Assembly (NCBI RefSeq): GCF_001424425.1 | Contig: NZ_LMPT01000001.1 | Span: 236,137 to 300,136, forward strand | Length of the DNA stretch: 64,000 bases | Origin: Acidovorax sp. Leaf191 | GTDB lineage: Bacteria; Pseudomonadota; Gammaproteobacteria; Burkholderiales; Burkholderiaceae_C | Direction of reading: 5' to 3' | Part shown: positions 1 through 64,000 of the stretch, one piece after another | How the letters are laid out: every line of letters starts with the position of its first letter | Numbering within the stretch: the first letter of the stretch is position 1 | Notes under the pieces: model-generated | What the model was told of the DNA's origin: nothing | Database searches by the model: none | What the model saw: only the letters and a program-made list of their open reading frames with translations | Position numbers and translations under genes: made by a program

Positions 1-1339
1 GCACCGGGTTGCCCTGCGCCACGGCGATGCTCTGGCCGTCCACGTTGCGCATCTGCTCGAGCCGGAGCGTGAGGTTGCCACTCGGGTGCACCACTTCCAG
101 CAGGTCGCCCACGGCGAAGTGGTTCTTGGTTTCGACCTGCACCCAGTCACCGCTCAGGCCCGCTGCAGCCAGGCCCTCGGCGCCCAGCACTTCGCCCACG
201 AACTGGCTGCGCTGCGTGGCCGAGTGGCCGTTGATGTAGTTCTGGTAATCGTTGCTGGGGCGGCGCTCCAGCAGGCCGCCGGTGTAGCCGCGGTTGGACA
301 GGCCTTCGAGCTCGATGAGCAGCTCGGGGTTGAACGGCCGGCCGGCCACGGCGTCGTCGATGGCGCGGCGGTAGACCTGGGCGGTGCGGGCCACGTAGTA
401 CAGGCTCTTGGTGCGGCCTTCGATCTTGAGCGAATCGACGCCGATCTGCGCCAGGCGCGCCACGTGCTCCACCGCGCGCAGGTCCTTGCTGTTCATGATG
501 TACGTGCCGTGCTCGTCCTCCATGATGGGCATCATCTGCCCGGGGCGGCCGGCTTCCTCGATGAGGTAGACCTTGTCGGCCTTGGGGTGGCGCTCGCCGT
601 TGCCGGTGGTCGATGCAAAGGCTTGCTCCGCTTTCTGCTGCGCGGCCTCGAAGTTGAAGTCGCCCTCCATCTTCTGGGCGATGGCTTCGCCCGTGGTGGG
701 GTCGATGTCGGCGTCGTGGGTGGCGTAGCTCCAGCGGCAGGCGTTGGTGCAGGTGCCCTGGTTGGGGTCGCGGTGGTTGAAGTAGCCGCTGAGCAAACAC
801 CGGCCCGAGTACGCGATGCACAGCGCGCCGTGCACGAAGACCTCCAGCTCCATGTCGGGGCATTCCTGGCGGACTTTCTCGATCTCGTCGAGGCTCAGTT
901 CGCGCGACAGGATGACGCGCTCCACGCCCATCTTCTGCCAGAACTTCACCGCCGCCCAGTTGGTGGTGTTGGCCTGCACCGAGAGGTGCACCACCTGCTC
1001 GGGCCACTTCTCCTTGACCATCATGATCAGGCCCGCGTCGGCCATGATGAGGGCGTCGGGCCGGCAGTCGATCACGGGCTCGATGTCGCGCAGGTAGGTG
1101 CGGATCTTGTCGTTGTGCGCAATGAGGTTGCTGGTGACGAAGAACTTCTTGCCGCGTGCATGGGCCTCGCTGATGCCTTGGCGGATCTGCTCGAGCTTGA
1201 ACTCGTTGTTGCGCGCGCGCAGGGAGTAGCGCGGCTGGCCGGCGTACACGGCGTCGGCGCCGAAGTCATACGCGGCGCGCATCTTGTCGAGCGAGCCGGC
1301 GGGCAGCAGGAGTTCGGGGGCTTTGAGGAGGGTGGTCAT
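1..1339 (-). CDS. trhP: U32-family tRNA hydroxylation protein TrhP (YegQ), 3' end cut by window edge
   Basis: The reading frame opens at the ATG at 1339 and runs without a stop off the left edge, giving about 446 residues, close to the roughly 450 of the family. It begins MTTLLKAPELLLPAGSLDK, and near residue 170 carries the U32 signature CIAYSGRCLLSGYFNHRDPN followed by GTCTNACRW. In other bacteria TrhP makes 5-hydroxyuridine at position 34 of tRNAs, using prephenate. The family was once annotated as collagenase-like peptidase, which is probably misleading here. The next gene on the same strand, ttcA, also modifies tRNA, so this is a small tRNA-modification neighbourhood. The last few C-terminal residues lie outside the window. 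Confidence 0.9.
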   Translation of the reverse strand, partial: MTTLLKAPELLLPAGSLDKMRAAYDFGADAVYAGQPRYSLRARNNEFKLEQIRQGISEAHARGKKFFVTSNLIAHNDKIRTYLRDIEPVIDCRPDALIMADAGLIMMVKEKWPEQVVHLSVQANTTNWAAVKFWQKMGVERVILSRELSLDEIEKVRQECPDMELEVFVHGALCIAYSGRCLLSGYFNHRDPNQGTCTNACRWSYATHDADIDPTTGEAIAQKMEGDFNFEAAQQKAEQAFASTTGNGERHPKADKVYLIEEAGRPGQMMPIMEDEHGTYIMNSKDLRAVEHVARLAQIGVDSLKIEGRTKSLYYVARTAQVYRRAIDDAVAGRPFNPELLIELEGLSNRGYTGGLLERRPSNDYQNYINGHSATQRSQFVGEVLGAEGLAAAGLSGDWVQVETKNHFAVGDLLEVVHPSGNLTLRLEQMRNVDGQSIAVAQGNPV

Positions 1340-1410
1340 GGGGTGCCTCTGGATGCGTGGTGAGGGCGGATGAGGACGGACGGGTGCGGATCTGCCAGTT
1401 CACACCCCAC

Positions 1411-1470
1411 CCGTTCGGCCTGAGCCTGTCGAAGGCTGGGCCCTGGCTTCGACAGGCTCAGCCCGAACGG
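1411..1470. repeat. REP-like inverted repeat
   Basis: Two 24-bp arms starting CCGTTCGG and ending CTGTCGAAG face each other with one mismatch around a 12-bp spacer. The same left arm occurs again at 57137. This palindrome is common between genes of many proteobacteria. It lies between ttcA and trhP and could act as a terminator or mRNA stabiliser for ttcA, but has no T-run. Confidence 0.75.
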
Positions 1471-1528
1471 TCCGGGGGGTGCAAACGCAGTCAGTAAAAC
1501 CATGGCGATGGAGTGCATCGGACAGGGG

Positions 1529-2479
1529 TCAGCGGGGCATCACCGACAGGCCCGCCAGCGTGCCCACGGCCTGCGCCGGAAACTCTGGCGCATCGAACGC
1601 CTTGTCGCCATCGGCGTCCTGCACGCCATTGGGCACCATGCCCTTGAAGTCGAAATGGCGCGGGTCCATGAAGTGCGAAGGCACCAGGTTGCGCAGGGCC
1701 ACGGCCATGTTCTCGATGCGGCCGGGGTACAGCTGCTGCCAGTCGCGCAGCATCTGGCCGATCTGCTTGCGCTGCAGGTTCTCCTGGCTGCCGCACAGCG
1801 TGCACGGGATGATGGGGAAGGCGCGGATGTCCGCCCAGCGGCTGAGGTCGTCTTCGGCCACGTAGGCCAGCGGGCGGATGATGAGGTGGTCGCCGCGGTC
1901 GCTCTGCACCTTGGGCGGCATGCCCTTGAGCTTGCCGCCGAAGAACATGTTCAAAAAGAACGTCTGCAGCATGTCGTCGCGGTGGTGGCCCAGCGCGATC
2001 TTCGTACACCCCAGCTCGTCGGCCACGCGGTACAGGATGCCCCGGCGCAGGCGGCTGCACAGGCTGCACATGGTCTTGCCTTCGGGGATGTGCTCCTTGA
2101 CGACGCTGTAGGTGTCCTGCGTTTCGATGTGAAAGGGCACGCCGACCTGCGCCAGATACTTCGGCAGCACATGGGCCGGAAAGCCGGGCTGCTTCTGGTC
2201 GAGGTTGACGGCGATCAGCTCGAACTTGTGGCCGTTGCGCTGCTGCAGCATGCGCAGCACGTCGAGCATGGCGTAGCTGTCCTTGCCGCCGGAGACGCAC
2301 ACCATGACTTTGTCGCCGTCTTCGATGAGGCCGAAGTCGCCGATGGCCTGGGCGACCTGGCGGACCAGGCGCTTTTCGAGCTTGAGCGCGGCGTGGGCGG
2401 CGGTTTTCTCGGCGGCGGCTGCGCTGTCTTCTGCGCTGGGGACCGCAGGCGTTTCAAGGAGGGTGGCGGGTTCGGACAT
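1529..2479 (-). CDS. ttcA: tRNA 2-thiocytidine biosynthesis protein TtcA
   Basis: TtcA is a PP-loop ATPase that thiolates cytidine 32 of tRNAs, using an iron-sulfur cluster. The 316-residue product has the PP-loop SGGKDSY near residue 55, the cysteine pair in [10 protein letters not shown], and a later CTLCGSQ, as expected for the cluster-bearing TtcA group. I chose the ATG at 2479 ([11 protein letters not shown]); an in-frame upstream ATG at 2518 would add 13 poorly conserved residues. The alanine-rich N-terminal 25 residues look like a variable extension. The REP-like palindrome at 1411-1470 lies downstream. Confidence 0.93.
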
Positions 2480-2604
2480 GGAAAAGCAGGCCGGGGTGTG
2501 GGGCAAGGGAAAAGACAAAGTTCAGCCGAAGGCGTCAGAGCCTGTGGAATGTGCCGCAGAGTCGGTCGCCCGGCAATGCGCTACCGCACGGCAGCAGTTT
2601 TCAG

Positions 2605-2669
2605 TTGCTACTGTTTTTATAGCTACTACCGTTGGATCAGCAAGCGGTAGCAGCCAATTCCATCCAAAA
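2605..2669. repeat. Dispersed palindromic repeat, copy 1 (downstream of metH-like gene)
   Basis: A degenerate copy of the family seen at eight other sites. It starts with TTGCTACT, has the ATAGCT core, a CCGTTGG/CAAGCGG stem and ends in a GGCCAATT-like tail. It begins one base after the TGA of the methyltransferase gene, so that gene's transcript would end in it. Confidence 0.75.
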
Positions 2670-2670
2670 A

Positions 2671-3735
2671 TCAGGCTTCGGCGGGGTAGAACATCTTGCG
2701 CGTGGGCACGGTCTCCACCGCCTTGGCGATGGCGCCGATGTGGTCCGGCGTGGTGCCGCAGCAGCCGCCCAGGATGTTGACCAGCCCCTCGGCCGCGAAC
2801 TCGTGCACCAGGCGGCTGGTGATCTCGGGGGTTTCGTCGAAGCCGGTGTCGCTCATGGGGTTGGGAAGGCCGGCGTTGGGGTAGCAGCTGATGAAGGTGT
2901 CCTCGGCCACGCGGTTGAGCTCCTGGATGTAGGGGCGCATCAGCGTGGCGCCCAGGGCGCAGTTCAGGCCGATGGCCAGCGGGCGCGAATGGCGCACGCT
3001 GTGCCAGAAGGCGGTCACGGTCTGGCCGCTCAGGATGCGGCCCGACGCGTCGGTGACCGTGCCGCTGATGATGAGCGGCAGCCGCTGGCCGCTGTTCTCG
3101 AAGTACTCGTCGATGGCGAACAGCGCGGCCTTGGCGTTCAGCGTGTCGAAGATCGTCTCGACCAGCAGCACGTCGGAGCCGCCCTCGACCAGCGCCTCGG
3201 TCTGCTCGTAGTACGCGGCGCGCAGCTGCTCGAAGTCGACATTGCGCGCGCCCGGGTCGTTCACGTCAGGGCTGATGCTGGCCGTCTTGGGCGTGGGGCC
3301 CAGGGCGCCGGCCACGAAACGGGGCTTGTCGGGCGTGCTGTATTTGTCGCAGGCGGCGCGGGCAAGCTGGGCCGAGCGCAGGTTCATCTCGCGCGCCAGC
3401 CCGGCCATGTGGTAGTCGTCCTGCGCGATGGTGGTGGCGCCGAAGGTGTTGGTCTCGATGAGGTCGGCGCCGGCGGCGAGGTACCGCTCGTGGATGTCGC
3501 TGATCACGTCGGGCCGGGTGAGCGAGAGCAGCTCGTTGTTGCCCTTGACGTCGTACGCAAAGTCTGTGAACCGGCTGCCCGCCCCGCCGGGGCCGCTGTA
3601 GCCCTCGCCCCGGTACTGCGCCTCGCCCAGCTTGAAGCGCTGGATCATGGTGCCCATAGCGCCGTCGAGGATGACGATGCGTTGGGCAAGGATGTCGGGC
3701 AGCTGCGCGGCGCGGGTGTAGTGAAGGGCTTGCAT
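2671..3735 (-). CDS. metH: Homocysteine S-methyltransferase domain protein (split MetH, N-terminal part)
   Basis: The 354 residues match only the first catalytic domain of cobalamin-dependent methionine synthase (normally about 1200 residues). This domain moves the methyl group from methylcobalamin to homocysteine. Visible marks are [13 protein letters not shown] at the N terminus, [20 protein letters not shown] near residue 237 and [11 protein letters not shown] near residue 330; the last two carry the three zinc-binding cysteines. The folate, B12 and activation domains are not next to it on either side. In Comamonadaceae MetH is, from memory, often split in two genes, so this is more likely a natural half than a broken gene. 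TACAAT lies 9 bases before the ATG on its strand, suggesting a very short leader. Confidence 0.88.
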
Positions 3736-4083
3736 AGCCCCGTATTGTAGGAAGCCGGGCGCGCAGGGCCGTGTGCAGGGCTGCTGCAGTGCCCGGGGTG
3801 CGGAAACGGGTAGAAAAACCTTCCAGGACGCACCCGGCGCTTTTTAGAACCATCAATAATATTGATCGACTTTTAAATTCCAATGGGATATAATTTGCCT
3901 TGCTGCAGTCACGGCTTCCGAGCCGCGCCGCCGCAGCAACGCCTGCTCAGAGACCGCTAGCAACACGTCTTTGCCACTGCAGGTGCGTTGTGCGACATGT
4001 GTCGCCCCAGTGGGCCTGCTAGAGCTGCAGCCCGCCGAGCCCCTTGATGCTCACGCAGGCCAATGTTCCGCCTGCGATATTGA
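3736..4083. other. Intergenic region, divergent metH and RRM-locus promoters
   Basis: I see no gene in these 348 bases. The middle (about 3840-3900) is AT-rich, unlike the surroundings, and holds the plus-strand promoter listed separately. About 190 bases separate that promoter from the first plausible ORF, so the transcript would have a long leader. Confidence 0.6.
3866..3894 (+). promoter_or_regulatory. Predicted sigma-70 promoter for the small ORF and RRM gene
   Basis: A perfect TATAAT at 3889-3894 is preceded, with a 17-base spacer, by TCGACT at 3866-3871 (4 of 6 matches to the -35 consensus), inside an AT-rich island. It points toward the 79-residue ORF and the RNA-binding protein. Confidence 0.55.
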
Positions 4084-4323
4084 ATGAACCAGATTTCACA
4101 GACCGCCATTTCCATGGGCAAGTACGTCGTTTCGCCCGCGACACACCCGACCGACTGCGGCCGCTTCCGCGCCTCCTTCTCGGTCCATCGTTCAGAGAGC
4201 AAGGGCAGCTACTGCCGCGTGTTCCGTTTTGACAAGGTCTTTGCATCGCGCGAAGCCGCCCGGCTGTTCGCAGTCACCCAGGGCTGGCTGCAGGCGTGCA
4301 TGCCGCACCCTCCGATGTGCTGA
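4084..4323 (+). CDS. Small conserved-type protein of unknown function upstream of RRM gene
   Basis: A 79-residue ORF; an internal ATG at 4114 (MGKYVVSPATHPTDCG) may be the true start, as neither has a good ribosome site. The product is basic and aromatic-rich (GRFRASFSVHRSESKG, CRVFRFDKVFASREAARLF), with the look of a small single-domain beta-alpha fold, and no signal peptide or membrane segment. From memory, short proteins with the G-R-F...R-V-x-R-F...F-x-S-R-E-x-A pattern lie near cold-shock-type genes in Burkholderiales. That and its position between the promoter and the RRM gene suggest co-expression with an RNA-binding protein. Function unknown. Confidence 0.5.
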   Translation: MNQISQTAISMGKYVVSPATHPTDCGRFRASFSVHRSESKGSYCRVFRFDKVFASREAARLFAVTQGWLQACMPHPPMC

Positions 4324-4441
4324 TGGTCTGCACGCTGCAGATTCCATCCGCCTTCCCCGTGGTTGCGGGCTCCTCCCGGTCCGCACACCCACCCCAACGG
4401 TACGCCCTTCGCTGCGCGCCATCCTTTAGAAAGACTCTCCC

Positions 4442-4792
4442 ATGAGCACCAAGATCTATGTGGGCAACCTGCCCTACTCCGTGACCGATTCCAGCCTGGA
4501 AAGCAACTTCGCCGAGTTCGGCGGCGTGTCTTCCGCCAAGGTCATGATGGACCGCGAAACCGGCCGCTCCAAGGGCTTCGGCTTTGTCGAAATGGCCAAC
4601 GCCGAAGTCGCCCAGGCCGCCATCACCGCGCTGCACGGCATGTCGGTCGACGGCCGCTCCATCGTCGTGAACCTGGCCCGCCCACGCGAAGACAACCGCA
4701 GCTCGGGTGGCTACAGCGACGCAGGCTACAACGCCGGCAAGCGCTCGGACGTGGGCTACGGCAACGGCGGCTTCGGCGGCGGCCGCTACTGA
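4442..4792 (+). CDS. RNA-binding protein with a single RRM domain and Gly-rich tail
   Basis: The 116-residue product has one RNA recognition motif, with RNP2 (IYVGNLPY) at residues 5-12 and RNP1 (KGFGFVEM) near residue 44, followed by a short tail rich in Gly, Tyr and Asn. This is the build of the bacterial RNA-binding proteins that in cyanobacteria and some proteobacteria respond to cold or stress. It binds RNA in the cytoplasm; its targets cannot be seen. A strong intrinsic terminator follows within 25 bases. The long leader upstream could fold and give temperature or translational control, which is inference. Confidence 0.9.
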   Translation: MSTKIYVGNLPYSVTDSSLESNFAEFGGVSSAKVMMDRETGRSKGFGFVEMANAEVAQAAITALHGMSVDGRSIVVNLARPREDNRSSGGYSDAGYNAGKRSDVGYGNGGFGGGRY

Positions 4793-4813
4793 ACCGGGTC
4801 TTCCCGTGTCCTG

Positions 4814-4843
4814 AAAACCGGCTCTGTGGAGCCGGTTTTTTTT
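4814..4843 (+). terminator. Intrinsic terminator after RRM gene
   Basis: An 11-bp perfect stem (AAAACCGGCTC) with a TGTG loop runs into eight T residues. Confidence 0.9.
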
Positions 4844-4994
4844 CGCCCCGGCCACGGCGCCCCGCCAGCCGCTGTGCCGCGGCCGGGGCCCTTGCGGGGC
4901 TTGGCCGCGGCGGTCCTGATGCCGGCTGTGGGGACGTACGCGGTGCCCGGCGCACAATAGCCCCTTCGCCTGCGGGCGCGCCTGCCGCGAAATA

Positions 4995-5056
4995 TTGATC
5001 CAATTGGCCTCTACCGCTTGCCAGGCAAGCGCTGGCAGCTATCAAATTCAGAGTAT
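4995..5056. repeat. Dispersed palindromic repeat, copy 2 (upstream of recQ)
   Basis: Contains TTGATCCAATTGGCC, a CCGCTTG...CAAGCGCT stem and GCAGCTATCAAATTCAG. It ends directly at the likely recQ start codon, so the recQ leader is made of this repeat. Confidence 0.8.
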
Positions 5057-5059
5057 CCG

Positions 5060-6952
5060 TTGTCGTCCTCCCGCCTGTCCTCCGCCCCCTCCGCATCCCC
5101 CGCCCACACCGTCCTGCAGGACGTCTTCGGCTACGAGCAGTTCCGCGGCCCGCAGCAGGCCATCGTCGAGCATGTGATCGGCGGGGGCGACGCGCTGGTG
5201 CTGATGCCCACCGGGGGCGGCAAGAGCCTGTGCTACCAGGTGCCGGCCATCGTGCGCCAGCAGCAGGGGCGCGGGGTGACCATCGTGATCTCGCCACTGA
5301 TCGCGCTGATGCACGACCAGGTGGGCGCGCTGCACGAGGCGGGCGTGGAGGCGGCGTTCCTCAACTCCACGCTGAGCTACGACGAAGCGCAGGACGTGGA
5401 GTTTCGCCTGCAGACGGGCGCCATCACGCTGCTGTATGCCGCGCCCGAACGGCTGAACACGCCGCGCTTCCTCGGTCTGCTGGACGACCTGTACCAGCAG
5501 GGCGTGCTGAGCCTGTTTGCCATCGACGAGGCGCACTGCGTGAGCCAGTGGGGCCACGACTTCCGCCCCGAGTACCGGGCGCTCACGGTGCTGCACGAGC
5601 GCTATGCGGGCGTGCCGCGCATCGCGCTCACGGCCACGGCCGACGACCTCACGCGCGCCGACATCATCGAGCGGCTGCAGCTGGAAGACGCGCGGCTGTT
5701 CATCAGCAGCTTCGACCGGCCCAACATCCGCTACCGCATCGAGGAAAAAAAGGACGTCACCACGCAGCTGCTGCGCTTCATCGAGCGCGAGCATGCGGGC
5801 GAGGCCGGCGTGGTGTACTGCCAGTCCAGAAAGCGCGTGGAAGAGCTGGCGACCACGCTGAGCGACGCGGGCGTCAATGCCCTGCCCTACCACGCGGGCC
5901 TCGATACCAAGGTGCGCCAGAAGAACCAGGACCGCTTCTTGCGCGAAGAGGGCATCGTGATGGTCGCCACCATCGCTTTCGGCATGGGCATCGACAAGCC
6001 CGACGTGCGCTTCGTGGCGCACGTGGACATGCCCAAGAACATCGAGGGCTACTACCAGGAGACCGGCCGCGCGGGCCGCGACGGCCTGAATGCCGACGCC
6101 TGGATGGCCTATGGCCTGAACGACGTGGTCAACCAGCGCCGCATGATCGACGAAAGCCCGGCGGGCGAGGAGTTCAAGCAGGCGCTGCGCGGCAAGCTCG
6201 ACGCGCTGCTGGCGCTGGCCGAGGCCACCGACTGCCGCCGCGTGCGGCTGCTGGCCTACTTCGGCGAACAGTCCACGCCCTGCGGCAACTGCGACAACTG
6301 CATCAGCCCGCCCGCGGTGTGGGATGCCACCGATGCCGCGCGCAAGCTGCTGTCCACCATCTACCGCGTGAACCAGGCCAGCGGCATCAGCTTTGGCACG
6401 GGGCACATCATGGACATCCTGCGCGGCAAGAAGACCGAGAAGGTCGCGCAGTTCGGGCACGAGAAGATCTCCACCTTCGGCATCGGCGCGGACCTGACCG
6501 AGCCCCAGCTGCGCGGCGTACTGCGCCAGCTGATCGCTACCGGCGCGCTGGGCCTGCAGAAGGTCATGCTGGACAGCGGCCACAGCTTCGACACCCTGTG
6601 CCTCACCGAAGGCTCGCGCGCCGTGCTCAAGGGCGAGGTGCCGGTGCAGCTGCGCGAATCGGTGTCGTCCGCACCGGCCAAGCGCGCCCGCAAGGGCAGC
6701 GCCCCTCCGGCCGCCGCCGCCAACCTGGGCCCGGACGCCCAGGTGCGCTTCATCAACCTCAAGTCCTGGCGCGCCGAAGTCGCGCGAGAGCACAACCTGC
6801 CCGCGTACGTGATCTTTCACGACGCCACGCTGGCGGCAATTGCCGAGCGCAACCCGACCACGCTGGACGACCTGCAGGGCATCAGCGGCATGGGTGCGAA
6901 GAAGCTCGATGCCTACGGGGCCGAGGTGCTCAGGGTGTGCACGAACGCCTGA
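5060..6952 (+). CDS. recQ: ATP-dependent DNA helicase RecQ
   Basis: RecQ is a 3'-to-5' superfamily 2 helicase that works in RecF-pathway recombination and replication-fork repair. The product has Walker A in [12 protein letters not shown], the DEAH box [18 protein letters not shown], the helicase C motif ETGRAGRDG, the zinc-binding cysteines of CGNCDNC, a winged-helix RQC region, and a C-terminal HRDC domain (about the last 75 residues). I place the start at TTG 5060 (630 residues). An upstream in-frame TTG at 5018 would force translation through the dispersed repeat, giving a non-conserved N terminus. No clear operon partner. Confidence 0.93.
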
Positions 6953-7093
6953 TCGCCGGGGGTTGAAGCCCTGATGCCGCGTTGGGTTTCATCGCCCGGT
7001 GCCGGACATTCGGCAGTGTCTCCTGCCGTTGCAGGCAGAGACCGTCTTGCGGATCGGCTATAACCTTCCTCGCCTCGAAGGGAGGTTCAACCA

Positions 7094-7954
7094 ATGAGAA
7101 AGACGCGGATGTTCAAGAAAATTCTGGGGGTCGTCGCACTGTTGGGTGCAGGTCTGGCGCAGGCGTTCTCCCCCCAAGCGGGTACCTGGATCGTGACGTC
7201 GGAGATGGACGGCAAGCCCGGCCGGGGCTTCGGCATCGACGTGCAGAACACCACGCTGGTGATGCAGATGTATGCGTACGAGAACAGCGGCCAGTCGACC
7301 TTCTACCTCGCCGTGGGCGACATGGTGGACAACAAGGTGACGGCACCGCTGAACAAGTACACCGGCGGCCGCTTCTTCGGCAGTGGTGCCCGCTCGGGCA
7401 CGGCGGCAGGAAGCCCGGGCAATGTGACCGTGCGATTCACCACGGGCACGACTGGGTTCATCACCTTTCCGAACGAGCCCGAAGTGGCGATTGCACGCTT
7501 CAACTTCGGTTACGGCGCCGTGGCGGAGAGCCTGCGCGGCTTCTGGACGCTGAACTCCATCGGCAGCGAAGGCCTGCAGTCGGACCTGGTGGAATTCAAC
7601 ACCAACCTGGGCGCGACCAGCAACGGCAACGGCCTGATGGCCAACACCGCCCAGAGTTTCGGTTGCGAGCATCAGGTGCGTGGCGCCCTGAGCGGCAATG
7701 TGCTGTGCGTCAAGATCAATTCCAGCAACCAGGTCGTGCGCACCTATGTCTTCATCTACAGCGTGAACGAAGGCGAAGGCTACTCGGTGGCGTCTGCCAA
7801 CAGCGCCCAGCAGACGCTGTACATCCGCCGCCTGACCACGCCCAAGGGTGTGGGCACCGGCCTGCTGTACAAGAATGCGGAAGTGGGCTCGGGCAATGCA
7901 TCCGCCTTGCAGCAGCACATCGAACACATCTCCCAGTTCGGCGTGCCCCAGTAA
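7094..7954 (+). CDS. Secreted protein of unknown function
   Basis: A 286-residue product with a clear Sec signal peptide (KILGVVALLGAGLAQAFS, cleavage near AQA). The start at 7094 has a good ribosome site (GGGAGG, 8 bases upstream). The mature part is rich in Gly, Asn, Thr and Ser, predicted mostly beta, with two cysteines about 15 residues apart (SFGCEH, VLCVKI) that could form a disulfide. It starts with FSPQAGTWIVTSEMDGKPGRGFGIDVQ, and the stretch GQSTFYLAVG suggests an MliC- or lipocalin-like barrel, but I do not recognise the family. It probably acts in the periplasm or outside the cell. TATAAC at 7059-7064 may be its -10 box, without an evident -35. Confidence 0.75.
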   Translation: MRKTRMFKKILGVVALLGAGLAQAFSPQAGTWIVTSEMDGKPGRGFGIDVQNTTLVMQMYAYENSGQSTFYLAVGDMVDNKVTAPLNKYTGGRFFGSGARSGTAAGSPGNVTVRFTTGTTGFITFPNEPEVAIARFNFGYGAVAESLRGFWTLNSIGSEGLQSDLVEFNTNLGATSNGNGLMANTAQSFGCEHQVRGALSGNVLCVKINSSNQVVRTYVFIYSVNEGEGYSVASANSAQQTLYIRRLTTPKGVGTGLLYKNAEVGSGNASALQQHIEHISQFGVPQ

Positions 7955-8134
7955 ACACGCAGCGTCTTTGGTGTGGCGGGTGCCTCTCAGGCAACCCGCA
8001 CCCGGGGCCGAGCCCTGCGCGGTGGGGCACGGCCCCACACCACGCCGGCGCAGCCCGGTGCTGCACCGTTGCCGATGCATCGGCGCCTGGCATGCCCCCG
8101 GGCGCCTCTATCGCCACACCCACTGCCAGACACC

Positions 8135-9358
8135 GTGCTCAATTTCTTCAAGAATCTCTTTCACCGCCCCCTCAGCGCAGACAAGTTCGCCGACATCGCG
8201 CTGGAGGCACTGCGGCGCACCTGGCCAGAACACACCTTCACGCTGGACCGGGAAAGATTCCAGATCCGGCAGTCCGACGGGCTGTTGATCAATCTGCACA
8301 ACATCTTCACGGACTACCGCCGTGCCGACCCGGCGATGCGACAGCAGCAGCTGGACCGCTTCGTCCGGGGCATGGTGTCTGCAGGCAGCTCGGAGGATGT
8401 CTACGAAGAGGTCAAGGACCGGCTGCTGCCCGTGCTGAGAAACCTGTCGGGTGTGGATCTGATGCGCATCGATGCAGGCGATGAAAAAGCACTGTCGGAC
8501 ATCATGTGCTTTCGCCCCTTGTCGAACGACCTGGGCATTGCCTTGGCCATCGACAGCGAGCTGAACATCAAGCAGATCGGCGACGATGCGTTGAAGCGCT
8601 GGAACAAGACATTCGACGAAGTGCTGCTGGTGGCCGTCGACAACCTTCGCCACCAGGCGGCTCCCGCGTTCCATGAGATCAGCCGCGGGCTGTTCGGGTC
8701 GCACTACGGCGACTACTACGACGCCGCACGCATCCTGGTGCACGAGCTGGTCTGGCAGTTGCCCGTCGGCGCGCAGCCGGTGGCGATGGTGCCCAACCGC
8801 AGTTGCCTGCTGGTCTGCGGCGCAGACAACGAAGCCGCCTTGATCGAGATGGTCGGCCAGGCCCGCCGCATCCTCTTCGAGGAATCGCGGCCCTTGTCCG
8901 CCGACATGTTCACCCTGACCGACAAGACCTGGGCCCCGTGGACGCCACCCGGCGAGGCGGGGCAGGCGCTGAAGCGTTTGCAGCGCGAGCTTCTGGCCAG
9001 CGGCTACGCCGAGCAGAAGCAGGCGATGGACATCGCGCAAGAGCAGGCGGGCACGGATGTGTTCGTTGCCACGCACACGCTGGTGGAAAGGTCTGCAGAC
9101 GGGCAGCTCATCAGCTACGCCGTCCTGCCTCGGGACGTCCATACCTGGCTGCCCACTGCGGATCTGGTCCTGCTGAGTGAAGGGGAAGGTGCAGATCCGC
9201 TGATCGTCACCATGGCGGACTTTCTGGAGATTGCAGGCTCCGGTGCCCAGCGGTTGCCGTATGTGCTGCCGCGGTATGAGGTGGTGAAGTTCCCGGATGC
9301 GGGGTGCATGGAGAGGCTGCGGGCCAGGGCCACCAGCATGGACGCGGTCAACGCGTGA
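8135..9358 (+). CDS. DUF1444 (YtpQ-like) family protein
   Basis: The likely start is the GTG at 8135 (MLNFFKNLFHRPLSADKFAD), giving 407 residues; the frame stays open further upstream, but that part is Pro/Arg-rich and unlike a protein start. The first half (RTWPEHTFTLDRERFQIRQ, LINLHNIFTDYRRAD) and the central block LSNDLGIALAIDSELNIKQI resemble DUF1444 proteins, whose function is not known. No signal peptide or membrane segment, so it is probably cytoplasmic. The cluster ends about 50 bases before the threonine ammonia-lyase start, without an obvious functional link. The family call is from memory of the pattern. Confidence 0.7.
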   Translation: MLNFFKNLFHRPLSADKFADIALEALRRTWPEHTFTLDRERFQIRQSDGLLINLHNIFTDYRRADPAMRQQQLDRFVRGMVSAGSSEDVYEEVKDRLLPVLRNLSGVDLMRIDAGDEKALSDIMCFRPLSNDLGIALAIDSELNIKQIGDDALKRWNKTFDEVLLVAVDNLRHQAAPAFHEISRGLFGSHYGDYYDAARILVHELVWQLPVGAQPVAMVPNRSCLLVCGADNEAALIEMVGQARRILFEESRPLSADMFTLTDKTWAPWTPPGEAGQALKRLQRELLASGYAEQKQAMDIAQEQAGTDVFVATHTLVERSADGQLISYAVLPRDVHTWLPTADLVLLSEGEGADPLIVTMADFLEIAGSGAQRLPYVLPRYEVVKFPDAGCMERLRARATSMDAVNA

Positions 9359-9410
9359 TGGCGTACCCGCCCTGCGGCCACCGCGCCCCGGGCTGCGCCA
9401 CAATGGCGCC

Positions 9411-10610
9411 ATGCTGACCCTCCAAGACATCCGCGACGCCGCCACCCGCCTGCAGGGCCATGTGCTCGATACCCCTTGCGTGGAGTCCAAGACGCTCTCG
9501 CAGATCGTGGGGGCGCAGGTGTTCCTCAAGTTCGAGAACCTGCAGTTCACCGCGTCCTTCAAGGAGCGCGGCGCGTGCAACCGGCTCACGCTGCTGTCCG
9601 ACGAAGAGCGCGCCCGCGGCGTGGTGGCCATGAGCGCCGGCAACCACGCGCAGGGCGTGGCCTACCATGCGCAGCGCCTGGGGCTGCGCGCGGTGATCGT
9701 GATGCCGCGCTTCACGCCCGGCGTGAAGGTGGAGCGCACCCGCGGCTTCGGCGCCGAGGTCGTGCTGCATGGCGATACGCTGGAAGAAGCCCGCGCCCAT
9801 GCCTATGCGCTGGCCGATGCGCAGGGGCTGACCTTCGTGCACCCCTACGACGATGAAGGCGTGGCGGCCGGCCAGGGCACGCTGGGCCTGGAGATGCTGC
9901 AGGCCGTGCCCGACCTGGACACGCTGGTGATTGCGGTGGGCGGCGGCGGGCTGATCTCGGGCGTGGCGACGGCGGCCAAGGCCATCCAGCCCGGCATCGA
10001 GATCGTGGGCGTACAGACCACGCGCTTTCCGGCCATGGTGAATGCGGTCCAGGGCACCCGCCACCCGCAGGGCACCTCGACCATCGCCGAAGGCATCGCC
10101 GTGGGCACGCCCGGCAAGATCACGCAGGAGATCGTCAAGCGCCTGGTGGACGACCTGGTGCTGGTGGATGAGGGCGACATCGAGCAGGCCGTGCTGATGC
10201 TGCTGGAGATCGAGAAGACCCTGGTCGAAGGCGCGGGCGCTGCGGGCTTGGCCGCATTGTTGCGCTACCCCGAGCGCTTCAGGGGCAAGCGCGTGGGCCT
10301 GGTGCTGTGTGGCGGCAACATCGACCCGCTGCTGCTGGCCGCGATCATCGAGCGCGGCATGGTGCGGTCCGGCCGCCTGGCCCGCATCAAGGTCAGCGCG
10401 CGCGACGTGCCCGGCGTGCTGGCGCGCATCACGGCCACCGTGGCCGACGCGGGCGCCAACATCGAAGAGGTGCACCACCAGCGCGCCTTCACCATGCTGG
10501 CGGCGCAGAACGTGGAGATCGAACTGGTGCTGCAGACCCGGGGCAAGACGCACATCGACGACGTGCTGGGCCGCCTGCGCGAGGCGGGCATGGAGGCGGC
10601 GCTGATCTGA
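9411..10610 (+). CDS. ilvA: Threonine ammonia-lyase (catabolic-type layout, C-terminal ACT domain)
   Basis: A PLP enzyme that deaminates L-threonine (and serine) to 2-oxobutanoate, feeding isoleucine synthesis. The 399-residue product has the PLP lysine in SFKERGA (residues 45-51), the phosphate-binding loop GGGGLISG, and one ACT regulatory domain at the C terminus (VSARDVPGVLARITATVADAGANIEEV in outline). Length and the single ACT-like domain fit the shorter TdcB/IlvA1-type enzymes of betaproteobacteria rather than the 514-residue E. coli IlvA. Start chosen at ATG 9411, where homology begins. Whether it is biosynthetic or catabolic cannot be decided from sequence. Confidence 0.9.
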   Translation: MLTLQDIRDAATRLQGHVLDTPCVESKTLSQIVGAQVFLKFENLQFTASFKERGACNRLTLLSDEERARGVVAMSAGNHAQGVAYHAQRLGLRAVIVMPRFTPGVKVERTRGFGAEVVLHGDTLEEARAHAYALADAQGLTFVHPYDDEGVAAGQGTLGLEMLQAVPDLDTLVIAVGGGGLISGVATAAKAIQPGIEIVGVQTTRFPAMVNAVQGTRHPQGTSTIAEGIAVGTPGKITQEIVKRLVDDLVLVDEGDIEQAVLMLLEIEKTLVEGAGAAGLAALLRYPERFRGKRVGLVLCGGNIDPLLLAAIIERGMVRSGRLARIKVSARDVPGVLARITATVADAGANIEEVHHQRAFTMLAAQNVEIELVLQTRGKTHIDDVLGRLREAGMEAALI

Positions 10611-10680
10611 GAACCGGCCGGCGATGGGCAGGGTTTGCGCTGGCGTGATCGTCTGCGGCGCGGCGAACCGGTCCCGCCGT

Positions 10681-10709
10681 TTGGAGTGTGCGCCGCTCGC
10701 GGCTAGAAT
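10681..10709 (+). promoter_or_regulatory. Predicted sigma-70 promoter for the 49-residue membrane protein
   Basis: TTGGAG at 10681-10686 and TAGAAT at 10704-10709 are exactly 17 bases apart. Transcription would start near 10716, leaving a 25-base leader with GGAG seven bases before the ATG at 10741. Confidence 0.65.
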
Positions 10710-10740
10710 TGCGCAAGTTTTAAGCATCTGGAGCCGCCCC

Positions 10741-10890
10741 ATGTCCGAACACAACACCGCACACGCACCCGCCGAATCCCACCCCCACGACCCCGTGGAG
10801 AACGTGGTCCACGTGGCCCCGGTCGTGCTGCCCGTGGTGGGCGGCGTGCTGATCTTCCTGCTGGCGTTCATCGCCGTGTACATGGCCTGA
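10741..10890 (+). CDS. 49-residue single-span membrane protein
   Basis: A tiny protein with a His/Pro-rich N terminus ([20 protein letters not shown]) and one strong C-terminal transmembrane helix from about residue 26 ([25 protein letters not shown]). The five histidines could bind metal. It has its own promoter, ribosome site and terminator, so it is a real, independently expressed gene. I recall similar short proteins in Comamonadaceae, with no known function. Confidence 0.75.
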
Positions 10891-10910
10891 GCCACCGGAA
10901 CATCGCCACA

Positions 10911-10936
10911 AGCCCCGCGCTGCGGGGCTTTTTTTT
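10911..10936 (+). terminator. Intrinsic terminator
   Basis: AGCCCCGC/GCGGGGCT stem with a very short loop, followed by eight T residues; ends the 49-residue gene just before queC. Confidence 0.9.
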
Positions 10937-10957
10937 GCCCTCGCCAGGAGCCTTGCC

Positions 10958-11665
10958 ATGCGACCCGGACACGCCCTCGTTCTTTTCTCCGGTGGACAGG
11001 ACTCCACCACCTGCCTGGCCTGGACGCTCACCCAGTTCGCCCATGTGGAGACCATCGGCTTCGACTACGGCCAGCGCCACCATGTGGAGCTGCAGGCGCG
11101 CCAGACGGTGCTGGCGCAGATGCGCGAGCGTTTTCCGCAGTGGCGCGAGCGCCTCGGCGAGGATCACATGCTCGACCTGGCCGTGCTGGGCCACATCAGC
11201 GACACCGCGCTGACCAGCGATGCCGAGATCCAGATGACGGCCGCCGGGCTGCCCAACACCTTCGTGCCCGGCCGCAACCTGCTGTTCTTCAACCTGGCGG
11301 CTGCGGTGGGCTACCGCCGCGGCCTGCACACCCTGGTGGGCGGCATGTGCGAGACCGATTTTTCAGGCTACCCCGACTGCCGCGACGACACGCTCAAGGC
11401 CCTGCAGGTGGCCGTGTCGCTGGGCATGGGGCAGCGCTTCACGTTCGACACGCCGCTCATGTGGCTGGACAAGGCCGACACCTGGGAGCTGGCCCGCACC
11501 CTGGGTGGGGACGCGCTGGTGGACCTGATCATCACCGAGTCGCACACCTGCTACCACGGCGTGCGCGGCACGCTGCATGCCTGGGGGCATGGCTGCGGCA
11601 CCTGCCCCGCCTGCGAATTGCGCAAGGCCGGGTACGAGCGCTGGAGTGGACAGAAGACCCCCTGA
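10958..11665 (+). CDS. queC: 7-cyano-7-deazaguanine synthase QueC
   Basis: QueC turns 7-carboxy-7-deazaguanine into preQ0 with ATP and ammonia, a step toward queuosine in tRNA. The 235-residue product has the PP-loop [14 protein letters not shown] at residues 8-21 and the C-terminal zinc site CYHG...[10 protein letters not shown]. The other que genes are not in this window. The ATG at 10958 follows an AGGAGC ribosome site. Together with trhP and ttcA it makes three tRNA-modification genes within 12 kb, though not one operon. Confidence 0.95.
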
Positions 11666-11714
11666 GTCGCCTGCGGCGCATCGGTGGCGCGCGTCAAAGG
11701 GCGGCCTCCGGTGC

Positions 11715-11753
11715 CTGTCCACGCCTGTGCAGGCAGGCTCGGAGCCGCGGGCC
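11715..11753. repeat. GC-rich dispersed repeat, copy A
   Basis: Shares GGCTCGGAGCCGCGG and the flanking GTCCA-GCCTG-GCA pattern with 52562-52600. Both copies lie between genes, just downstream of a plus-strand stop codon. Confidence 0.6.
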
Positions 11754-12000
11754 TGCGCCGCCGAAGGGGCGCATCCGCAGTGACCTGGCTGCCAGCTCCA
11801 CGGGGACACTGGCGTCGCGCGCGCCGGTTTGTGGCCGCATAACCCCATGCATTTTTTGCATAATTTTGGGGCGAGTCTGACAGACAAGTCGGCAGCAGAT
11901 TCATAAAATTGACATCCCAGCCGACCCGCGGACTCCGTGGAATAGCCGCCACACCGTGGGGCTGACCCCTGCGCCCGCCCGCCGACTGAGCACGAAAGCC

Positions 12001-12081
12001 GTTTTTTCAAAGGCAGCGCTCAGCATCGCACCTGCGCCAGGCCTTGCCGCGTACCACCGGGTTCGCTTCCTTTGAAAAAAC
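12001..12081. promoter_or_regulatory. Inverted repeat in the pckG leader
   Basis: The 13-bp arm GTTTTTTCAAAGG (12001-12013) is matched perfectly by its complement at 12069-12081, with a 55-base loop. The right arm ends 25 bases before the pckG ATG, so folding of the leader could affect ribosome access or early termination (the second arm is followed by TGTTTTTTAA). Confidence 0.55.
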
Positions 12082-12106
12082 TGTTTTTTAACTTAGGAAG
12101 CTCCCG

Positions 12107-13978
12107 ATGAACGCACCCACCATGCAGGGCCTGAATCTCAACGCCCCCACCTACGTGAAGAACGCCCGGCTGCTCGCCTGGGTGGCCGACATGGCCGCCC
12201 TGTGCAAGCCCGAAAGCATTTACTGGTGCGATGGCACGAAGGAAGAGTACGACCGCCTGTGCCAGCAGCTGGTCGATGCCGGCACCTTCAAGAAGCTCAA
12301 CCCCGCCAAGCGCCCTGGCAGCTTCCTGGCCTGGTCCGACCCGTCGGACGTGGCCCGCGTGGAAGACCGCACCTACATCTGCTCGGCCGCCAAGGAAGAC
12401 GCCGGCCCCACCAACAACTGGATGGCCCCCGCCGAGATGCGCGCCACGCTGCAGCCCCTGTTCGACGGCTGCATGAAGGGCCGCACCATGTACGTGGTGC
12501 CTTTCAGCATGGGCCCGCTGGGCAGCCACATCGCCCACATCGGCGTGGAGCTGACCGACAGCGCCTACGTGGCCGTGAACCAGCGCCTGATGACCCGCAT
12601 GGGCAAGGCCGTGTACGACGTGCTGGGTGTGGAAGGCGAGTTCGTGCCCTGCATGCACACCGTGGGCGCCCCCCTGGCCGACGGCGAGAAGGACACCACG
12701 AGCTGGCCCTGCAACCCCAAGGTCAAGTACATCGTGCACTACCCCGAAACGCGCGAGATCTGGTCGTACGGCTCGGGCTACGGCGGCAACGCGTTGCTGG
12801 GCAAGAAGTGCCTGGCCCTGCGCATCGCATCGACCATGGGCCGCGACCAGGGCTGGCTGGCCGAGCACATGCTCATCCTGGGCGTGACCAACCCCGCCGG
12901 CAAGAAGTACCACGTGGCTGCGGCCTTCCCCAGCGCCTGCGGCAAGACCAACTTCTCGATGCTGGTGCCGCCCGAGGCAGGCTTTGCCGGCTGGAAGGTC
13001 ACCACCATCGGTGACGACATCGCCTGGATCAAGCCCAACGCCGACGGCAAGATGGTCGCCATCAATCCCGAAGCCGGCTACTTCGGCGTGGCCCCCGGCA
13101 CCAACATGCACACCAACCCCAACTGCATGAAGAGCCTGGACAAGGACGTGATCTTCACCAACGTGGCCCTCACGGACGACGGCGACGTGTGGTGGGAAGG
13201 CATGGAAAAGGACACCGGCAAGCTCCCGGACCACCTGATCGACTGGCAAGGCAAGGACTGGACGCCCCAGATCGCCAAGGAAACCGGCGCCAAGGCCGCC
13301 CACCCCAACTCCCGCTTCACGGTGGCTGCCGCCAACAACCCCGCGCTCGATGCGCAGTGGGACGACGCCAACGGCGTGGCGATCGACGCGTTCATCTTCG
13401 GCGGCCGCCGCTCCACCACAGTGCCCCTGGTGACGGAAGCCCGCACCTGGACGGAAGGCGTGTACATGGCCGCGACCATGGGCTCGGAGACCACCGCCGC
13501 CGCCTTCGGCGCCCAGGGCGTGGTGCGCCGCGACCCGTTCGCCATGCTGCCGTTCTGCGGCTACAACATGAGCGACTACTTCCAGCACTGGCTCGACATG
13601 GAAGGCAAGATCGCCGCCACCGGCAAGCCGCTGCCCAAGGTCTTCTGCGTGAACTGGTTCCGCAAGGACGAGGCCGGCAAGTTCGTCTGGCCCGGTTACG
13701 GCGACAACATGCGCGTGCTCAAGTGGATGATCGACCGCATCGAAGGCACGGCCCAGGGCACGGAGACGATGTTCGGTGTGGCACCCCAGTACGCCGAGAT
13801 CAACTGGACAGGCATCGACTTCAACGCCCAGCAGTTCGAAGCCGTGACGCACATCGACAAGGCCGCCTGGGCCGAGGAGTTCAAGCTGCACGACGCGCAT
13901 TTCGAGCAACTGGCGTACCACCTGCCCAAGGCGCTGCTCGATACCAAGGCCGCACTGGAAAAGCGCCTCGCGGCTTGA
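12107..13978 (+). CDS. pckG: Phosphoenolpyruvate carboxykinase (GTP)
   Basis: Converts oxaloacetate and GTP to PEP and CO2, the first step of gluconeogenesis from organic acids. At 623 residues it is full length for the GTP-dependent family. It has the nucleotide-binding kinase loop [14 protein letters not shown] near residue 280, the metal/GTP segments GDDIAWIK and YFGVAPGTN, and [10 protein letters not shown] near residue 430. The ATG at 12107 follows TAGGAAG. The gene stands alone between a structured leader and a strong terminator. High use of NNC/NNG codons suggests high expression. Confidence 0.97.
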
Positions 13979-14023
13979 CCCGGTAGCCTGCCCGGCCCCG
14001 CAGCCGGGTCAGCCCCGCCCCTG

Positions 14024-14058
14024 AAAACCGCCCCGTCTGGTGACCGGGCGGTTTTTTT
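14024..14058 (+). terminator. Intrinsic terminator of pckG
   Basis: AAAACCGCCC pairs with GGGCGGTTTT, followed by more T residues. Confidence 0.9.
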
Positions 14059-14115
14059 GACGCCTGCCTTTGCCGCATGTACCTCGGGCGCGTGCCGCGC
14101 CAAGCCTCGGGGCAC

Positions 14116-14147
14116 AAAAAAAGCCGTGGCGCGAACGCCACGGCTTT
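14116..14147 (-). terminator. Intrinsic terminator of the 146-residue membrane protein gene
   Basis: A perfect 12-bp stem (AAAGCCGTGGCG) with a CGAA loop. The run of A at 14116-14122 makes the T-tract on the minus strand. Back to back with the pckG terminator. Confidence 0.88.
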
Positions 14148-14191
14148 CAAAGTAGTTCGGCGGATCGTGCGGCCTGGCCGCACGGTCCATC

Positions 14192-14632
14192 TCAGTAGTA
14201 CTTGCGGATGTCGCTCACCGTGGCGATGCCCATGGCGTGGTTCAGTTCAGCCATGATGCGGGGATCCTTCATGGCGACTTGCCAGGTGCGCTCGTCTTCG
14301 GCAGCGCGGCGGCGGTTTTCGGTGAAGGCCTTGCCAGCCACGCGCAGGACAGCGCTGGCGCGGCGGGCTGGCGACGTCAGCAGGGCCAGGGCGGCGAAGG
14401 CGACGAGCCACAGCACCATCCAGGCAGCCAGCAGGTGGCCTTCAGTCCAGGTGTCGACCACCTGGTGGGCCACCACCAGCAGTGCGGACACCACGGCAGC
14501 CAGCAGGAGGGTGGCAGCGCCACGGGCGCCGTCAAATTGGGTGGCAGCGCGCTTCAGGGCAGCGGCGGCATTTTCGGCGCGTACAACGCCAAGGTGTTCG
14601 GTGGGGTAGTCAACGTGTGCGAAGGTGGTCAT
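14192..14632 (-). CDS. Membrane protein of unknown function
   Basis: A 146-residue protein with two predicted transmembrane helices, about residues 40-58 (AATLLLAAVVSALLVVAHQVV) and 69-86 (AAWMVLWLVAFAALALLTS), then a charged cytoplasmic tail with DERTWQVAMKDPRIMAELNHAM and the terminal DIRKYY. It has its own terminator and a promoter region shared with the divergent LysR gene. The family is unknown to me. Regulation by the neighbouring LysR protein is a reasonable guess from the divergent layout. Confidence 0.75.
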   Translation of the reverse strand: MTTFAHVDYPTEHLGVVRAENAAAALKRAATQFDGARGAATLLLAAVVSALLVVAHQVVDTWTEGHLLAAWMVLWLVAFAALALLTSPARRASAVLRVAGKAFTENRRRAAEDERTWQVAMKDPRIMAELNHAMGIATVSDIRKYY

Positions 14633-14688
14633 TTCGGTTTCCCTTTTCTAACGCTTGTGGCGTGATTGCCGGGCGATGGGGTGATATT

Positions 14689-14726
14689 AGGGTTTACCCT
14701 TTCAGCATTCAAGTTTATATTTTGAA
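14689..14726. promoter_or_regulatory. Operator-like palindromes in the divergent LysR promoter region
   Basis: AGGGTTTACCCT (14689-14700, 5-bp arms) is followed by TTCAA-N9-TTGAA (14708-14726), which contains the T-N11-A pattern of LysR-type sites. The region is much more AT-rich than the flanking genes. Confidence 0.5.
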
Positions 14727-14769
14727 TCATGGATATTCACATTGGTGATAATTGCTGGCAGGCAAAGCC

Positions 14770-15729
14770 ATGACACCTTTGAACTTCCGCTCGCTGGACC
14801 TCAACTTGTTGCGTGTTTTCGACGAGGTGATGGCCGAGCGCAGCCTGACGCGCGCCGCCCACAAGCTGTCCATCACCCAGCCCGCCGTGAGCAACGCGAT
14901 GCGCCGCCTACGGGACGTGGTGGGCGACGAGCTGGTGGTGCGCAGCGGCCAGGGGGTGGAGCCCACCGCGCGTGCGCTGGCGCTGTGGCCCCCGGTGCGC
15001 GAGGCGCTGGCGCAGCTGCAGGAGTCCTTTTCGCCCGGGCGGTTCGACCCTGCCACGGCCGAATCCACCTTCGTGCTGGCCATGGCCGACGCCACCGCGG
15101 CCACGCTGGTGCCGGCGCTGGTCGAGATCATCGAGCGCGAGGCGCCCGGCATCGCCATCCGCGTGCTGCCCCTGACCACGCGTGACCCGCGGCGCCTGCT
15201 CGATGACGAGGCGGCCGACATGGCCGTGGGCTACTTCCCCGCCGTGCTGGCGGACCTGACGGCACGCGCCCAGTCGGGCGATGCGGTGGCTTTCGAGAGC
15301 CGGCGTCTGTACGACGGCGAATACGTGTGCGTGATGCGCCAGGGCCACCCGCTGGCCACCGCGCCCCTGACGCTGGACGCCTACTGCGAGGCCCGCCACA
15401 TGCTGGTGAGCTTCTCGGGCCGGCCGTTCGGCTTCATTGACGAGGCCCTGGCGTCGCTGGGGCGCGAGCGCAAGGTGGTAATCACCGTCAACCAGTTCTT
15501 CACGGCCGGACGGGTGGTGTCGGGCTCGGACCTGCTCACCGTGCTGCCGCGCCACTTCGTTCCGGTGACGGGCATTGCCGATGCGCTGGTGCAGCGCACC
15601 CTGCCGCTGGACGTGCCGCCCGTGCACGTGGATGCGCTGTGGCGCCGCCGCAGCGCCCAGCAGACTGCCATGACGTGGCTGCTGCAGGCCCTGGCCCGGT
15701 CGGCCCGGCGGACCTTCCCCGAAGCCTGA
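14770..15729 (+). CDS. LysR-family transcriptional regulator
   Basis: A 319-residue protein with an N-terminal winged helix-turn-helix (LDLNLLRVFDEVMAERSLTRAA, then ITQPAVSNAMRRLRDVVGDELVVR), followed by an effector-binding domain of the NodD/NahR-like group. The ATG at 14770 fits the family start MTPLNFRSLDLNLL. It is divergent from the 146-residue membrane protein gene, its most likely target. The ligand cannot be read from sequence. Confidence 0.92.
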   Translation: MTPLNFRSLDLNLLRVFDEVMAERSLTRAAHKLSITQPAVSNAMRRLRDVVGDELVVRSGQGVEPTARALALWPPVREALAQLQESFSPGRFDPATAESTFVLAMADATAATLVPALVEIIEREAPGIAIRVLPLTTRDPRRLLDDEAADMAVGYFPAVLADLTARAQSGDAVAFESRRLYDGEYVCVMRQGHPLATAPLTLDAYCEARHMLVSFSGRPFGFIDEALASLGRERKVVITVNQFFTAGRVVSGSDLLTVLPRHFVPVTGIADALVQRTLPLDVPPVHVDALWRRRSAQQTAMTWLLQALARSARRTFPEA

Positions 15730-15761
15730 GCCCCAGCGCGAGGACGTAGACTGCCCGGTCC

Positions 15762-16607
15762 ATGAAGATTCAACTGCTGTCCGACCTGCACCTGGAGGTC
15801 CACCCCCATTTCAAGCCCGAACCTGCGCCCGGTGCCGACGTGCTGGTGCTGGCCGGGGACGTGGGCTCCTACCAGACCGGCTCCCTGCTGGCCGACGACG
15901 ACTTCGGCTTGGCGCGCTTTTCACCCTTGCCCCAGTACGCGGGCTGGCCCACGCCGGTGCTCTTCGTACCCGGCAACCACGAGTACGACGCGCAGGATTT
16001 CGACGAAGCCCACGCCCGCCTGCGCCGCACCTGCGAGCGGCTGGGCATTGTGTGGCTGGAGCGTGAAACGCTGACACTGCAGGGCGTGCGCTTTGTCGGC
16101 GCCACGCTCTGGAGCGACTTCGACGCCCTGGCCGACCATGAAGGCACGACCGACATCACCCGCCGCCTGAAGCACCGCGACAAGGCCTTCCGCGCCGCAA
16201 ACTTCTACCTGCGCAAGACGGGCGGCACGCGCCAGGGCGAGCCCTTTTTGGCAGAGTCCATGCGCGAGGAAGCCCTGGCCAGCCAGGCCTGGCTCACGGC
16301 GGCACTGGCCACGCCCTTCGACGGCCCCACGGTGGTGGTCACGCACTTCGCGCCCAGCCTGAAAAGCGCCGACCCGCGCTACGGCCTGGTGCCAGGCACC
16401 GCAGGCTTTTGCAATGCGCTCGATGCCCTGTTGCCCCAGGCCCAGCTCTGGCTGCACGGGCACCTGCACGCCCCCAGCGACTACCTGGTGCGGGGCGTGC
16501 GCGACAACGGGCGGCCCTGGCAGTGCCGCGTGGTGGCCAACCCGCTGGGCTATGCCCGCAAGGGCGAGCAGGCTGCGTTCGAGCCGCATTTTTGCGTCAC
16601 CGTATGA
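15762..16607 (+). CDS. Calcineurin-like metallophosphoesterase
   Basis: The 281-residue product has the metal-binding motifs of this superfamily in order: LLSDLHLE at the N terminus, LVLAGDVG near residue 29, VPGNHEYD near residue 68, VVVTHFAPS near residue 190 and WLHGHLH near residue 230. It is a cytoplasmic phosphatase or phosphodiesterase acting with two metal ions; the substrate is unknown. The gene starts 32 bases after the LysR stop and may be cotranscribed with it. Confidence 0.88.
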   Translation: MKIQLLSDLHLEVHPHFKPEPAPGADVLVLAGDVGSYQTGSLLADDDFGLARFSPLPQYAGWPTPVLFVPGNHEYDAQDFDEAHARLRRTCERLGIVWLERETLTLQGVRFVGATLWSDFDALADHEGTTDITRRLKHRDKAFRAANFYLRKTGGTRQGEPFLAESMREEALASQAWLTAALATPFDGPTVVVTHFAPSLKSADPRYGLVPGTAGFCNALDALLPQAQLWLHGHLHAPSDYLVRGVRDNGRPWQCRVVANPLGYARKGEQAAFEPHFCVTV

Positions 16608-16723
16608 TGGGCTTGACGGTGCCACGAGGCACCGCCAGCGCAGGAGAAAAAGCATGACCCAAGTCAAGACAACAGAAGTCCCCGCGCAGTAGTCTGACCC
16701 CATCCCTTTTTCTGGAGCACCTC

Positions 16724-17146
16724 ATGAACATCCTGCTTGCTGTCGACGGCAGCGCGTACACCAAGAAAATGCTGGCCTACCTCGCCACCCACGAGGAACT
16801 GCTCAGCGGCAACCACCAGTACACCGTGCTCACCGTGCAGGCCCCGCTGCCCGCCCGCGCACGCTCCGCGCTGGGCAAGGACGTGGTGGACAACTACCAC
16901 GCCGAAGAAGCCGAGAAAGTCCTCGCCCCCGTGTGCAAGTTCCTCGGCCGCCACGGTATCGATGCCAAGCGCAGCGTCAAGGTGGGCGCGGTCGGCGAGT
17001 CCATCGCCAAGGTCGCGGACTCGGGCAAGTTCGACCTGCTGGTGATGGGCTCCCACGGCCACGGCGCGCTGGCCACGCTGGTGATGGGCTCGGTGACCAC
17101 CCAGGTGCTGGCGCACAGCAAGGTGCCGGTGCTCCTGGTGCGCTGA
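16724..17146 (+). CDS. Universal stress protein (UspA family)
   Basis: A 140-residue single USP domain: [17 protein letters not shown] at the N terminus and the ATP-binding signature [21 protein letters not shown] (G-2x-G-9x-G-S/T) near residue 109, so this is the ATP-binding type. Such proteins help survival under starvation and oxidative stress. It has its own ribosome site and terminator. Confidence 0.93.
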
Positions 17147-17163
17147 GCTTCCGCGCCCAACGC

Positions 17164-17188
17164 AGCCCCGCCCTGGCGGGGCTTTTTT
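17164..17188 (+). terminator. Intrinsic terminator of the USP gene
   Basis: AGCCCCGCC/GGCGGGGCT stem with a two-base loop, then six T residues. Confidence 0.9.
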
Positions 17189-17201
17189 GTGTCCAAATTT
17201 T

Positions 17202-17250
17202 ACCAATCGGTCATTGAATAACCAATTGGTTTACTTTGAGACCAATTGGT
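17202..17250. promoter_or_regulatory. Three operator-like boxes upstream of the fasciclin gene
   Basis: ACCAATCGGT (17202-17211) and two perfect palindromes ACCAATTGGT (17221-17230 and 17241-17250) lie 19 and 20 bases apart, about two helical turns, on one DNA face. A weak promoter (TTGGTT 17226-17231, TATACA 17251-17256) overlaps the last two boxes, so binding should repress. The TetR gene beyond the fasciclin gene is a candidate binder. Confidence 0.6.
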
Positions 17251-17312
17251 TATACAGTCGCGCCACGCCCATCTTGGCGTGTCATTTCCATCGAAACCGA
17301 GAGGAACGACCC

Positions 17313-17768
17313 ATGAAGAAGACCTTGATCGCAATCGCCCTGACTGCTGGCGCCACCTTCAGCGCCATGGCGCAGGACATCGTTGATACCGCCGTGAAGG
17401 CCGGCAACTTCAAGACGCTGGTCGCAGCCGTGCAGGCAGCCGGGCTGGTGGACACCCTGAAGGGCCCGGGCCCGTTCACGGTGTTCGCGCCCACCGACGA
17501 AGCATTCGCCAAGATTCCCAAGGCTACCCTGGACAGCCTGCTGGCCGACAAGGCCGCATTGACCAAGGTGCTGACCTACCACGTCGTGCCCGGCAAGGTC
17601 ATGGCCAAGGATGTGAAGGCCGGCAAGGTCAAGACCGTGCAGGGCCAGGAACTCACCGTGTCCACCAGCATGGGCGTGATGGTCGACCAGTCCAAGGTCA
17701 TCGCGACCGACGTGCCGGCCAGCAACGGCGTAATCCACGCCATCGACACCGTGCTCATGCCCAAGTGA
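17313..17768 (+). CDS. Secreted fasciclin-domain protein
   Basis: A 151-residue protein: signal peptide [20 protein letters not shown], then one fasciclin (FAS1) domain from [19 protein letters not shown] through [17 protein letters not shown] to the H-box [12 protein letters not shown] and the C-terminal [11 protein letters not shown]. Such small FAS1 proteins are periplasmic or surface adhesion-type proteins. The ATG at 17313 follows GAGGAACGACCC. The operator boxes upstream imply tight control. Confidence 0.92.
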
Positions 17769-17810
17769 CCACCCCGAGGGCTGGCCTGCCATCGGGGCCA
17801 GCCACGCAGC

Positions 17811-17838
17811 AAAAAGCCCGGCAAGCCGGGCTTTTTTT
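17811..17838 (+). terminator. Intrinsic terminator of the fasciclin gene
   Basis: AAAGCCCGGC/GCCGGGCTTT with a two-base loop and a T-tract. The A-run on the left can also serve the convergent TetR gene. Confidence 0.9.
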
Positions 17839-17855
17839 CGTCGATGCGGGGCGTC

Positions 17856-18479
17856 TCAGCGTGCCGCCAGCCCTTCGAAGCAGGTGCGCACCACCAGGTC
17901 GATGATCTCGGCGTCCGAATACTGGCCGCCTTCCTTGAGGAAGCTCACCACCGGGTCGCAGGCGCGGGCGTACAGCGTGTAGAGCACCACCAGCGGCGGC
18001 AGCGTGGGGTTGATCAGGCCCTGCGACTGGGCCACGGTGATCCACTCGCCGATCTGATCGCTCACGGTGACCAGGCCGTCGAGGTAGTCCTTGTTGGCCA
18101 TCAGCACCGCGCGCAGCGTGGAGTTGCGGCTGGGCAGCAGCGGCATTTCGTTGGTCAGCAGGCGCTCCAGCGACCAGCGCACCAGCGCCTGCAGCTTCTC
18201 CACCGGCGGCATCTCCTGCGGGAGGCTGGCCAGGTAGGCCTTCACCCGCCCCAGGATCTGCACCATGGCGGCGCTGCACAGCTCTTCCTTGCTGCAGAAA
18301 TGCTTGTACAGGCTGGCCTTGGCGATGCCCACGGCGTTGGCCACGTCGTCCATGGTCATGGCGTCGAAGGCTTTTTCGCCGAGCAGCTGGCAGGTGGAGC
18401 GCAGGATGGCTTCCTCGCGGGCCTGGTGCATCTGCTCCTTGAACGACGGTTTGGTGGGCTGCGTTTGCATGCCGTCCAT
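17856..18479 (-). CDS. TetR/AcrR-family transcriptional regulator
   Basis: The 207-residue product has the helix-turn-helix in its first 60 residues (AILRSTCQLLGEKAFDAMTMDDVANAVGIAKASLYKHF in outline) and a TetR-type C-terminal helical domain. Start chosen at ATG 18479 (MDGMQTQPTKPSFKEQM); an in-frame ATG at 18524 would add 15 residues that do not look conserved. It is convergent with the fasciclin gene, whose promoter carries three TetR-size palindromes, so it is the best local candidate for that repressor. Confidence 0.88.
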   Translation of the reverse strand: MDGMQTQPTKPSFKEQMHQAREEAILRSTCQLLGEKAFDAMTMDDVANAVGIAKASLYKHFCSKEELCSAAMVQILGRVKAYLASLPQEMPPVEKLQALVRWSLERLLTNEMPLLPSRNSTLRAVLMANKDYLDGLVTVSDQIGEWITVAQSQGLINPTLPPLVVLYTLYARACDPVVSFLKEGGQYSDAEIIDLVVRTCFEGLAAR

Positions 18480-18592
18480 TTTATACATTCCGGTAGAAAA
18501 ATAAATGACCAAGTTGCAATGCAACTACGTCGTTCACGACATAACCGGCATCGCAAGGCCGGCAACCGGGCACCGCAGCCTCCCCTCCGCCG

Positions 18593-19504
18593 TCATGGCA
18601 CCAGCGAATGCGCTGCCGCGGTGGTGAGCGCGGCGGTCAAGGCATCTAGCAATTCCGATTCCAGGTTCCAGCAGTGCCAGTACAGCTGGATGGGCAACGA
18701 GCGGCCCGGCGCCACGTTGACCAGGCTGCCGTCCGCGATGGCGGGGCGGGCGAGCAGTTCGGGGATCACCCCCACCGCCCAGCCCGCGGCGACGGCCCGC
18801 AACTGCGCCTCCGAGCCCGGCACGAACAGGTGGTTCAGGGCCACACGCTTCAAGCCAAAGGCCCGGGCGACGAACTCGGCGGCCATGTCGTCCTTGCGGT
18901 TGAAGGACAGGAACGAGACCTCGCGGAAGTTGTGGGGTGTGAGCCCCTGGGGCAGGTGCTGCTCGGCATAGCGGGTGGCCGCCACCGCCACATAGGGCAT
19001 GGCGCCCAGCGGCACCATCTTGCAGCCGCGCAGCGCCTGCTTGAGCGTGGTCACGCAGCCCAGCACCTGGCCCGAGCGCAGCCACTCCTGCGTGAAGTCT
19101 TGGTCGTCCACGATGATTTCGAGCGGCAGGCGCTGGCACACCAGGTCGTGCAGCGCCCCCATGGCCCAGGTGGCGATGCTGTCGGCGTTGATGGCGATGG
19201 AGATGCGCTCGTCCTCGCGCGTGCCGCCCGGCGCGCTCGGTGCCAGCTCGTGCAGGTCGCGCTCCAGGTCGGCGCGCAACAGGCGCAGCTGCTTGGTGTG
19301 CTTGAGCAGCAACTGCCCCGCCGACGTCGGCCGCAGCGGCCGGCTGCGCACGATGAGCACCGAGCCCACCTGCGCCTCCAGCGCGCGCAGGCGCTGCGAG
19401 ACGGCGGACTGGGTCACGTTCAGGCGCTGCGCCGCGCGCTCGAAGCCGCCCTCTTCGACGATGGCGGCAAGGCATTCCAGGGCGGCGGGGTCGTAGGTGC
19501 TCAT
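18593..19504 (-). CDS. argP: LysR-family regulator ArgP/LysG type
   Basis: A 303-residue LysR protein with the ArgP start pattern DPAALECLAAIVEEGGFERAA, the recognition helix VTQSAVSQRLRALE, and the effector domain ending in LYWHCWNLESELLDALTAAL. ArgP senses lysine or arginine and controls amino-acid export and synthesis in other bacteria. Here it diverges from dadA, so D-amino-acid breakdown may be its target; in many genomes it faces lysE instead. The 117-base gap between the two genes is AT-rich (AGTTTAATTTTGCTTTTAGTGG). Confidence 0.85.
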   Translation of the reverse strand: MSTYDPAALECLAAIVEEGGFERAAQRLNVTQSAVSQRLRALEAQVGSVLIVRSRPLRPTSAGQLLLKHTKQLRLLRADLERDLHELAPSAPGGTREDERISIAINADSIATWAMGALHDLVCQRLPLEIIVDDQDFTQEWLRSGQVLGCVTTLKQALRGCKMVPLGAMPYVAVAATRYAEQHLPQGLTPHNFREVSFLSFNRKDDMAAEFVARAFGLKRVALNHLFVPGSEAQLRAVAAGWAVGVIPELLARPAIADGSLVNVAPGRSLPIQLYWHCWNLESELLDALTAALTTAAAHSLVP

Positions 19505-19621
19505 GATGTGACAGCGTATGAACCGGGTGCAGCGCGGCCCGCTTCATTAGGCCTGCTGATGTTTTTGGAGTAAGTTTAATTTTGCTTTTAGTGGAACGCA
19601 ATGTGGATCACACTGCGCCCC

Positions 19622-20959
19622 ATGAAAACCATCATCCTGGGCGCCGGCATCATCGGCATCAGCACCGCCTGGCACCTGCTCGAACGGGGCCATGAGGTCG
19701 TCGTGGTCGACCGCCAGCCCGATGCGGCGCTGGAGACCAGTTTTGCCAATGCCGCGCAGATCTCGGTGAGCTACTGCGAGCCCTGGGCCAACCGCGATGC
19801 GCCGCTCAAGGCGCTCAAGTGGATGTTCGACAACGAAGCACCACTGCTGTTTCGCCCGCACCTGGACTGGCAGCAGTGGCGCTGGGGCCTTCAGTTCCTC
19901 GCGCAGTGCAACGATGCGGCGTTCGAGCGCAATGTGCAGCAGATCGTGGCGCTGGGCGCGTACAGCCATGCGGCGCTCAAGGACCTGGTCAGCACCACGG
20001 GCATCGAATACAACCGCCTGGAGCGCGGCATTGCCCACTTCTACACCGACCAGAAGTCGTTCGATGCCGCCGGCCACGCGGTGGAGCTCATGCGCCGGCA
20101 CGGCGTGCAGCGCCGCCTGGTGAGCCGCGACGAGCTGCTGCAGATCGAGCCCGCCTTCAAGGCCTACGGCGACAAGATCACCGGCGGCACCTACACCAGC
20201 ACCGACGAAAGCGGCGATGCCCGCGTGTTCACGCAGGAGCTGGCCCGCCGCTGCTTGGAGCGTGGCGCGCAGTTCCTGTACGGCCACGACGTGCTGCGCC
20301 TCAACAAGATCGGCGATGCTATCGATTCAGTAGCTGTCATGGCACGCCAGACAAGCGGTGGCGGCAAAAAAGACTTCATAGTGAAGGGCGATGCCGTCGT
20401 GGTGGCCTGCGGCTCCTACAGCGCGCCGCTGCTGCGCACCGTGGGCGTGGACCTGCCCATCTACCCCGGCAAGGGCTACAGCGCCACGTTCCCGCTGCTC
20501 AAGCCCGAGGGCGCGCCCATGGTGTCGACCATCGACGACGGCAAGAAGATCGCCATGAGCCGGCTGGGCAACCACCTGCGCGTGGCGGGCACCATCGAGC
20601 TCAATGGCTACGACCTGTCGCTGGACAGCACCCTCGCACGCGCCCGCTGCCACATGCTGTCGCGCCGCATCGAGACCATCCTGCCCGGCGTGTGCGACAC
20701 CCGCACGCCCGAAGAAGGCGGCAACCCGCAGTACTGGACGGGCCTGCGCCCCGCCACGCCCACCAACATTCCCTTCATCGGCCAGACCCGCGTGGGCAAG
20801 CTCTGGGTCAACGCCGGCCACGGCACGCTGGGCTGGACGCACGGTGCAGGCTCCGGCAAGGCGCTGGCCGAACTCATCTGCGGCGAACGGCCCGCGATGA
20901 ACTTCGGCTTTCTGGGGACCGAGGCAGCACGCGCGCCCCGCGCCGTGGTTGCGGCCTGA
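19622..20959 (+). CDS. dadA: D-amino acid dehydrogenase small subunit-like, DadA, with repeat-derived insertion
   Basis: A flavoprotein that oxidises D-amino acids (D-alanine in E. coli) to 2-oxo acids and passes electrons to the quinone pool at the membrane. The 445-residue product has the FAD motif IILGAGIIGISTAWHLLERG at the N terminus, SFANAAQIS near residue 41, the PGKGYS segment near residue 282, and the C-terminal NAGHGTLGWTHGAGSG. It is slightly longer than usual because the stretch AIDSVAVMARQTSGGGKKDF (about residues 234-253) is encoded by a copy of the dispersed repeat at 20318-20380, placed in a surface loop before KGDAVVVACGS. All core motifs remain, so the enzyme is probably active. 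Confidence 0.92.
   Translation: MKTIILGAGIIGISTAWHLLERGHEVVVVDRQPDAALETSFANAAQISVSYCEPWANRDAPLKALKWMFDNEAPLLFRPHLDWQQWRWGLQFLAQCNDAAFERNVQQIVALGAYSHAALKDLVSTTGIEYNRLERGIAHFYTDQKSFDAAGHAVELMRRHGVQRRLVSRDELLQIEPAFKAYGDKITGGTYTSTDESGDARVFTQELARRCLERGAQFLYGHDVLRLNKIGDAIDSVAVMARQTSGGGKKDFIVKGDAVVVACGSYSAPLLRTVGVDLPIYPGKGYSATFPLLKPEGAPMVSTIDDGKKIAMSRLGNHLRVAGTIELNGYDLSLDSTLARARCHMLSRRIETILPGVCDTRTPEEGGNPQYWTGLRPATPTNIPFIGQTRVGKLWVNAGHGTLGWTHGAGSGKALAELICGERPAMNFGFLGTEAARAPRAVVAA
20318..20380. repeat. Dispersed palindromic repeat, copy 3 (translated inside dadA)
   Basis: TGCTATCGATTCAGTAGCTG at one end and AGACAAGCGGTGGCGGC near the other match the family. It is the only copy wholly inside a conserved gene, in frame and without a stop. 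Confidence 0.75.
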
Positions 20960-20997
20960 GCCTGCAGAGAAAGGCGGGTTTCGCTACGATGCCCGCC

Positions 20998-21558
20998 ATG
21001 TCTTCAGCACCGCACTACCTCTTTCTCACCACCTCCACCCGCGAGCCAGGCCACACCGGCAATACCGAGTGGCTGGCCCGCCAGGCTGCCGCCGCGCTGC
21101 CTGCCGGTACCGCGCAGACCTGGCACCACCTGGCGCGCATGGACCTGCCGCCTTTCGTGGACCAGCGCCACACCTCGGGCACCTATGCGCCGCCCGAAGG
21201 CGACATGAAGACCCTGCTGGACGCCACGCTCGCGGCCACGCACATCGTCTTCGCGGCCCCTGTGTACTGGTACAGCATCCCGTCGCCGCTCAAGACCTAC
21301 CTGGACCACTGGAGCGCCTGGATGCGCGTGCCGGGCCTGGCGTTCAAGGAGCCCATGGGCGCCAAGACGCTGGCCCTCATCACCACCAGCGGCGACCGGG
21401 CCAAGGCCCAGCCCATGATCGACTCCGTGGAGCTGTGCGCCAAGTTCCTGTCGATGACCTGGGGCGGCGCGCTCTGGGGCAAGGGCGGGCCGCCCAATGC
21501 CGTGCAGGCAGATGCACAGGCCGTGGCCGCTGCGGCGACGTTCCTGGCCGCGGCCTGA
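20998..21558 (+). CDS. NADPH-dependent FMN reductase / flavodoxin-like NAD(P)H dehydrogenase
   Basis: The 186-residue product has the flavodoxin-like fold of the WrbA/YwqN group: LFLTTSTREPGHTGNTEWLA (phosphate-binding loop), IVFAAPVYWYSIPSPLKTYLDHW near residue 83, and MGAKTLALITTSGD near residue 120. It likely reduces quinones, azo- or nitro-compounds, or free FMN, in the cytoplasm. Start at ATG 20998; an in-frame ATG three codons upstream is also possible. It follows dadA by 38 bases and may share its transcript. Confidence 0.85.
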   Translation: MSSAPHYLFLTTSTREPGHTGNTEWLARQAAAALPAGTAQTWHHLARMDLPPFVDQRHTSGTYAPPEGDMKTLLDATLAATHIVFAAPVYWYSIPSPLKTYLDHWSAWMRVPGLAFKEPMGAKTLALITTSGDRAKAQPMIDSVELCAKFLSMTWGGALWGKGGPPNAVQADAQAVAAAATFLAAA

Positions 21559-21609
21559 GGCGCCGGCCACGCTGGCACAACCCCTGACGCACGCCGACAT
21601 GGTGACCGG

Positions 21610-21957
21610 GTGACCACCCTCACGCTGCTGCTGTTACCGCCACCGCCGGGGCTGGCGCTGCAGTCCGCGGCACAGCGGGTGTTCGACACGCTGGGCGCAC
21701 ACGCACCGCGCTTCATCGAGCGCCATGGCGCCAACCAGAGCTACGACTTCTACTGGCAGGCGCATGGCGGTGCGGCCCTGGGGCAGGCCATCTGCAGGGT
21801 GCGCGGTGACCTGTGGGAGCCAGAGAAGCCGCAAAACAGCATCTACATCGAACTGGAGCAGCACGCCGGCGCGGCGAACGCACTGGCCGATCTGCAGCAG
21901 AAGCTCCTGGCCCGTGGATGGACCTTGCCGCCCACGCAACCCACCCCACTCACCTAG
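21610..21957 (+). CDS. Hypothetical 115-residue protein
   Basis: A short ORF starting at a GTG at 21610 and ending 9 bases before the convergent ydcF-like stop. The N terminus is hydrophobic and Pro-rich (LTLLLLPPPPG), but not a typical signal peptide. The rest (SYDFYWQAHGGAALGQAICRV, NSIYIELEQHAG) looks like a folded alpha/beta domain with ordinary codon use. I do not recognise the family. Confidence 0.5.
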   Translation: MTTLTLLLLPPPPGLALQSAAQRVFDTLGAHAPRFIERHGANQSYDFYWQAHGGAALGQAICRVRGDLWEPEKPQNSIYIELEQHAGAANALADLQQKLLARGWTLPPTQPTPLT

Positions 21958-21966
21958 ACTGCAGGC

Positions 21967-22740
21967 TCAGGCGGAGCCCGCCACCCTGCGCACCCACGCG
22001 CCCCCGCGCTGCGCCAAAATGCCCAGCCACTCGTGCAGCGCCAGGCTGCTGTCCGCCAGCGCCGAGGCACGCGGCAACAGCCGCTGCAGGCGGTGGGACG
22101 ATGTGTAGGTGAGCCCCATGGGCGCAGGCAGCACGTCGAGCCCCTGGCGCCGGAACAGATCGGCCGCGCGCACCATGTGCCAGCCGTGGGTCACCAGCGC
22201 GATGCGCTCGATGCCCGCGGCCTTGAGCACGGGCGCGGAATTCGCCGCATTGCCCTGCGTGTCAAGCGAATGCACTTCGGTCCAGCGCACGCGGCCGCGC
22301 AGCTCATGCTCGGCCACGTCCTTCATGACCAGCGCTTCGGCCCGGGCGCCGCCGAACGAGCCGCCGGTGGCCAGCAGCGGCAGCCCGGTCTGCCGCTGCA
22401 GCGCCACCGCGTAGCGCAGCCGCTCGCGCGCGCCGCGGCTGAGCACATCGGTGCCGTTGTCGGGTGCGGTGGCGTCGGCACCGCCGCCCAGCACCACGAT
22501 GGCCTGGGCACGGGCCAGGTCGGCCTGCGCGATGGACGGATACTGCTCCAGGCTGCGCACCAGCGCCACAGACACCGGCGGCCAGGACAGCGCCAGCACG
22601 GACAGCAGCGACAGCACCGCGATCAGCAGGCCGGTGCGGCGGTGGCGCCGCGCAATCCACAGGCCCACGAAGGCCAGCAGGATGCTGAGCACCGGGGGCA
22701 TCAGCACGGCAGACAGGATTTTCTTGAGAAGGAACCACAT
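21967..22740 (-). CDS. YdcF/ElyC family protein (DUF218)
   Basis: The 257-residue product has two N-terminal transmembrane helices (MWFLLKKILSAVLMPPVLSILLAFVG and LLIAVLSLLSVLALS), then the DUF218 domain with AQAIVVLGGG, GLPLLATGG and VTHGWHMVRA. Relatives such as ElyC and SanA act in cell-envelope integrity at the inner membrane; the chemistry is unknown. The start at 22740 (MWFLL) is the usual family start, while an upstream ATG at 22767 is also open. Confidence 0.85.
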   Translation of the reverse strand: MWFLLKKILSAVLMPPVLSILLAFVGLWIARRHRRTGLLIAVLSLLSVLALSWPPVSVALVRSLEQYPSIAQADLARAQAIVVLGGGADATAPDNGTDVLSRGARERLRYAVALQRQTGLPLLATGGSFGGARAEALVMKDVAEHELRGRVRWTEVHSLDTQGNAANSAPVLKAAGIERIALVTHGWHMVRAADLFRRQGLDVLPAPMGLTYTSSHRLQRLLPRASALADSSLALHEWLGILAQRGGAWVRRVAGSA

Positions 22741-22869
22741 AGAGGCAAAGAGAGGGGCGGCGATCATGCCGGTGCGGCGCGGCCACGGCCGCCGAGGCCC
22801 GCGCCGTCCGATGGCGCGCAGCCGCCAGCATGGCCAGGCCGCCAGCGCGGCGCATTCACCCGGCGGGCT

Positions 22870-23658
22870 TCAATGCAGCACCCGCGGGCGCACCAGGAAC
22901 TCCATCAGCGCGCCGCCGAAGCCCTCCGGGTCTTCCAGCTGCGGCCAGTGGCCCACGTGCGGCAGGTTCAGGTGCTCGGCATCGGGCATCACCTGGGCCA
23001 GGGCCTGCAGCGCTTCAGGCGGCGTGCAGCGGTCCTGGCCGCCGCCCACCAGCAGGGTGGGCAGGCTCAGGGACCGCAGCGCCGCAGCGCCGCGGTCGAA
23101 GGTGCCCATTGCCTGCAGGGCACGCCGGTAGGCGCCGGGGTAGACCTGCGACAGCGCATGCGTGGCCAGCCGCGCGCCCTCGGGCAGCGCACCCGTGCCG
23201 ATGAACCGCGGCACCAGGGTGTTCGCCAGTTGCTCCATGCTGCCGCCCTGCTCCAGCGCCTGCAGCGCCGCCAGCCGGGGCGCCACCCAGTCCTGCGTGG
23301 CCTGCGCATCCAGGGCCGGGCCACCGGCGCACAGCACCAGGCGCCGCACCGCCGCCGGCTTGCGCACCGCCACTTCCAGCGCCACCATGGCCCCCATGCC
23401 ATGGCCCACCAGGGACACGGAGCCACATTGCAGGGCCTCGATCAGCAGGAGACAGCTCTCGGCCAGGCCCTTGAAGCTGTAGGGCTCGATCGGCGCGCTG
23501 CGGCCGTAGCCCGGCATGTTCCACGCCACGGCGCGGTACCCGGCGGTCGCGAGCGCCTCCACCTGCGGGGCGAACGTGAGGTGGTCGCCATCGGCGTCGT
23601 GCAGCATGAGCACGGTAGCGCCGGAGCCCAGGGTGGTGAAGGTGGGAAGAAGAGCCAT
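22870..23658 (-). CDS. Alpha/beta hydrolase fold protein lacking the nucleophile serine
   Basis: The 262-residue product is a clear alpha/beta hydrolase: VLMLHDADGDHLTFAPQVEAL, AWNMPGYGRS, the nucleophile elbow LVGHGMGAMVALEVA near residue 98, GGGQDRCTP (acid) and HVGHWPQLE (histidine). In the elbow the expected G-H-S-M-G reads G-H-G-M-G, so the catalytic serine is a glycine. The codon is GGC, one base from AGC serine. The rest of the triad and oxyanion region are intact. It may be a recently inactivated enzyme, a non-hydrolytic binding protein, or a sequencing difference. Start at ATG 23658, since the upstream 20 residues are low-complexity. Confidence 0.82.
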   Translation of the reverse strand: MALLPTFTTLGSGATVLMLHDADGDHLTFAPQVEALATAGYRAVAWNMPGYGRSAPIEPYSFKGLAESCLLLIEALQCGSVSLVGHGMGAMVALEVAVRKPAAVRRLVLCAGGPALDAQATQDWVAPRLAALQALEQGGSMEQLANTLVPRFIGTGALPEGARLATHALSQVYPGAYRRALQAMGTFDRGAAALRSLSLPTLLVGGGQDRCTPPEALQALAQVMPDAEHLNLPHVGHWPQLEDPEGFGGALMEFLVRPRVLH

Positions 23659-23846
23659 GCGGTCGGGGTTGGATGAAGAACAAATCGGCGGGGGCGGCAG
23701 ACATCCCGCACCTGCCATGCCCCGATTATCGGCAGTCGGGCGCGCAGGCCTTCACGCACCGGCGCAGCCCTGGCGACGGCGCGGTTACGGAGGGCGTTTC
23801 ATAATGGCTGCTCTGGCCCTTGCGCCTTCGCCGTGCCGCTGCTGTT

Positions 23847-24368
23847 GTGAACCTGCCCTTGCCCCGCCCTGCCCTCGCCCGCCCCCCCAGCTTTTCCGTC
23901 CGCGAATTCCGCGATGCGCTGGGCATGTTCGCCACCGGCGTCACCATCGTCACCGCGCGCAACGGCGACGGTGCGCTGGTGGGGCTCACCGCGAGCTCCT
24001 TCAACTCCGTGTCGCTGGACCCGCCCCTGGTGCTCTGGAGCCTGTCGCGCGCCGCCGCGTCGATGCCGGCCTTTGCCAACGGCTCGCACTACGCCATCAA
24101 CGTGCTGGCGGCCGACCAGAAGTCGCTGGCCGAGCGCTTCGCCTCCAAAGGCGTGGACCGCTGGACCGGCGTGGACCACAGCCCGGGCATCAGCAACGCA
24201 CCGGTGCTGGCAGGTGCCGCCGCGACCTTCGAGTGCTTCAACCGCAGCCGCTACGAAGAAGGCGACCACGTGATCTTCGTGGGCGAGGTCGAGCGCTGCA
24301 GCCACCGCGCGGGCGTGCCGCCGCTGCTGTACCACGGCGGCCGGTTCTACACCGAGCACCCGCTGTAG
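23847..24368 (+). CDS. Flavin reductase family protein
   Basis: The 173-residue product resembles the HpaC/NtaB-type flavin reductases that supply FMNH2 or FADH2 to two-component monooxygenases: REFRDALGMFATGVTIVTARN, GLTASSFNSVSLDPPLVLWSL, and a C-terminal VIFVGEVERC...PLLYHGGRFYTEH. The likely start is the GTG at 23847. No partner monooxygenase is adjacent, so the reductase may serve one elsewhere or be a stand-alone ferric or FMN reductase. Confidence 0.85.
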   Translation: MNLPLPRPALARPPSFSVREFRDALGMFATGVTIVTARNGDGALVGLTASSFNSVSLDPPLVLWSLSRAAASMPAFANGSHYAINVLAADQKSLAERFASKGVDRWTGVDHSPGISNAPVLAGAAATFECFNRSRYEEGDHVIFVGEVERCSHRAGVPPLLYHGGRFYTEHPL

Positions 24369-24441
24369 CGCACGGCCCCCGGCCGCGGCGTTTTTGCGTT
24401 GGCCACCCACGCACGCCACCTGCTAGCTTCCCGTCTTCTTC

Positions 24442-25017
24442 ATGCACATCCGCAGCATCAACATCGGCACCGCCCGGCGCCTGCGCGTGGGCGAGCGCAG
24501 CTTGCTCACCGGCATCGGCAAGTCGCCTGTGCAGGGCGCGGTCCCTGCCGGCCCGCTGGGACTGCACGGCGACGAGCAGGTGGAGCTGAGCATCCATGGC
24601 GGCCTGCAAAAGGCCGTGTACGCCTACCCGGCCGTGCACTACGCGTTCTGGCAGGCCCAGCGCCTGGAGCGCGGCGTGAGCCTCTTCGACGAAGCGCTGC
24701 CGCCAGGGTTCGTGGGGGAGAACCTCACCGTGGACGGGCCGCTGGAGCACGAGATCTTCGTGGGCGACGAGCTGCACTTCCCGGACTGCGTGCTGCGCGT
24801 GACGGCGCCCCGCGAGCCCTGCTCCAAGTTCAACGCCGTGATGGGCTTTGCGCAGGCCGGGCGCGCGATGGCGATCGCCGGCTGCTGCGGCTACTACCTG
24901 GCGGTGGACCGGCCGGGCACGCTCGCCGCAGGCCAGACGGCCACGCTGGTGCCCGGGCAGCGCAGCCTGAGCATTGCGCAGGCCTTTGCGGCCAAGTTCG
25001 CCAAGCACATCCGCTGA
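24442..25017 (+). CDS. MOSC domain protein (YiiM-like)
   Basis: A 191-residue single MOSC domain protein: GLHGDEQVELSIHGGLQKAVYAYP near residue 39, GFVGENLTVDGPLE near residue 88, and the conserved cysteine in PREPCSKFN near residue 130 that binds the molybdenum cofactor in this family. YiiM reduces N-hydroxylated bases such as 6-hydroxylaminopurine in E. coli; that role is likely but not certain here. Soluble and cytoplasmic. Confidence 0.88.
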   Translation: MHIRSINIGTARRLRVGERSLLTGIGKSPVQGAVPAGPLGLHGDEQVELSIHGGLQKAVYAYPAVHYAFWQAQRLERGVSLFDEALPPGFVGENLTVDGPLEHEIFVGDELHFPDCVLRVTAPREPCSKFNAVMGFAQAGRAMAIAGCCGYYLAVDRPGTLAAGQTATLVPGQRSLSIAQAFAAKFAKHIR

Positions 25018-25071
25018 CCGGCTGCAGCCCGGAGCCCCCCGCGAACCTGGCTCTCACGGGAGGCAGATGGA

Positions 25072-27345
25072 TCAGGCCCGCCCCGCAGCCCCGGCGTCCG
25101 GCTCGACCAGCTGCCGGGCATGTGCCTGCAGCTGCGGAAACACCTTGCCCACCAGCAGCAGCTGCGCCGCCATCAGGCTGTGCGCGGTCGCTGGGGGCTG
25201 CGGCATGGCGGCCTGCGGCGGCGTGCCGAACTCGCGCAGCACCTGCTCGACGGCAGGGGCTGCCACCGCATGGCGCCGCCGCACGCCCGACTGCTGCTGC
25301 GCCCGCTCGAGCTCCTGCGACAGTTGCTGCAGCGACACCAGCAGCGTGCGCGCCAGCGCCTGTGTGGCGTCGTCCACCGGCTGCGTGCCTTGCGCGCCGC
25401 GCTGCGCACCCAGGGCCGACAGGTAGTTGAGCTGCGTGTGCGACAGGCACAGAAAGCTCGCCATCACCGCGGCATTGCCGCGCACGCGCAACGGCTCCTT
25501 GAGCATGGCACTGTACGAGTTGGACAGCGCTGCGTCCGCGTTGTGGGCGTTGCGCCGGGCCAGGCGGTATTCGAGGTGGTCGCACTTGCCGCTGTGGTAC
25601 TGCGCCAGGATGGCGCGCAGGTACAGCGCCTGCGTCTGCAGCACCTGGGCGGCCAGCTGCGGCCACTGGCGCGACTGCCAGTGCGGCCACACCAGCCACG
25701 ACGCCGCAGCCGCGATCAGGCACCCCACGGCGGTGTCGAGCAGGCGCGCCGCGATGACACCCTGCGAGGTACCCATCTGCTGAAAGCTCAGCAACAACAG
25801 CATGGTGACCGCCGCCGTGGCCAGCGTGTAGCGCGTGTGCCGCGCGCCGAAAAACACCGCCCCGGCGAACACCAGCAGCGCCGCCTGCACCAGCGCCCCC
25901 GGAAAGAGCTGGATCGCCGCCCAGCCCAGCGCCAGCCCCATGGCCGTGCCCTTGGCGCGCTGCAGCAGCCGCGTCTGGGTGGCCGCGTACTGCGGCTGGC
26001 TCACGAACACGATGGTCAGCAGGATCCAGTAGCCGTGCGGGTCGGCCGTGGCCTGCATCACGGCAAAACCCACGGCCAGCGACAGGCTCAGGCGCACGCT
26101 GTGCCGCAGCCAGGCAGAGCGGGCACTGAGCTGCGCGCGCAGGCGCGAGCCGGCATCGCGCAGGCTGCGGGGCTCGCGGTCGAACAGCGTGTGGTCCACC
26201 GCGCTGTCGGCCTGCGGGTCTGCCGGCAGCGCGAGTGCGCCCGCAAACACGCCGGCCATGGCGGTGAGGTTGTGGCCCAGCGCATGCAGCGAGCGCAGCG
26301 GGCGGGCCATGGGGTGCGGCGGCGTATTGGCAGCATCAGATGCATTGAGAGCCGCAGCCGCGTCCTGGTGGGCGATGGCCGCCTGCATGTCCTCGATGGC
26401 GCGGCCCGTGGCGCCCCAGTGCTGCGGCCGCGACTGTTCCTGGATCGCCACCGACAGCTTGAGCGCCTGCTCGCCCAGCAGCGTGAGCACGCGCTGGCAG
26501 CGGTACAGCACGTCGCTGTGAAAGAACGACTGCGCCAGCAGGTCGTAGTGCTCGTGCGACGAGCTCACGCGCTCGTGCACGTCCTGCGCGGCCAGGTACT
26601 GGTGCATGGCCGTCTGCAGCCACGGCGGCGGCGTGCCCCGGCCCATGCGGCTCATGAGGCTTTCCTTGGCGGCGTTGAGCGCATCCACCACGCGGCCGTT
26701 GTGCAGGGCCAGCGCCATGCGGCGGCGCTCCAGGTCCACGTCGCGCACGGGCTCGAGCAGCAGGGCCTTCAGCCGCAGGTATTCGCCCAGCACCGCATAG
26801 AGCCTGGCCATCCGAAAACGCACCGGGGCCCGGGGCATGGCCAGGCTCCAGACCACCGAGACCACGCCGTACCAGGCCGCCCCGGCCAGCATCAGCGGCG
26901 TGGCCTGCTCGGCCGCGGCGCGGCTGGCGTCGGCGGCCAGGGCCGCGTAGATGAACAGGATGAGCGAGCCGAACGCGATGGCGCGGTAGCGTTCGCTGAG
27001 TGCGCCCAGCAGGGTGAGCGCCCAGGCCGACACCACCATGGCCCCCATCAGCGCCCAGGGCCAGGACACCGTGGCCCACACCGCCAGCGCCATGAGGCCA
27101 AAGCACCCCAGCGCCAGCAGCTGCGCCCGCAGGCGCCCCCGCCAGCTGTCATCGGTCTCGGTGAGCGCGCTGGCGATCACACCCAGCAGCACGGGCATGA
27201 GTTCGGCCTGCCAGTCGGCCCACCAGCCGCAGGCCAGCACCGCCGCCAGGGCGAAAAAGGCCCGCGCGCCGCGCGTGAAGCCTTCGTGGTGGCGGGCGCG
27301 CTGCCAGCTGAGTTTCCAGGATTCGTCCACAGGACTGCCTCGCAT
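25072..27345 (-). CDS. FUSC-family inner-membrane protein (YccS/YhfK-like)
   Basis: The 757-residue protein has two blocks of hydrophobic helices, about residues 25-175 (FFALAAVLACGWWADWQAELMPVLLGVIAS onward) and 425-550 (LSLSLAVGFAVMQA, YWILLTIVFVSQPQYAATQTR), each followed by a soluble domain. This is the layout of FUSC/YccS proteins, related to aromatic acid exporters and plant ALMT channels. The motif FVSQPQYAATQTRLLQRAKGT is typical. It probably exports aromatic acids or similar compounds. A palindrome AGGGATTACCCT sits right at its start codon (27347-27358). Confidence 0.88.
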   Translation of the reverse strand: MRGSPVDESWKLSWQRARHHEGFTRGARAFFALAAVLACGWWADWQAELMPVLLGVIASALTETDDSWRGRLRAQLLALGCFGLMALAVWATVSWPWALMGAMVVSAWALTLLGALSERYRAIAFGSLILFIYAALAADASRAAAEQATPLMLAGAAWYGVVSVVWSLAMPRAPVRFRMARLYAVLGEYLRLKALLLEPVRDVDLERRRMALALHNGRVVDALNAAKESLMSRMGRGTPPPWLQTAMHQYLAAQDVHERVSSSHEHYDLLAQSFFHSDVLYRCQRVLTLLGEQALKLSVAIQEQSRPQHWGATGRAIEDMQAAIAHQDAAAALNASDAANTPPHPMARPLRSLHALGHNLTAMAGVFAGALALPADPQADSAVDHTLFDREPRSLRDAGSRLRAQLSARSAWLRHSVRLSLSLAVGFAVMQATADPHGYWILLTIVFVSQPQYAATQTRLLQRAKGTAMGLALGWAAIQLFPGALVQAALLVFAGAVFFGARHTRYTLATAAVTMLLLLSFQQMGTSQGVIAARLLDTAVGCLIAAAASWLVWPHWQSRQWPQLAAQVLQTQALYLRAILAQYHSGKCDHLEYRLARRNAHNADAALSNSYSAMLKEPLRVRGNAAVMASFLCLSHTQLNYLSALGAQRGAQGTQPVDDATQALARTLLVSLQQLSQELERAQQQSGVRRRHAVAAPAVEQVLREFGTPPQAAMPQPPATAHSLMAAQLLLVGKVFPQLQAHARQLVEPDAGAAGRA

Positions 27346-27346
27346 T

Positions 27347-27358
27347 AGGGATTACCCT
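27347..27358. promoter_or_regulatory. AGGG-N4-CCCT palindrome at the FUSC gene start
   Basis: AGGGATTACCCT lies between the FUSC ATG and the upstream gene, where a repressor would block initiation. Related sites occur at 14689 and 50724. Confidence 0.4.
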
Positions 27359-27434
27359 GATGTTAAGCAATAAGCCGGCCATGCCGGCGACCTGCCGGCA
27401 TCCACCCGGGCGGTTCGGACGGAAGATCCTGCGG

Positions 27435-27827
27435 TCAGCCTGCCCCGTGGCAGCACACGCACAGCTTGTTGCCGTCCGGGTCTCGGAAATACGCACCGTA
27501 ATAGTTCGCGTGGTAGTGCGGGCGCAGGCCCGGCGGCCCGTCGCAGGTGCCGCCGTGGCGCAGGGCCAGCGCGTGGACGGCGTCCACCGTGGCCCGGTCG
27601 GCGGCCAGCAGCGCGTTCATGGCACCGTTGCCGGGCTGGGCGGCCTGCTCGTCAAAAGGCCGGCCGATGAGGAACAGCGGCCGCGCCACGCCGGGCGTCT
27701 GCCAGCCGGCCCAGGGCCGTTCAGGCTCTGCAAACCGCAGCGCCAGGCCCAGGCGCTCCATCACCGGGCGGTAGAACGCCATGGCGCGCTCGAAATCGTT
27801 CACGCCGATGAATACATGGGACAGCAT
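27435..27827 (-). CDS. VOC superfamily (glyoxalase/bleomycin-resistance-like) protein
   Basis: A 130-residue single VOC domain: MLSHVFIGVNDFERAMAFY at the N terminus and NYYGAYFRDPDGNKLCVCCH at the C terminus, with the usual metal-ligand His near the start and an acidic ligand position near the end replaced by N-K-L-C. Could be a small dioxygenase-like or lactoylglutathione lyase-like enzyme; substrate unknown. It follows minE by 75 bases on the same strand and may be in the tail of that transcript. Confidence 0.82.
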   Translation of the reverse strand: MLSHVFIGVNDFERAMAFYRPVMERLGLALRFAEPERPWAGWQTPGVARPLFLIGRPFDEQAAQPGNGAMNALLAADRATVDAVHALALRHGGTCDGPPGLRPHYHANYYGAYFRDPDGNKLCVCCHGAG

Positions 27828-27902
27828 GGTGGAGGGTCCTGTCGTCAGGGGTGCGGCCCCGGGCCCCGGCAGGGACGCGTCGGCCGCACCGGCGTGCAGC
27901 GC

Positions 27903-28169
27903 TCAGCGCACTGTGTCCGGCAGCTCGATCTTGACTTCCAGCACTTCCAGGTTGTCCTGGCGCTCCAGGTGCACCTTGAGGTCTTCGGGGTTGATCTTCA
28001 CGTACTTGGAGATCACGGCCACCAGCTCGCGCTGCAGGGCAGGCAGGTAGTCGGGCTCGGAGGCGTTGCGGCCGTTGCGCTCGTGCGCGAGGATGATCTG
28101 CAGGCGCTCCTTGGCGACGCTGGCCGTCTTCTTCTTTTCGCCGAGCAGAAAGGACAGGAAAGAAGCCAT
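27903..28169 (-). CDS. minE: Cell division topological specificity factor MinE
   Basis: The 88-residue product has the N-terminal membrane-targeting and MinD-stimulating segment ([31 protein letters not shown]) and the dimerising C-terminal domain ([22 protein letters not shown]). MinE releases MinD from the membrane and drives pole-to-pole oscillation, keeping MinC away from mid-cell. It starts 3 bases after the minD stop, so it is translationally linked to it. Confidence 0.97.
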
Positions 28170-28172
28170 GGC

Positions 28173-28991
28173 TTATTTGCTCCCGAACAGGCGTTTGAAG
28201 AAGCCGGGCTTTTCCGCCTCGATGAAGCGCAGCGGCTTGTCGGTGGCGCCCAGGAAGCGGTCGATCACGTCCTTGTAGGCCTCGGACACATCGGTGCCCT
28301 GCGCGTGGATGGCCGGCGTGCCCTGGTTGGACGACTGCAGCACCACTTCGGACTCCGGAATCACGCCGATCAGCTTGATGCGCAGGATGTCCTGGATGTC
28401 TTCCAGGCTCAGCATCTGGCCGTCTTCGACGCGGCTCGGGTTGTAGCGCGTGATGAGCAGGTGCTCCTTGATGGGCTCGCCGCCGTCGATGGCGCGTTGG
28501 GTCTTGCTGCCCAGCATGCCCAGGATACGGTCGGAGTCGCGCACCGACGACACCTCGGGGTTGGTCACCAGCAGCGCCTCGTCGGCGAAGTGCATCGCCA
28601 TGAGCGCGCCGCTTTCGATGCCGGCGGGGGAGTCGCAGACGATGTATTCGAAGTCCATCGCGGCCAGGTCCTTGAGCACCTTCTCCACGCCGTCCTGCGT
28701 GAGCGCATCCTTGTCGCGCGTCTGGCTGGCGGCCAGCACGAACAGGTTGTCGCACTGCTTGTCCTTGATGAGCGCCTGGTTCAGGTTGGCCTCGCCCTGG
28801 ATCACGTTGATCAGGTCGTACACCACGCGGCGCTCGCAGCCCATGATCAGGTCCAGGTTGCGCAGGCCGACGTCGAAGTCGATCACGGCGGTCTTGTGGC
28901 CGCGCAGGGCGAGGCCGGTGGCGAAGCTGGCGCTGGTGGTGGTCTTGCCCACACCACCCTTGCCGGAAGTCACGACGACGATTTTGGCCAT
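28173..28991 (-). CDS. minD: Septum site-determining ATPase MinD
   Basis: The 272-residue product has the deviant Walker A of ParA/MinD ATPases (VVTSGKGGVGKTTTSAS, residues 5-21), the A' motif VIDFDVGLRNLD, and the C-terminal amphipathic membrane-binding helix (GFFKRLFGSK). It recruits MinC to the membrane and is displaced by MinE. Start at ATG 28991, four bases after the minC stop; the open frame upstream overlaps minC and is not used. Confidence 0.98.
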   Translation of the reverse strand: MAKIVVVTSGKGGVGKTTTSASFATGLALRGHKTAVIDFDVGLRNLDLIMGCERRVVYDLINVIQGEANLNQALIKDKQCDNLFVLAASQTRDKDALTQDGVEKVLKDLAAMDFEYIVCDSPAGIESGALMAMHFADEALLVTNPEVSSVRDSDRILGMLGSKTQRAIDGGEPIKEHLLITRYNPSRVEDGQMLSLEDIQDILRIKLIGVIPESEVVLQSSNQGTPAIHAQGTDVSEAYKDVIDRFLGATDKPLRFIEAEKPGFFKRLFGSK

Positions 28992-28995
28992 GGGT

Positions 28996-29802
28996 TTATT
29001 GAGTCTCTCTGGGGTTGATACGTACAGGATTTCGCAGCGGCTCGATGAGGAGCTTTTCGCCTTCCAGGCGCACCTGGGCGGGACGGCCGGCGACTTCGTC
29101 GGGCAGCGCGGTCTCGGTGGTGCGGTAGATGCCTGCGATGGACACCAGCTGCGGCTCCATGCAGGTGGAAAAGATACGGGCTTCGGTGTTGCCCCTTGCG
29201 CCGGCGATGGCGCGGCCACGCAGCGGTGCATAGACGTGGATGTTGCCGTCGGCAATGACCTCGGCGCCAAAGCTCACCACGGCCATCACCACCAGGTCGG
29301 CGCCGCGGGCATACACCTGCTGGCCCGAGCGCAGGGGCTTGTCGATGACCACGGTACCGGGGCCTGCCACAGGCACTTCGACCTGCACCTCGCGCACCAC
29401 CTCGACCTCGCGGATCACCTCGCGCACTTCGGGCTCGGCCACGGGCGCGGCTTCGGCGACGCGCACCGGGGCGGCATCGGGCGCGGCGGCCAGGCCGGCG
29501 GCGCGGGCGGCCTCCATCTGGGCGGCGCTGCCGCCGCGCACGGCCACGGGCAGCGTGCTGTGGCTGCGCAAGGTGGCCACCAGGGCGGCGAAATCGATGG
29601 GGTCCTCGGCGTCCTTGACGGCAGCCAGATCGATCAGCACGGGGTCGAAATCGAAGAAGCCCGGTGCATCGGCCACGCGGTCGGCCAGGTCGGCCGCGAA
29701 CTGCGCGGCGTCGGTGGTCTTGAGCACCACGGCCACCACGGGCAGCGAGGCGCTTTTGAGATCAAAGCTGGTGCGGGACTGGGCCGCCGTCGTAAGGGCC
29801 AT
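28996..29802 (-). CDS. minC: Septum site-determining protein MinC
   Basis: The 268-residue product has an N-terminal FtsZ-inhibiting domain (SFDLKSASLPVVAVVLKT to ALVATLRSHSTLPVAVRGG), a long Glu/Val/Pro-rich linker (PVAEPEVREVIREVEVVREV) and the C-terminal beta-helix domain (KPLRSGQQVYARGADLVVMAVVSFGAEV, GRAIAGARGN) that binds MinD and FtsZ. First gene of the minCDE operon. A TACACT box about 50 bases upstream on its strand could be the -10 element; no good -35 matches it. Confidence 0.97.
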   Translation of the reverse strand: MALTTAAQSRTSFDLKSASLPVVAVVLKTTDAAQFAADLADRVADAPGFFDFDPVLIDLAAVKDAEDPIDFAALVATLRSHSTLPVAVRGGSAAQMEAARAAGLAAAPDAAPVRVAEAAPVAEPEVREVIREVEVVREVQVEVPVAGPGTVVIDKPLRSGQQVYARGADLVVMAVVSFGAEVIADGNIHVYAPLRGRAIAGARGNTEARIFSTCMEPQLVSIAGIYRTTETALPDEVAGRPAQVRLEGEKLLIEPLRNPVRINPRETQ

Positions 29803-29965
29803 GAATGGACGTTGTGGAAAGGGCGCGGGAACCTGTTGGGGAAGGCGCAAAGTGTACCGTGGGGCCACGCCAGCCCTGCCGCAAGGGGTGGGCGGCAGGC
29901 TCTCCCACCACTCAAGGCCATCATCCTGCAGGCACCGGCGGCCACCGCCTGCGCCACCACGACGA

Positions 29966-29990
29966 CAAAAAGCCGGGCAAGCCCGGCTTT
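29966..29990 (-). terminator. Intrinsic terminator of the Gly/Ser-rich secreted protein gene
   Basis: AAAGCCGGGC/GCCCGGCTTT stem with a short loop; the A-run at its left is the T-tract on the minus strand. Confidence 0.85.
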
Positions 29991-30013
29991 GTGCAGTGGC
30001 AGACAGCGCGTGC

Positions 30014-30331
30014 TCAGTTGCGGTCAGCGCGTGCTGGACGTGCGGGAGCCGGGGCCATGCCGGAGCCCGACGAGCTGGCGGCATTGCCCGAGCCCATGGT
30101 CGCGCCCGAAGAGCCGCTCATGCCCGCGCCAGCAGCGCCAGTGCCGCCGGTAGCGCCCTGGGTGCCCGTGCTGCCCATGGGCGTGTTCTGCGAGCTTTGC
30201 TGGCCGGCGCCCGTCGCGGGGTTGGGGTTGGCCGGGGCTGGTGGGTTGCTCTGGGCGATGGCGGTACCCACCACGGCAACGGTGGCCAAACCTGCGAGCA
30301 ATGCCTTGAGCGAATTCTTGGATGTGGACAT
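30014..30331 (-). CDS. Small secreted low-complexity protein
   Basis: A 105-residue protein with a signal peptide (SLKALLAGLATVAVVGTAIAQ) and a mature part made almost only of Gly, Ser, Ala, Pro, Thr and Asn, with a weak repeat (GSTGTQGATGGTGAAGAGMSGSSG in part). It ends basic (PARPARADRN). Probably an unfolded periplasmic or surface protein. It has a good ribosome site (AAGGAG) and its own terminator, so it is likely real despite lacking a family. Confidence 0.7.
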   Translation of the reverse strand: MSTSKNSLKALLAGLATVAVVGTAIAQSNPPAPANPNPATGAGQQSSQNTPMGSTGTQGATGGTGAAGAGMSGSSGATMGSGNAASSSGSGMAPAPARPARADRN

Positions 30332-30487
30332 GAGGGGACTCCTTGGATCTGTGGATGATGGAATTGGCCAGCACCGTCGCCAGCTGCTGTCAGACTAAGA
30401 GGTCCTGGTGCGTTCAGCGTCATCCCCGGTCCGCAGCCTGTGTCGGACAGGGGCCTGCACGCAGCACCCGCTGTCCATCGCCCGCGT

Positions 30488-31264
30488 TCACCGGCGCACG
30501 GGCGCTGCGCTGCCCGGCACCTCGTACGCGCCAAACAGGTCGGCAGCGGGCCGCGTCTCGGGCAGCACGTACACCACCGCGCCGGTGCTGCGCACCGCCG
30601 GGCTCAGCACCTTTTCGTAGAAGGCCACCGGCAGGTTGATGCAGCCGTAGGAAATGCGGTTGTCCTTGGGCGTGCTCGACGCCAGCCGTTCGAGCCGGCG
30701 CTCGGACTTCACGTTGGCGCGCACGCGGTGCATGGACACCGCCGCGTCGTAGTCCACCCACACCACATCTTCACCACTTGCGTTGGTGCCGGGCTCCGCG
30801 ACGAAGCGGCCTGCCGGCGTGGTGCGCTCGGCCGGCAGCACCTGGGCGATCGGCTTGTCGCCGATGCCGGGCACCGTGTGGTCGCCGATGGCCGACCCCA
30901 TGAGCGCGGGCGTGGCGCCCTGCAGCTGGCCGTCAGGGCTGAAGACGTAGACCTTTGCGTCTTTCTTGTCGACCACGACCACAGCCAGCTGGCGATGGTC
31001 GCCCGAATGGAACGCCCACTGGGCGATGCGCCGTGCGTCGGCCGAGGCGCTTTCGCGCCCGAACTGCGCAAGGCGCGGCGTTGCCGGTGTCGGCTGCTGC
31101 GGCAACTGCTGCTGCTGCGCGAGCGCGCGCGGTGCCGGGCCGGGGCGTGGGGCGGGCGGCGCGGACGACTGCCCTTGCGCCGGGCCCCACGCCAGCGCCA
31201 GCACGGCCGCGCCGAGCAGCAGGCCTTGTTGCAGGGTTCGAAGGGCGGTACGACAGGGTGGCAT
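30488..31264 (-). CDS. L,D-transpeptidase (YkuD-like) family protein, variant active-site motif
   Basis: The 258-residue product has an N-terminal signal peptide (LLLGAAVLALAWGPAQGQ), a Pro/Gln-rich linker, and a catalytic domain with DKKDAKVYVFSPDGQL, IGDKPIAQVLPAERTTPAGRF and the nucleophile motif DNRISYGCINLPVAFYEKVL. The usual S-H-G-C is S-Y-G-C here: the cysteine is kept and the flanking His is replaced by Tyr, a form I recall from a subgroup of these proteins. It would act on peptidoglycan cross-links in the periplasm. Start at ATG 31264; longer starts lack a signal peptide. Confidence 0.8.
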   Translation of the reverse strand: MPPCRTALRTLQQGLLLGAAVLALAWGPAQGQSSAPPAPRPGPAPRALAQQQQLPQQPTPATPRLAQFGRESASADARRIAQWAFHSGDHRQLAVVVVDKKDAKVYVFSPDGQLQGATPALMGSAIGDHTVPGIGDKPIAQVLPAERTTPAGRFVAEPGTNASGEDVVWVDYDAAVSMHRVRANVKSERRLERLASSTPKDNRISYGCINLPVAFYEKVLSPAVRSTGAVVYVLPETRPAADLFGAYEVPGSAAPVRR

Positions 31265-31463
31265 GGGCAACGCGGGCATGGGGCATTGGGCGGTGGCAGG
31301 GCACCACGATTCACCTTCACCATACCCAACCCGTTCGCCACGGGGCGTGCGCCAATGCCGCAGCGCATGTAGGACGAGCGCTGCCGCCATGACCTGCCGC
31401 ACGACGATGCACGGTGGCACGGGCGCGTCACGGCCCTTGCGCAGCGCCTTCCATAATCACCCG

Positions 31464-32393
31464 ATGCCCTCCACCTCCACCCGCAAGACACACATCGACT
31501 CCCTGGCCATCGCCATCCTACTGGCCTGCTGCATGTTCTGGGGCTTCCAGCAGGTGCTGGTCAAAGCCACCGTGGCCGAGGTGGCGCCCGTGTTCCAGGC
31601 CTTCGTGCGCTTTGCGCTGGCCACCGTCGCCGTGGTCGCCTGGTGCCTGTGGCGCGGCGTGCGCCTGTCCGCGGCGGCCGAGCCCGCCGGGGCCGCGCGC
31701 GCGGGGCTGCTGGCCGGCGCGCTGTTCGCGGGGGAGTTTGCGTGCATCTACCTGGGCCTGCAGTACACCAGCGCGTCGCGGCTGACGGTGTTCCTGTACG
31801 CCTCGCCCTTCTGGGTGGCGCTGCTGCTGCCGCGCTTCATTCCCGGCGAGCGGCTGCAGGGCTGGCAATGGCTGGGCCTGGCGGCGGCGTTCGTCGGCGT
31901 GGGGCTGGCCCTGGGCGACGGGCTGATGGGCCCCGCCAATGCCGCCCTGCCCCGCGCCTGGCTGGGCGACCTGCTGGGTTTGGCCGCGGGCCTGATGTGG
32001 GCCCTGACCACGGTGGTCATCCGCACCACGCCCCTGGCCGCCGTGCCACCTGCCAAACAGCTGCTCTACCAGGTGGGCGTGAGCACGGCGGTGCTGCCGG
32101 TGATCTCGCTGGTGCTGGGGGAGCCCTGGGTCTGGCAGTTCAGCACCTTCGCCTGGGGGTCGCTGCTGGCGCAGGCGCTGGTGGGGGCGTTTGCCAGCTA
32201 CCTGGCCTGGATGTGGATGCTGGCGCACTACCCGGCGACCAAGATCTCGGTGTTCGTGTTCCTGACCCCGGTGTTCGCCCTGCTGTTCGGCGCGCTGTGG
32301 CTGGGTGAGCCCGTGACGCCCGGGCTGGTGGTGGCACTGGTGCTGGTGGCCACGGGCATCGTGCTGGTCAACCGCAAGCCCGCGGCACGCTGA
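31464..32393 (+). CDS. EamA/DMT-family transporter
   Basis: A 309-residue inner-membrane protein with ten predicted helices in two EamA repeats; the first starts at LAIAILLACCMFWGFQQVLVKA and the second at LLGLAAGLMWALTTVVIRTT, ending near LVLVATGIVLVNRK. Members export metabolites or amino acids with proton exchange; the substrate cannot be told. It converges on pssA, and the two genes share the palindromic repeat at 32401-32458 as terminator. Confidence 0.9.
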   Translation: MPSTSTRKTHIDSLAIAILLACCMFWGFQQVLVKATVAEVAPVFQAFVRFALATVAVVAWCLWRGVRLSAAAEPAGAARAGLLAGALFAGEFACIYLGLQYTSASRLTVFLYASPFWVALLLPRFIPGERLQGWQWLGLAAAFVGVGLALGDGLMGPANAALPRAWLGDLLGLAAGLMWALTTVVIRTTPLAAVPPAKQLLYQVGVSTAVLPVISLVLGEPWVWQFSTFAWGSLLAQALVGAFASYLAWMWMLAHYPATKISVFVFLTPVFALLFGALWLGEPVTPGLVVALVLVATGIVLVNRKPAAR

Positions 32394-32400
32394 GATTTGA

Positions 32401-32458
32401 ATAAAAATAGCTGCTACCGCTTTTCTGGCAAGCGGTAGCAGCTATGTTTTTTGTAGCA
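32401..32458. repeat. Dispersed palindromic repeat, copy 4 (bidirectional terminator)
   Basis: The most perfect copy: the 16-bp arm at 32407-32422 (ATAGCTGCTACCGCTT) pairs exactly with 32430-32445 around a 7-base loop. T6 follows on the plus strand (32447-32452) and a T5 on the minus strand, so it should end both the EamA and the pssA transcripts. Confidence 0.85.
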
Positions 32459-32459
32459 A

Positions 32460-33086
32460 TCAGAACTTCGGTATCTTGATCCGGCTGATCATCAGCGAGC
32501 CCGACACCGCGAAGATCAGCACCAGCGGGTGCAGCGTGAAGCCGCCGATCAGCATCTTGCCGAACCACAGGTTCTCGCGCACCGCGCCCAGCCACGCGGC
32601 CAGGGCCATCAGGGCGACCAGCACGATGGAGGTGGGGATCGGCGTGCCTTCAAAGTACTTCACCTTGCCCGTGCCTTCGGACAGCGTCTCGGCCGTGACG
32701 TTGTAGCGCGCCAGGCGCGACACGCCGCAGGCCACGAAGTACGCCAGCACGATGCGGTCGAACAGCCCCTGCATGCCGCAGGCATACGCGATGATGGCGG
32801 GCGCCACGCCGAACGAGATCACGTCGGCCAGCGAGTCGAGCTCGCGGCCCATGGCCGAGCTCTTCTGGCGCCAGCGCGCGATGCGGCCATCGAGCACGTC
32901 GAAGATCAGCGCGGCCAGCACCAGGGCGGCGGCGAAGTACACGTGCACCACGTCGCCGGTTTCCAGATACGTCATGGACGAGAACAACGCGCCCACGCCA
33001 CAGACGGCATTGCCCAGCGTGAACCAGTCGGCCAGGTGGAATTCGCGGATCATGGAGAAACGCTTGGGATGTTGAGGTGTGTTCAT
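32460..33086 (-). CDS. pssA: CDP-diacylglycerol-serine O-phosphatidyltransferase PssA
   Basis: Makes phosphatidylserine, precursor of phosphatidylethanolamine, at the inner membrane. The 208-residue product has several transmembrane helices and the CDP-alcohol phosphotransferase motif in DGRIARWRQKSSAMGRELDSLAD (D-G-x2-A-R-x8-G-x3-D-x3-D) near residue 65. Length and the GTPIPTSI segment fit the type II PssA of Bacillus and many proteobacteria. Start at ATG 33086, with GGAG nine bases upstream. Its stop is one base from the terminator repeat. Confidence 0.93.
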   Translation of the reverse strand: MNTPQHPKRFSMIREFHLADWFTLGNAVCGVGALFSSMTYLETGDVVHVYFAAALVLAALIFDVLDGRIARWRQKSSAMGRELDSLADVISFGVAPAIIAYACGMQGLFDRIVLAYFVACGVSRLARYNVTAETLSEGTGKVKYFEGTPIPTSIVLVALMALAAWLGAVRENLWFGKMLIGGFTLHPLVLIFAVSGSLMISRIKIPKF

Positions 33087-33238
33087 GTCGAGGGCTCCGT
33101 TCACGCCGTGGTGGGCAAGAACGCGGTTACGTTCTCAGGACGCCGCATTATGAGCGGCTGTGCGCGGCGTTTTCTGTAGGCACACCGCCCGCCCGGCAGA
33201 GCGCAGACGCCCGCCGCGGGCGCCTGGCGCGGCAGGGT

Positions 33239-33284
33239 TCCCCCTGGGGACGCCCCGACGGTCCCCCTGGGGACGCCCCGAGAT
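33239..33284. repeat. Short tandem repeat upstream of the acyl-CoA synthetase gene
   Basis: The unit TCCCCCTGGGGACGCCCCGA occurs twice, 26 bases apart. Each unit contains the small palindrome CCCCTGGGG. It lies within 70 bases of the start codon. Confidence 0.7.
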
Positions 33285-33310
33285 TGTCAGGACGGCCCGC
33301 CGGCCCAACA

Positions 33311-35320
33311 ATGCCTGATCCGTCCACTGCCGACCCCATGACCACCACCTCCGCAGCCCCGTCCCCCGCATCCGCACCGCCCCTGAACCCGCCCTTCGCC
33401 CGGGTGGCGAGCATCCGCAGCCTGGCCGACGTCGAGCGCCTGGAAGCCCGGCCCCTGGCCGAAGCGCTGCCGGTGCAAAGCACCTACGAAATTTTCTGCA
33501 ATGCGGCCCATGCGTTCGGCGACAAGACCGCGCTGACCTTCCTGCCCACCGCCAATCCGGACGACACGCCGGTGCGCTGGTCGTTCAACGACCTCTTGGC
33601 CGGCATCCACCAGACCGCCAACCTGTTGCACACGCTGGGCGTGGGGCCCCAGGATGCGGTGGCCGTGCTGCTGCCCGGCTGCCTGGAATACCACCTGGCC
33701 CTGTGGGGCGGCGAGGCGGCGGGCATCGTGCAGCCGCTCAACCCCATGCTCACCGACGAGAAGATCGCCGCCATGATGGCCCTGGCGCGCGCCAAGGTGC
33801 TGATCGCCTGGGGCGACGAGCGCACCGAAGGCGACACAGGCCTGTGGGCCAAGGCCTTGCGCCTGCGCGGCCAGGTGCCGACGCTGACCACCGTGCTGCG
33901 CGTGGCGCCGCACGGTGAGGTGGGCTCCACGGTGGCAGGTGCAGCAGCACTGCCCCATGGCCTGATGGACTTCGCGGCACGCACCGCGCAGCCCGCAGAC
34001 CACCTGGTGAGCGGCCGGCGCATCGCGGCCACCGACATCGCCGCGTACTTTCACACCGGCGGCACCACGGGTGCGCCCAAGCTCGCGCGCCACAGCCACG
34101 GCGCGCAGGTGTTCACCGCCTGGGGCAGCGTGCAGATGCAGGGCATCACGCCGGGCGACGTGGGCATCAACGGCTACCCGCTGTTCCATGTGGCGGGCGT
34201 CCTGCCGGGCTCGCTGGCCGCGCTGTCGGCGGGGGTGGAGACCATCATCCCCACCACCGGCCTGTTCCGCAACCGCGAGGTCATCGCCAACTACTGGCGC
34301 CTGGCCGAGCGCTACCGCTGCACCTACCTCTCGGCCGTGCCCACGGTGCTGGCCGCGCTGGCCAACGTGCCGCTGGATGGCGCCGACATCCGCTCGCTGC
34401 GCTACTGCCGCACCGGCGCGGCCATCCTGGCGCCCGAACTGGCAGCGCGTTTCGAGCGGCTGTTCGGCCTGCACGTGCACGAGAGCCTGGGCATGACGGA
34501 GATGGCGGGCATCTCCACCATCACGCCGCCGGGCGTGGAGGCCCCCGCGGGCTGCGTGGGCTGGCGGCTGCCGTACACGCAGCTGCGCATCGTGGCGCTG
34601 GATGCGCACGGCAATGCGTCGGACCAGGACATGCCGCCCGGCGAGGCGGGCATGGTGCTGTTCAAGTCGCCCAACCTGTTCTCGGGCTTTCTGGACGCGG
34701 CCGACACGGCCCGCGCCTTCACGCACGACGGCTGGCTGGCCACGGGCGACCTGGGCTTGGTGGATGGCGAGGGGCGGCTGCACCTGAGCGGCCGCTCCAA
34801 GGACCTCATCATCCGCAGCGGCCACAACATCGACCCCAAAGTGATCGAGGATGCGCTGGGCGCCCACCCCGCCGTGCAGCTGTGCGCCGCCGTGGGCGCG
34901 CCCGATGCCTATGCGGGCGAGCTGCCCGTGGTGTACGCCACGCTGGTGCCGGGCGCCGAGGCCACCGAGGCCGAGCTGCTCGCCTTCACCGCCGAGCGCG
35001 TGGACGAGGCCGTGGCCCGCCCGCGCTGGGTGCAGGTGCTGGACACCATGCCGGTGACCAACGTCGGCAAGATCTTCAAGCCCGAGCTGCGCCTGCGCGC
35101 GGCCTGCCACACGGTGGCCGCGCTGGTGGATGCAGCCTGCGCGGAGCTGGGTGCCGACGGCGCGCGCGATGTGCTGCCCGACGGGGACAGCGCCGTGCGC
35201 GTGGTGATCGCCAGCGGCGGCAGCCCCGGCGCGGCAGAGGCCCTGAAGGCGCGGCTGGACGCGGTGCTCGCGCCCCTGCCCGTGCGCACCACGGTGCAGG
35301 TGGTGCAGGCCAAGGCCTGA
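33311..35320 (+). CDS. Acyl-CoA synthetase (AMP-forming, class I adenylate-forming family)
   Basis: The 669-residue product activates a carboxylic acid through an acyl-AMP intermediate to its CoA ester. Motifs: the P-loop-like YFHTGGTTGAPKLARHSHG near residue 248, the A5 region HESLGMTEMAGIS, the A7 aspartate in WLATGDLG, and the C-terminal lysine in VGKIFKPELR. A further 70 residues follow the usual end, an extension of unknown role. The directly following Bug-type binding protein suggests uptake and activation of an organic acid. ATG at 33311 chosen; another Met lies 9 codons in. Confidence 0.88.
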   Translation: MPDPSTADPMTTTSAAPSPASAPPLNPPFARVASIRSLADVERLEARPLAEALPVQSTYEIFCNAAHAFGDKTALTFLPTANPDDTPVRWSFNDLLAGIHQTANLLHTLGVGPQDAVAVLLPGCLEYHLALWGGEAAGIVQPLNPMLTDEKIAAMMALARAKVLIAWGDERTEGDTGLWAKALRLRGQVPTLTTVLRVAPHGEVGSTVAGAAALPHGLMDFAARTAQPADHLVSGRRIAATDIAAYFHTGGTTGAPKLARHSHGAQVFTAWGSVQMQGITPGDVGINGYPLFHVAGVLPGSLAALSAGVETIIPTTGLFRNREVIANYWRLAERYRCTYLSAVPTVLAALANVPLDGADIRSLRYCRTGAAILAPELAARFERLFGLHVHESLGMTEMAGISTITPPGVEAPAGCVGWRLPYTQLRIVALDAHGNASDQDMPPGEAGMVLFKSPNLFSGFLDAADTARAFTHDGWLATGDLGLVDGEGRLHLSGRSKDLIIRSGHNIDPKVIEDALGAHPAVQLCAAVGAPDAYAGELPVVYATLVPGAEATEAELLAFTAERVDEAVARPRWVQVLDTMPVTNVGKIFKPELRLRAACHTVAALVDAACAELGADGARDVLPDGDSAVRVVIASGGSPGAAEALKARLDAVLAPLPVRTTVQVVQAKA

Positions 35321-35444
35321 TCCGGCCGACCCGCCGGGCTGCGCCCACCCGTTCTTTCTATCTATCTATCTTTCTTGATCTGCCTGTTTTCGCTGCGTTC
35401 TGCTTTGCTGCTTTTCCGTCCATAACCATTCCAGGAGACACCGC

Positions 35445-36482
35445 ATGACCACATCGGCCCCGAAGACGACGACAACAACGAAGAACATCCACGCGATGAA
35501 CCGCCGCGCCTGGCTGGGCGCCGCGGCGCTGGCGCTGTCCGCCGGCAGCGGCACAGCCGCGTTCGCGCAGGCTGCGCCGTACCCGAGCAAGCCCATCAAG
35601 GTGGTCGTGCCCTTTGCTGCCGGCGGCGCCACCGACGTGCTGGCGCGCGTGCTGGCCGAGAAGATGGCCGTGGGCCTGGGCCAGCCCATGGTCATCGACA
35701 ACAAGCCCGGCGCGGCCGGCATCATCGGCACCGACGCGGTGGCCAAGGCCCCGCCCGACGGCTACACATTGCTGCTGGGCCTGAGCAATTCGATGCTCAC
35801 CAACCAGTTCCTGTACACCAAGCTGCCTTACAGCCCCGAGCGCGACATCGCGCCCATCTACCAGATCGCGATCGCGCCGCTGGTGTTGGTGGCCCACCCC
35901 AGCGTGCCCGTGGCCACGGGCCCCGAGCTGCTGAAATACGTGGTGGCGAACAAGGGCAAGGTCGCCTACGGCTCGTACGGCACGGGCGCCTACCCGCACC
36001 TGGCCGGCGCGTACATGAGCCAGTCGCAGAACGCCGACATGAGCCACGTGGCCTACCGCGGCGAGGCGCCCATGGTGCAGGACCTGCTGGGCGGGCAGAT
36101 CCAGATCGCGTTCGCCAGCGCGCTGCAGGTCAAGCCCCACCTGGAGGCCGGCAAGCTCAAGGCCATCGGCGTGAGCGGCGAGCGCCGCATGGGCACCCTG
36201 CCCAACGTGCCCACGCTGGCCGAGCAGGGCCTGAACGACGAGGCCTACCGCGTGGCGGGCTGGCTGGCCTTTGGCGCCCCTGCAGGCACGCCCCCGGCCA
36301 TCCTGGAGCGGATCGCCGACGAAGTGCGCAAGGCCACGCAGCTGCCCGATGTGGCGCAGCGCATCGCGGCGATGGGGTTCGACGTGCAGAGCAGCTCGCC
36401 CGCGCTGTTTTCCGCCGCGATTGCGAAGGAGCGGCCGGTGTGGGAGCGGTTGATCAAGGCGTCAGGGGCGAAGCTGGATTGA
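35445..36482 (+). CDS. Bug-family (TTT) periplasmic substrate-binding protein
   Basis: The 345-residue product is a tripartite tricarboxylate transporter receptor, which binds carboxylates in the periplasm. Marks: YPSKPIKVVVPFAAGGATDVLARVLAEKM after the signal peptide, VIDNKPGAAGIIGTDAVAKAPPDGYT, and AYGSYGTGAYPHLAGAYM. The signal peptide contains NRRAW (twin arginine) and starts best from Met18; the 17 residues before it (MTTSAPKTTTTTKNIHA) are Thr-rich. No TctAB membrane genes are nearby, as is usual for this expanded family. It probably shares a transcript with the acyl-CoA synthetase 124 bases upstream. Confidence 0.92.
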   Translation: MTTSAPKTTTTTKNIHAMNRRAWLGAAALALSAGSGTAAFAQAAPYPSKPIKVVVPFAAGGATDVLARVLAEKMAVGLGQPMVIDNKPGAAGIIGTDAVAKAPPDGYTLLLGLSNSMLTNQFLYTKLPYSPERDIAPIYQIAIAPLVLVAHPSVPVATGPELLKYVVANKGKVAYGSYGTGAYPHLAGAYMSQSQNADMSHVAYRGEAPMVQDLLGGQIQIAFASALQVKPHLEAGKLKAIGVSGERRMGTLPNVPTLAEQGLNDEAYRVAGWLAFGAPAGTPPAILERIADEVRKATQLPDVAQRIAAMGFDVQSSSPALFSAAIAKERPVWERLIKASGAKLD

Positions 36483-36538
36483 GGCGTGGATGACTGGGGG
36501 CCTGTCGCCCTGACCACATCGCCGATAACGCCCCGAAA

Positions 36539-36643
36539 CTCCCTCTCCCCTTGCGGGAGAGGGCGGGGGAGAGGGGGTGATAAGGCACAGCCCCCCGCAC
36601 AGGCCCCCTCTCCCCAACCCTCTCCCACGAGGGGAGAGGGAGC
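36539..36643. repeat. CT-rich inverted repeat
   Basis: CTCCCTCTCCCC at 36539-36550 and its complement at 36632-36643 flank inner arms built of GGGGGAGAGGGGG and CCCCCTCTCCCC. This element is widespread between genes of beta- and gammaproteobacteria. It lies between the convergent Bug and aacS genes and can form a long hairpin. Confidence 0.75.
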
Positions 36644-36715
36644 TAAAGCCGGGCGCCGCTAATGCTTGGTGGATCTGGGGTCGACAAGGTCTTCGCGCAC
36701 TCGCGTAAAACCAAG

Positions 36716-36772
36716 TCCAAACGGCCGCTACCGCTTATTCCACCTGCGCTAGCAGCTATGCCTTTTGTAGCA
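36716..36772. repeat. Dispersed palindromic repeat, copy 5 (supplies aacS stop codon)
   Basis: On the minus strand it reads TGCTACAAAAGGCATAGCTGC. The last residues of the acetoacetyl-CoA synthetase (MLQKA) and its TAG stop (36756-36758) lie inside this copy. Confidence 0.85.
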
Positions 36773-38948
36773 TCGCAGCCCGCTCCCCCGCAAACGCCAC
36801 ATACCACTCCAGGCACCCCGGGTTCGCCATTGCATCCTTGTTGACCACCTTCTCGATCGGCTGCCCCAGCAGCAGCTTCTTGATCGGCAACTCCTGCTTC
36901 TTGCCGCTCAGGGTGCGCGGCACCTCGGCCACCACAAAGATGTCGTCCGGCACAAAACGGGGAGACAGCGCCGTGCGCACCGCACCGTTGATGCGGCCAC
37001 GCAGGGCGTCGTCCAGCACGCTGCCGGGGCGCAGCACCACGAACAGCGGCATGTAGCTTTCGCGGCCCAGGTACTCCAGGTCCACCACCAGGCTGTCGAG
37101 CACTTCGGGCAGGGACTCGACCGCGCTGTAGATCTCGCTCGTGCCCATGCGCAGGCCGTGGCGGTTGATGGTGGCGTCGCTGCGGCCGTAGATGACGCAG
37201 CCGCCGTGGGCGCCGATCTTGAGCCAGTCGCCATGGCGCCATACCGCCCCCATGCTGGCGGGGCCGTCGCCACCGCCGGGCTGGCGGCCGTGGCCTGCGG
37301 GGTACATGTCGAAGTAGCTCGACAGATACCTCGACCCGAACGGATCGCCCCCACGCTTTCCCACTGCGTGTGGGTCGCTGCCCCCCAGGGGGGCCTTCGC
37401 ACCTTGGGGCGGCCCGGCGGTGCTCACGTCGCCCCACAGGTACAGCGGCATCGACGGGATCGGCTGCGCGCAGACCAGCTCGCCCACTTCGTCCGTCACG
37501 GGCAGGCCCTCGGCGTTCCAGGATTCCACCGCCGCTCCCAGCATGCGGCATTGCATCTCGCCGGGCACCTGGGGCATCTCGCGATGGCCGCCGATGAAGG
37601 CGCCGCAAAAATCCGTGCCGCCCGAAATGTTGTTCCACCAGATATCGGATGTGCCCAGCGCCTCGAATTGCGCAGTCCCCCACTCCTGCACCTCGGGCGA
37701 CAGCGGCGAGCCCGTCGTGCCCAGCGCGCGGATGCGGGTCAGGTCGCCGTAGTCCGCGAGCGTGATGCCGGCCTTCATGCAGTTGGCAAAGAACGCCGCA
37801 CCGGCGCCGAAGAAGGTCACGCCCGTCTCGGCCGCGAACCGCCACAGCACGCCCCAGTCAGGGTGCTCCTTGCTGCCGCCCGGATTGCCGTCGTAGATCA
37901 CGCAGGTGGTGCCCGACAGCAGGCCCGAGAGCTGCGCATTCCACATCACCCAGCCGGTGGAGCTGTACCAGTGGTAGCGCTCGCCGAAGCTGTTGGGCTC
38001 GTAGCTGCAGCCGATGTCGTTGTGCAGCACCTTGAGCTGCAGCGCCACCAGCACCGTGCCGCCGTGGCCGTGCACGATGGGCTTGGGCAGGCCGGTGGTA
38101 CCGCTGGAATAGACGATCCAAAGCGGATGGTCGAAGGGCAGCCACATGGGCTCGAAGGCCGCGGTGTCGGGGTCGTGGCGGGCGGTAGCGCTCGCCCAGC
38201 CCGCCCAGCCGTCCGTGGACGCGGATGCATCGAGGTTGCCCAGCAGGACCGCATGCTGCACGCTGGGCAAGGCCTCGCGCAACTCCGCCAGCACCGCCGT
38301 GCGGTCGTGGTCGCGCCCGCCGTAGGTGACGCCGTCCACACCGATGAGCACCTTGGGCTCGATCTGGCGGAAGCGGTCCAGCACCGCATGCGTGCCCATG
38401 TCGGGCGCGCAGATGCTCCACACGCCGCCGATGCTCACCGTGGCCAGAAAGGCGACCATGGCCTCGGGCACGTTGGGCAGGTAGGCGGCCACGCGGTCGC
38501 CGGGCTCCACGCCCTGGGCCTTCAGGTGCAGCGCCAGCGACGCCACCTGGCGGCGCAGCTCGGGCCAGCTCATTTCGCGGTGTTGGCCCTTTTCATTGCG
38601 GCTGATGATGGCCGGCAGCCCTGCCGCGTGTGCGGCATCCACATGCCGCAGCGCCTGCCGTGCGTAGTTGACCTGTGCGCCCGGGAACCACTGCGCACCC
38701 GGCATGGTGTTGCGTGCCAGCACGGCGGTGTGCGGCGTGGGCGACTGCAGGTCGAAGTAGTCCCACACGCTTTGCCAGAAGGCGTCGAGCTCCGTGGTGG
38801 ACCAGCGCCACAGCGCGTCGTAGCTGTCGAACGCGATGCCGCGCTCGTCGCGCAGCCAGTTCTGGTACAGGCGGATCTGGGGAATGTAGGGCGGTCGTGC
38901 GCCCTCGGCCGAGGTACCTGGGCCGACGGGGGGTGTTGTTGTCTCCAT
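36756..38948 (-). CDS. Acetoacetyl-CoA synthetase with in-frame repeat insertions
   Basis: Activates acetoacetate to its CoA ester, linking ketone bodies and polyhydroxybutyrate breakdown to central metabolism. The 730-residue product has the family start NWLRDERGIAFDSYDALWRWS, the AMP-binding motif WIVYSSGTTGLPKPIVHGHGG, GTTGSPLSPEV, and the C-terminal LSGKKQELPIKKLL. It is about 65 residues longer than usual. Two low-complexity insertions explain this, between WGDVST and GSRYLSSYFDMYP (about 37341-37420) and between that block and VWRHGDWLKI (about 37247-37300). Its C terminus MLQKA-stop comes from a dispersed repeat. The conserved W-R-H-G-D-W core is intact, so activity is plausible. The start at 38948 follows family homology. 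Confidence 0.9.
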   Translation of the reverse strand: METTTPPVGPGTSAEGARPPYIPQIRLYQNWLRDERGIAFDSYDALWRWSTTELDAFWQSVWDYFDLQSPTPHTAVLARNTMPGAQWFPGAQVNYARQALRHVDAAHAAGLPAIISRNEKGQHREMSWPELRRQVASLALHLKAQGVEPGDRVAAYLPNVPEAMVAFLATVSIGGVWSICAPDMGTHAVLDRFRQIEPKVLIGVDGVTYGGRDHDRTAVLAELREALPSVQHAVLLGNLDASASTDGWAGWASATARHDPDTAAFEPMWLPFDHPLWIVYSSGTTGLPKPIVHGHGGTVLVALQLKVLHNDIGCSYEPNSFGERYHWYSSTGWVMWNAQLSGLLSGTTCVIYDGNPGGSKEHPDWGVLWRFAAETGVTFFGAGAAFFANCMKAGITLADYGDLTRIRALGTTGSPLSPEVQEWGTAQFEALGTSDIWWNNISGGTDFCGAFIGGHREMPQVPGEMQCRMLGAAVESWNAEGLPVTDEVGELVCAQPIPSMPLYLWGDVSTAGPPQGAKAPLGGSDPHAVGKRGGDPFGSRYLSSYFDMYPAGHGRQPGGGDGPASMGAVWRHGDWLKIGAHGGCVIYGRSDATINRHGLRMGTSEIYSAVESLPEVLDSLVVDLEYLGRESYMPLFVVLRPGSVLDDALRGRINGAVRTALSPRFVPDDIFVVAEVPRTLSGKKQELPIKKLLLGQPIEKVVNKDAMANPGCLEWYVAFAGERAAMLQKA
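37247..37420. repeat. Repeat-derived coding insertions in the acetoacetyl-CoA synthetase gene
   Basis: The segment 37341-37420 contains nested palindromes (CACGC...GCGTG; GCCCCCCAGGGGGGC) typical of intergenic repeats, yet is translated in frame as about 27 residues rich in Gly and Pro. The segment 37247-37300 encodes about 18 further Gly-rich residues not expected in the family. Confidence 0.65.
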
Positions 38949-39047
38949 CGCCTGCAAGGTAGCAGCGCATCCGTGCAGGCGCCACCGCGGACAGTCACCT
39001 GTTGGACATCCACCACGGCGGCGGCGGCCCCCCAGCACGCCGCCAAT

Positions 39048-39084
39048 AAAGAAATGGGCCTCGCAATGCGAAGCCCATTTTTTT
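39048..39084 (-). terminator. Hairpin terminator after the M48 gene
   Basis: AAATGGGC/GCCCATTT outer stem with a TCGCA/TGCGA inner stem. A T-tract (TTTTTTT) follows on the plus strand and TTTCTTTATT on the minus strand, the direction of the M48 gene. Confidence 0.7.
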
Positions 39085-39097
39085 GATGATTTCTGGC

Positions 39098-39145
39098 CCA
39101 GCCGCTAGTCTGCAGAGCGCCAGCAGCTATGTTTTCAATAGCATT
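39098..39145. repeat. Dispersed palindromic repeat, copy 6 (after M48 gene)
   Basis: Contains AGCGCCAGCAGCTAT and TCAATAGCATTATT. It starts at the TAA stop of the M48 gene; one arm of the stem is degenerate. Confidence 0.75.
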
Positions 39146-39974
39146 ATTTCTTGCCGGCCGCCTTGTCACGCATGCGGTCCGCACGGGCGCCTGGGTCGGG
39201 GTGCGACGACAGCATCTGGTCCATGCCGCCTTGCTTGCCGCCCAAGGCAGCGAGCTTGCGGAAGGCCCCTTCCATCGCCTTGACGTTGTACTTGTGCTTT
39301 TGCATGAAGGCCAGGCCGTAGTCGTCCGACTCGGTTTCCTGGCTTTGCGAGAACTGGCTGTTCAGCAACTTCTCACCCAACTCGCCCAGGTCCGAATCCG
39401 CGATCCGCGACCCGGCGCCGCCCGAGGCCGCCACGGCCTTGCGGCCGGCCGAGGCCATGTAGGCGGTGCGCATGGCGCTCATGGTGTGGGCATGCTTGAC
39501 GTGGCCGATTTCATGGCCGATGACACCCAGCAGCTCCTGGTCGTTCATCAGGTCCATCAGGCCCGAATAGACGCGGATCGAGCCATCGGCCGTGGCGTTG
39601 GCGTTCACCTCGTTGCTCAGGTACACCTTGAAATTGAGCTTCATGCCGTCTTCGTTGACGTGCTTGGCCGTCAGGCGGGCCAGGCGCTTCGCATGCTTGT
39701 TGCCGGCGGGTGCGAGTTTTTCCGTGCGGTCGCCATAGGCGCGGTATTGCAGCGCCACGGACTTGAGTTCGTCGTCCGACACGGTGGCGGCTTTGAACAC
39801 GTCGAGCACAGCGCCTACCTTGTTCTCTGACTTGCTGGCGCCGGAACCCCCGGAACTGGTGGAGCCCAGGGCGGAAGAAACGGAGGACAGGCCGCTGGCA
39901 GAGCCACCCTCGGTGGTTGCACAGCCGGCCAGGCACAGCGCGCACGCCATGGCGATGTAAGTCAGTCGTTTCAC
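39144..39974 (-). CDS. M48-family metallopeptidase lipoprotein
   Basis: A 276-residue protein with a lipoprotein signal peptide (MKRLTYIAMACALCLAGC, lipobox LAGC), a Ser/Gly-rich linker, and an M48 domain with the zinc motif VIGHEIGHVKHAHT near residue 150 and the third-ligand glutamate in SQETESDDYGLAFM. It resembles LoiP/YggG, an envelope stress protease at the outer membrane. The start is a GTG at 39974, read as Met, preceded by the ribosome site AGAGGGAAA; the longer open frame upstream has no ribosome site. Confidence 0.9.
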   Translation of the reverse strand: MKRLTYIAMACALCLAGCATTEGGSASGLSSVSSALGSTSSGGSGASKSENKVGAVLDVFKAATVSDDELKSVALQYRAYGDRTEKLAPAGNKHAKRLARLTAKHVNEDGMKLNFKVYLSNEVNANATADGSIRVYSGLMDLMNDQELLGVIGHEIGHVKHAHTMSAMRTAYMASAGRKAVAASGGAGSRIADSDLGELGEKLLNSQFSQSQETESDDYGLAFMQKHKYNVKAMEGAFRKLAALGGKQGGMDQMLSSHPDPGARADRMRDKAAGKK

Positions 39975-40443
39975 AGAATGGTTTCCCTCTTTGGATGAAT
40001 TTGCGATGGAGCAACGCGCCGCTCCGGCGGCGCAGGCGCAACGGCCTGGTGACGCATTTGCAACCGCTGCAGCGGCTTGTTTCAAATGGCGGGCGATTGT
40101 TTCATGCAGCTACCGGCCGCTTCTTGACAGGCTGCACTCGATTGCAACCGTTCGTATCGTCGAGAGCGGGCAGCGAGCATCGTGCTGGCGGCAGGCCAAC
40201 GCGCCAACGGCGTCACCGTGATCTGGTGCAAAGCGCTTCAAGTAGCGTATTGCTGCCGCCCTGGCGGCTCAGCGGCTGTGGCCTGAAGTTCAACTGCAAG
40301 GCCTCCCGCCAGTGGCGCACGGCTTACATGCACTCACAATTCCGAAGGCTGCCAGCAAGCCATTGCGAAGAGCAAATGCTGGCCTTCAGAGGGCGCGCAG
40401 GCTGCCATTTCATTTTTAGCACATGTGTGCTAAATTTCGATCC
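39975..40443. other. Intergenic region between divergent M48 and TetR genes
   Basis: About 470 bases with no ORF that I can support. Composition is less GC-rich than coding DNA. TTGACA occurs near 40125 without a fitting -10. The TetR operator (listed separately) is at the right end. The upstream region of the M48 gene is otherwise featureless to me. Confidence 0.5.
40415..40434. promoter_or_regulatory. Operator palindrome in front of the TetR gene
   Basis: TTTAGCACA and TGTGCTAAA form 9-bp perfect arms around a TG centre, ending 9 bases before the ATG at 40444. Binding there would block transcription or initiation of the regulator itself. Confidence 0.65.
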
Positions 40444-41055
40444 ATGGACGCCAAGACCCAAAAAGCAGAGCTCACCCGCGCCGCCATCGTCGGCGCCGCG
40501 CTGGACCTGGCTGCCGCCGAGGGGCTGGAGTCGATCACGCTGCAGGCCGTGGCCGACCGCGTGGGCTTGTCCAAGAGCGGCGTGTTCTCGCGCGCCGGCT
40601 CGCGCGAGGCCTTGCAGAAGGCGGTGATTGAAGAGTTCGGCCGCCGCTTTCTGGCCGACGTGTTCGTGCCGTCCATGCAGCACCCCAAGGGTCTGCCGCG
40701 CCTGAACGAGATCGTGCGCCGCTGGATCGCCCGCACACGCGATGTCGAAGCCTTCACCGGCTGCATCTACACCGCCGGCGCCTTCGAGCTGGACGACCGC
40801 GACGGCGAGCTGCGCGACCAGCTGCACGGCGAGATCACACGCTGGCGCGCCGCCCTGCGGCGCACGGTGCTGCAGTCCATCGAGGCCGGACACCTGCCGG
40901 CCGACACGCCCGCAGACCAGCTGGTGGGCGAGATCTACGCGATGATCATGGGCCTGTTGCACGATGTGCGCTTTCTGCGCGATCCGCAGGCCGTGCAACG
41001 GGTGGAGGCGTCGTGGGCGCGCCTCATCCAGAGTTACCAGCCGACGGCGGCCTGA
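40444..41055 (+). CDS. TetR-family transcriptional regulator
   Basis: The 203-residue product has the N-terminal helix-turn-helix (LTRAAIVGAALDLAAAEGLESITLQAVADRVGLSKSGVFSRAGSREAL in outline) and a C-terminal domain with FTGCIYTAGAFELDDRDGELRDQL. This group of TetR proteins, with F-S-R/H-F-G-S-K-E in place of Y-Y-H-F, often controls its own gene and a neighbouring alpha/beta hydrolase. Here a small ORF and a hydrolase follow on the same strand, and a strong palindrome sits at the start. Confidence 0.9.
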   Translation: MDAKTQKAELTRAAIVGAALDLAAAEGLESITLQAVADRVGLSKSGVFSRAGSREALQKAVIEEFGRRFLADVFVPSMQHPKGLPRLNEIVRRWIARTRDVEAFTGCIYTAGAFELDDRDGELRDQLHGEITRWRAALRRTVLQSIEAGHLPADTPADQLVGEIYAMIMGLLHDVRFLRDPQAVQRVEASWARLIQSYQPTAA

Positions 41056-41129
41056 AGACGGTGCGCCATGGAAATCTCTTGCTTTGTTTTGCCCCAATTT
41101 CGCACAACCGTGCGAAGAAAGGAGAAGCC

Positions 41130-41243
41130 ATGTTGATCTTGCTGATACTGGCAGCCGCCATCGCCGTTGCGCGCGCCGTGCAGGCACTGCGCGACACACT
41201 CGCCCAGCTGCCGCGCAGCAACCGCGACTGGATCTTCTACTGA
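41130..41243 (+). CDS. 37-residue small protein
   Basis: A tiny ORF with a near-ideal ribosome site (AAAGGAGA, 6 bases before the ATG). Product: a hydrophobic helix (MLILLILAAAIAVARAVQAL) followed by RDTLAQLPRSNRDWIFY. I recall similar short proteins next to such TetR/hydrolase pairs in Comamonadaceae. It may be a membrane-associated microprotein; function unknown. Confidence 0.65.
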   Translation: MLILLILAAAIAVARAVQALRDTLAQLPRSNRDWIFY

Positions 41244-41442
41244 GCGCGGCCCACACGAAGCTGCGGGCGCCGTGGCCGCGCGCGGGTTCGTACGACGACC
41301 CGCGCTGCCTGCAACGCAGCGCGTGGCCAGAGCAGCTTTGCCGCGTTGTGTGGCCCGCCCTCAACGCCCGCGCCCGGCCCCAGGCCGCGCTGCGCCAACC
41401 ACCCCACCCTCCCCTGTGTGTTTGACTTTCCGGAGCACCGCC

Positions 41443-42399
41443 ATGAGCCATTCCAACGCCCTGCAGGCCACCACCCACTTCTACGGCGGACATGCCGGCA
41501 TGCGGCTGCTGCGCACCGCCCTGGGCGCTGCCGAGCGCCTGTGGCCCGCCCTGGCCGTGCGCGCGGCCTACCGCCTGTTCGGCACGCCCTTGCCTTTGCG
41601 CAGACCCGGCGGCAACGCCCTGCCCGCCGGTGCGTGGCGCACCGAGCGCTGGCCGTTCGAAGACGCCGAGATCACGCTCTACACGCCCCAGGCGCAGCCC
41701 CATGGCCCCGCCGTGCTGTTGCTGCACGGATGGGGCGGCCACGCGCGCCAGATGCTGCCGCTGGCCGATGCCCTGGCCGCGCGGGGCCTGCGACCGGTGC
41801 TGGTGGACCTGCCCGCGCACGGCGGCAGCCGGGGCCGCGTGAGCAACCTGGCGCAGTTCGCCCGGGCCATCGAATACGCCACGGCCCGGCTGCACGCGCA
41901 GGACTCGGCGCCCACCGCGGTGGTGGCGCATTCGCTCGCGGCCAATGCGGCTGCGCATGCCGCCAGCCGCGGCCTGGCCACCGGGCGGCTGGTGCTGCTG
42001 GCGCCGCCCGCATCGCCGCACGAATACACGCGCCTGTTCGCGCAGGTGTTCGGCCTGTCGGAGCACACGCGCGCCGCCATGCAGCGGCGCATCGAGGCGC
42101 GCGAAGGCATTCTGATGCGCCAGTTCGAGCCGCCCGCCGTGGGCCCGCGCATCGCCCTGCCCACGCTGGTGGTGCACGACCGGGGCGACCGCATCAACCG
42201 CTTTGCCGACGGCGAGGCCTACCGCGACTGCATTGCGGGCGCCACGCTGATGCCCACCGAAGGGCTGGGGCACCGCAAGATCCTGCAGCACGCCGAGGTG
42301 CTGGCCGCCGTGGCGGATTTCGTGGCGCAGCCGGTGCCTGCGCAGCAGCCGGCAGGCACCGGGCCCGGCCGGCTGCTGGCCGACGGCTGCCCGAAGTGA
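41443..42399 (+). CDS. Alpha/beta hydrolase
   Basis: The 318-residue product has GPAVLLLHGWGGHARQMLPLADAL (oxyanion region), VLVDLPAHGGSRG, the nucleophile serine in VVAHSLAANAAA near residue 165, the acid in VVHDRGDRINRF and the histidine in EGLGHRKIL. The elbow reads A-H-S-L-A instead of G-x-S-x-G, a tolerated variation. It is the probable target of the TetR regulator upstream. ATG at 41443 follows CCGGAGCACCGCC. Substrate unknown; perhaps a medium-chain ester or acyl compound. Confidence 0.85.
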   Translation: MSHSNALQATTHFYGGHAGMRLLRTALGAAERLWPALAVRAAYRLFGTPLPLRRPGGNALPAGAWRTERWPFEDAEITLYTPQAQPHGPAVLLLHGWGGHARQMLPLADALAARGLRPVLVDLPAHGGSRGRVSNLAQFARAIEYATARLHAQDSAPTAVVAHSLAANAAAHAASRGLATGRLVLLAPPASPHEYTRLFAQVFGLSEHTRAAMQRRIEAREGILMRQFEPPAVGPRIALPTLVVHDRGDRINRFADGEAYRDCIAGATLMPTEGLGHRKILQHAEVLAAVADFVAQPVPAQQPAGTGPGRLLADGCPK

Positions 42400-42587
42400 T
42401 GGGCCGCGGCTTGAACCGTGGGGCGGCCTGTCGCCAACAGTTACAGCCGCCATGGCGACGCGGGCAGACAGCGCCTATCATCCGGGACGCCGCTGCGCCG
42501 CGAGAACCGTTCCTGCGGGCGCAGCGGCCGATGAATGGCCGGTGACCGCACCGGCCGCCCCACGCTGCTATCCGACTGGCGCCTGCA

Positions 42588-43019
42588 ATGCACCTTCTCA
42601 CGTCCGCCTGGCCTGCACTGGCCTACCTGCTGCCCGCGCTGGTGCTGGTGTCTGCGATCTACTTTCTGGCCAAGGGCGACCGGCGCGCGCTGGCGCACCT
42701 GATGGCGCTGCTGGCGTGCTTCCTGATCGGTGCGCTGCTGATGGAGTTCTTCATCTTCATGGCCGCGCGCATGGCCCGCTCGGGCAGCCGCGATGCCGTG
42801 CTGGGCATGGGCACCCGCCAGCTGCTGGAGACCATGGCCAACCCACGCTCCATCGCCGCGCAGCCCCTGACGCTGGCGGCCGTTTCCGCCTACAGCGTGC
42901 TGGCCGCGTACCTGTGGCTGCTGGTCACCTGGGTGCTGCACCTGCGCGGCAAGCCCGCGGGTGGCGCCCGCAAGAAGAAGCCCGCCAAGGCATCCGCCCG
43001 CAAGCCGGCGCGCGCCTGA
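42588..43019 (+). CDS. Membrane protein of unknown function
   Basis: A 143-residue inner-membrane protein with three predicted helices (LAYLLPALVLVSAIYFLA, LAHLMALLACFLIGALLMEFFIFMA, YSVLAAYLWLLVTWVLHL) and a Lys/Ala-rich cytoplasmic tail (RKKKPAKASARKPARA), which could bind nucleic acid or acidic lipids. Family not recognised. A T-run (GTTTTTTTT at 43027) follows the stop but without a clear stem. Confidence 0.7.
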   Translation: MHLLTSAWPALAYLLPALVLVSAIYFLAKGDRRALAHLMALLACFLIGALLMEFFIFMAARMARSGSRDAVLGMGTRQLLETMANPRSIAAQPLTLAAVSAYSVLAAYLWLLVTWVLHLRGKPAGGARKKKPAKASARKPARA

Positions 43020-43341
43020 GCCGCAGGTTTTTTTTATCACGCACCTTTTTTGAAGGTTTTTGATGGCCTACCGCTGGATGGACGGGCGCCAGAAGCTATT
43101 TATTGGATAGCAACTGCCTTGACGGGCCATCTGCGTGGCTTCGTCATGCGCCCACAGCCCGGTAGACCCCCATCGCCACCGCATGGCGCGTGCGTGGTTG
43201 ATGTGCGGCCAGCCGCCAGCACCTCCCAAGGCCAGGCTTGATGCAGGGCAAAGCCTGCCGCCCGGGGCGCATCCACAATGCAGGCCGTCGCCTCCGCTTG
43301 CAGGGGCGTGCGTACCGGGCGGGTCCACCCGCACCTCGGCG
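43020..43341. other. Intergenic region upstream of the ubiM-like gene
   Basis: 322 bases with no convincing gene. It holds a copy of the dispersed repeat (43056-43112) and then GC-rich sequence up to the ubiM-like start. Confidence 0.5.
43056..43112. repeat. Dispersed palindromic repeat, copy 7
   Basis: TTTTTGATGGCCTACCGCTGG, then GGGCGCCAGAAGCTATTTATTGGATAGCAACTG: the same order of elements as the other copies, with a degenerate stem. Confidence 0.65.
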
Positions 43342-44694
43342 ATGACATCCACCACCACCTCCCCATCTCACAGCGACGTCCTCATCGTCGGCGCGGGGCC
43401 TGCGGGCCTGTCGTTGGCCATCTCCCTCGCACAGGCCGGGTTCACTGCCACCGTGGTCGAGCAGCAGCCGCAAGCCGCGCTGGCCGACCCCGCGCCCGAC
43501 GGCCGCGAGATCGCCCTGACCCACCCCAGCCGCGCCACGCTGCAGCGGCTGGGCACCTGGACGCAGCTCGCGCCGCACGAGACCGGCGCCATCCACGCGG
43601 CGCAGGTGCACGACGGGCCGCTCGGCCAACACAGCGCGCTGCAGCTCGATGCCCGGCGCGCGGGCGCGGGCCATGAAGCGCTGGGCTTCATCGTCCCCAA
43701 CCACGCGCTGCGGCGCACCGCGTATGCCGTGGCGGCGCAGACGCCCGGGGTGCGCATCGTCACCGGCGCCCAGGTGACGCGCGTGGCGACCCTGGCCACG
43801 CATGCCGAGCTGGAGTACCGCCTGCCGTCCGATCCCGCGGCGCGCCCCGGCACCCACGGCGCGACACCGCCGACCGAGCGGCTGCAGGCACCGTTGCTGG
43901 TGGCGGCCGACAGCCGCTTGTCGGCCACGCGGCGGCAGCTGGGCATCGGCGCGCGCATGGCGGACTTCGGCCGCACCGTCATCGTCTGCCGCATGCGCCA
44001 TGCCCTCGCCCACGGCGGCGTGGCGCACGAGTGTTTTGGCTACGAGCGCACGCTGGCCATACTGCCTCTGCCGGATGCGATGGACACGGTGGGCGCGGCG
44101 GACGCGGCCGGCACCGCGCACCGGTGCTCGGTCGTCGTCACCGCAGGCGCTGCAGATGCAGCCGCTCTGATGGCGTTGCCGGCCGGCGCGTTTGCGGCCC
44201 AGGTACAGGCGCAGTTCCGTGGCCGCCTGGGCCCTATGCAGCTCGACGGCGAGCGCCATGCCTACCCGCTGGTGGCCGTGTATGCCGACCGCTTTGCCGC
44301 CCACCGCTGCGCCCTGCTGGGCGACGCCGCCGTGGGCATGCACCCGGTGACGGCGCACGGCTACAACCTGGGCCTGGCCGGTGTGGAGCGGCTGACCACC
44401 GCCCTGCAGACTGCGCGCCGCCAGGGCCGCGACATCGGCGACCACCGCGCACTGGCCGCCTACGCCCGCGCGCACCACCACCACGCCTGGCCGATCTACG
44501 AAGGCACCAACGCCATCGTGCGGCTGTACACCGACGCACGCCCCCTGCCCCGCCTGCTGCGCCAACTGGTGCTGCAAGGCGCGCGCCGCCTGCCGCCCCT
44601 GCAAGCCGCCATCGTGGGCCAGCTGACCGGCAAACCGCCTGGCTGGATGCAGGCGCTGGCGCCCGGCCGTCCCACAAATCTTCAAAAAACATAG
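43342..44694 (+). CDS. ubiM: FAD-dependent ubiquinone hydroxylase, UbiM-like
   Basis: The 450-residue product is a UbiH/VisC-type flavin monooxygenase: GXGXXG motif DVLIVGAGPAGLSLAISLAQAG at the N terminus, DG motif region ADSRLSATRRQLG, and GD motif CALLGDAAVGMHPVTAHGYNLGL. The H-P-V-T-A-H-G form is, from memory, typical of UbiM, which hydroxylates the quinone ring in ubiquinone synthesis in many betaproteobacteria. It would be a membrane-associated cytoplasmic enzyme. Its last residues (NLQKT) and TAG stop come from the dispersed repeat at 44681-44782. UbiH, UbiF or a related hydroxylase remain alternatives. Confidence 0.8.
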   Translation: MTSTTTSPSHSDVLIVGAGPAGLSLAISLAQAGFTATVVEQQPQAALADPAPDGREIALTHPSRATLQRLGTWTQLAPHETGAIHAAQVHDGPLGQHSALQLDARRAGAGHEALGFIVPNHALRRTAYAVAAQTPGVRIVTGAQVTRVATLATHAELEYRLPSDPAARPGTHGATPPTERLQAPLLVAADSRLSATRRQLGIGARMADFGRTVIVCRMRHALAHGGVAHECFGYERTLAILPLPDAMDTVGAADAAGTAHRCSVVVTAGAADAAALMALPAGAFAAQVQAQFRGRLGPMQLDGERHAYPLVAVYADRFAAHRCALLGDAAVGMHPVTAHGYNLGLAGVERLTTALQTARRQGRDIGDHRALAAYARAHHHHAWPIYEGTNAIVRLYTDARPLPRLLRQLVLQGARRLPPLQAAIVGQLTGKPPGWMQALAPGRPTNLQKT

Positions 44695-44782
44695 CTGCCA
44701 GCGCCCGCCTGGATTGGCGTGCAGCCGTACTTGTACCGCAACCCAACCCCAACAAGCGCCACCAGCTATATCTTCAATAGCA
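44681..44782. repeat. Dispersed palindromic repeat, copy 8 (long form, supplies ubiM-like stop codon)
   Basis: Two half elements: TTCAAAAAACATAGCTGCC at the left and AACAAGCGCCACCAGCTAT...TCAATAGCAAGC at the right, facing each other around a longer centre. The TAG of the left half is the stop codon of the upstream gene (44692-44694). Confidence 0.75.
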
Positions 44783-44838
44783 AGCTACCTCTGCAACTGG
44801 CGCGCCCCAAGGCCAGTGCCACCGTGGAACTGGCTCCG

Positions 44839-44966
44839 CCAGGCCACGGGTAGCGTCGCCCTGCGGGGGAAGGCGCCATAGGCGACTCAAGGGGGGCTTC
44901 CATGCTTCCAGGCCACGGGTGGCGTCCCCCTGCGGGAGAAGGCGCCGAAGGCGACTCAGGAGGAGT
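44839..44966. repeat. 59-bp direct repeat (two copies)
   Basis: 44839-44897 and 44908-44966 are nearly the same (CCAGGCCACGGGT-GCGTC, then GAAGGCGCC and GGCGACTCA), with a 10-base gap. The right copy covers the stop codon of the methyltransferase gene on the minus strand. Confidence 0.85.
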
Positions 44967-45924
44967 CGTGCACCCCCAGCGTCACCATGCCGTACAGCGG
45001 CGCGCCCAGCCAGGGCCACCACAGCGTCTCCAGCGCCAGGCCCGCCCAGCCATAGCATTCCGCCACGCTGTGCTCGTGCAGCAGCTCCAGGCGCGGGTGC
45101 ACGGCGGCCAGGTCGGACAGGCGCGCCACACCCCAGCGGAACTCGGCCCCGGTGGGCCCCACGCTCGCATGGCGGGCCGCCGTGCCCACAGCGCGGTGGG
45201 TCAGCACATCCAGCACCAGGCGCGAGCCCGCGGGCGCGCACTGCGCGAACTCGGTCAGCACGGCCTCGACCTGCGCGGGCTCCAGGTACATCAGCACGCC
45301 TTCGCACAGCACCAGCACGGGCTGCGGCGGCGGCGGCTCGCCGGCGGCGGCATCACGCGTCGGCAGGCCCAGGCGGCCCCACCAGCCGGGCTGGGTGATG
45401 TCCACCTCGGCCAGGCGGGCGCGCGGGCACTGCGCAGGCAGCAAGGGGCGGCGCAGCGCCATCACCTCGGGCAGGTCGGCGTCCAGCCAGTGGTTGGCAC
45501 CGGTGTCCAGCCACTGGAAATGGTGCGACAGGCCGCAGCCCAGGTTCACGCCCTGGGCCCCGGGGTGCATCAGGAAGAATCCCTGCGCCGTGTCGCGAAT
45601 GAACCGCGTGCGCCACAGCACGTTGAGCACCGTGGGCAGGTCGTTGAGGTAGGCCTCCACGTCGGCGCCCAGGCGCTCCAGCAGCTCGGCAGCCACCGCA
45701 TCGCCGCACGCCAGCCACGGAAAGTAATGGTCGCCCCGCGCCCGTGCGGCCAGGGGGATGAGCAGGGTGCTGGGTACGGGGGGCAAAGGCGCTTGCTGCA
45801 CCAGAAGCGGGCCTGGCGCGGCGGCGCGGCGGGGCGCGGCTTTGCGCGAAGCAGCGGCCGCAACGGCAGGCGCTGGCGTGCGGCCACGGTGTCGGCTTTG
45901 GGTCGTCGGCGGCTGCAGCGGCAA
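44956..45924 (-). CDS. LCM-type class I SAM-dependent methyltransferase
   Basis: The product resembles the leucine carboxyl methyltransferase (PPM1/TcmP) family: STLLIPLAARARGDHYFPWL, a SAM-binding GVNLGCGLSHHFQWLD, WLDADLPEVMALRR and VLVLCEGVLMYLEPAQVEAVLTEFA. Such enzymes methylate carboxyl or hydroxyl groups of small molecules, including polyketides. I chose the TTG at 45924, seven bases after GAGGAG, giving 322 residues with a variable Ala/Arg-rich first 50; the frame stays open to 46191 with a less protein-like sequence. The last codons overlap the 59-bp repeat. Confidence 0.75.
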   Translation of the reverse strand: MPLQPPTTQSRHRGRTPAPAVAAAASRKAAPRRAAAPGPLLVQQAPLPPVPSTLLIPLAARARGDHYFPWLACGDAVAAELLERLGADVEAYLNDLPTVLNVLWRTRFIRDTAQGFFLMHPGAQGVNLGCGLSHHFQWLDTGANHWLDADLPEVMALRRPLLPAQCPRARLAEVDITQPGWWGRLGLPTRDAAAGEPPPPQPVLVLCEGVLMYLEPAQVEAVLTEFAQCAPAGSRLVLDVLTHRAVGTAARHASVGPTGAEFRWGVARLSDLAAVHPRLELLHEHSVAECYGWAGLALETLWWPWLGAPLYGMVTLGVHDSS

Positions 45925-46221
45925 GATCGTCTCCTCGTGTGGCCGGCAGGCGCCACGATGGGTTGTCACACGGACGAGGTAGGGAGGGCCCGCAAGGACA
46001 AGGCCGTCCCCATTGTGAACGGGTTGTGGTGACACGCGGTAAAAGCTCTGCGTGGAGCAGGGAATCAAACAGCCTGCCTGCGCCACAGCCTCAGCGCCCC
46101 GGAAAACAGAAAAGGCCCGGCAGAAGCAGGCCCTCCGCCCTTGCCGCACACAAAAGGCGCGCGGATCAGCGCCGCGTTGAAGAAGAATCACTGCCCCACG
46201 GGATACGCCGACCGGGGCAAT

Positions 46222-46401
46222 TCAAAGTGAGGTGGCGCCGCTGGCGACAAAGACGCGCTGCTCTTGCAGGGTGCGTTTGCCGTCCACGACGGCAAAGTCG
46301 ATGGGCGTGATGTCAATGGCTCTTTGGACCACGGCAACGAGGTCCGCATGAACGCCGTCGAGTTCGGCCACAGACTTGGCTCCCAGGTGGTAGGCAGGCA
46401 T
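46222..46401 (-). pseudogene. Truncated phage-type M15 endolysin (N-terminal fragment)
   Basis: The 59-residue ORF reads MPAYHLGAKSVAELDGVHAD, then LVAVVQRAIDITPIDFAVVDGKRTLQEQRVFVASGATSL. This matches the start of phage L-alanyl-D-glutamate peptidases of the M15/VanY type, which carry a K/R-S-L-x-x-L-x-G-V-H-P-x-L start and a R-T-x-x-x-Q segment. The catalytic S-R-H-x-x-G-x-A-x-D part, which should follow the last residues, is missing, replaced by a TGA and unrelated sequence. A good ribosome site (AAGGAG) is kept. It is probably a decayed prophage remnant; use as a short regulatory or inhibitory peptide is possible but unsupported. Confidence 0.65.
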
Positions 46402-46429
46402 CGGGGTTCTCCTTTCCCATCGATCGAAC

Positions 46430-47971
46430 TCAGGGGCAGCCGGTGCCTGCACCGGGCACAAACGGTGCCTTGACAGCGCTTGTCAGGTCATCGCCCTTGG
46501 CGATCTTGAGCCCGCCATCCTGCGCAGCCTTTTGCTTGAGCAGGCCCAGCAACACCGCGGTACGAGAATCGACCTCGGCATTGGCTGCGTACGCCACGCG
46601 GTCCACGCGGTCTGCAGCGGCCACGGCATTGGCTTGCGCCTGAGCCAGAACCAGCTGTGCGTTGACGCGTTTGGCAGGGTCCGACTGCACAAGCTGCCAG
46701 TGGGTTTGTGCATTGACGAGTGCCTCGGTGACCGCGGCCAGCGCCGAAACACACTGCGTCAGTACGCCCGGGGGCTGGCTCTGGATCAGCGGCTTCAGCA
46801 CGGCCTCGGACAACGACTGGGCCACCGCGCTCCTCAATGCACCAGGGTCCATGGCCGCCGGTGCCGGCTTGGAGTCCTTCTCCTTCTCCTTTGTCTTTTG
46901 CTCTTCCTTTTCCTTGAACTCGCTGTAGGTACGGGCTGTCAGCTGGGCCGCGCTATCGATGTGCAGGGCGATGCGCGCCTGCGCACTGCGGGCGACCATG
47001 ACGCGCGAATCCGGCGTCGGCTGCTCGACCGGTTTTGTCGAAGACACCAGCATGGAGGGCACGTCAGCCCCGGCTATCGCCACCAGCTTTTCCAACTGGC
47101 CGTTGTCCAGCAGGTCGGCCGACGAAGCCTGGCTCAGCGCTCTCAAGGCGGCGTTGCCGGCAATGACGCGCGCTGCGGTTTTGAGACCGGGGCTTTCCAC
47201 TTCGCGGATCGCTTCCTGAGCTTCGATCAATCCCGAAACGGTGGAGCAAGTGCCATCAATGACGATGGCATCGTTGATGGCCGCCTCCATGGAATAGTCC
47301 TCCACGGACTTGCCCTGGCGGGCCTCGACCAGTTCTTTTCTCAGGCGGTTCTGGCGCAGCTCAATGCCCTGCACGATGACGTGGGCCGCCAGATTGCTGT
47401 AGTAGCTTTGGTTGTACTCGCTGCGCAGGCCGCTGAACAGGCCCGCGGCCCCGGCCAGGTTGCGCGAAGCATTCACGCCGGGCAGCACGGCGCCCAACAC
47501 CCCTGACGCGGTCGTCAGCGCGCCCAGCGTGAAGTTCACGTCCACCTGCTGGCGGCGCAGATAGGTTTTGAAGACATTGCAGCGGGACGTCGAAACCGCC
47601 AGGATCTTGTCTTGCACGCTGTTGCGTCGCTGGCGCTTCCAGTCACCCACATCAGGTTGCCGGCCAAACCAGGACAGCACCTGGTCGTACTGCCGGCCGT
47701 GGCTCGATCCGGAGGGCGGGTGGCTCCAGACATGGCTGTATTTTTCGAACTGGGACTCGCCCTTGGGATCGATCAGCTCAAGCAGGTTCACCTGTTCAAA
47801 GGTGCCGCGCCGCATGGCGGGGTAGCTGCTGTGCTGGTCCACCCGACTGAACTGCTCCGAAGTTTCCTTGATGTGTCCTTCGTCGGTGACCGCATGCAAC
47901 TGTGCGCAGCCGGAGACCACGGCAGCGCATGCAACGACAAGCACGGCTTTGATGCCAATACGACAGCGCAT
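46430..47971 (-). CDS. Lipoprotein of unknown function
   Basis: A 513-residue protein with a lipoprotein signal peptide (IGIKAVLVVACAAVVSGC, lipobox VSGC). The middle (NFTLGALTTASGVLGAVLPG, YNQSYYSNLAAHVIVQGIELRQNRLRKEL) is predicted helical with a small hydrophobic hairpin, and a Lys/Glu-rich coiled segment (FKEKEEQKTKEKEKDSK) lies near residue 370. Cysteines are few (CNVF, CSTV, CVSA). I do not recognise a named family, though the Y-Y/F-x-N-L...G-I-E/D-x-R pattern recalls unnamed proteins in other proteobacteria. Composition is less GC-rich than the neighbours. It lies beside a phage endolysin fragment and a MITE, which suggests acquisition by transfer. Confidence 0.75.
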   Translation of the reverse strand: MRCRIGIKAVLVVACAAVVSGCAQLHAVTDEGHIKETSEQFSRVDQHSSYPAMRRGTFEQVNLLELIDPKGESQFEKYSHVWSHPPSGSSHGRQYDQVLSWFGRQPDVGDWKRQRRNSVQDKILAVSTSRCNVFKTYLRRQQVDVNFTLGALTTASGVLGAVLPGVNASRNLAGAAGLFSGLRSEYNQSYYSNLAAHVIVQGIELRQNRLRKELVEARQGKSVEDYSMEAAINDAIVIDGTCSTVSGLIEAQEAIREVESPGLKTAARVIAGNAALRALSQASSADLLDNGQLEKLVAIAGADVPSMLVSSTKPVEQPTPDSRVMVARSAQARIALHIDSAAQLTARTYSEFKEKEEQKTKEKEKDSKPAPAAMDPGALRSAVAQSLSEAVLKPLIQSQPPGVLTQCVSALAAVTEALVNAQTHWQLVQSDPAKRVNAQLVLAQAQANAVAAADRVDRVAYAANAEVDSRTAVLLGLLKQKAAQDGGLKIAKGDDLTSAVKAPFVPGAGTGCP

Positions 47972-48288
47972 AGACCCATCCCTCTCTCTGTTTTTGCTTC
48001 TGGGGCGCGCAAATTTTCCAGCGAGGGTGCACGGCTGCGCTATCCCATAAATGGGGGTATCTTTTACGCGCGGTTGGGGGTAAGCCGATCGGCGTCTGGC
48101 CTGCCAAGGATCGGCAAGGCGCCTAGGGACCCTCTGCAAGAATCATCGCGCCGTGTGCATCTGCGGTCTCGGGCCGCCTGCGGCGTTGCAAATACTCGCG
48201 ATAGCTACGGCTATTGCCGCGTTTTGCGCCTTGCACTCCATCCCGATCCGCAGCGCACACTTGGCAGCTCGATTCGTGCAGAGGATCC
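47972..48288. other. Intergenic region carrying a MITE
   Basis: 317 bases: about 150 AT-mixed bases that must hold the promoter of the lipoprotein gene (AGAGAGGGATGGG lies just before its ATG), then the 170-bp MITE. No other gene seen. Confidence 0.6.
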
Positions 48289-48292
48289 CTAG
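48123..48292. mobile_element. 170-bp MITE with inverted ends and CTAG duplication
   Basis: The ends GGACCCTCTGCAAGAATC (48127-48144) and the complement of GATTCGTGCAGAGGATCC (48271-48288) match at 16 of 18 positions. Both are flanked by CTAG (48123-48126, 48289-48292). There is no ORF inside; the middle holds a GCAAATACTCGCGATAGCTACGGC-type near-palindrome. A 4-bp duplication of this kind is typical of IS5-group elements, so a helper transposase elsewhere is likely. Confidence 0.75.
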
Positions 48293-49047
48293 TGGGCCAC
48301 CAATGCCCATACCAGGGCCACGCCCGCGGCCAGCAGGTCTCCGGTGAAGGCGCCCTCATCGCGGTCCCGCGTGCCGCTGAACGCGCTCTTTTGCCGCTCC
48401 CGCTCGGCCCGGCTGCGGTCGCGCTCCAGCGCCACCAGTGCGTCGCCGATGTCCACCGTCGCGGCCGGCGTGCCGGGTGCGGCGTGGGCGGGGCGGGCGC
48501 TGGCCCGGGCGTAGCCTTCCATCGCACGCACCACGGCATCGGGGTCGATGAGCGAGAACGCAGCGCGGCAGTACGGACACGCGTGGTCCTTGCGGATGTC
48601 CACCGGCGCGCCGCAGCTGGTGCAGTAGATCGCGCCCACGCGCTTGGCGAGGTCGTCGATCTCGGGGCGCGTCATGTGGCGCACGAAACCTTTCTCGACC
48701 ATGAAGGAAGAGAAGGTGCTGAAGCGCCCGTGCTGGCGCGCGCAGCGGTAGGTCATGTACCGGCCGCTGCGCACCACGTCGAAGCCCTTGTCCAGCGAAG
48801 AGCGGCAGCGCGGGCAGTCCATGCGCGACTCCAGCGGGCGGTGTTCATCGGTGCGGTGCTCGTGCAGCAGCCGGAACAGGTCCACCACGGCCTGGGGCGA
48901 GAGCTTGAGGTTTTCGTACCGGTCGAGCCAGATGCCCTGGCAGGCATAGCAGATGTCCAGCTCCAGCGCGTGCCCGGTGTTGCTGGTGAAGGGGTAGGCC
49001 TGCATGGGCTGGCGGCACGACGGGCAGGACGGTGCGAAAGGCTGCAT
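48289..49047 (-). CDS. Zinc-ribbon (zf-TFIIB type) protein
   Basis: The 252-residue product has several C-x2-C pairs that should bind zinc: CPSCRQPMQAY and CYACQGIWLDRYE (a zf-TFIIB unit), CPRCRSSLDKGF, then CTSCGAPVDIRKDHACPYCRAAF. A C-terminal hydrophobic helix (GDLLAAGVALVWALVAH) could anchor it to the membrane. Function unknown. The TAG stop codon (48289-48291) lies in the CTAG that borders the MITE, so insertion left the gene just complete or reset its end. ATG at 49047 chosen where the first ribbon begins. Confidence 0.82.
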   Translation of the reverse strand: MQPFAPSCPSCRQPMQAYPFTSNTGHALELDICYACQGIWLDRYENLKLSPQAVVDLFRLLHEHRTDEHRPLESRMDCPRCRSSLDKGFDVVRSGRYMTYRCARQHGRFSTFSSFMVEKGFVRHMTRPEIDDLAKRVGAIYCTSCGAPVDIRKDHACPYCRAAFSLIDPDAVVRAMEGYARASARPAHAAPGTPAATVDIGDALVALERDRSRAERERQKSAFSGTRDRDEGAFTGDLLAAGVALVWALVAH

Positions 49048-49216
49048 GGTTTCGTTGCAAGGGTGAAGGCGGGCCCTTCGCGCCCGCCGGTGGCCGCATC
49101 CTAACGCCGGGGCGCCGCACGCTCCCCGGCCCCGGGTCTTCCCGGACGTTCGTGGAGCGCGGGCGGATTCATCCACTAGCATTCGCGCCTCGAACTACAA
49201 AGTACAAGGAACATCC

Positions 49217-50503
49217 ATGGGATTCATGAACTGGCAAGAAAAAAGCGCTGCCGTGCTGCAGCAAGGCGGGGTGATAGCGCCCGACGAGCGGCTGCCCTGG
49301 CCCCAGACCGCCGCCATGGGCGTGCAGCACGTGATCGCCATGTTCGGCGCGACGGTGCTGGCGCCCATCCTCATGGGGTTTGACCCCAACGTGGCCATCC
49401 TGATGAGCGGTGTGGGCACGCTGATCTTCTTTCTGGTGACGGGCGGGCGGGTGCCCAGCTACTTGGGCTCGAGCTTTGCGTTCATCGGCGTGGTGATCGC
49501 GGCCACGGGCTACGCGGGCAAAGGCCCCAACGCCAACATCGCCGTGGCGCTGGGCGGCATCATCGCGTGTGGTCTGCTCTACACGCTGATCGGCGCGCTG
49601 GTGCAGGCCATCGGCACGCGCTGGATCGAGCGCTTCATGCCGCCCGTGGTCACGGGCTCGGTGGTGGCGGTGATCGGGTTGAACCTGGCGAGCATCCCGA
49701 TCAAGAACATGGCGGCCAGCAACTTCGACAGCTGGATGCAGGTAGTGACCTTCGTGAGCGTGGGCCTGGTGGCCGTGCTCACGCGGGGCATGGTGCAGCG
49801 CCTGCTGATCCTGGTGGGGCTGATCGTGGCGAGCATCATCTACGCGGTGCTGACCAACGGCCTGGGCCTGGGCAAGCCCATCGACCTGTCCATCCTGGCG
49901 AACGCCGCGTGGGTGGGCATGCCCAACTTCGCCGCGCCGGTGTTCGACGGCAATGCGATGCTTCTGATCGCCCCGGTGGCCATCATCCTCGTGGCCGAGA
50001 ACCTGGGCCACATCAAGGCCGTCACGGCGATGACCGGGCGCGACCTGGACCGCTACATGGGCCGCGCGTTCATCGGCGACGGCGTGGCCACCATGGTCAG
50101 CGGCGGCGTGGGCGGCACGGGCGTGACGACCTATGCCGAGAACATCGGCGTGATGGCCGCGACCAAGATCTACTCGACCGCCGTGTTTTTGCTGGCGGGC
50201 GTGTTCGCGCTGGTGCTGGGTTTTTCTCCCAAGTTCGGCGCGCTGATCCAGACCATTCCGCTGCCGGTGATGGGCGGTGTCTCCATCGTGGTGTTCGGAC
50301 TGATCGCAGTGGCGGGCGCCAAGATCTGGGTGGACAACAAGGTGGACTTTTCGCAGAACAAGAACCTGATCGTGGCGGCCATCACGCTCATCCTGGGCAC
50401 GGGCGACTTCACGCTCAAGTTCGGCCAGTTCGCGCTGGGCGGCATCGGTACCGCCACGTTCGGCGCCATCCTGCTATACGCGCTGCTCAACCGCAAGGGC
50501 TGA
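49217..50503 (+). CDS. Uracil/xanthine-type permease (NCS2, RutG/UraA-like)
   Basis: The 428-residue protein has 12-14 predicted helices and NCS2 motifs: [30 protein letters not shown], the SSFAFIG segment, [16 protein letters not shown] with the conserved Glu, and [24 protein letters not shown]. This pattern is nearest to UraA/RutG pyrimidine carriers, which take up uracil or thymine with protons. It stands alone, with no pyr or rut genes near. An intrinsic terminator follows. The ATG at 49217 follows AAGGAACATCC. Confidence 0.9.
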
Positions 50504-50567
50504 GCGGCTCGGCCAGGGCGGGCGGCCCTTCCATCCAACGCAACTGCCCGCAGGGCGGTGCGGTCCC

Positions 50568-50600
50568 AGGCCTCCCGCCCCGTGGCGGGGGGCCTTTTTT
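50568..50600 (+). terminator. Intrinsic terminator of the permease gene
   Basis: Long GC stem (AGGCC-TCCCGCC / GGCGGGG-GGCCT) followed by six T residues. Confidence 0.85.
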
Positions 50601-50715
50601 ATCGGCCGGGCGCCACGCTGCCCGGCATCGCGCTGCACGGTGTTCATGGCGGGCCGTGCGGCAGCGAATCCCCGGCCGGGACAAGGCCAAACACGGGGCT
50701 GTCACACACCCCTGG

Positions 50716-50735
50716 TTACAATCAGGGTTAACCCT
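50716..50735. promoter_or_regulatory. Possible -10 box and AGGGTTAACCCT operator before the LivJ-type gene
   Basis: TTACAAT at 50716-50722 is followed directly by the perfect 12-bp palindrome at 50724-50735, so a bound repressor would cover the transcription start. Confidence 0.45.
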
Positions 50736-50823
50736 AGGTCTTTCGACCACCCCCACCCCTGTGTTCCCTGCTACATCCAGCCCCGCCGGGGCTGGATGTT
50801 TTTTGCCCGTGAGTTTTCATTCC

Positions 50824-51975
50824 ATGCAACGTCGCCAGTTCACCCAGTCCCTCGTCGCCGCCAGCACCGGCCTGCTGTTTGCCAACCCCTCGCGCGCCGT
50901 GGGCGTGCAGGACCCGATGGACGCCAAGAGCGTGGCCATCGGCTGCTCCATCGGCCTCACCGGCCCGCTGGCCAGCCTGGGCAAGGAGCTCAAGCAGGGC
51001 CTGGACGCAGGCATCGCCCAGGCGAACGCCCGCGGCATCCATGGCCGCGAGTTGAAGCTGGTGGTGCTGGACGACGGCTATGACGCAGCGCGCTCCGAAG
51101 CCAATGCGCGCAAGCTGATCGCCGACGGCGGCGTGGTGGCGCTGCTGTCGTGCATGGGCACGGCCAACAACCAGCGCATCCTGCCGCTGGTGGACGAAGC
51201 GCAGATCCCCTACGTGGCCCCGCAAAGCGGCGCGACGTCGCTGCGCAAGGCGGACTACCGCTCGGTGTTCCACGTGCGTGCCAGCTACTCCGACGAAGCC
51301 CAGCGCCTGACGCAAAAGCTGGTGGCCATGGGCATCACCGACCTGGCCATCGTCTACCAGGACACGGCCTTCGGCCGCGAATTCCTGGCCGATGTGAACA
51401 ACGCCATGAAGGCCGCCAAGCAGCCCGCACCCAAGGCCTTCAAGCTCGACGCACAGGGTGCGCAGGTGGCCGACGTGGTCAAGCAGGCCGTGGCGGCCAA
51501 GCCCACCACGGTGCTGCTGGGCACCGCGGGCGATGTGTCGGCCTCGCTGATCAGCGAGTTCAAGAAAGTGTCGCCCAGCACCCCGCTGGCCGCAACCAGC
51601 GTGGCCCTGTCCGGCGACAACCTGCGCGAGCTGGGCGGCAAGGCCTCCGGCCTGGCCCTGTCGATGGTGCTGCCCGACGCGAGCCGCACCAGCGTCGCCT
51701 TGGTGCGCGACTACCAGCGCGCCATGAAGGCCGCGGGCTTCCAGGACTTCTCGGCCCGCAGCTTCGAAGGCTATGTGAACGCCCGCGTGCTGACCGAAGG
51801 CCTGGAGCGCACCGGCCGTGAGCTGACCCGCGGCAAGCTGCGCAACGCCCTGGCGGGCATCCGCAGCAACGACATGGGCGGCCTGATGATCGACTACGCG
51901 GGCAGCGCCCCGTATGTGGGATCGCGCTTCCTCGAGCTGGGCGTGATGGGGTCCAACGGCAAGTTCGTGGGGTAA
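50824..51975 (+). CDS. Branched-chain amino acid-type ABC substrate-binding protein
   Basis: The 383-residue product has a signal peptide (MQRRQFTQSLVAASTGLLFANPSRA; the R-R-Q-F is twin-arginine-like) and a type I periplasmic binding fold: VAIGCSIGLTGPLASLGKELKQG, LVVLDDGYDAARSEANARKLI, and YVAPQSGATSLRKADYRSVF. The LivJ family binds amino acids, amides or aromatic acids. No Liv permease or ATPase genes are near, so this is an orphan receptor, common in this bacterial group. Confidence 0.9.
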   Translation: MQRRQFTQSLVAASTGLLFANPSRAVGVQDPMDAKSVAIGCSIGLTGPLASLGKELKQGLDAGIAQANARGIHGRELKLVVLDDGYDAARSEANARKLIADGGVVALLSCMGTANNQRILPLVDEAQIPYVAPQSGATSLRKADYRSVFHVRASYSDEAQRLTQKLVAMGITDLAIVYQDTAFGREFLADVNNAMKAAKQPAPKAFKLDAQGAQVADVVKQAVAAKPTTVLLGTAGDVSASLISEFKKVSPSTPLAATSVALSGDNLRELGGKASGLALSMVLPDASRTSVALVRDYQRAMKAAGFQDFSARSFEGYVNARVLTEGLERTGRELTRGKLRNALAGIRSNDMGGLMIDYAGSAPYVGSRFLELGVMGSNGKFVG

Positions 51976-52074
51976 GCAGCAGGTCCGCACGCCGCCCCGG
52001 GCGGCGAGATGGGCACAATGGCCGGTCCGAACAGATTCACACCCTCCGCACCTCCCTGCCCGACCGAAGCCACC

Positions 52075-52497
52075 ATGCCCATCTGGAAAAAGCCTGTCGA
52101 CCTGGCTCGACTCAACGCCGACCACCACAACACCGCTGCCTCGCACCTGGGCATCGAGATCATCGAACTGGGTGACGACTTCCTGCGCGGCCGCGTGCCC
52201 GTGGACCAGCGCACCAAGCAGCCGTTTGGACTGCTGCATGGCGGCGTGAGCGTGGTACTGGCCGAATCGCTGGGATCGGTGGGTGCCTACTACGCCAGCC
52301 CCGAAGGCCACAACGCCGTGGGCCTGGACATCAACGCCAACCACCTGCGCTCTGCGACCAGCGGCTGGGTGACGGCCACCGCGCGGCCCATCCACATCGG
52401 GCGCACCACGCAGGTGTGGCACATCGACATGGTCAACGACGCGGGCGAGCTGACCTGCGTGTCGCGGCTGACGATGGCGATCCTGGCTCCGAGGTAG
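52075..52497 (+). CDS. Hotdog-fold thioesterase (YdiI/MenI-like)
   Basis: The 140-residue product has the PaaI/YdiI hotdog signature: RVPVDQRTKQPFGLLHGGVSVVLAESLGSVGAYY (conserved H-G-G and the catalytic Glu in L-A-E-S), then GLDINANHLRSATSGWVTATA. It hydrolyses acyl- or aroyl-CoA; YdiI acts on 1,4-dihydroxy-2-naphthoyl-CoA and benzoyl-CoA in E. coli. Betaproteobacteria rely on ubiquinone, so a housekeeping role on aromatic or acyl-CoAs is more likely. Confidence 0.88.
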   Translation: MPIWKKPVDLARLNADHHNTAASHLGIEIIELGDDFLRGRVPVDQRTKQPFGLLHGGVSVVLAESLGSVGAYYASPEGHNAVGLDINANHLRSATSGWVTATARPIHIGRTTQVWHIDMVNDAGELTCVSRLTMAILAPR

Positions 52498-52561
52498 AGA
52501 CCAATCCCCTGAGCCGCTTTGCGCCTCGGTGCTGGTCGCCAGAGGCGACAGCTCTTCGGGC

Positions 52562-52600
52562 CGTCCAAGCCTGCGCAAGCGGGCTCGGAGCCGCGGCCCT
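52562..52600. repeat. GC-rich dispersed repeat, copy B
   Basis: Shares CGGAGCCGCGG and GTCCA-GCCTG with 11715-11753. Next to it an arm pair CGAATCG/CGATTCG (52613-52632) forms a small hairpin. Confidence 0.6.
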
Positions 52601-52721
52601 CAGCCCCTTCTCTCGAATCGCTACGCGATTCGGGAAGGGGGACGATGCCCTCGCTGCGGGGCGGCCCTTGCTAGGCATCCCTGGTATTGGGGCGTGCCAG
52701 TTTCAGAAGTCGCGGAATTGA

Positions 52722-52781
52722 TGGAGAATCGGCCGCCAGCGCTTGGTGAACAAGCGCAAGCAGCTATCTATTCAGTAGCAT
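52722..52781. repeat. Dispersed palindromic repeat, copy 9 (supplies adenosyltransferase stop codon)
   Basis: GGCCGCCAGCGCTTG and CAAGCGCAAGCAGCTATC form the stem, followed by TATTCAGTAGCATTC. The last residues (NATE) and TAG stop (52768-52770) of the minus-strand gene lie inside. Confidence 0.85.
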
Positions 52782-53337
52782 TCTGCGCCGCAAGACGCTC
52801 GCTTTTCCAGTACACGTCGTCGCCGCCGTCCATGCGGTTGAGCACGCGGGCCAGGACGAACAGCAGGTCCGACAGGCGGTTCAGGTACTGGCGCGGGGCG
52901 TCGTTCAGCTGTTCGGCGCTCCCCAGCGCCACCACCACTCTTTCGGCCCGGCGCGCCACGGTGCGGCACACGTGGGCCTGCGCGGCGGCGCGGGTGCCGG
53001 CGGGCAGGATGAATTCCTGCAGGCGCGGCAGCGTGGCGTTGTGGTGCGCCAGGGCCTCGTCGAGGTCCAGTACGGCCTGGGGCTTGAGCAGCTCAAAGCC
53101 GGGGATCGACAGCTCACCGCCCAGGTTGAACAGCTGGTGCTGCACTTCCACCAGCAGGTCGCGCACGTCGCCCGGCAGTGGCTCGCACAGCAGCAGGCCA
53201 ATGTGGGAGTTGAGTTCGTCCACATCGCCGAGCGCATGGATGCGCAGGCTGTCTTTGGAGACGCGTTCGTTGTTGCCCAGGCCTGTGGTGCCGGCGTCGC
53301 CGGTGCGCGTGGCGATTTGTGTGAGTCGGTTGCCCAT
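52768..53337 (-). CDS. Cobalamin adenosyltransferase (PduO-type ATR)
   Basis: Transfers the adenosyl group of ATP to cob(I)alamin, making coenzyme B12. The 189-residue product has the ATR marks TRTGDAGTTGLGNNERVSKD near the N terminus, DVDELNSHIGLLL, and the C-terminal helix with CRTVARRAERVVVAL and YLNRLSDLLFVLARVLN. The partner MetH-type B12 user is the split metH gene, far away at 2.7-3.7 kb. Start at ATG 53337 where homology begins. The last four residues come from the dispersed repeat. Confidence 0.92.
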   Translation of the reverse strand: MGNRLTQIATRTGDAGTTGLGNNERVSKDSLRIHALGDVDELNSHIGLLLCEPLPGDVRDLLVEVQHQLFNLGGELSIPGFELLKPQAVLDLDEALAHHNATLPRLQEFILPAGTRAAAQAHVCRTVARRAERVVVALGSAEQLNDAPRQYLNRLSDLLFVLARVLNRMDGGDDVYWKSERLAAQNATE

Positions 53338-53470
53338 GGGTGCCTTGAGAGAAAGGGTCGTGTCCGCGCGCCTGCCTGATCGCAAGCGGCCGGCCTGAAA
53401 GTCTGCAGACCGGATTTTGCGCCACATGCTGCCTCACACACCTGCATCAGCGCTTGAACATCCACAGCAA

Positions 53471-53522
53471 AAAGCCCGCACCCACTGATTCACCGCGAGG
53501 TGAATCAGTGGGTGCGGGCTTT
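53471..53522. terminator. Long perfect hairpin, bidirectional terminator
   Basis: A perfect 24-bp stem (AAAGCCCGCACCCACTGATT, then CACC, and its complement) with a GCGA loop. It lies between the adenosyltransferase gene start and the EF-hand gene end on the minus strand, and should stop the EF-hand transcript. Confidence 0.8.
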
Positions 53523-53571
53523 GCGCAGGGGGAGCTGGCCAGCGCCCCCCGCAGGCAGCCATCCACAAACC

Positions 53572-54009
53572 TTAGTGGGTCGTGGTGGGCATGCGGTTCA
53601 TGCGGTCGATATCGGCGGTGGACACGCCCGAGCCTGTGGGCTTCATGTTGTTCCAGGACGTGGTGTGGTACGCATCCCATTCCGCGCGGGACACCATGCC
53701 GTCCCCGTTGGTATCCATCAGGCGTGCGTTCACGCGGGCGTCGGCCTTGGCAGCGGCCTTGCCGCCGGAGGCGCTGGGGTTGATCTCGGCCACAGGGGCG
53801 CCGCGGCCGTCACCGGCAGCGGGGTTGGCGGGCATGGCGGTGCTGCGGGCAGCACGGTCATCGGCCTTGTTCTGTGCATTGGCAGCGGCAGGGCCGCCCG
53901 ATGCTGCGGGGTTCACTTCCGACGGAGGACGGGGTGCGTTCGGTGCCTGGGCCAGAGCGGCAGTGCAAGCGAGGGTTGCGAGGGCGGCGATGACGGTGTG
54001 CTTTTGCAT
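53572..54009 (-). CDS. Secreted EF-hand protein
   Basis: A 145-residue protein with a signal peptide (MQKHTVIAALATLACTAALA) and one clear calcium-binding loop (DTNGDGMVSRAEW near residue 99). Before it is a duplicated Ala/Pro-rich segment (VNPAASGGPAAANAQ and INPSASGGKAAAKAD). It would bind calcium in the periplasm or outside the cell. The start has a good ribosome site (AAGGAG). Divergent from a second EF-hand gene. Confidence 0.85.
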   Translation of the reverse strand: MQKHTVIAALATLACTAALAQAPNAPRPPSEVNPAASGGPAAANAQNKADDRAARSTAMPANPAAGDGRGAPVAEINPSASGGKAAAKADARVNARLMDTNGDGMVSRAEWDAYHTTSWNNMKPTGSGVSTADIDRMNRMPTTTH

Positions 54010-54343
54010 GAAGAGCTCCTTGATGAGTGAATACAACAGAGGGTTGAATAAAGCACCGCACTGTTGCGGGCTTGGAGTCATTGTTGGAAGCGATGCGCGA
54101 ACGCCATGTAGGACTTGCGCGGGCACAGCGGTCAGCCTGCAGGGCGGCTCGATACCGGCGCACGCCGCACCGGCGCGCAGTACGTTTGGGTACATGGCTG
54201 CCGCATTCGGACATAAACCACGCCCTGGCCGTTACACCGCGCTGGCAAATGTTGGGCAAGGCAACAGCAGGCAAGAGTGCTGGTGTTGGCGCCCATGCTG
54301 CGGTGCAATGGAGTCCTGTTCAACTTCGAAGGAATCCACTTCC
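54010..54343. other. Intergenic region between two divergent EF-hand genes
   Basis: 334 bases without a gene. It must hold both promoters. I see AT-richer sequence (AATACAACAGAGGGTTGAATAAAG, about 54031-54054) near the left gene and a GC-rich middle with GGCGCACGCCGCACCGGCGCG, but no strong matches to consensus boxes. Confidence 0.5.
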
Positions 54344-54709
54344 ATGAAGGCACTGCAACGACGCAACTACTCGTTCGACACGCGCAGCGTGATGCTTTTC
54401 GCGGCCCTCTCCCTGGGCGGCGTGGGCGCATTGCAAGCACAGACGACTTCCTCGCCCCAGTTCGGCCCCAGTGACAAGACTGCGCCCCACGCTGGCTCCA
54501 AAAATTCCACAGGCCCCGCCGTGATAGCGGCGCCTCAAGCCACCGCGGCCTCTGCCGCATTCGACCGCGCCGATGCCAACAAGGACGGCCAGCTCAGCGC
54601 GCAGGAAGCCGCCAAGCTGCCCGCCATCGGCCAACGTTTCAAGGAGCTGGATGCCGACAAGAACGGCACCCTTTCCCGCTCTGAATTCGAGAAAGGCGCC
54701 AGTTCCTGA
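54344..54709 (+). CDS. EF-hand calcium-binding protein with signal peptide
   Basis: The 121-residue product has an N-terminal export segment (FDTRSVMLFAALSLGGVGALQAQ) and two EF-hand loops: DANKDGQLSAQE near residue 78 and DADKNGTLSRSE near residue 103, close together as in paired EF-hands. It is likely a periplasmic calcium sensor or buffer, perhaps paired in function with the divergent EF-hand gene at 53572. The ATG at 54344 follows GAAGGAATCC. Confidence 0.85.
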   Translation: MKALQRRNYSFDTRSVMLFAALSLGGVGALQAQTTSSPQFGPSDKTAPHAGSKNSTGPAVIAAPQATAASAAFDRADANKDGQLSAQEAAKLPAIGQRFKELDADKNGTLSRSEFEKGASS

Positions 54710-54930
54710 TGCCCCTGCACTGACGCTGCCGCACAGGGCCGCCATGCCCTGGGCCACGGTGTCCCCACGCCATGTGCGGGCCCTGCGGTGACGCAAGGGC
54801 TCGTGAGCCTGCCCGCGCTGGAACTCCAGGGCGTGGGCAGGCTCTTGTGCGTGCAGAAAAAAAGCGTGGGTTAGGCCTGCGGCACCGATGCGCTGCAACG
54901 CGGTCGCCGGCCGGTAGATCGGTAGGCCGG

Positions 54931-55711
<781 letters not shown>

Positions 55712-55728
<17 letters not shown>

Positions 55729-56365
55729 GGAGTTTCCTTTCGAGGGACTGTGCGACCAGGCTCACCGGGAAGCACAACACAAAGTACAGCAGGGCCACGC
55801 AGGCGTAGACCAGGAAGGGCTGGTAGGTGGCGTTGGAGATCATGCTGCCCGCCTTCGTCAACTCGACGAAGCCGATCACCGACGCCAGCGCCGTGCCCTT
55901 GATCACCTGCACCAGAAAACCCACCGTGGGCGGCACCGCAATGCGCAGCGCCTGGGGCAGCACCACGTGGCGCAGCTGCTCGCCGAAGTTGAGCGCCAGG
56001 CTCTGCGCGGCCTCCCACTGGCCCTTGGGGATGGACGCCACGCAGCCGCGCCAGATCTCGGTGAGGTAGGCGCTGGTATAGAGCGTGAGCGCAAACGCGG
56101 CGGCCGTCCACGGCGATGTCTTGATGCCAAAGAGCGCGATGCCGAAGTACGCGAGGAACAGCTGCATGAGCAGCGGCGTGCCCTGGAACACCTGCACGTA
56201 GGCACCGATGAGCCGCTCGGTGCCGCGCACCTTGGACAGGCGCAGCACCAGCAGCAACAGGCCCACCAGCCCGCCGCCGATGAAGGCAATCAGCGAGAGC
56301 GTGACCGTCCAGCGCGCGGCCATCAGCAGATTGCGCAGGATGTCCCACAGAGAAAAATCAACCAT
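55712..56365 (-). CDS. Polar amino acid ABC transporter permease 2
   Basis: A 217-residue HisM/GlnP-type permease with about five helices and the ATPase-contact motif ALYTSAYLTEIWRGCVASIPKGQWEAAQSLALNF near residue 90. It lies 6 bases after the other permease and overlaps the ATPase gene. Confidence 0.94.
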
Positions 56366-56371
56366 GGCGAT

Positions 56372-57046
56372 CTACCTTCCCACCAGAAAACGCGCCCCCA
56401 CCCACATCAGCAGGCGGCGGGTGAGCATGGACAGCACCAGGTACACCAGCGTGGCCAGGATGAAGGCCTCGAACGCGCGGAAGGTGTTGCTCGATATCAG
56501 GTTGGCGGCGTAGCTCAGCTCGGGCGTGGAGATCTGGCCGCACACGGCCGAGCCCAGCATCACGATGATGATCTGGCTGACCATCGCAGGCCACACCTTG
56601 AGCAGCGCGGGCGGCAGCACCACGCGGCGGAAGGTCTGGCCGGGCGTGAGCGCCAGGCTCTGCGCCGCCTCGATCTGGCCGCGCGGCGTGGCCTCGATGC
56701 CAGCGCGGATGATCTCGGCCGAGTACGCGCCCAGGTTGATCACCATGGCCAGCACCGACGCGACCTCGGGCGAGAGCTTGAGGCCCAGCGCCGGCAGCCC
56801 GAAGAACAGGAAGAACAGCTGCACGATGAAGGGCGTGTTGCGCACCAGCTCCACATACGCCGCCACGGCCCAGCGCAGCGGCGCCGCACGCGGCCCGAGG
56901 TTGCGCGCACGTGCCCAGGCGCAGGCCGTGCCCAGCAGCAGCCCCAGCACGGTGCCCACGATGGTGAGACCGATGGTCCACGCCAGGCCACGCACCAGCA
57001 GCGGCCAGGACGAGAGCACGGCAGAGAAGTCGAGTTGGATCAGCAT
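56372..57046 (-). CDS. Polar amino acid ABC transporter permease 1
   Basis: A 224-residue permease of the same family as its neighbour, with the EAA loop NLGAYSAEIIRAGIEATPRGQIEAAQSLALTPGQTFRRV in its centre and five predicted helices. It would pair with permease 2 to form the membrane channel. Confidence 0.94.
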   Translation of the reverse strand: MLIQLDFSAVLSSWPLLVRGLAWTIGLTIVGTVLGLLLGTACAWARARNLGPRAAPLRWAVAAYVELVRNTPFIVQLFFLFFGLPALGLKLSPEVASVLAMVINLGAYSAEIIRAGIEATPRGQIEAAQSLALTPGQTFRRVVLPPALLKVWPAMVSQIIIVMLGSAVCGQISTPELSYAANLISSNTFRAFEAFILATLVYLVLSMLTRRLLMWVGARFLVGR

Positions 57047-57136
57047 GGTGCTTGCGGCTTGGGTTGTGGGTGCCTGCGCACTGCAGTGCGCGTCATGGAA
57101 CGCGGGGTAGCACTTTCACGGCCACCGCCCTCACAC

Positions 57137-57218
57137 CCGTTCGGCCTGAGCCTGTCGAAGCCAGGTGGCGCGCACGGCGCGTCGGGAGCGGCTTGCACAG
57201 GCTCATCAACGTGAACGG
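57137..57218. repeat. REP-like repeat with decayed right arm
   Basis: The left arm (57137-57160) is the same as that at 1411. The right arm (GCTTGCACAGGCTCA...GTGAACGG) is partly decayed. It lies between the binding-protein gene and permease 1, inside the transport operon. Confidence 0.65.
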
Positions 57219-57245
57219 TGGGAAAGAGCCACGACGCGCCGTCGA

Positions 57246-58067
57246 TCACAGCGGCAGTTCGCCCGCAGGCCGGCCCAGCCACTTGCTCGACAGCTTGTCG
57301 ATGTCGCCGGACTTCTTTGCTTCGGCAATGATCTCGTTCACGCGCAGGCGCAGCTTGTCCTCGCCCTTGGCCACGCCGATGAAGTTGGGGCTGTCTTTCA
57401 GCAGCAGCTTGTATTCGGTCTGCAGGTTGGGGTTCTTCATCATGATGGTGCCGGCCGTGGACGCGCTGGTGGCGATGGCCTGCGTCTGGCCCGACACGAA
57501 GGCCGAGATGCTGGCGGCGTGGTCTTCGAAGCGCTTGACGTCCACGCCGGCGGGCGCGACCTTGCCCAGCTCCTGGTCTTCCATCGCGCCGCGCGTCACG
57601 GCGACCGACTTGCCGGTCAGGTCGGCAAAGCTCTTGATCGACAGGCTCTTGCTCGCGAAGACGGCCTGGAAGAACGGCGCATACGAAGCGGTGAAGTCGA
57701 TGACCTTCTCGCGCTCGGGGTTCTTGCCCAGCGTGGAGATCACGAGGTCGGCCTTCTGCGTCTGCAGGTAGGGGATGCGGTTGGCGCTGGTCACGGGGAT
57801 CAGCTCGACCTTCACACCCAGCTTGGCGGCAATGTAGTTGGCCATTTCCACGTCCAGGCCCTGGGGCTTGAGGTCGGTGCCGACGAAGCCGTAGGGCGGG
57901 TAGTCGGTGGGGATGGCGATCTTGATTTCCTTGGCCTTGAGGATGTTGTCCAGCGCGTTCTGCGCGTGGGCTGCGGGTGCCATGAGCGCAGCCGACAGGC
58001 CGGCGGCGGCGAGCACGCCCAGGGTCAGGCGGCGGGTCGATGGTGCAGGGGTGCGGCGGATGGTCAT
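57246..58067 (-). CDS. Polar amino acid ABC transporter substrate-binding protein
   Basis: The 273-residue product has a signal peptide (RRLTLGVLAAAGLSAALMAPAAHAQ) and the family 3 solute-binding fold: EIKIAIPTDYPPYGFVGTDLKPQGLDVEMANYI and VDFTASYAPFFQAVFASK. It binds an amino acid or related polar compound in the periplasm. Its ATG overlaps the GntR stop (ATGA), so the two are coupled, and the permease genes follow 199 bases downstream after the REP-like repeat. Specificity cannot be read from sequence. Confidence 0.94.
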   Translation of the reverse strand: MTIRRTPAPSTRRLTLGVLAAAGLSAALMAPAAHAQNALDNILKAKEIKIAIPTDYPPYGFVGTDLKPQGLDVEMANYIAAKLGVKVELIPVTSANRIPYLQTQKADLVISTLGKNPEREKVIDFTASYAPFFQAVFASKSLSIKSFADLTGKSVAVTRGAMEDQELGKVAPAGVDVKRFEDHAASISAFVSGQTQAIATSASTAGTIMMKNPNLQTEYKLLLKDSPNFIGVAKGEDKLRLRVNEIIAEAKKSGDIDKLSSKWLGRPAGELPL

Positions 58068-58927
58068 AGCAAGGCTCCTAGGTAGGTGGATGCGTCGGCG
58101 GGTGCTGCGTCGCTGTCGGACGCGGGGGAAAGGGAACGTGGGCTGGCTGCGCGCGGCTTGCGGGGCCGGGGCTTCTTGTCAGGTGTGACGGGGGTTGCAG
58201 GCTGGGCCGGCGTGGCAGCGACGCCTGACCTGGCAGCGCCCGGATCGGCGGCAGGGCTTTTGTGCATCGGCGCCAGCGCGTCGCGCAGCCCCGCCAGCGG
58301 GTCGGTGCTGGCCTGCAGGCGCAGTGCCGACTGCACCGAGCCGATGTGTTCGGACATGAGCGACTCGGCCCGGGCGATGTCGCCGGCCTCCAGCGCCTCG
58401 ACGATGCGCACATGGTCATCGCAGGACTGCGCCGCGTCGTGCGACGACTGGTAGAGCATGGCGATCAGCGTGGTGCGCGCGGTGAAGTCGCGCAGCGTGT
58501 CGGCCAGCAGGCCGTTGCCCAGGCATTCGGCCAGGCACACATGAAAGTCGCCCAGCAGGAAGCTGCGCACGCCCACGTCGCTGCCCGCGAGCGCCGCCTT
58601 CTCGCGCTGCAGGTGGGCCTTGAGCTGGCGCACGGCGGCCTTGTCGACCGACTTGAGCTGGTGCAGCAGGCCAAGCTCGATCACGCGGCGTGCCTCGAAG
58701 GCTTCGCGGGCCTCGTCTTCCGAGGGCTCGATCACGTACCACCCGCGCCGCGCGCTCACGGTGACGATGCCGCGGGTGGACAGGCGCGTGAGCGCCTCGC
58801 GCACGATGGTGCGGCTGCAGTCGAACAGCATCGCCAGCTGCTGCTCGCCCAGGCGCGAGCCGGGCGCCAGCTTCTGGGCCATCACGGCTTCGATGATGCG
58901 GTTGCTGATGTCGTTGGCGGTGGTCAT
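58064..58927 (-). CDS. GntR-family regulator (FadR/FCD subgroup)
   Basis: The 287-residue product has the N-terminal winged helix (LAPGSRLGEQQLAMLFDCSRTIVREALTRLSTRGIVTV) and an FCD effector domain (FEARRVIELGLLHQL ... DFHVCLAECLGN ... HVRIVEALEAGD), with metal-binding histidines. An unusual Pro/Ala/Lys-rich tail of about 60 residues follows (TPVTPDKKPRPRKPRAAS). It is the first gene of the amino acid ABC operon and likely senses its substrate. ATG at 58927. Confidence 0.92.
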   Translation of the reverse strand: MTTANDISNRIIEAVMAQKLAPGSRLGEQQLAMLFDCSRTIVREALTRLSTRGIVTVSARRGWYVIEPSEDEAREAFEARRVIELGLLHQLKSVDKAAVRQLKAHLQREKAALAGSDVGVRSFLLGDFHVCLAECLGNGLLADTLRDFTARTTLIAMLYQSSHDAAQSCDDHVRIVEALEAGDIARAESLMSEHIGSVQSALRLQASTDPLAGLRDALAPMHKSPAADPGAARSGVAATPAQPATPVTPDKKPRPRKPRAASPRSLSPASDSDAAPADASTYLGALL

Positions 58928-58957
58928 TGCAATCAACCGATTGCAGTTTCCGTGCCA

Positions 58958-58971
58958 ACTGGTATACAAGC
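58958..58971. promoter_or_regulatory. GntR operator-like site before the operon
   Basis: ACTGGTATACAAGC contains the near-palindrome GTATAC with a T-G-T-A-T-A-C-C-A form, the kind of site bound by FCD-type GntR proteins. It is about 30 bases upstream of the regulator's ATG and overlaps a likely -10 region. Confidence 0.5.
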
Positions 58972-59053
58972 TCTGCGCACCAGTCTGGCGCACCCAGGCT
59001 GCCCATCAGCGCGCTGGCCGGGCACCCTCGCCCCGGCATGGGGCATCGCCGCC

Positions 59054-60568
59054 TCAGGTCAGCGCATCCCAGAGGTGCAGCAGGGCGTCGTCCGGCCGGT
59101 CGGTGCAGGCAGGCGGCGCGCCGAAACGCACCGTCCAGGCCGTGCTGTTGGTGAACGCCGGCCAGCCCGGGTCGCCCGACACGGCGAACTGCGCCCATGC
59201 CCGGTGCATGGCCTGCGACAAGGCCACCGGCGGCTGCGGGCCGGTGAACTCCAGGCCCTGCGGCGTGTCGAGGTTGGCAAAGACAAAGGGCAGCTCCACC
59301 GCATGCGCGGCCCCCAGGCGGCCCCGCGCCTGGGGCGACGGCCATTCGAAGCTGTAGCGATAGGCCCCGCCCGTGCAGCGCGCCGCCAGGCGCGCGATGC
59401 CCAGGGCCGGCGCCCGGTAGTAGTAATCGGCCTGCAAGGCGGCCAGCAGCGCCCCCGGGGTGGCTTGGCCGCCGTCCACGCGGGTGCGGTAGGCGGCCAC
59501 CAGCGCTGCGGGCAGTTCGGCATCGTGTGCGAACGCATCGACGTGTGCGGGCGTGGCGTGGTCCCACAGGCCCGTGGGCAGGTGGTACAGGCGCATCTCG
59601 TCGGCATTGCTGCCCACCAGGACCTGCAGCGCGCGGGCCTGCACGGGGTGTGCGGCCCAGCACTGGTGCATGGCGTGCAGCGGCGGCGCGGACAGCACCT
59701 CGCCATCCACCACGGGCCGCAGCGGAAAGAACTGGCGCCCGCCCAGGCCCATGCGGCGGCGCAGCGCCGGGTCGATGGCCAGGCGATGCACGGCCTGCAG
59801 CACCGCCGCAAGCGGCGCCTGCGCCAGCGCGTCGCGCTCGGGCGCCACGCCCGCCAGCGCAGCGACGGCTTCGCGGGCTGCGGCGGCCTCCTCCAGCGTC
59901 TGGCAGGCCACGCTGGGGCTTTGCAGGATGGCCCGCTGGAACAAGCCCAGCGTTTGCGGGATGCCCAGCAGGCAGGCCAGCGCACCCGCGCCGGCAGACT
60001 GGCCCATCACCGTGACACGGCCTGCGTCGCCACCCCAGGCAGCGATGTGCTGCTGCACCCAGCGCAAGGCCGCCACGATGTCGAGCAGGCCGCGATTGGC
60101 CGGCGCGCCGTGCAGGTGCACAAAGCCGTCGATGCCCAGGCGGTACTGCACCGACACGAACACCACGCCCTGCCGGGCCCACGATGCCCCGTCGTAGAGC
60201 GGGTCGCTGGCCGAGCCCCGGAAGAAGCCGCCGCCGTGGACCCACACCACCACGGGGAGCGGCCCCGCAGCGTCGGTGGCGGGTGGGTCGGGCGCCCAGA
60301 TGTTGAGCGCCAGGCACTCCGGCCCGCCCACCACGGGCGTGTGGGCCTGCGCCACGCGCGGCAGCTGCGGCGCGGCCGGCGCGAACGCCAGCGCATCGCG
60401 CACGCACTGCCAGGGCGGCACGGGTGCGGGCGCCTGAAAACGCAGCGCTCCAAACGGTGGCTGGGCGTACGGAATGCCGCGGTACACCTGTATGCCCTGT
60501 TGCACGCTGCCGCGCAGGCGGCCCCCGTGGGCCAGCGAGACTTCGCAGTGCACAGCGCTGCCGGTCAT
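59054..60568 (-). CDS. Type B carboxylesterase
   Basis: The 504-residue product has the family marks: YRGIPYAQPPFGALRFQAP, the oxyanion hole VVVWVHGGGFFRGS, the nucleophile serine in VTVMGQSAGAGAL near residue 189, and the C-terminal His region GAAHAVELPFVFANL. It hydrolyses carboxylic esters, as para-nitrobenzyl esterases do. It has no clear signal peptide, so it is probably cytoplasmic. The ATG overlaps the TGA of the Bug receptor gene before it (ATGA), so uptake and hydrolysis of one compound may be coupled. Confidence 0.92.
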   Translation of the reverse strand: MTGSAVHCEVSLAHGGRLRGSVQQGIQVYRGIPYAQPPFGALRFQAPAPVPPWQCVRDALAFAPAAPQLPRVAQAHTPVVGGPECLALNIWAPDPPATDAAGPLPVVVWVHGGGFFRGSASDPLYDGASWARQGVVFVSVQYRLGIDGFVHLHGAPANRGLLDIVAALRWVQQHIAAWGGDAGRVTVMGQSAGAGALACLLGIPQTLGLFQRAILQSPSVACQTLEEAAAAREAVAALAGVAPERDALAQAPLAAVLQAVHRLAIDPALRRRMGLGGRQFFPLRPVVDGEVLSAPPLHAMHQCWAAHPVQARALQVLVGSNADEMRLYHLPTGLWDHATPAHVDAFAHDAELPAALVAAYRTRVDGGQATPGALLAALQADYYYRAPALGIARLAARCTGGAYRYSFEWPSPQARGRLGAAHAVELPFVFANLDTPQGLEFTGPQPPVALSQAMHRAWAQFAVSGDPGWPAFTNSTAWTVRFGAPPACTDRPDDALLHLWDALT

Positions 60569-61566
60569 TCGGTGGCCAGGCCCAGCTTGTCGATCAGCGG
60601 CCGCCACACCGCCGCATCGCGCTCGGCCCACACGCGCACGTCGCGCGGCGCGGTGGCCGTGAGGCTCACGTTCATGGCGTCGAAGCGGCTCTTGTACTGC
60701 GCGTCGCCGCGGCACTTCTCGGTGGCGGCATTCAGGCGGTTGAGCAGCTCGGGCGGCGTGCCGGCGCGCGCCACCACGGCGATCCACGATGGCCGCGCGA
60801 GGTCGGCCGCGGCGGGCAGCGCTTCGGCGATGGTGGGCACATCGGGCAGCAGCGGCGAGCGCTGCGCGCCGAACACGGCCAGCGCCGTCAGCTTGCCCGC
60901 CTTGACCTGCGCGGCGGCCGTGCCCATCACCAGGGTCATGGCCTGGATCTGCTGGCCCATGAGCGCCGTGAGCCCCGCCCCTTCGCCGACGAACGGAACG
61001 TGCGTGCCGGGCGCACCCATCTTGTCCAGCAGCGCGGAGGTGAGCAGGTGCGCCGGGCTGCCCTTGCCTGGCGAGCCGAAGTTGACGCCGCCGGGCGTGG
61101 CGCGCGCCAGCCTGTCCAGGTCCTGCAGCCGCGCGATGCCGCTGCCCGCCGGAACGGCCAGCACCAGCGGCGAGGTACCGAGCACGGCCACGCCATCGAA
61201 GTCCGCCAGCGGGTCGTACGGGCGCTGGCGGTACACATAGGGCGTGATCGACATCTGCGACATGCCGATGCTCATGAGCGTGTAGCCATCGGCCGGCTGG
61301 CCCTTGAGAAAGTTGACGGCCAGGATACCGTTGGCACCCGGCTTGTTCTGCACCACCACGCTCTGGCCCAGTTCACGCGCGGCGCAGTCGGCCCAGACAC
61401 GGGTCATCGCGTCCGACCCGCTGCCCGGCGGCTGCTGCGCCACGAGCTGCAGGGGCTTGGCCGGATACGCCGCCGGCTGGGCTTGAGCGAAGGGCCACCA
61501 GGCCGCACAGGCCAGCGTGGCCGCCAGCGCGGCGGGGCGGATGCAATGGGCTTTCGAGGACGTCAT
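60565..61566 (-). CDS. Bug-family (TTT) periplasmic substrate-binding protein
   Basis: The 333-residue product has a signal peptide (ALAATLACAAWWPFAQAQ) and the TctC fold: YPAKPLQLVAQQPPGSGSDAMTRVWADCAARELGQSVVVQNKPGANGILAVNFLKGQPADGYTL in outline, then GGVNFGSPGKGSPAHLLTSALLD. It binds a carboxylate or aromatic ester in the periplasm. Cotranscribed with the carboxylesterase and preceded on the same strand by a TetR gene 117 bases away. Confidence 0.92.
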   Translation of the reverse strand: MTSSKAHCIRPAALAATLACAAWWPFAQAQPAAYPAKPLQLVAQQPPGSGSDAMTRVWADCAARELGQSVVVQNKPGANGILAVNFLKGQPADGYTLMSIGMSQMSITPYVYRQRPYDPLADFDGVAVLGTSPLVLAVPAGSGIARLQDLDRLARATPGGVNFGSPGKGSPAHLLTSALLDKMGAPGTHVPFVGEGAGLTALMGQQIQAMTLVMGTAAAQVKAGKLTALAVFGAQRSPLLPDVPTIAEALPAAADLARPSWIAVVARAGTPPELLNRLNAATEKCRGDAQYKSRFDAMNVSLTATAPRDVRVWAERDAAVWRPLIDKLGLATE

Positions 61567-61683
61567 GCGGTGTCTCCAGGTGGTGGTGGGCGAAGGGCTG
61601 CACGCGCGCGCCAGACCGGGCGCTCGGCCGGGCACTTGGCCGGTTGGGCCCGACCTTGCAGGCGGCGTGCGGTGAAACAGTCG

Positions 61684-62373
61684 TCAGGTCTTCGGGCCGC
61701 GCCGCGCGCCGTGGCGGGCTGCACGTGGCGGTGCGGCGGCCTCGCAGCGGCTGGCGATCAGGCCCGCCAGGCACTGCAGCTGTGCCTGCGGCGCTGCGCT
61801 GTCGCCCGCTGCAGGTGCGGTGGCCGTGTCCGGGAACAGCTGCAGCAGCCCCATGCCGCGCAGCGTGGAGAACACCAGCCCCAGGAACGCCGCACGGTCC
61901 GGCGCCGTGGCCAGCTCCGGGAACGCGTCGAAGAAGCCATCGCGCATCTGCGCGTTGATCTGCTGGCGCAACTGCGCGATGTGGTCCAGCACCGCGCTCT
62001 GGTTGCGGCAGCCGAGGTAGATGTTCCAGGCGACGATGAAACGCGGCTGGGCATAGATCAGATCCCACGCTGCCTGCACGAACAGCGTCGCGCGCTGCGC
62101 GGCGGGCAGCGTGCGCGCCGGCCAGAGCTGGCCTGCCTCCACGCGCTGCTCCACCAGCTCGCTCAGCACACGCATCATGAGCACGGCCTTGGACTCGAAG
62201 TGGTGCTGCACCGCGCCTGAGGTCATGCCGGCCGAGCGCGCCAGTTCGTGGATGGACATCTCCTCCAGGCTGCGGTGCTGGATCACGTCGATGGCCGTGG
62301 CGATGAGGTGCTGGCGCGTGGCCGCGCTGCGCTCGGCGTGGCTGCGGCGCTCAGGGATGTTCCGGGTGTTCAT
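61684..62373 (-). CDS. TetR-family transcriptional regulator
   Basis: The 229-residue product has an N-terminal helix-turn-helix (HLIATAIDVIQHRSLEEMSIHELARSAGMTSGAVQHHFESKAVLMMRVL in outline) and a long helical ligand domain with RFIVAWNIYLGCRNQSAVLD. It begins the cluster TetR, Bug receptor, carboxylesterase. It also diverges from the FAD-linked dehydrogenase gene, so it may control either or both. ATG 62373 is favoured over an ATG three codons upstream. Confidence 0.9.
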   Translation of the reverse strand: MNTRNIPERRSHAERSAATRQHLIATAIDVIQHRSLEEMSIHELARSAGMTSGAVQHHFESKAVLMMRVLSELVEQRVEAGQLWPARTLPAAQRATLFVQAAWDLIYAQPRFIVAWNIYLGCRNQSAVLDHIAQLRQQINAQMRDGFFDAFPELATAPDRAAFLGLVFSTLRGMGLLQLFPDTATAPAAGDSAAPQAQLQCLAGLIASRCEAAAPPRAARHGARRGPKT

Positions 62374-62386
62374 GCGGCACAAGCAA

Positions 62387-62410
62387 TATACATTTCAAAC
62401 GTAATGTAAA
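62387..62410. promoter_or_regulatory. Operator-like palindrome in front of the TetR gene
   Basis: TACATT (62389-62394) and AATGTA (62403-62408) flank an 8-base centre in an AT-rich patch 16 bases before the TetR start codon. Confidence 0.5.
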
Positions 62411-62537
62411 TGCGGCGCCGTCGCACCCCATCGGGGAATACCCGGTGGGCAACCCTGCCCGCACTGGGGGCCGGCCGCACAGGGCCGGCCCGGCCACCTA
62501 GAATGATTTCCAACCGCCGACCTACGGAGACACACCC

Positions 62538-63962
62538 ATGAACGCCCCCACCGCCACCGCCCACCTGATGCCCGAGATCCACCTGCGCGATGTGCCGCAG
62601 GCCTTGATCGAGGCACTGCAAAACCGCTTTGGCGCGCAGTGCTCCACGGCCCAGGCCGTGCGCGAGCAGCACGGGCGCGACGAGGGCTCGCTGCAGGCGC
62701 CCCCGCCTTCGGCCGTGGTGTTTGCCCAGAACACGCAGGACGTGGCCGACGCCGTGAAGCTGGCCAGCCAGTACGAGGTGCCCGTGATCCCCTACGGCGC
62801 GGGTTCATCGCTCGAAGGCCACCTGCTGGCCGTGCAGGGCGGCATCAGCATCGACGTGAGCCGCATGAACCAGGTGCTCAGTGTGAACGCCGAAGACCTC
62901 ACGGTGACGGTGCAGCCCGGCATCACGCGCAAGCAGCTCAACGATGCGATCAAGGACACGGGCCTGTTCTTCCCCATCGACCCCGGCGCCGACGCGAGCA
63001 TCGGCGGCATGAGCGCCACGCGCGCCAGCGGCACCAACGCCGTGCGCTACGGCACCATGCGCGAGAACGTGCTGGCGCTGGAGGTGGTCACGGCCAGCGG
63101 CGACATCATCCACACCGGCACACGCGCCAAGAAGAGCAGCGCCGGTTACGACCTCACTCGCCTGCTGGTGGGCAGCGAGGGCACGCTGGGCATCATGACG
63201 CAGATCACCGTGCGCCTGTACCCGCTGCCCGAAGCAGTGAGCGCCGCGATCTGCTCGTTCCCGAGCATCGAGGCCGCCGTGCACACCGTGATCCAGACCA
63301 TCCAGTTGGGCGTGCCGATTGCGCGCGTGGAGCTCATCGACCACCACACGGTGCGCATGGTGAACGCCCACAGCAAGCTCACGCTGCGCGAGGAGCCCAT
63401 GCTGCTGATGGAGTTCCACGGCTCGCCCTCCAGCGTGAAGGAGCAGGCCGAGACCGTGCAGGACATCGCCAGCGAGTTCGGCGGCCAGGCCTTCGAATGG
63501 GCCAGCACGCCCGAGGAACGCACCCGCCTGTGGACCGCACGGCACAACGCTTACTTCGCCGCCGTGCAAAGCCGCCCGGGCTGCCGCGCCATCAGCACCG
63601 ACACCTGCGTGCCCATCAGCCGCCTGGCCGACTGCCTGCTCGAATCCGTGGACGAGGCCGAAGCCAGCGGCATCCCGTACTTCCTCGTCGGCCACGTGGG
63701 CGACGGCAACTTCCACTTCGGCTACTTGATCGACCCCGACAGCGCCGAAGAACGCGCGAAGGCCGAGGCCTTGAACCACACCCTGGTAGCCCGCGCGCTG
63801 AGCATGGGCGGCACCTGCACCGGCGAACATGGCGTGGGCATCCACAAGATGGGCTTCCTGCTGGACGAAACGGGGGCGGGCGCGGTGGACATGATGCGGT
63901 CGATCAAGCGGGCGCTGGACCCGAAGAACATCTTGAATCCGGGAAAGATTTTCGCGATGTGA
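62538..63962 (+). CDS. FAD-linked D-2-hydroxyacid dehydrogenase (GlcD/Dld-like)
   Basis: The 474-residue product has an FAD-binding type 4 domain (VPVIPYGAGSSLEGHLLAVQGGISID, PGADASIGGMSATRASGTNAVRYGTMRENVL) and an FAD-oxidase C-terminal domain with GHVGDGNFHFG and GTCTGEHGVGIHKMGFL. This is the D-lactate dehydrogenase (cytochrome) / glycolate oxidase GlcD group, passing electrons to quinone or cytochrome c. The close match to single-subunit D-lactate dehydrogenases and the absence of glcE/glcF favour D-lactate. The window ends 38 bases after its stop. Confidence 0.9.
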   Translation: MNAPTATAHLMPEIHLRDVPQALIEALQNRFGAQCSTAQAVREQHGRDEGSLQAPPPSAVVFAQNTQDVADAVKLASQYEVPVIPYGAGSSLEGHLLAVQGGISIDVSRMNQVLSVNAEDLTVTVQPGITRKQLNDAIKDTGLFFPIDPGADASIGGMSATRASGTNAVRYGTMRENVLALEVVTASGDIIHTGTRAKKSSAGYDLTRLLVGSEGTLGIMTQITVRLYPLPEAVSAAICSFPSIEAAVHTVIQTIQLGVPIARVELIDHHTVRMVNAHSKLTLREEPMLLMEFHGSPSSVKEQAETVQDIASEFGGQAFEWASTPEERTRLWTARHNAYFAAVQSRPGCRAISTDTCVPISRLADCLLESVDEAEASGIPYFLVGHVGDGNFHFGYLIDPDSAEERAKAEALNHTLVARALSMGGTCTGEHGVGIHKMGFLLDETGAGAVDMMRSIKRALDPKNILNPGKIFAM

Positions 63963-64000
63963 TCACTGTGGGCGCAGTGTGAGGCGCGCCGTGGTGCCAT

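Follow-up and report, generated by a model that had tools for sequence, protein, structure and literature searches.

The window, as we call the whole 64,000-nucleotide stretch of DNA analyzed here (G000:C1:236137-300136 in the source genome), contains a small islet between a gene for an LCM-type methyltransferase (44956..45956, minus strand, start approximate) and a gene for a zinc-ribbon protein (48289..49182, minus strand). An earlier note on this DNA had placed an endolysin remnant, a lipoprotein gene, and a MITE between these two flanks, and all of these parts were confirmed. The lipoprotein gene (46430..47971, minus strand) encodes 513 amino acids with a lipobox cysteine at position 22, alanine at +2, and a predicted all-helical structure. 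After a gap of 28 bp read from the sequence (46402..46429, minus strand), its stop codon is followed on the same strand by the 59-residue N-terminal stump of an M15-type endolysin (46222..46401). A terminator-like hairpin with a T-run lies 3' of the stump (46110..46136, minus strand; consensus scan only), and such scanning gave 9 terminator-like sites in the region scanned versus 2.4 in shuffles. The third part is a MITE-like palindromic repeat with CTAG ends (48122..48292).

The whole islet spans 46023..48297 and has no counterpart in congeners; its left edge is uncertain and is set by one 13-bp match that genome G025 shares with the window up to about position 46022. This match suggests that native DNA extends to about 46022 on the left, so that the foreign part may start left of 46222, where the earlier note had put it. 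The lower GC content claimed for the lipoprotein gene was borne out (63.4% versus 68.2% for the window), and its third-position GC is 0.78, compared with 0.87 to 0.93 in four nearby genes. No Rfam match at gathering score was found within 45800-48500, no tRNA gene within 40000-56000, and no other phage-like gene was recognized by eye in the reading frames of the islet. Positions 44839-44963 of the window contain two copies of a 56-bp direct repeat (88% identical, 69 bp from start to start).

The stump matches the phage profile phrog_465, "endolysin" (E = 2.7e-16), at profile positions 41 to 97 of 292, in agreement with its earlier description as the remnant of a phage M15 endolysin; the missing remainder of the profile presumably includes the catalytic part. 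Matches were found in 293 phage records, all below 60% identity (52 to 56% among those listed), and the stump, which matched no Pfam model, is the only phrog_465 match in its own genome. It has its own Shine-Dalgarno sequence, AAAGGAG at 46409-46415, 7 nt before the ATG.

The repeat, described earlier as a MITE of about 170 bp and measured here at 171 bp, has the features of such an element: it is short, present in many copies, bounded by inverted ends, and devoid of genes. It recurs at 14 further places in its own genome (16 further match rows) and is widespread across the genus. The genome contains 23 terminal-repeat sites, including the two of the window, versus 0 for a reversed control pattern, and as single-stranded DNA the repeat forms one long hairpin (z = -6.1). 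No pair of the same ends about 1 kb apart was found in the genome at up to 3 mismatches, and a search of one open-access literature library, which is weak evidence of absence, returned nothing on the repeat. The zinc-ribbon gene takes its stop codon (48289-48291) from the right end of the repeat, and the repeat is probably incidental to the islet.

The same site in congeners

The earlier note had proposed a comparison of related genomes for presence or absence between the flanks. A homologue of the lipoprotein was found in none of 46 congeners at an E value of 0.001, and at least 24 congeners have both flanks on one contig. In 19 of the 24 listed, the aligned parts of the flanks lie 145 to 673 bp apart, and in the nearest four congeners (G008, G016, G045, and G001) the distance is 226 to 245 bp, versus about 2.34 kb in the window (45963-48305). 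The islet is accessory. The remaining distances are 1094 bp in G013 and 3.7, 8.3, 10.6, and 16.3 kb in G020, G038, G014, and G010, respectively.

Rhs genes fill the spot in four of these congeners (loci L140 to L143, in G010, G014, G038, and G020). Motif searches counted 6, 3, 2, and 1 Rhs cores at the four loci, three of which are therefore arrays, and displaced tips were found in three of the four. Matches to solved Rhs proteins, e.g., Tse15, Tse5, and Tre23, came from one protein each of G014 (L141) and G010 (L140). Two other congeners, G034 and G025, carry other small genes at the spot, membrane proteins by eye. With such differing contents the spot is a variable site, and in the four congeners with Rhs genes it carries conflict genes. 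The lipoprotein family had no match in loci L140 to L147, and an Rhs remnant in the window was rejected after tblastn with one G014 Rhs protein gave no match.

The lipoprotein and its family

The lipobox of the window protein reads VVSG-C22, and Cys22 is invariant in all 13 aligned members of the family. Lipoproteins are sorted by the +2 rule, under which we take the alanine at +2 to mark this one as an outer-membrane type. The 13-member alignment has 29 invariant columns, including Cys22, Cys131, and Cys242 of the window protein, which retains 29 of 29 columns invariant in its 12 homologues. In a leave-one-out comparison it scored 101/109, and its six closest relatives scored 0.918 to 0.99. 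With all 29 columns kept and a score like that of its relatives, the protein therefore shows no decay; in line with the earlier suggestion, which drew on the lipobox and the full reading frame, the alignment indicates that it is probably under selection. A glycine-rich hydrophobic stretch spans residues 145 to 163; in 11 of the 13 members, no other 19-residue segment past residue 40 is as hydrophobic as this stretch.

Searches of Pfam, NCBIfam, PADLOC, and PDB sequences gave no convincing match (best PDB E value, 0.1), consistent with the earlier remark that the lipoprotein belongs to no named family, and nothing on the family was found in the one open-access literature library searched, again weak evidence of absence. 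The structure prediction suggested earlier yielded an all-helical model, predicted at low confidence (full length, pLDDT 66.7 and pTM 0.38; core, pLDDT 66 and pTM 0.59), and fold searches gave no significant match. The best Foldseek match had an E value of 0.66, with probabilities of 0.1 or less, and the best match in a viral structure library had an E value of 0.68. Among the 50 Foldseek matches listed (of 90; many chains, few entries), 30 were ClyA-, Ahl-, Smh-, or Yax-type pore formers, which we take to be one kind, the alpha pore formers. A second look with VIA-align gave a best Z score of 6.8, with alpha pore formers at most 4.8, in the range about which the tool warns for helical bundles.

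Profile searches at an E value of 0.001 found relatives in 12 of 398 other genomes of the order sample and in 24 of 397 of the phylum sample, the latter including many weak matches from one genus. At 1e-5, relatives were found in 2 of 368 other genomes of the class sample and in 12 of 348 of the own-family sample. A scan of named genomes gave 12 loci, including those of Pseudorhodoferax sp. Leaf265, Pelomonas sp. KK5, Piscinibacter sakaiensis, and Pseudoalteromonas peptidolytica. Judged from these samples, the distribution of the family is patchy. An origin of the lipoprotein in phages was rejected, carriage by phages or prophages not having been found: none of 50,697 phage records contained a homologue at an E value of 0.01, and two peptide-pattern scans of viral contigs confirmed none. 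A plasmid origin was likewise rejected, with no nucleotide match to 46023-48121 in 72,556 plasmid records and a single protein match, from Pseudoalteromonas sp. NC201, that covered 30% of the query. In this homologue (L011, 14600-14740 and 14689-15996), the lipobox start lies in a different frame, by frameshift or sequencing error.

Neighboring genes and injection machines

At 34 loci of relatives, a script fixed a near set of 126 genes lying within two genes of the lipoprotein gene; Pfam was run on 27 of them, chosen by eye and most before the set was fixed. L052 (the same locus as L109), L011 (close to L110), one of two paralogues of L064, and 6 of the 7 loci of one genus, which has further matches outside the sample, were left out of the count. 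As a lower bound, 12 near genes at 11 of the 34 loci encode a wall or lipid hydrolase, a cysteine peptidase, or a wall-binding domain, and all 12 are on the strand of the lipoprotein gene. The domains are Amidase_3 (L012), Tle1 (L111), PG_binding_1 (L113), Peptidase_C1 and VanY (L061, VanY just under its cutoff), CHAP (L060), C92 (L054), GH46 (L063), patatin (L064 and L056), PG_binding with SLT (L059), and M15_4 (L104). A weak GDSL match at L109 was left out, a zinc phospholipase at L057 lies beyond the near set, and homologues of the L061 VanY and L111 Tle1 proteins occur further along at L056. No such neighbor was established at the other 23 loci, 17 of which had no near gene in the Pfam scan, and by eye no enzyme was seen beside the lipoprotein at many loci. 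Among 20 randomly drawn, more distant genes, none had such domains, a difference that is not significant (12/126 versus 0/20; P = 0.16). Homologous neighbor pairs numbered 6 among the 126 near genes versus 12 among 184 far genes, i.e., there was no near excess.

Fourteen other genomes matched in the class and own-family samples and gave nine new loci; four matches were the known loci L103, L104, L106, and L107, and one at a contig end was left aside. Such neighbors were found at 4 of the 9 later loci, from three genera: an alpha/beta hydrolase (DUF900) at L132 and L139, a GH19 protein below the Pfam cutoff at L137, and at L136 a 91% identical homologue of the latter, itself without a Pfam match. 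The wall-cutting partners of L012, L059, L060, L061, L063, L104, and L137 have top N-terminal 12-residue hydrophobicities of -0.1 to 1.5, compared with 2.0 to 2.4 for the lipase lipoproteins of L104 and L132, so that by this score all seven appear to begin without a signal-like segment. Three of the partners, the lipases of L104 and L132 and the patatin of L056, look as though they are lipoproteins or membrane proteins in their own right. No holin or spanin partner was recognized at these loci beyond weak, sub-cutoff matches at L108 and L065. An unnamed protein of about 97 residues adjoins the lipoprotein in L060 to L063, L136, and L137. In two species of one genus, L060 and L063 are cassettes near an nrdB gene (86% identical) whose lipoproteins are only 31% identical and whose enzymes differ (CHAP versus GH46), a pattern that looks like the exchange of whole cassettes.

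At L012 (G090:C60:1-20000), the lipoprotein gene is flanked by a tail-tube gene and by an amidase gene, the latter of which it overlaps, inside a contractile injection cluster. This cluster comprises two sheath and two tube genes, a papain-like peptidase, the family lipoprotein, the amidase, and a CIS_tube gene. The genome of the window itself has one type VI sheath gene. Within its own family, type VI sheath genes were found in 9 of 12 hosts of the lipoprotein versus 2 of 12 non-hosts (one-sided P = 0.006), the non-host controls having been hand-picked, not randomly drawn, from genomes listed without a match. The counts were 5 of 12 versus 4 of 12 at the order level (P = 0.5), and a single host among the 10 from outside the order had such a gene.

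Possible roles of the lipoprotein

The explanation that we consider best, with a likelihood a little short of even, is that the islet is a worn cassette of the toxin-immunity type, in which the wall-cutting partner became truncated and the immunity-type lipoprotein stayed behind. After export, the lipoprotein would carry its lipid on Cys22 and sit in the outer membrane on the periplasmic side, where it would shield the cell from envelope-cutting enzymes delivered by rivals or by its own secretion machines. Its partner would have been an M15 enzyme that cuts the wall and has no signal peptide; truncation would have removed the catalytic part of this enzyme, and the protective gene would then have been retained as an orphan. 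We infer the export and placement, the neutralizing or blocking of enzymes, the identity of the stump as the partner, and the selection for protection. The gene pairing of an effector-immunity pair was found, in the window at a distance of 28 bp on one strand and, as a lower bound, at 11 of the 34 relatives' loci, always on the same strand, as well as at 4 of the 9 later loci. The seven partners that appear to lack a signal-like N terminus, the Rhs genes at the same spot in four congeners, the member inside the contractile injection cluster, and the type VI association in the own family all point the same way, and the many loci without a visible enzyme are as expected for orphan immunity genes. 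On the other hand, no hydrolase neighbor was established at 23 of the 34 loci, the near-far contrast is not significant, homologous neighbors are no commoner near than far, the type VI link fails at the order level and outside the order, and some partners look like lipoproteins or membrane proteins. BLAST, moreover, showed no similarity of the stump to either the M15 partner of L104 or the wall-binding partner of L113. A specific inhibitor would not usually come from a single lipoprotein family found beside so many unrelated enzymes; the pattern may point to an immunity fold that is versatile, or to a partner in the membrane that helps the enzymes act or escape. A broader and rather doubtful proposal is that an undescribed superfamily of helical outer-membrane lipoproteins shields cells in general from signal-less envelope hydrolases of many unrelated kinds (M15, amidase, CHAP, GH46, SLT, Tle1, and others), or serves these enzymes as a membrane partner, with members used in one contractile injection cluster, in stand-alone cassettes, and on their own as orphans.

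Several of the same observations could be read otherwise. The nonsignificant difference in the small far control (P = 0.16), the lack of excess of recurrent neighbors, and the loci without an established hydrolase would suit an ordinary accessory lipoprotein serving envelope stability, adhesion, or nutrient binding, with the hydrolase neighbors a coincidence of genomic islands; we regard this as unlikely, given hydrolase-type neighbors at 11 of 34 and 4 of 9 loci and the Rhs genes at the same spot. It is also conceivable, though unlikely, that the protein is a lysis or release factor whose glycine-rich hydrophobic hairpin breaches the outer membrane while the partner cuts the wall, e.g., releasing injection particles or cell contents. 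The endolysin-like partners, the gene overlapping that of the amidase in the injection cluster, the hydrophobic stretch shared by 11 of 13 members, and the pore formers among the listed Foldseek matches are in its favor, whereas the structural resemblance is nonsignificant, with Z scores within the range of the helical-bundle warning and a core model of low confidence, and no holin or spanin partner accompanies the family beyond the two weak matches. An o-spanin, a small outer-membrane lipoprotein paired with an inner-membrane i-spanin gene, was ruled out by the size of 513 residues, and no i-spanin-like gene was recognized by eye in the islet. The earlier note had offered a phage-exclusion factor as an example of function, and a superinfection-exclusion lipoprotein beside an endolysin scrap of a decayed prophage would account for the likeness of the stump to phage M15 endolysins. 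That origin is very improbable, since the phage records contain no homologue of the lipoprotein and the viral-contig scans confirmed none, no further phage-like gene was recognized by eye in the islet, and the protein is far larger than known exclusion lipoproteins. The position of the stump, 28 bp 3' of the lipoprotein gene on the same strand and with its own Shine-Dalgarno sequence, together with hydrolases beside part of the relatives, is better explained by a conflict or lysis cassette than by a chance piece of phage DNA.

The islet is real and accessory and its lipoprotein is conserved; we infer the function. If the immunity reading is right, a single lipoprotein family guards against, or cooperates with, a variety of weapons that cut walls and lipids. 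Such breadth would break the usual picture of one toxin and one inhibitor, would explain why the libraries searched leave the family unlabeled, and would make the lipoprotein a marker for hidden envelope-attack cassettes. Were it only an ordinary accessory lipoprotein, the case would still document a spot that holds Rhs toxin genes in four congeners.

Among known systems, phage M15 endolysins (phrog_465) resemble the stump in their N-terminal part, whereas the remainder of the profile is missing from it. In four congeners the intergenic spot of the islet is taken up by Rhs polymorphic toxin loci, with displaced tips in three; a search of the window with one of these Rhs proteins gave no match, and nothing in L140 to L147 matches the lipoprotein family. 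Tli3 is described as an immunity protein, a lipoprotein of the outer membrane that protects against Tle3, a type VI phospholipase; it has beta structures, and one of its loops reaches into a crevice of the enzyme (PMC9860674). What the window family would share with Tli3 is the pairing of an immunity lipoprotein with an enzyme acting on the envelope from the periplasmic side, a function that is putative here; the window family differs in its all-helical prediction (at low confidence), in having no convincing PDB sequence match, and in the several enzyme classes nearby. In a survey of type VI effectors from Acinetobacter, 7 of the 9 immunity groups that belong to wall-cutting effectors had predicted signal peptides (PMC6833914). 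Both orphan immunity genes and acquired clusters for interbacterial defense are known, according to a review (PMC8632748). In the window the match to a toxin would follow only from the stump and the relatives' neighbors, which differs from those cases, and the likeness lies in an immunity-type gene without its toxin, patchily distributed and situated at a variable site.
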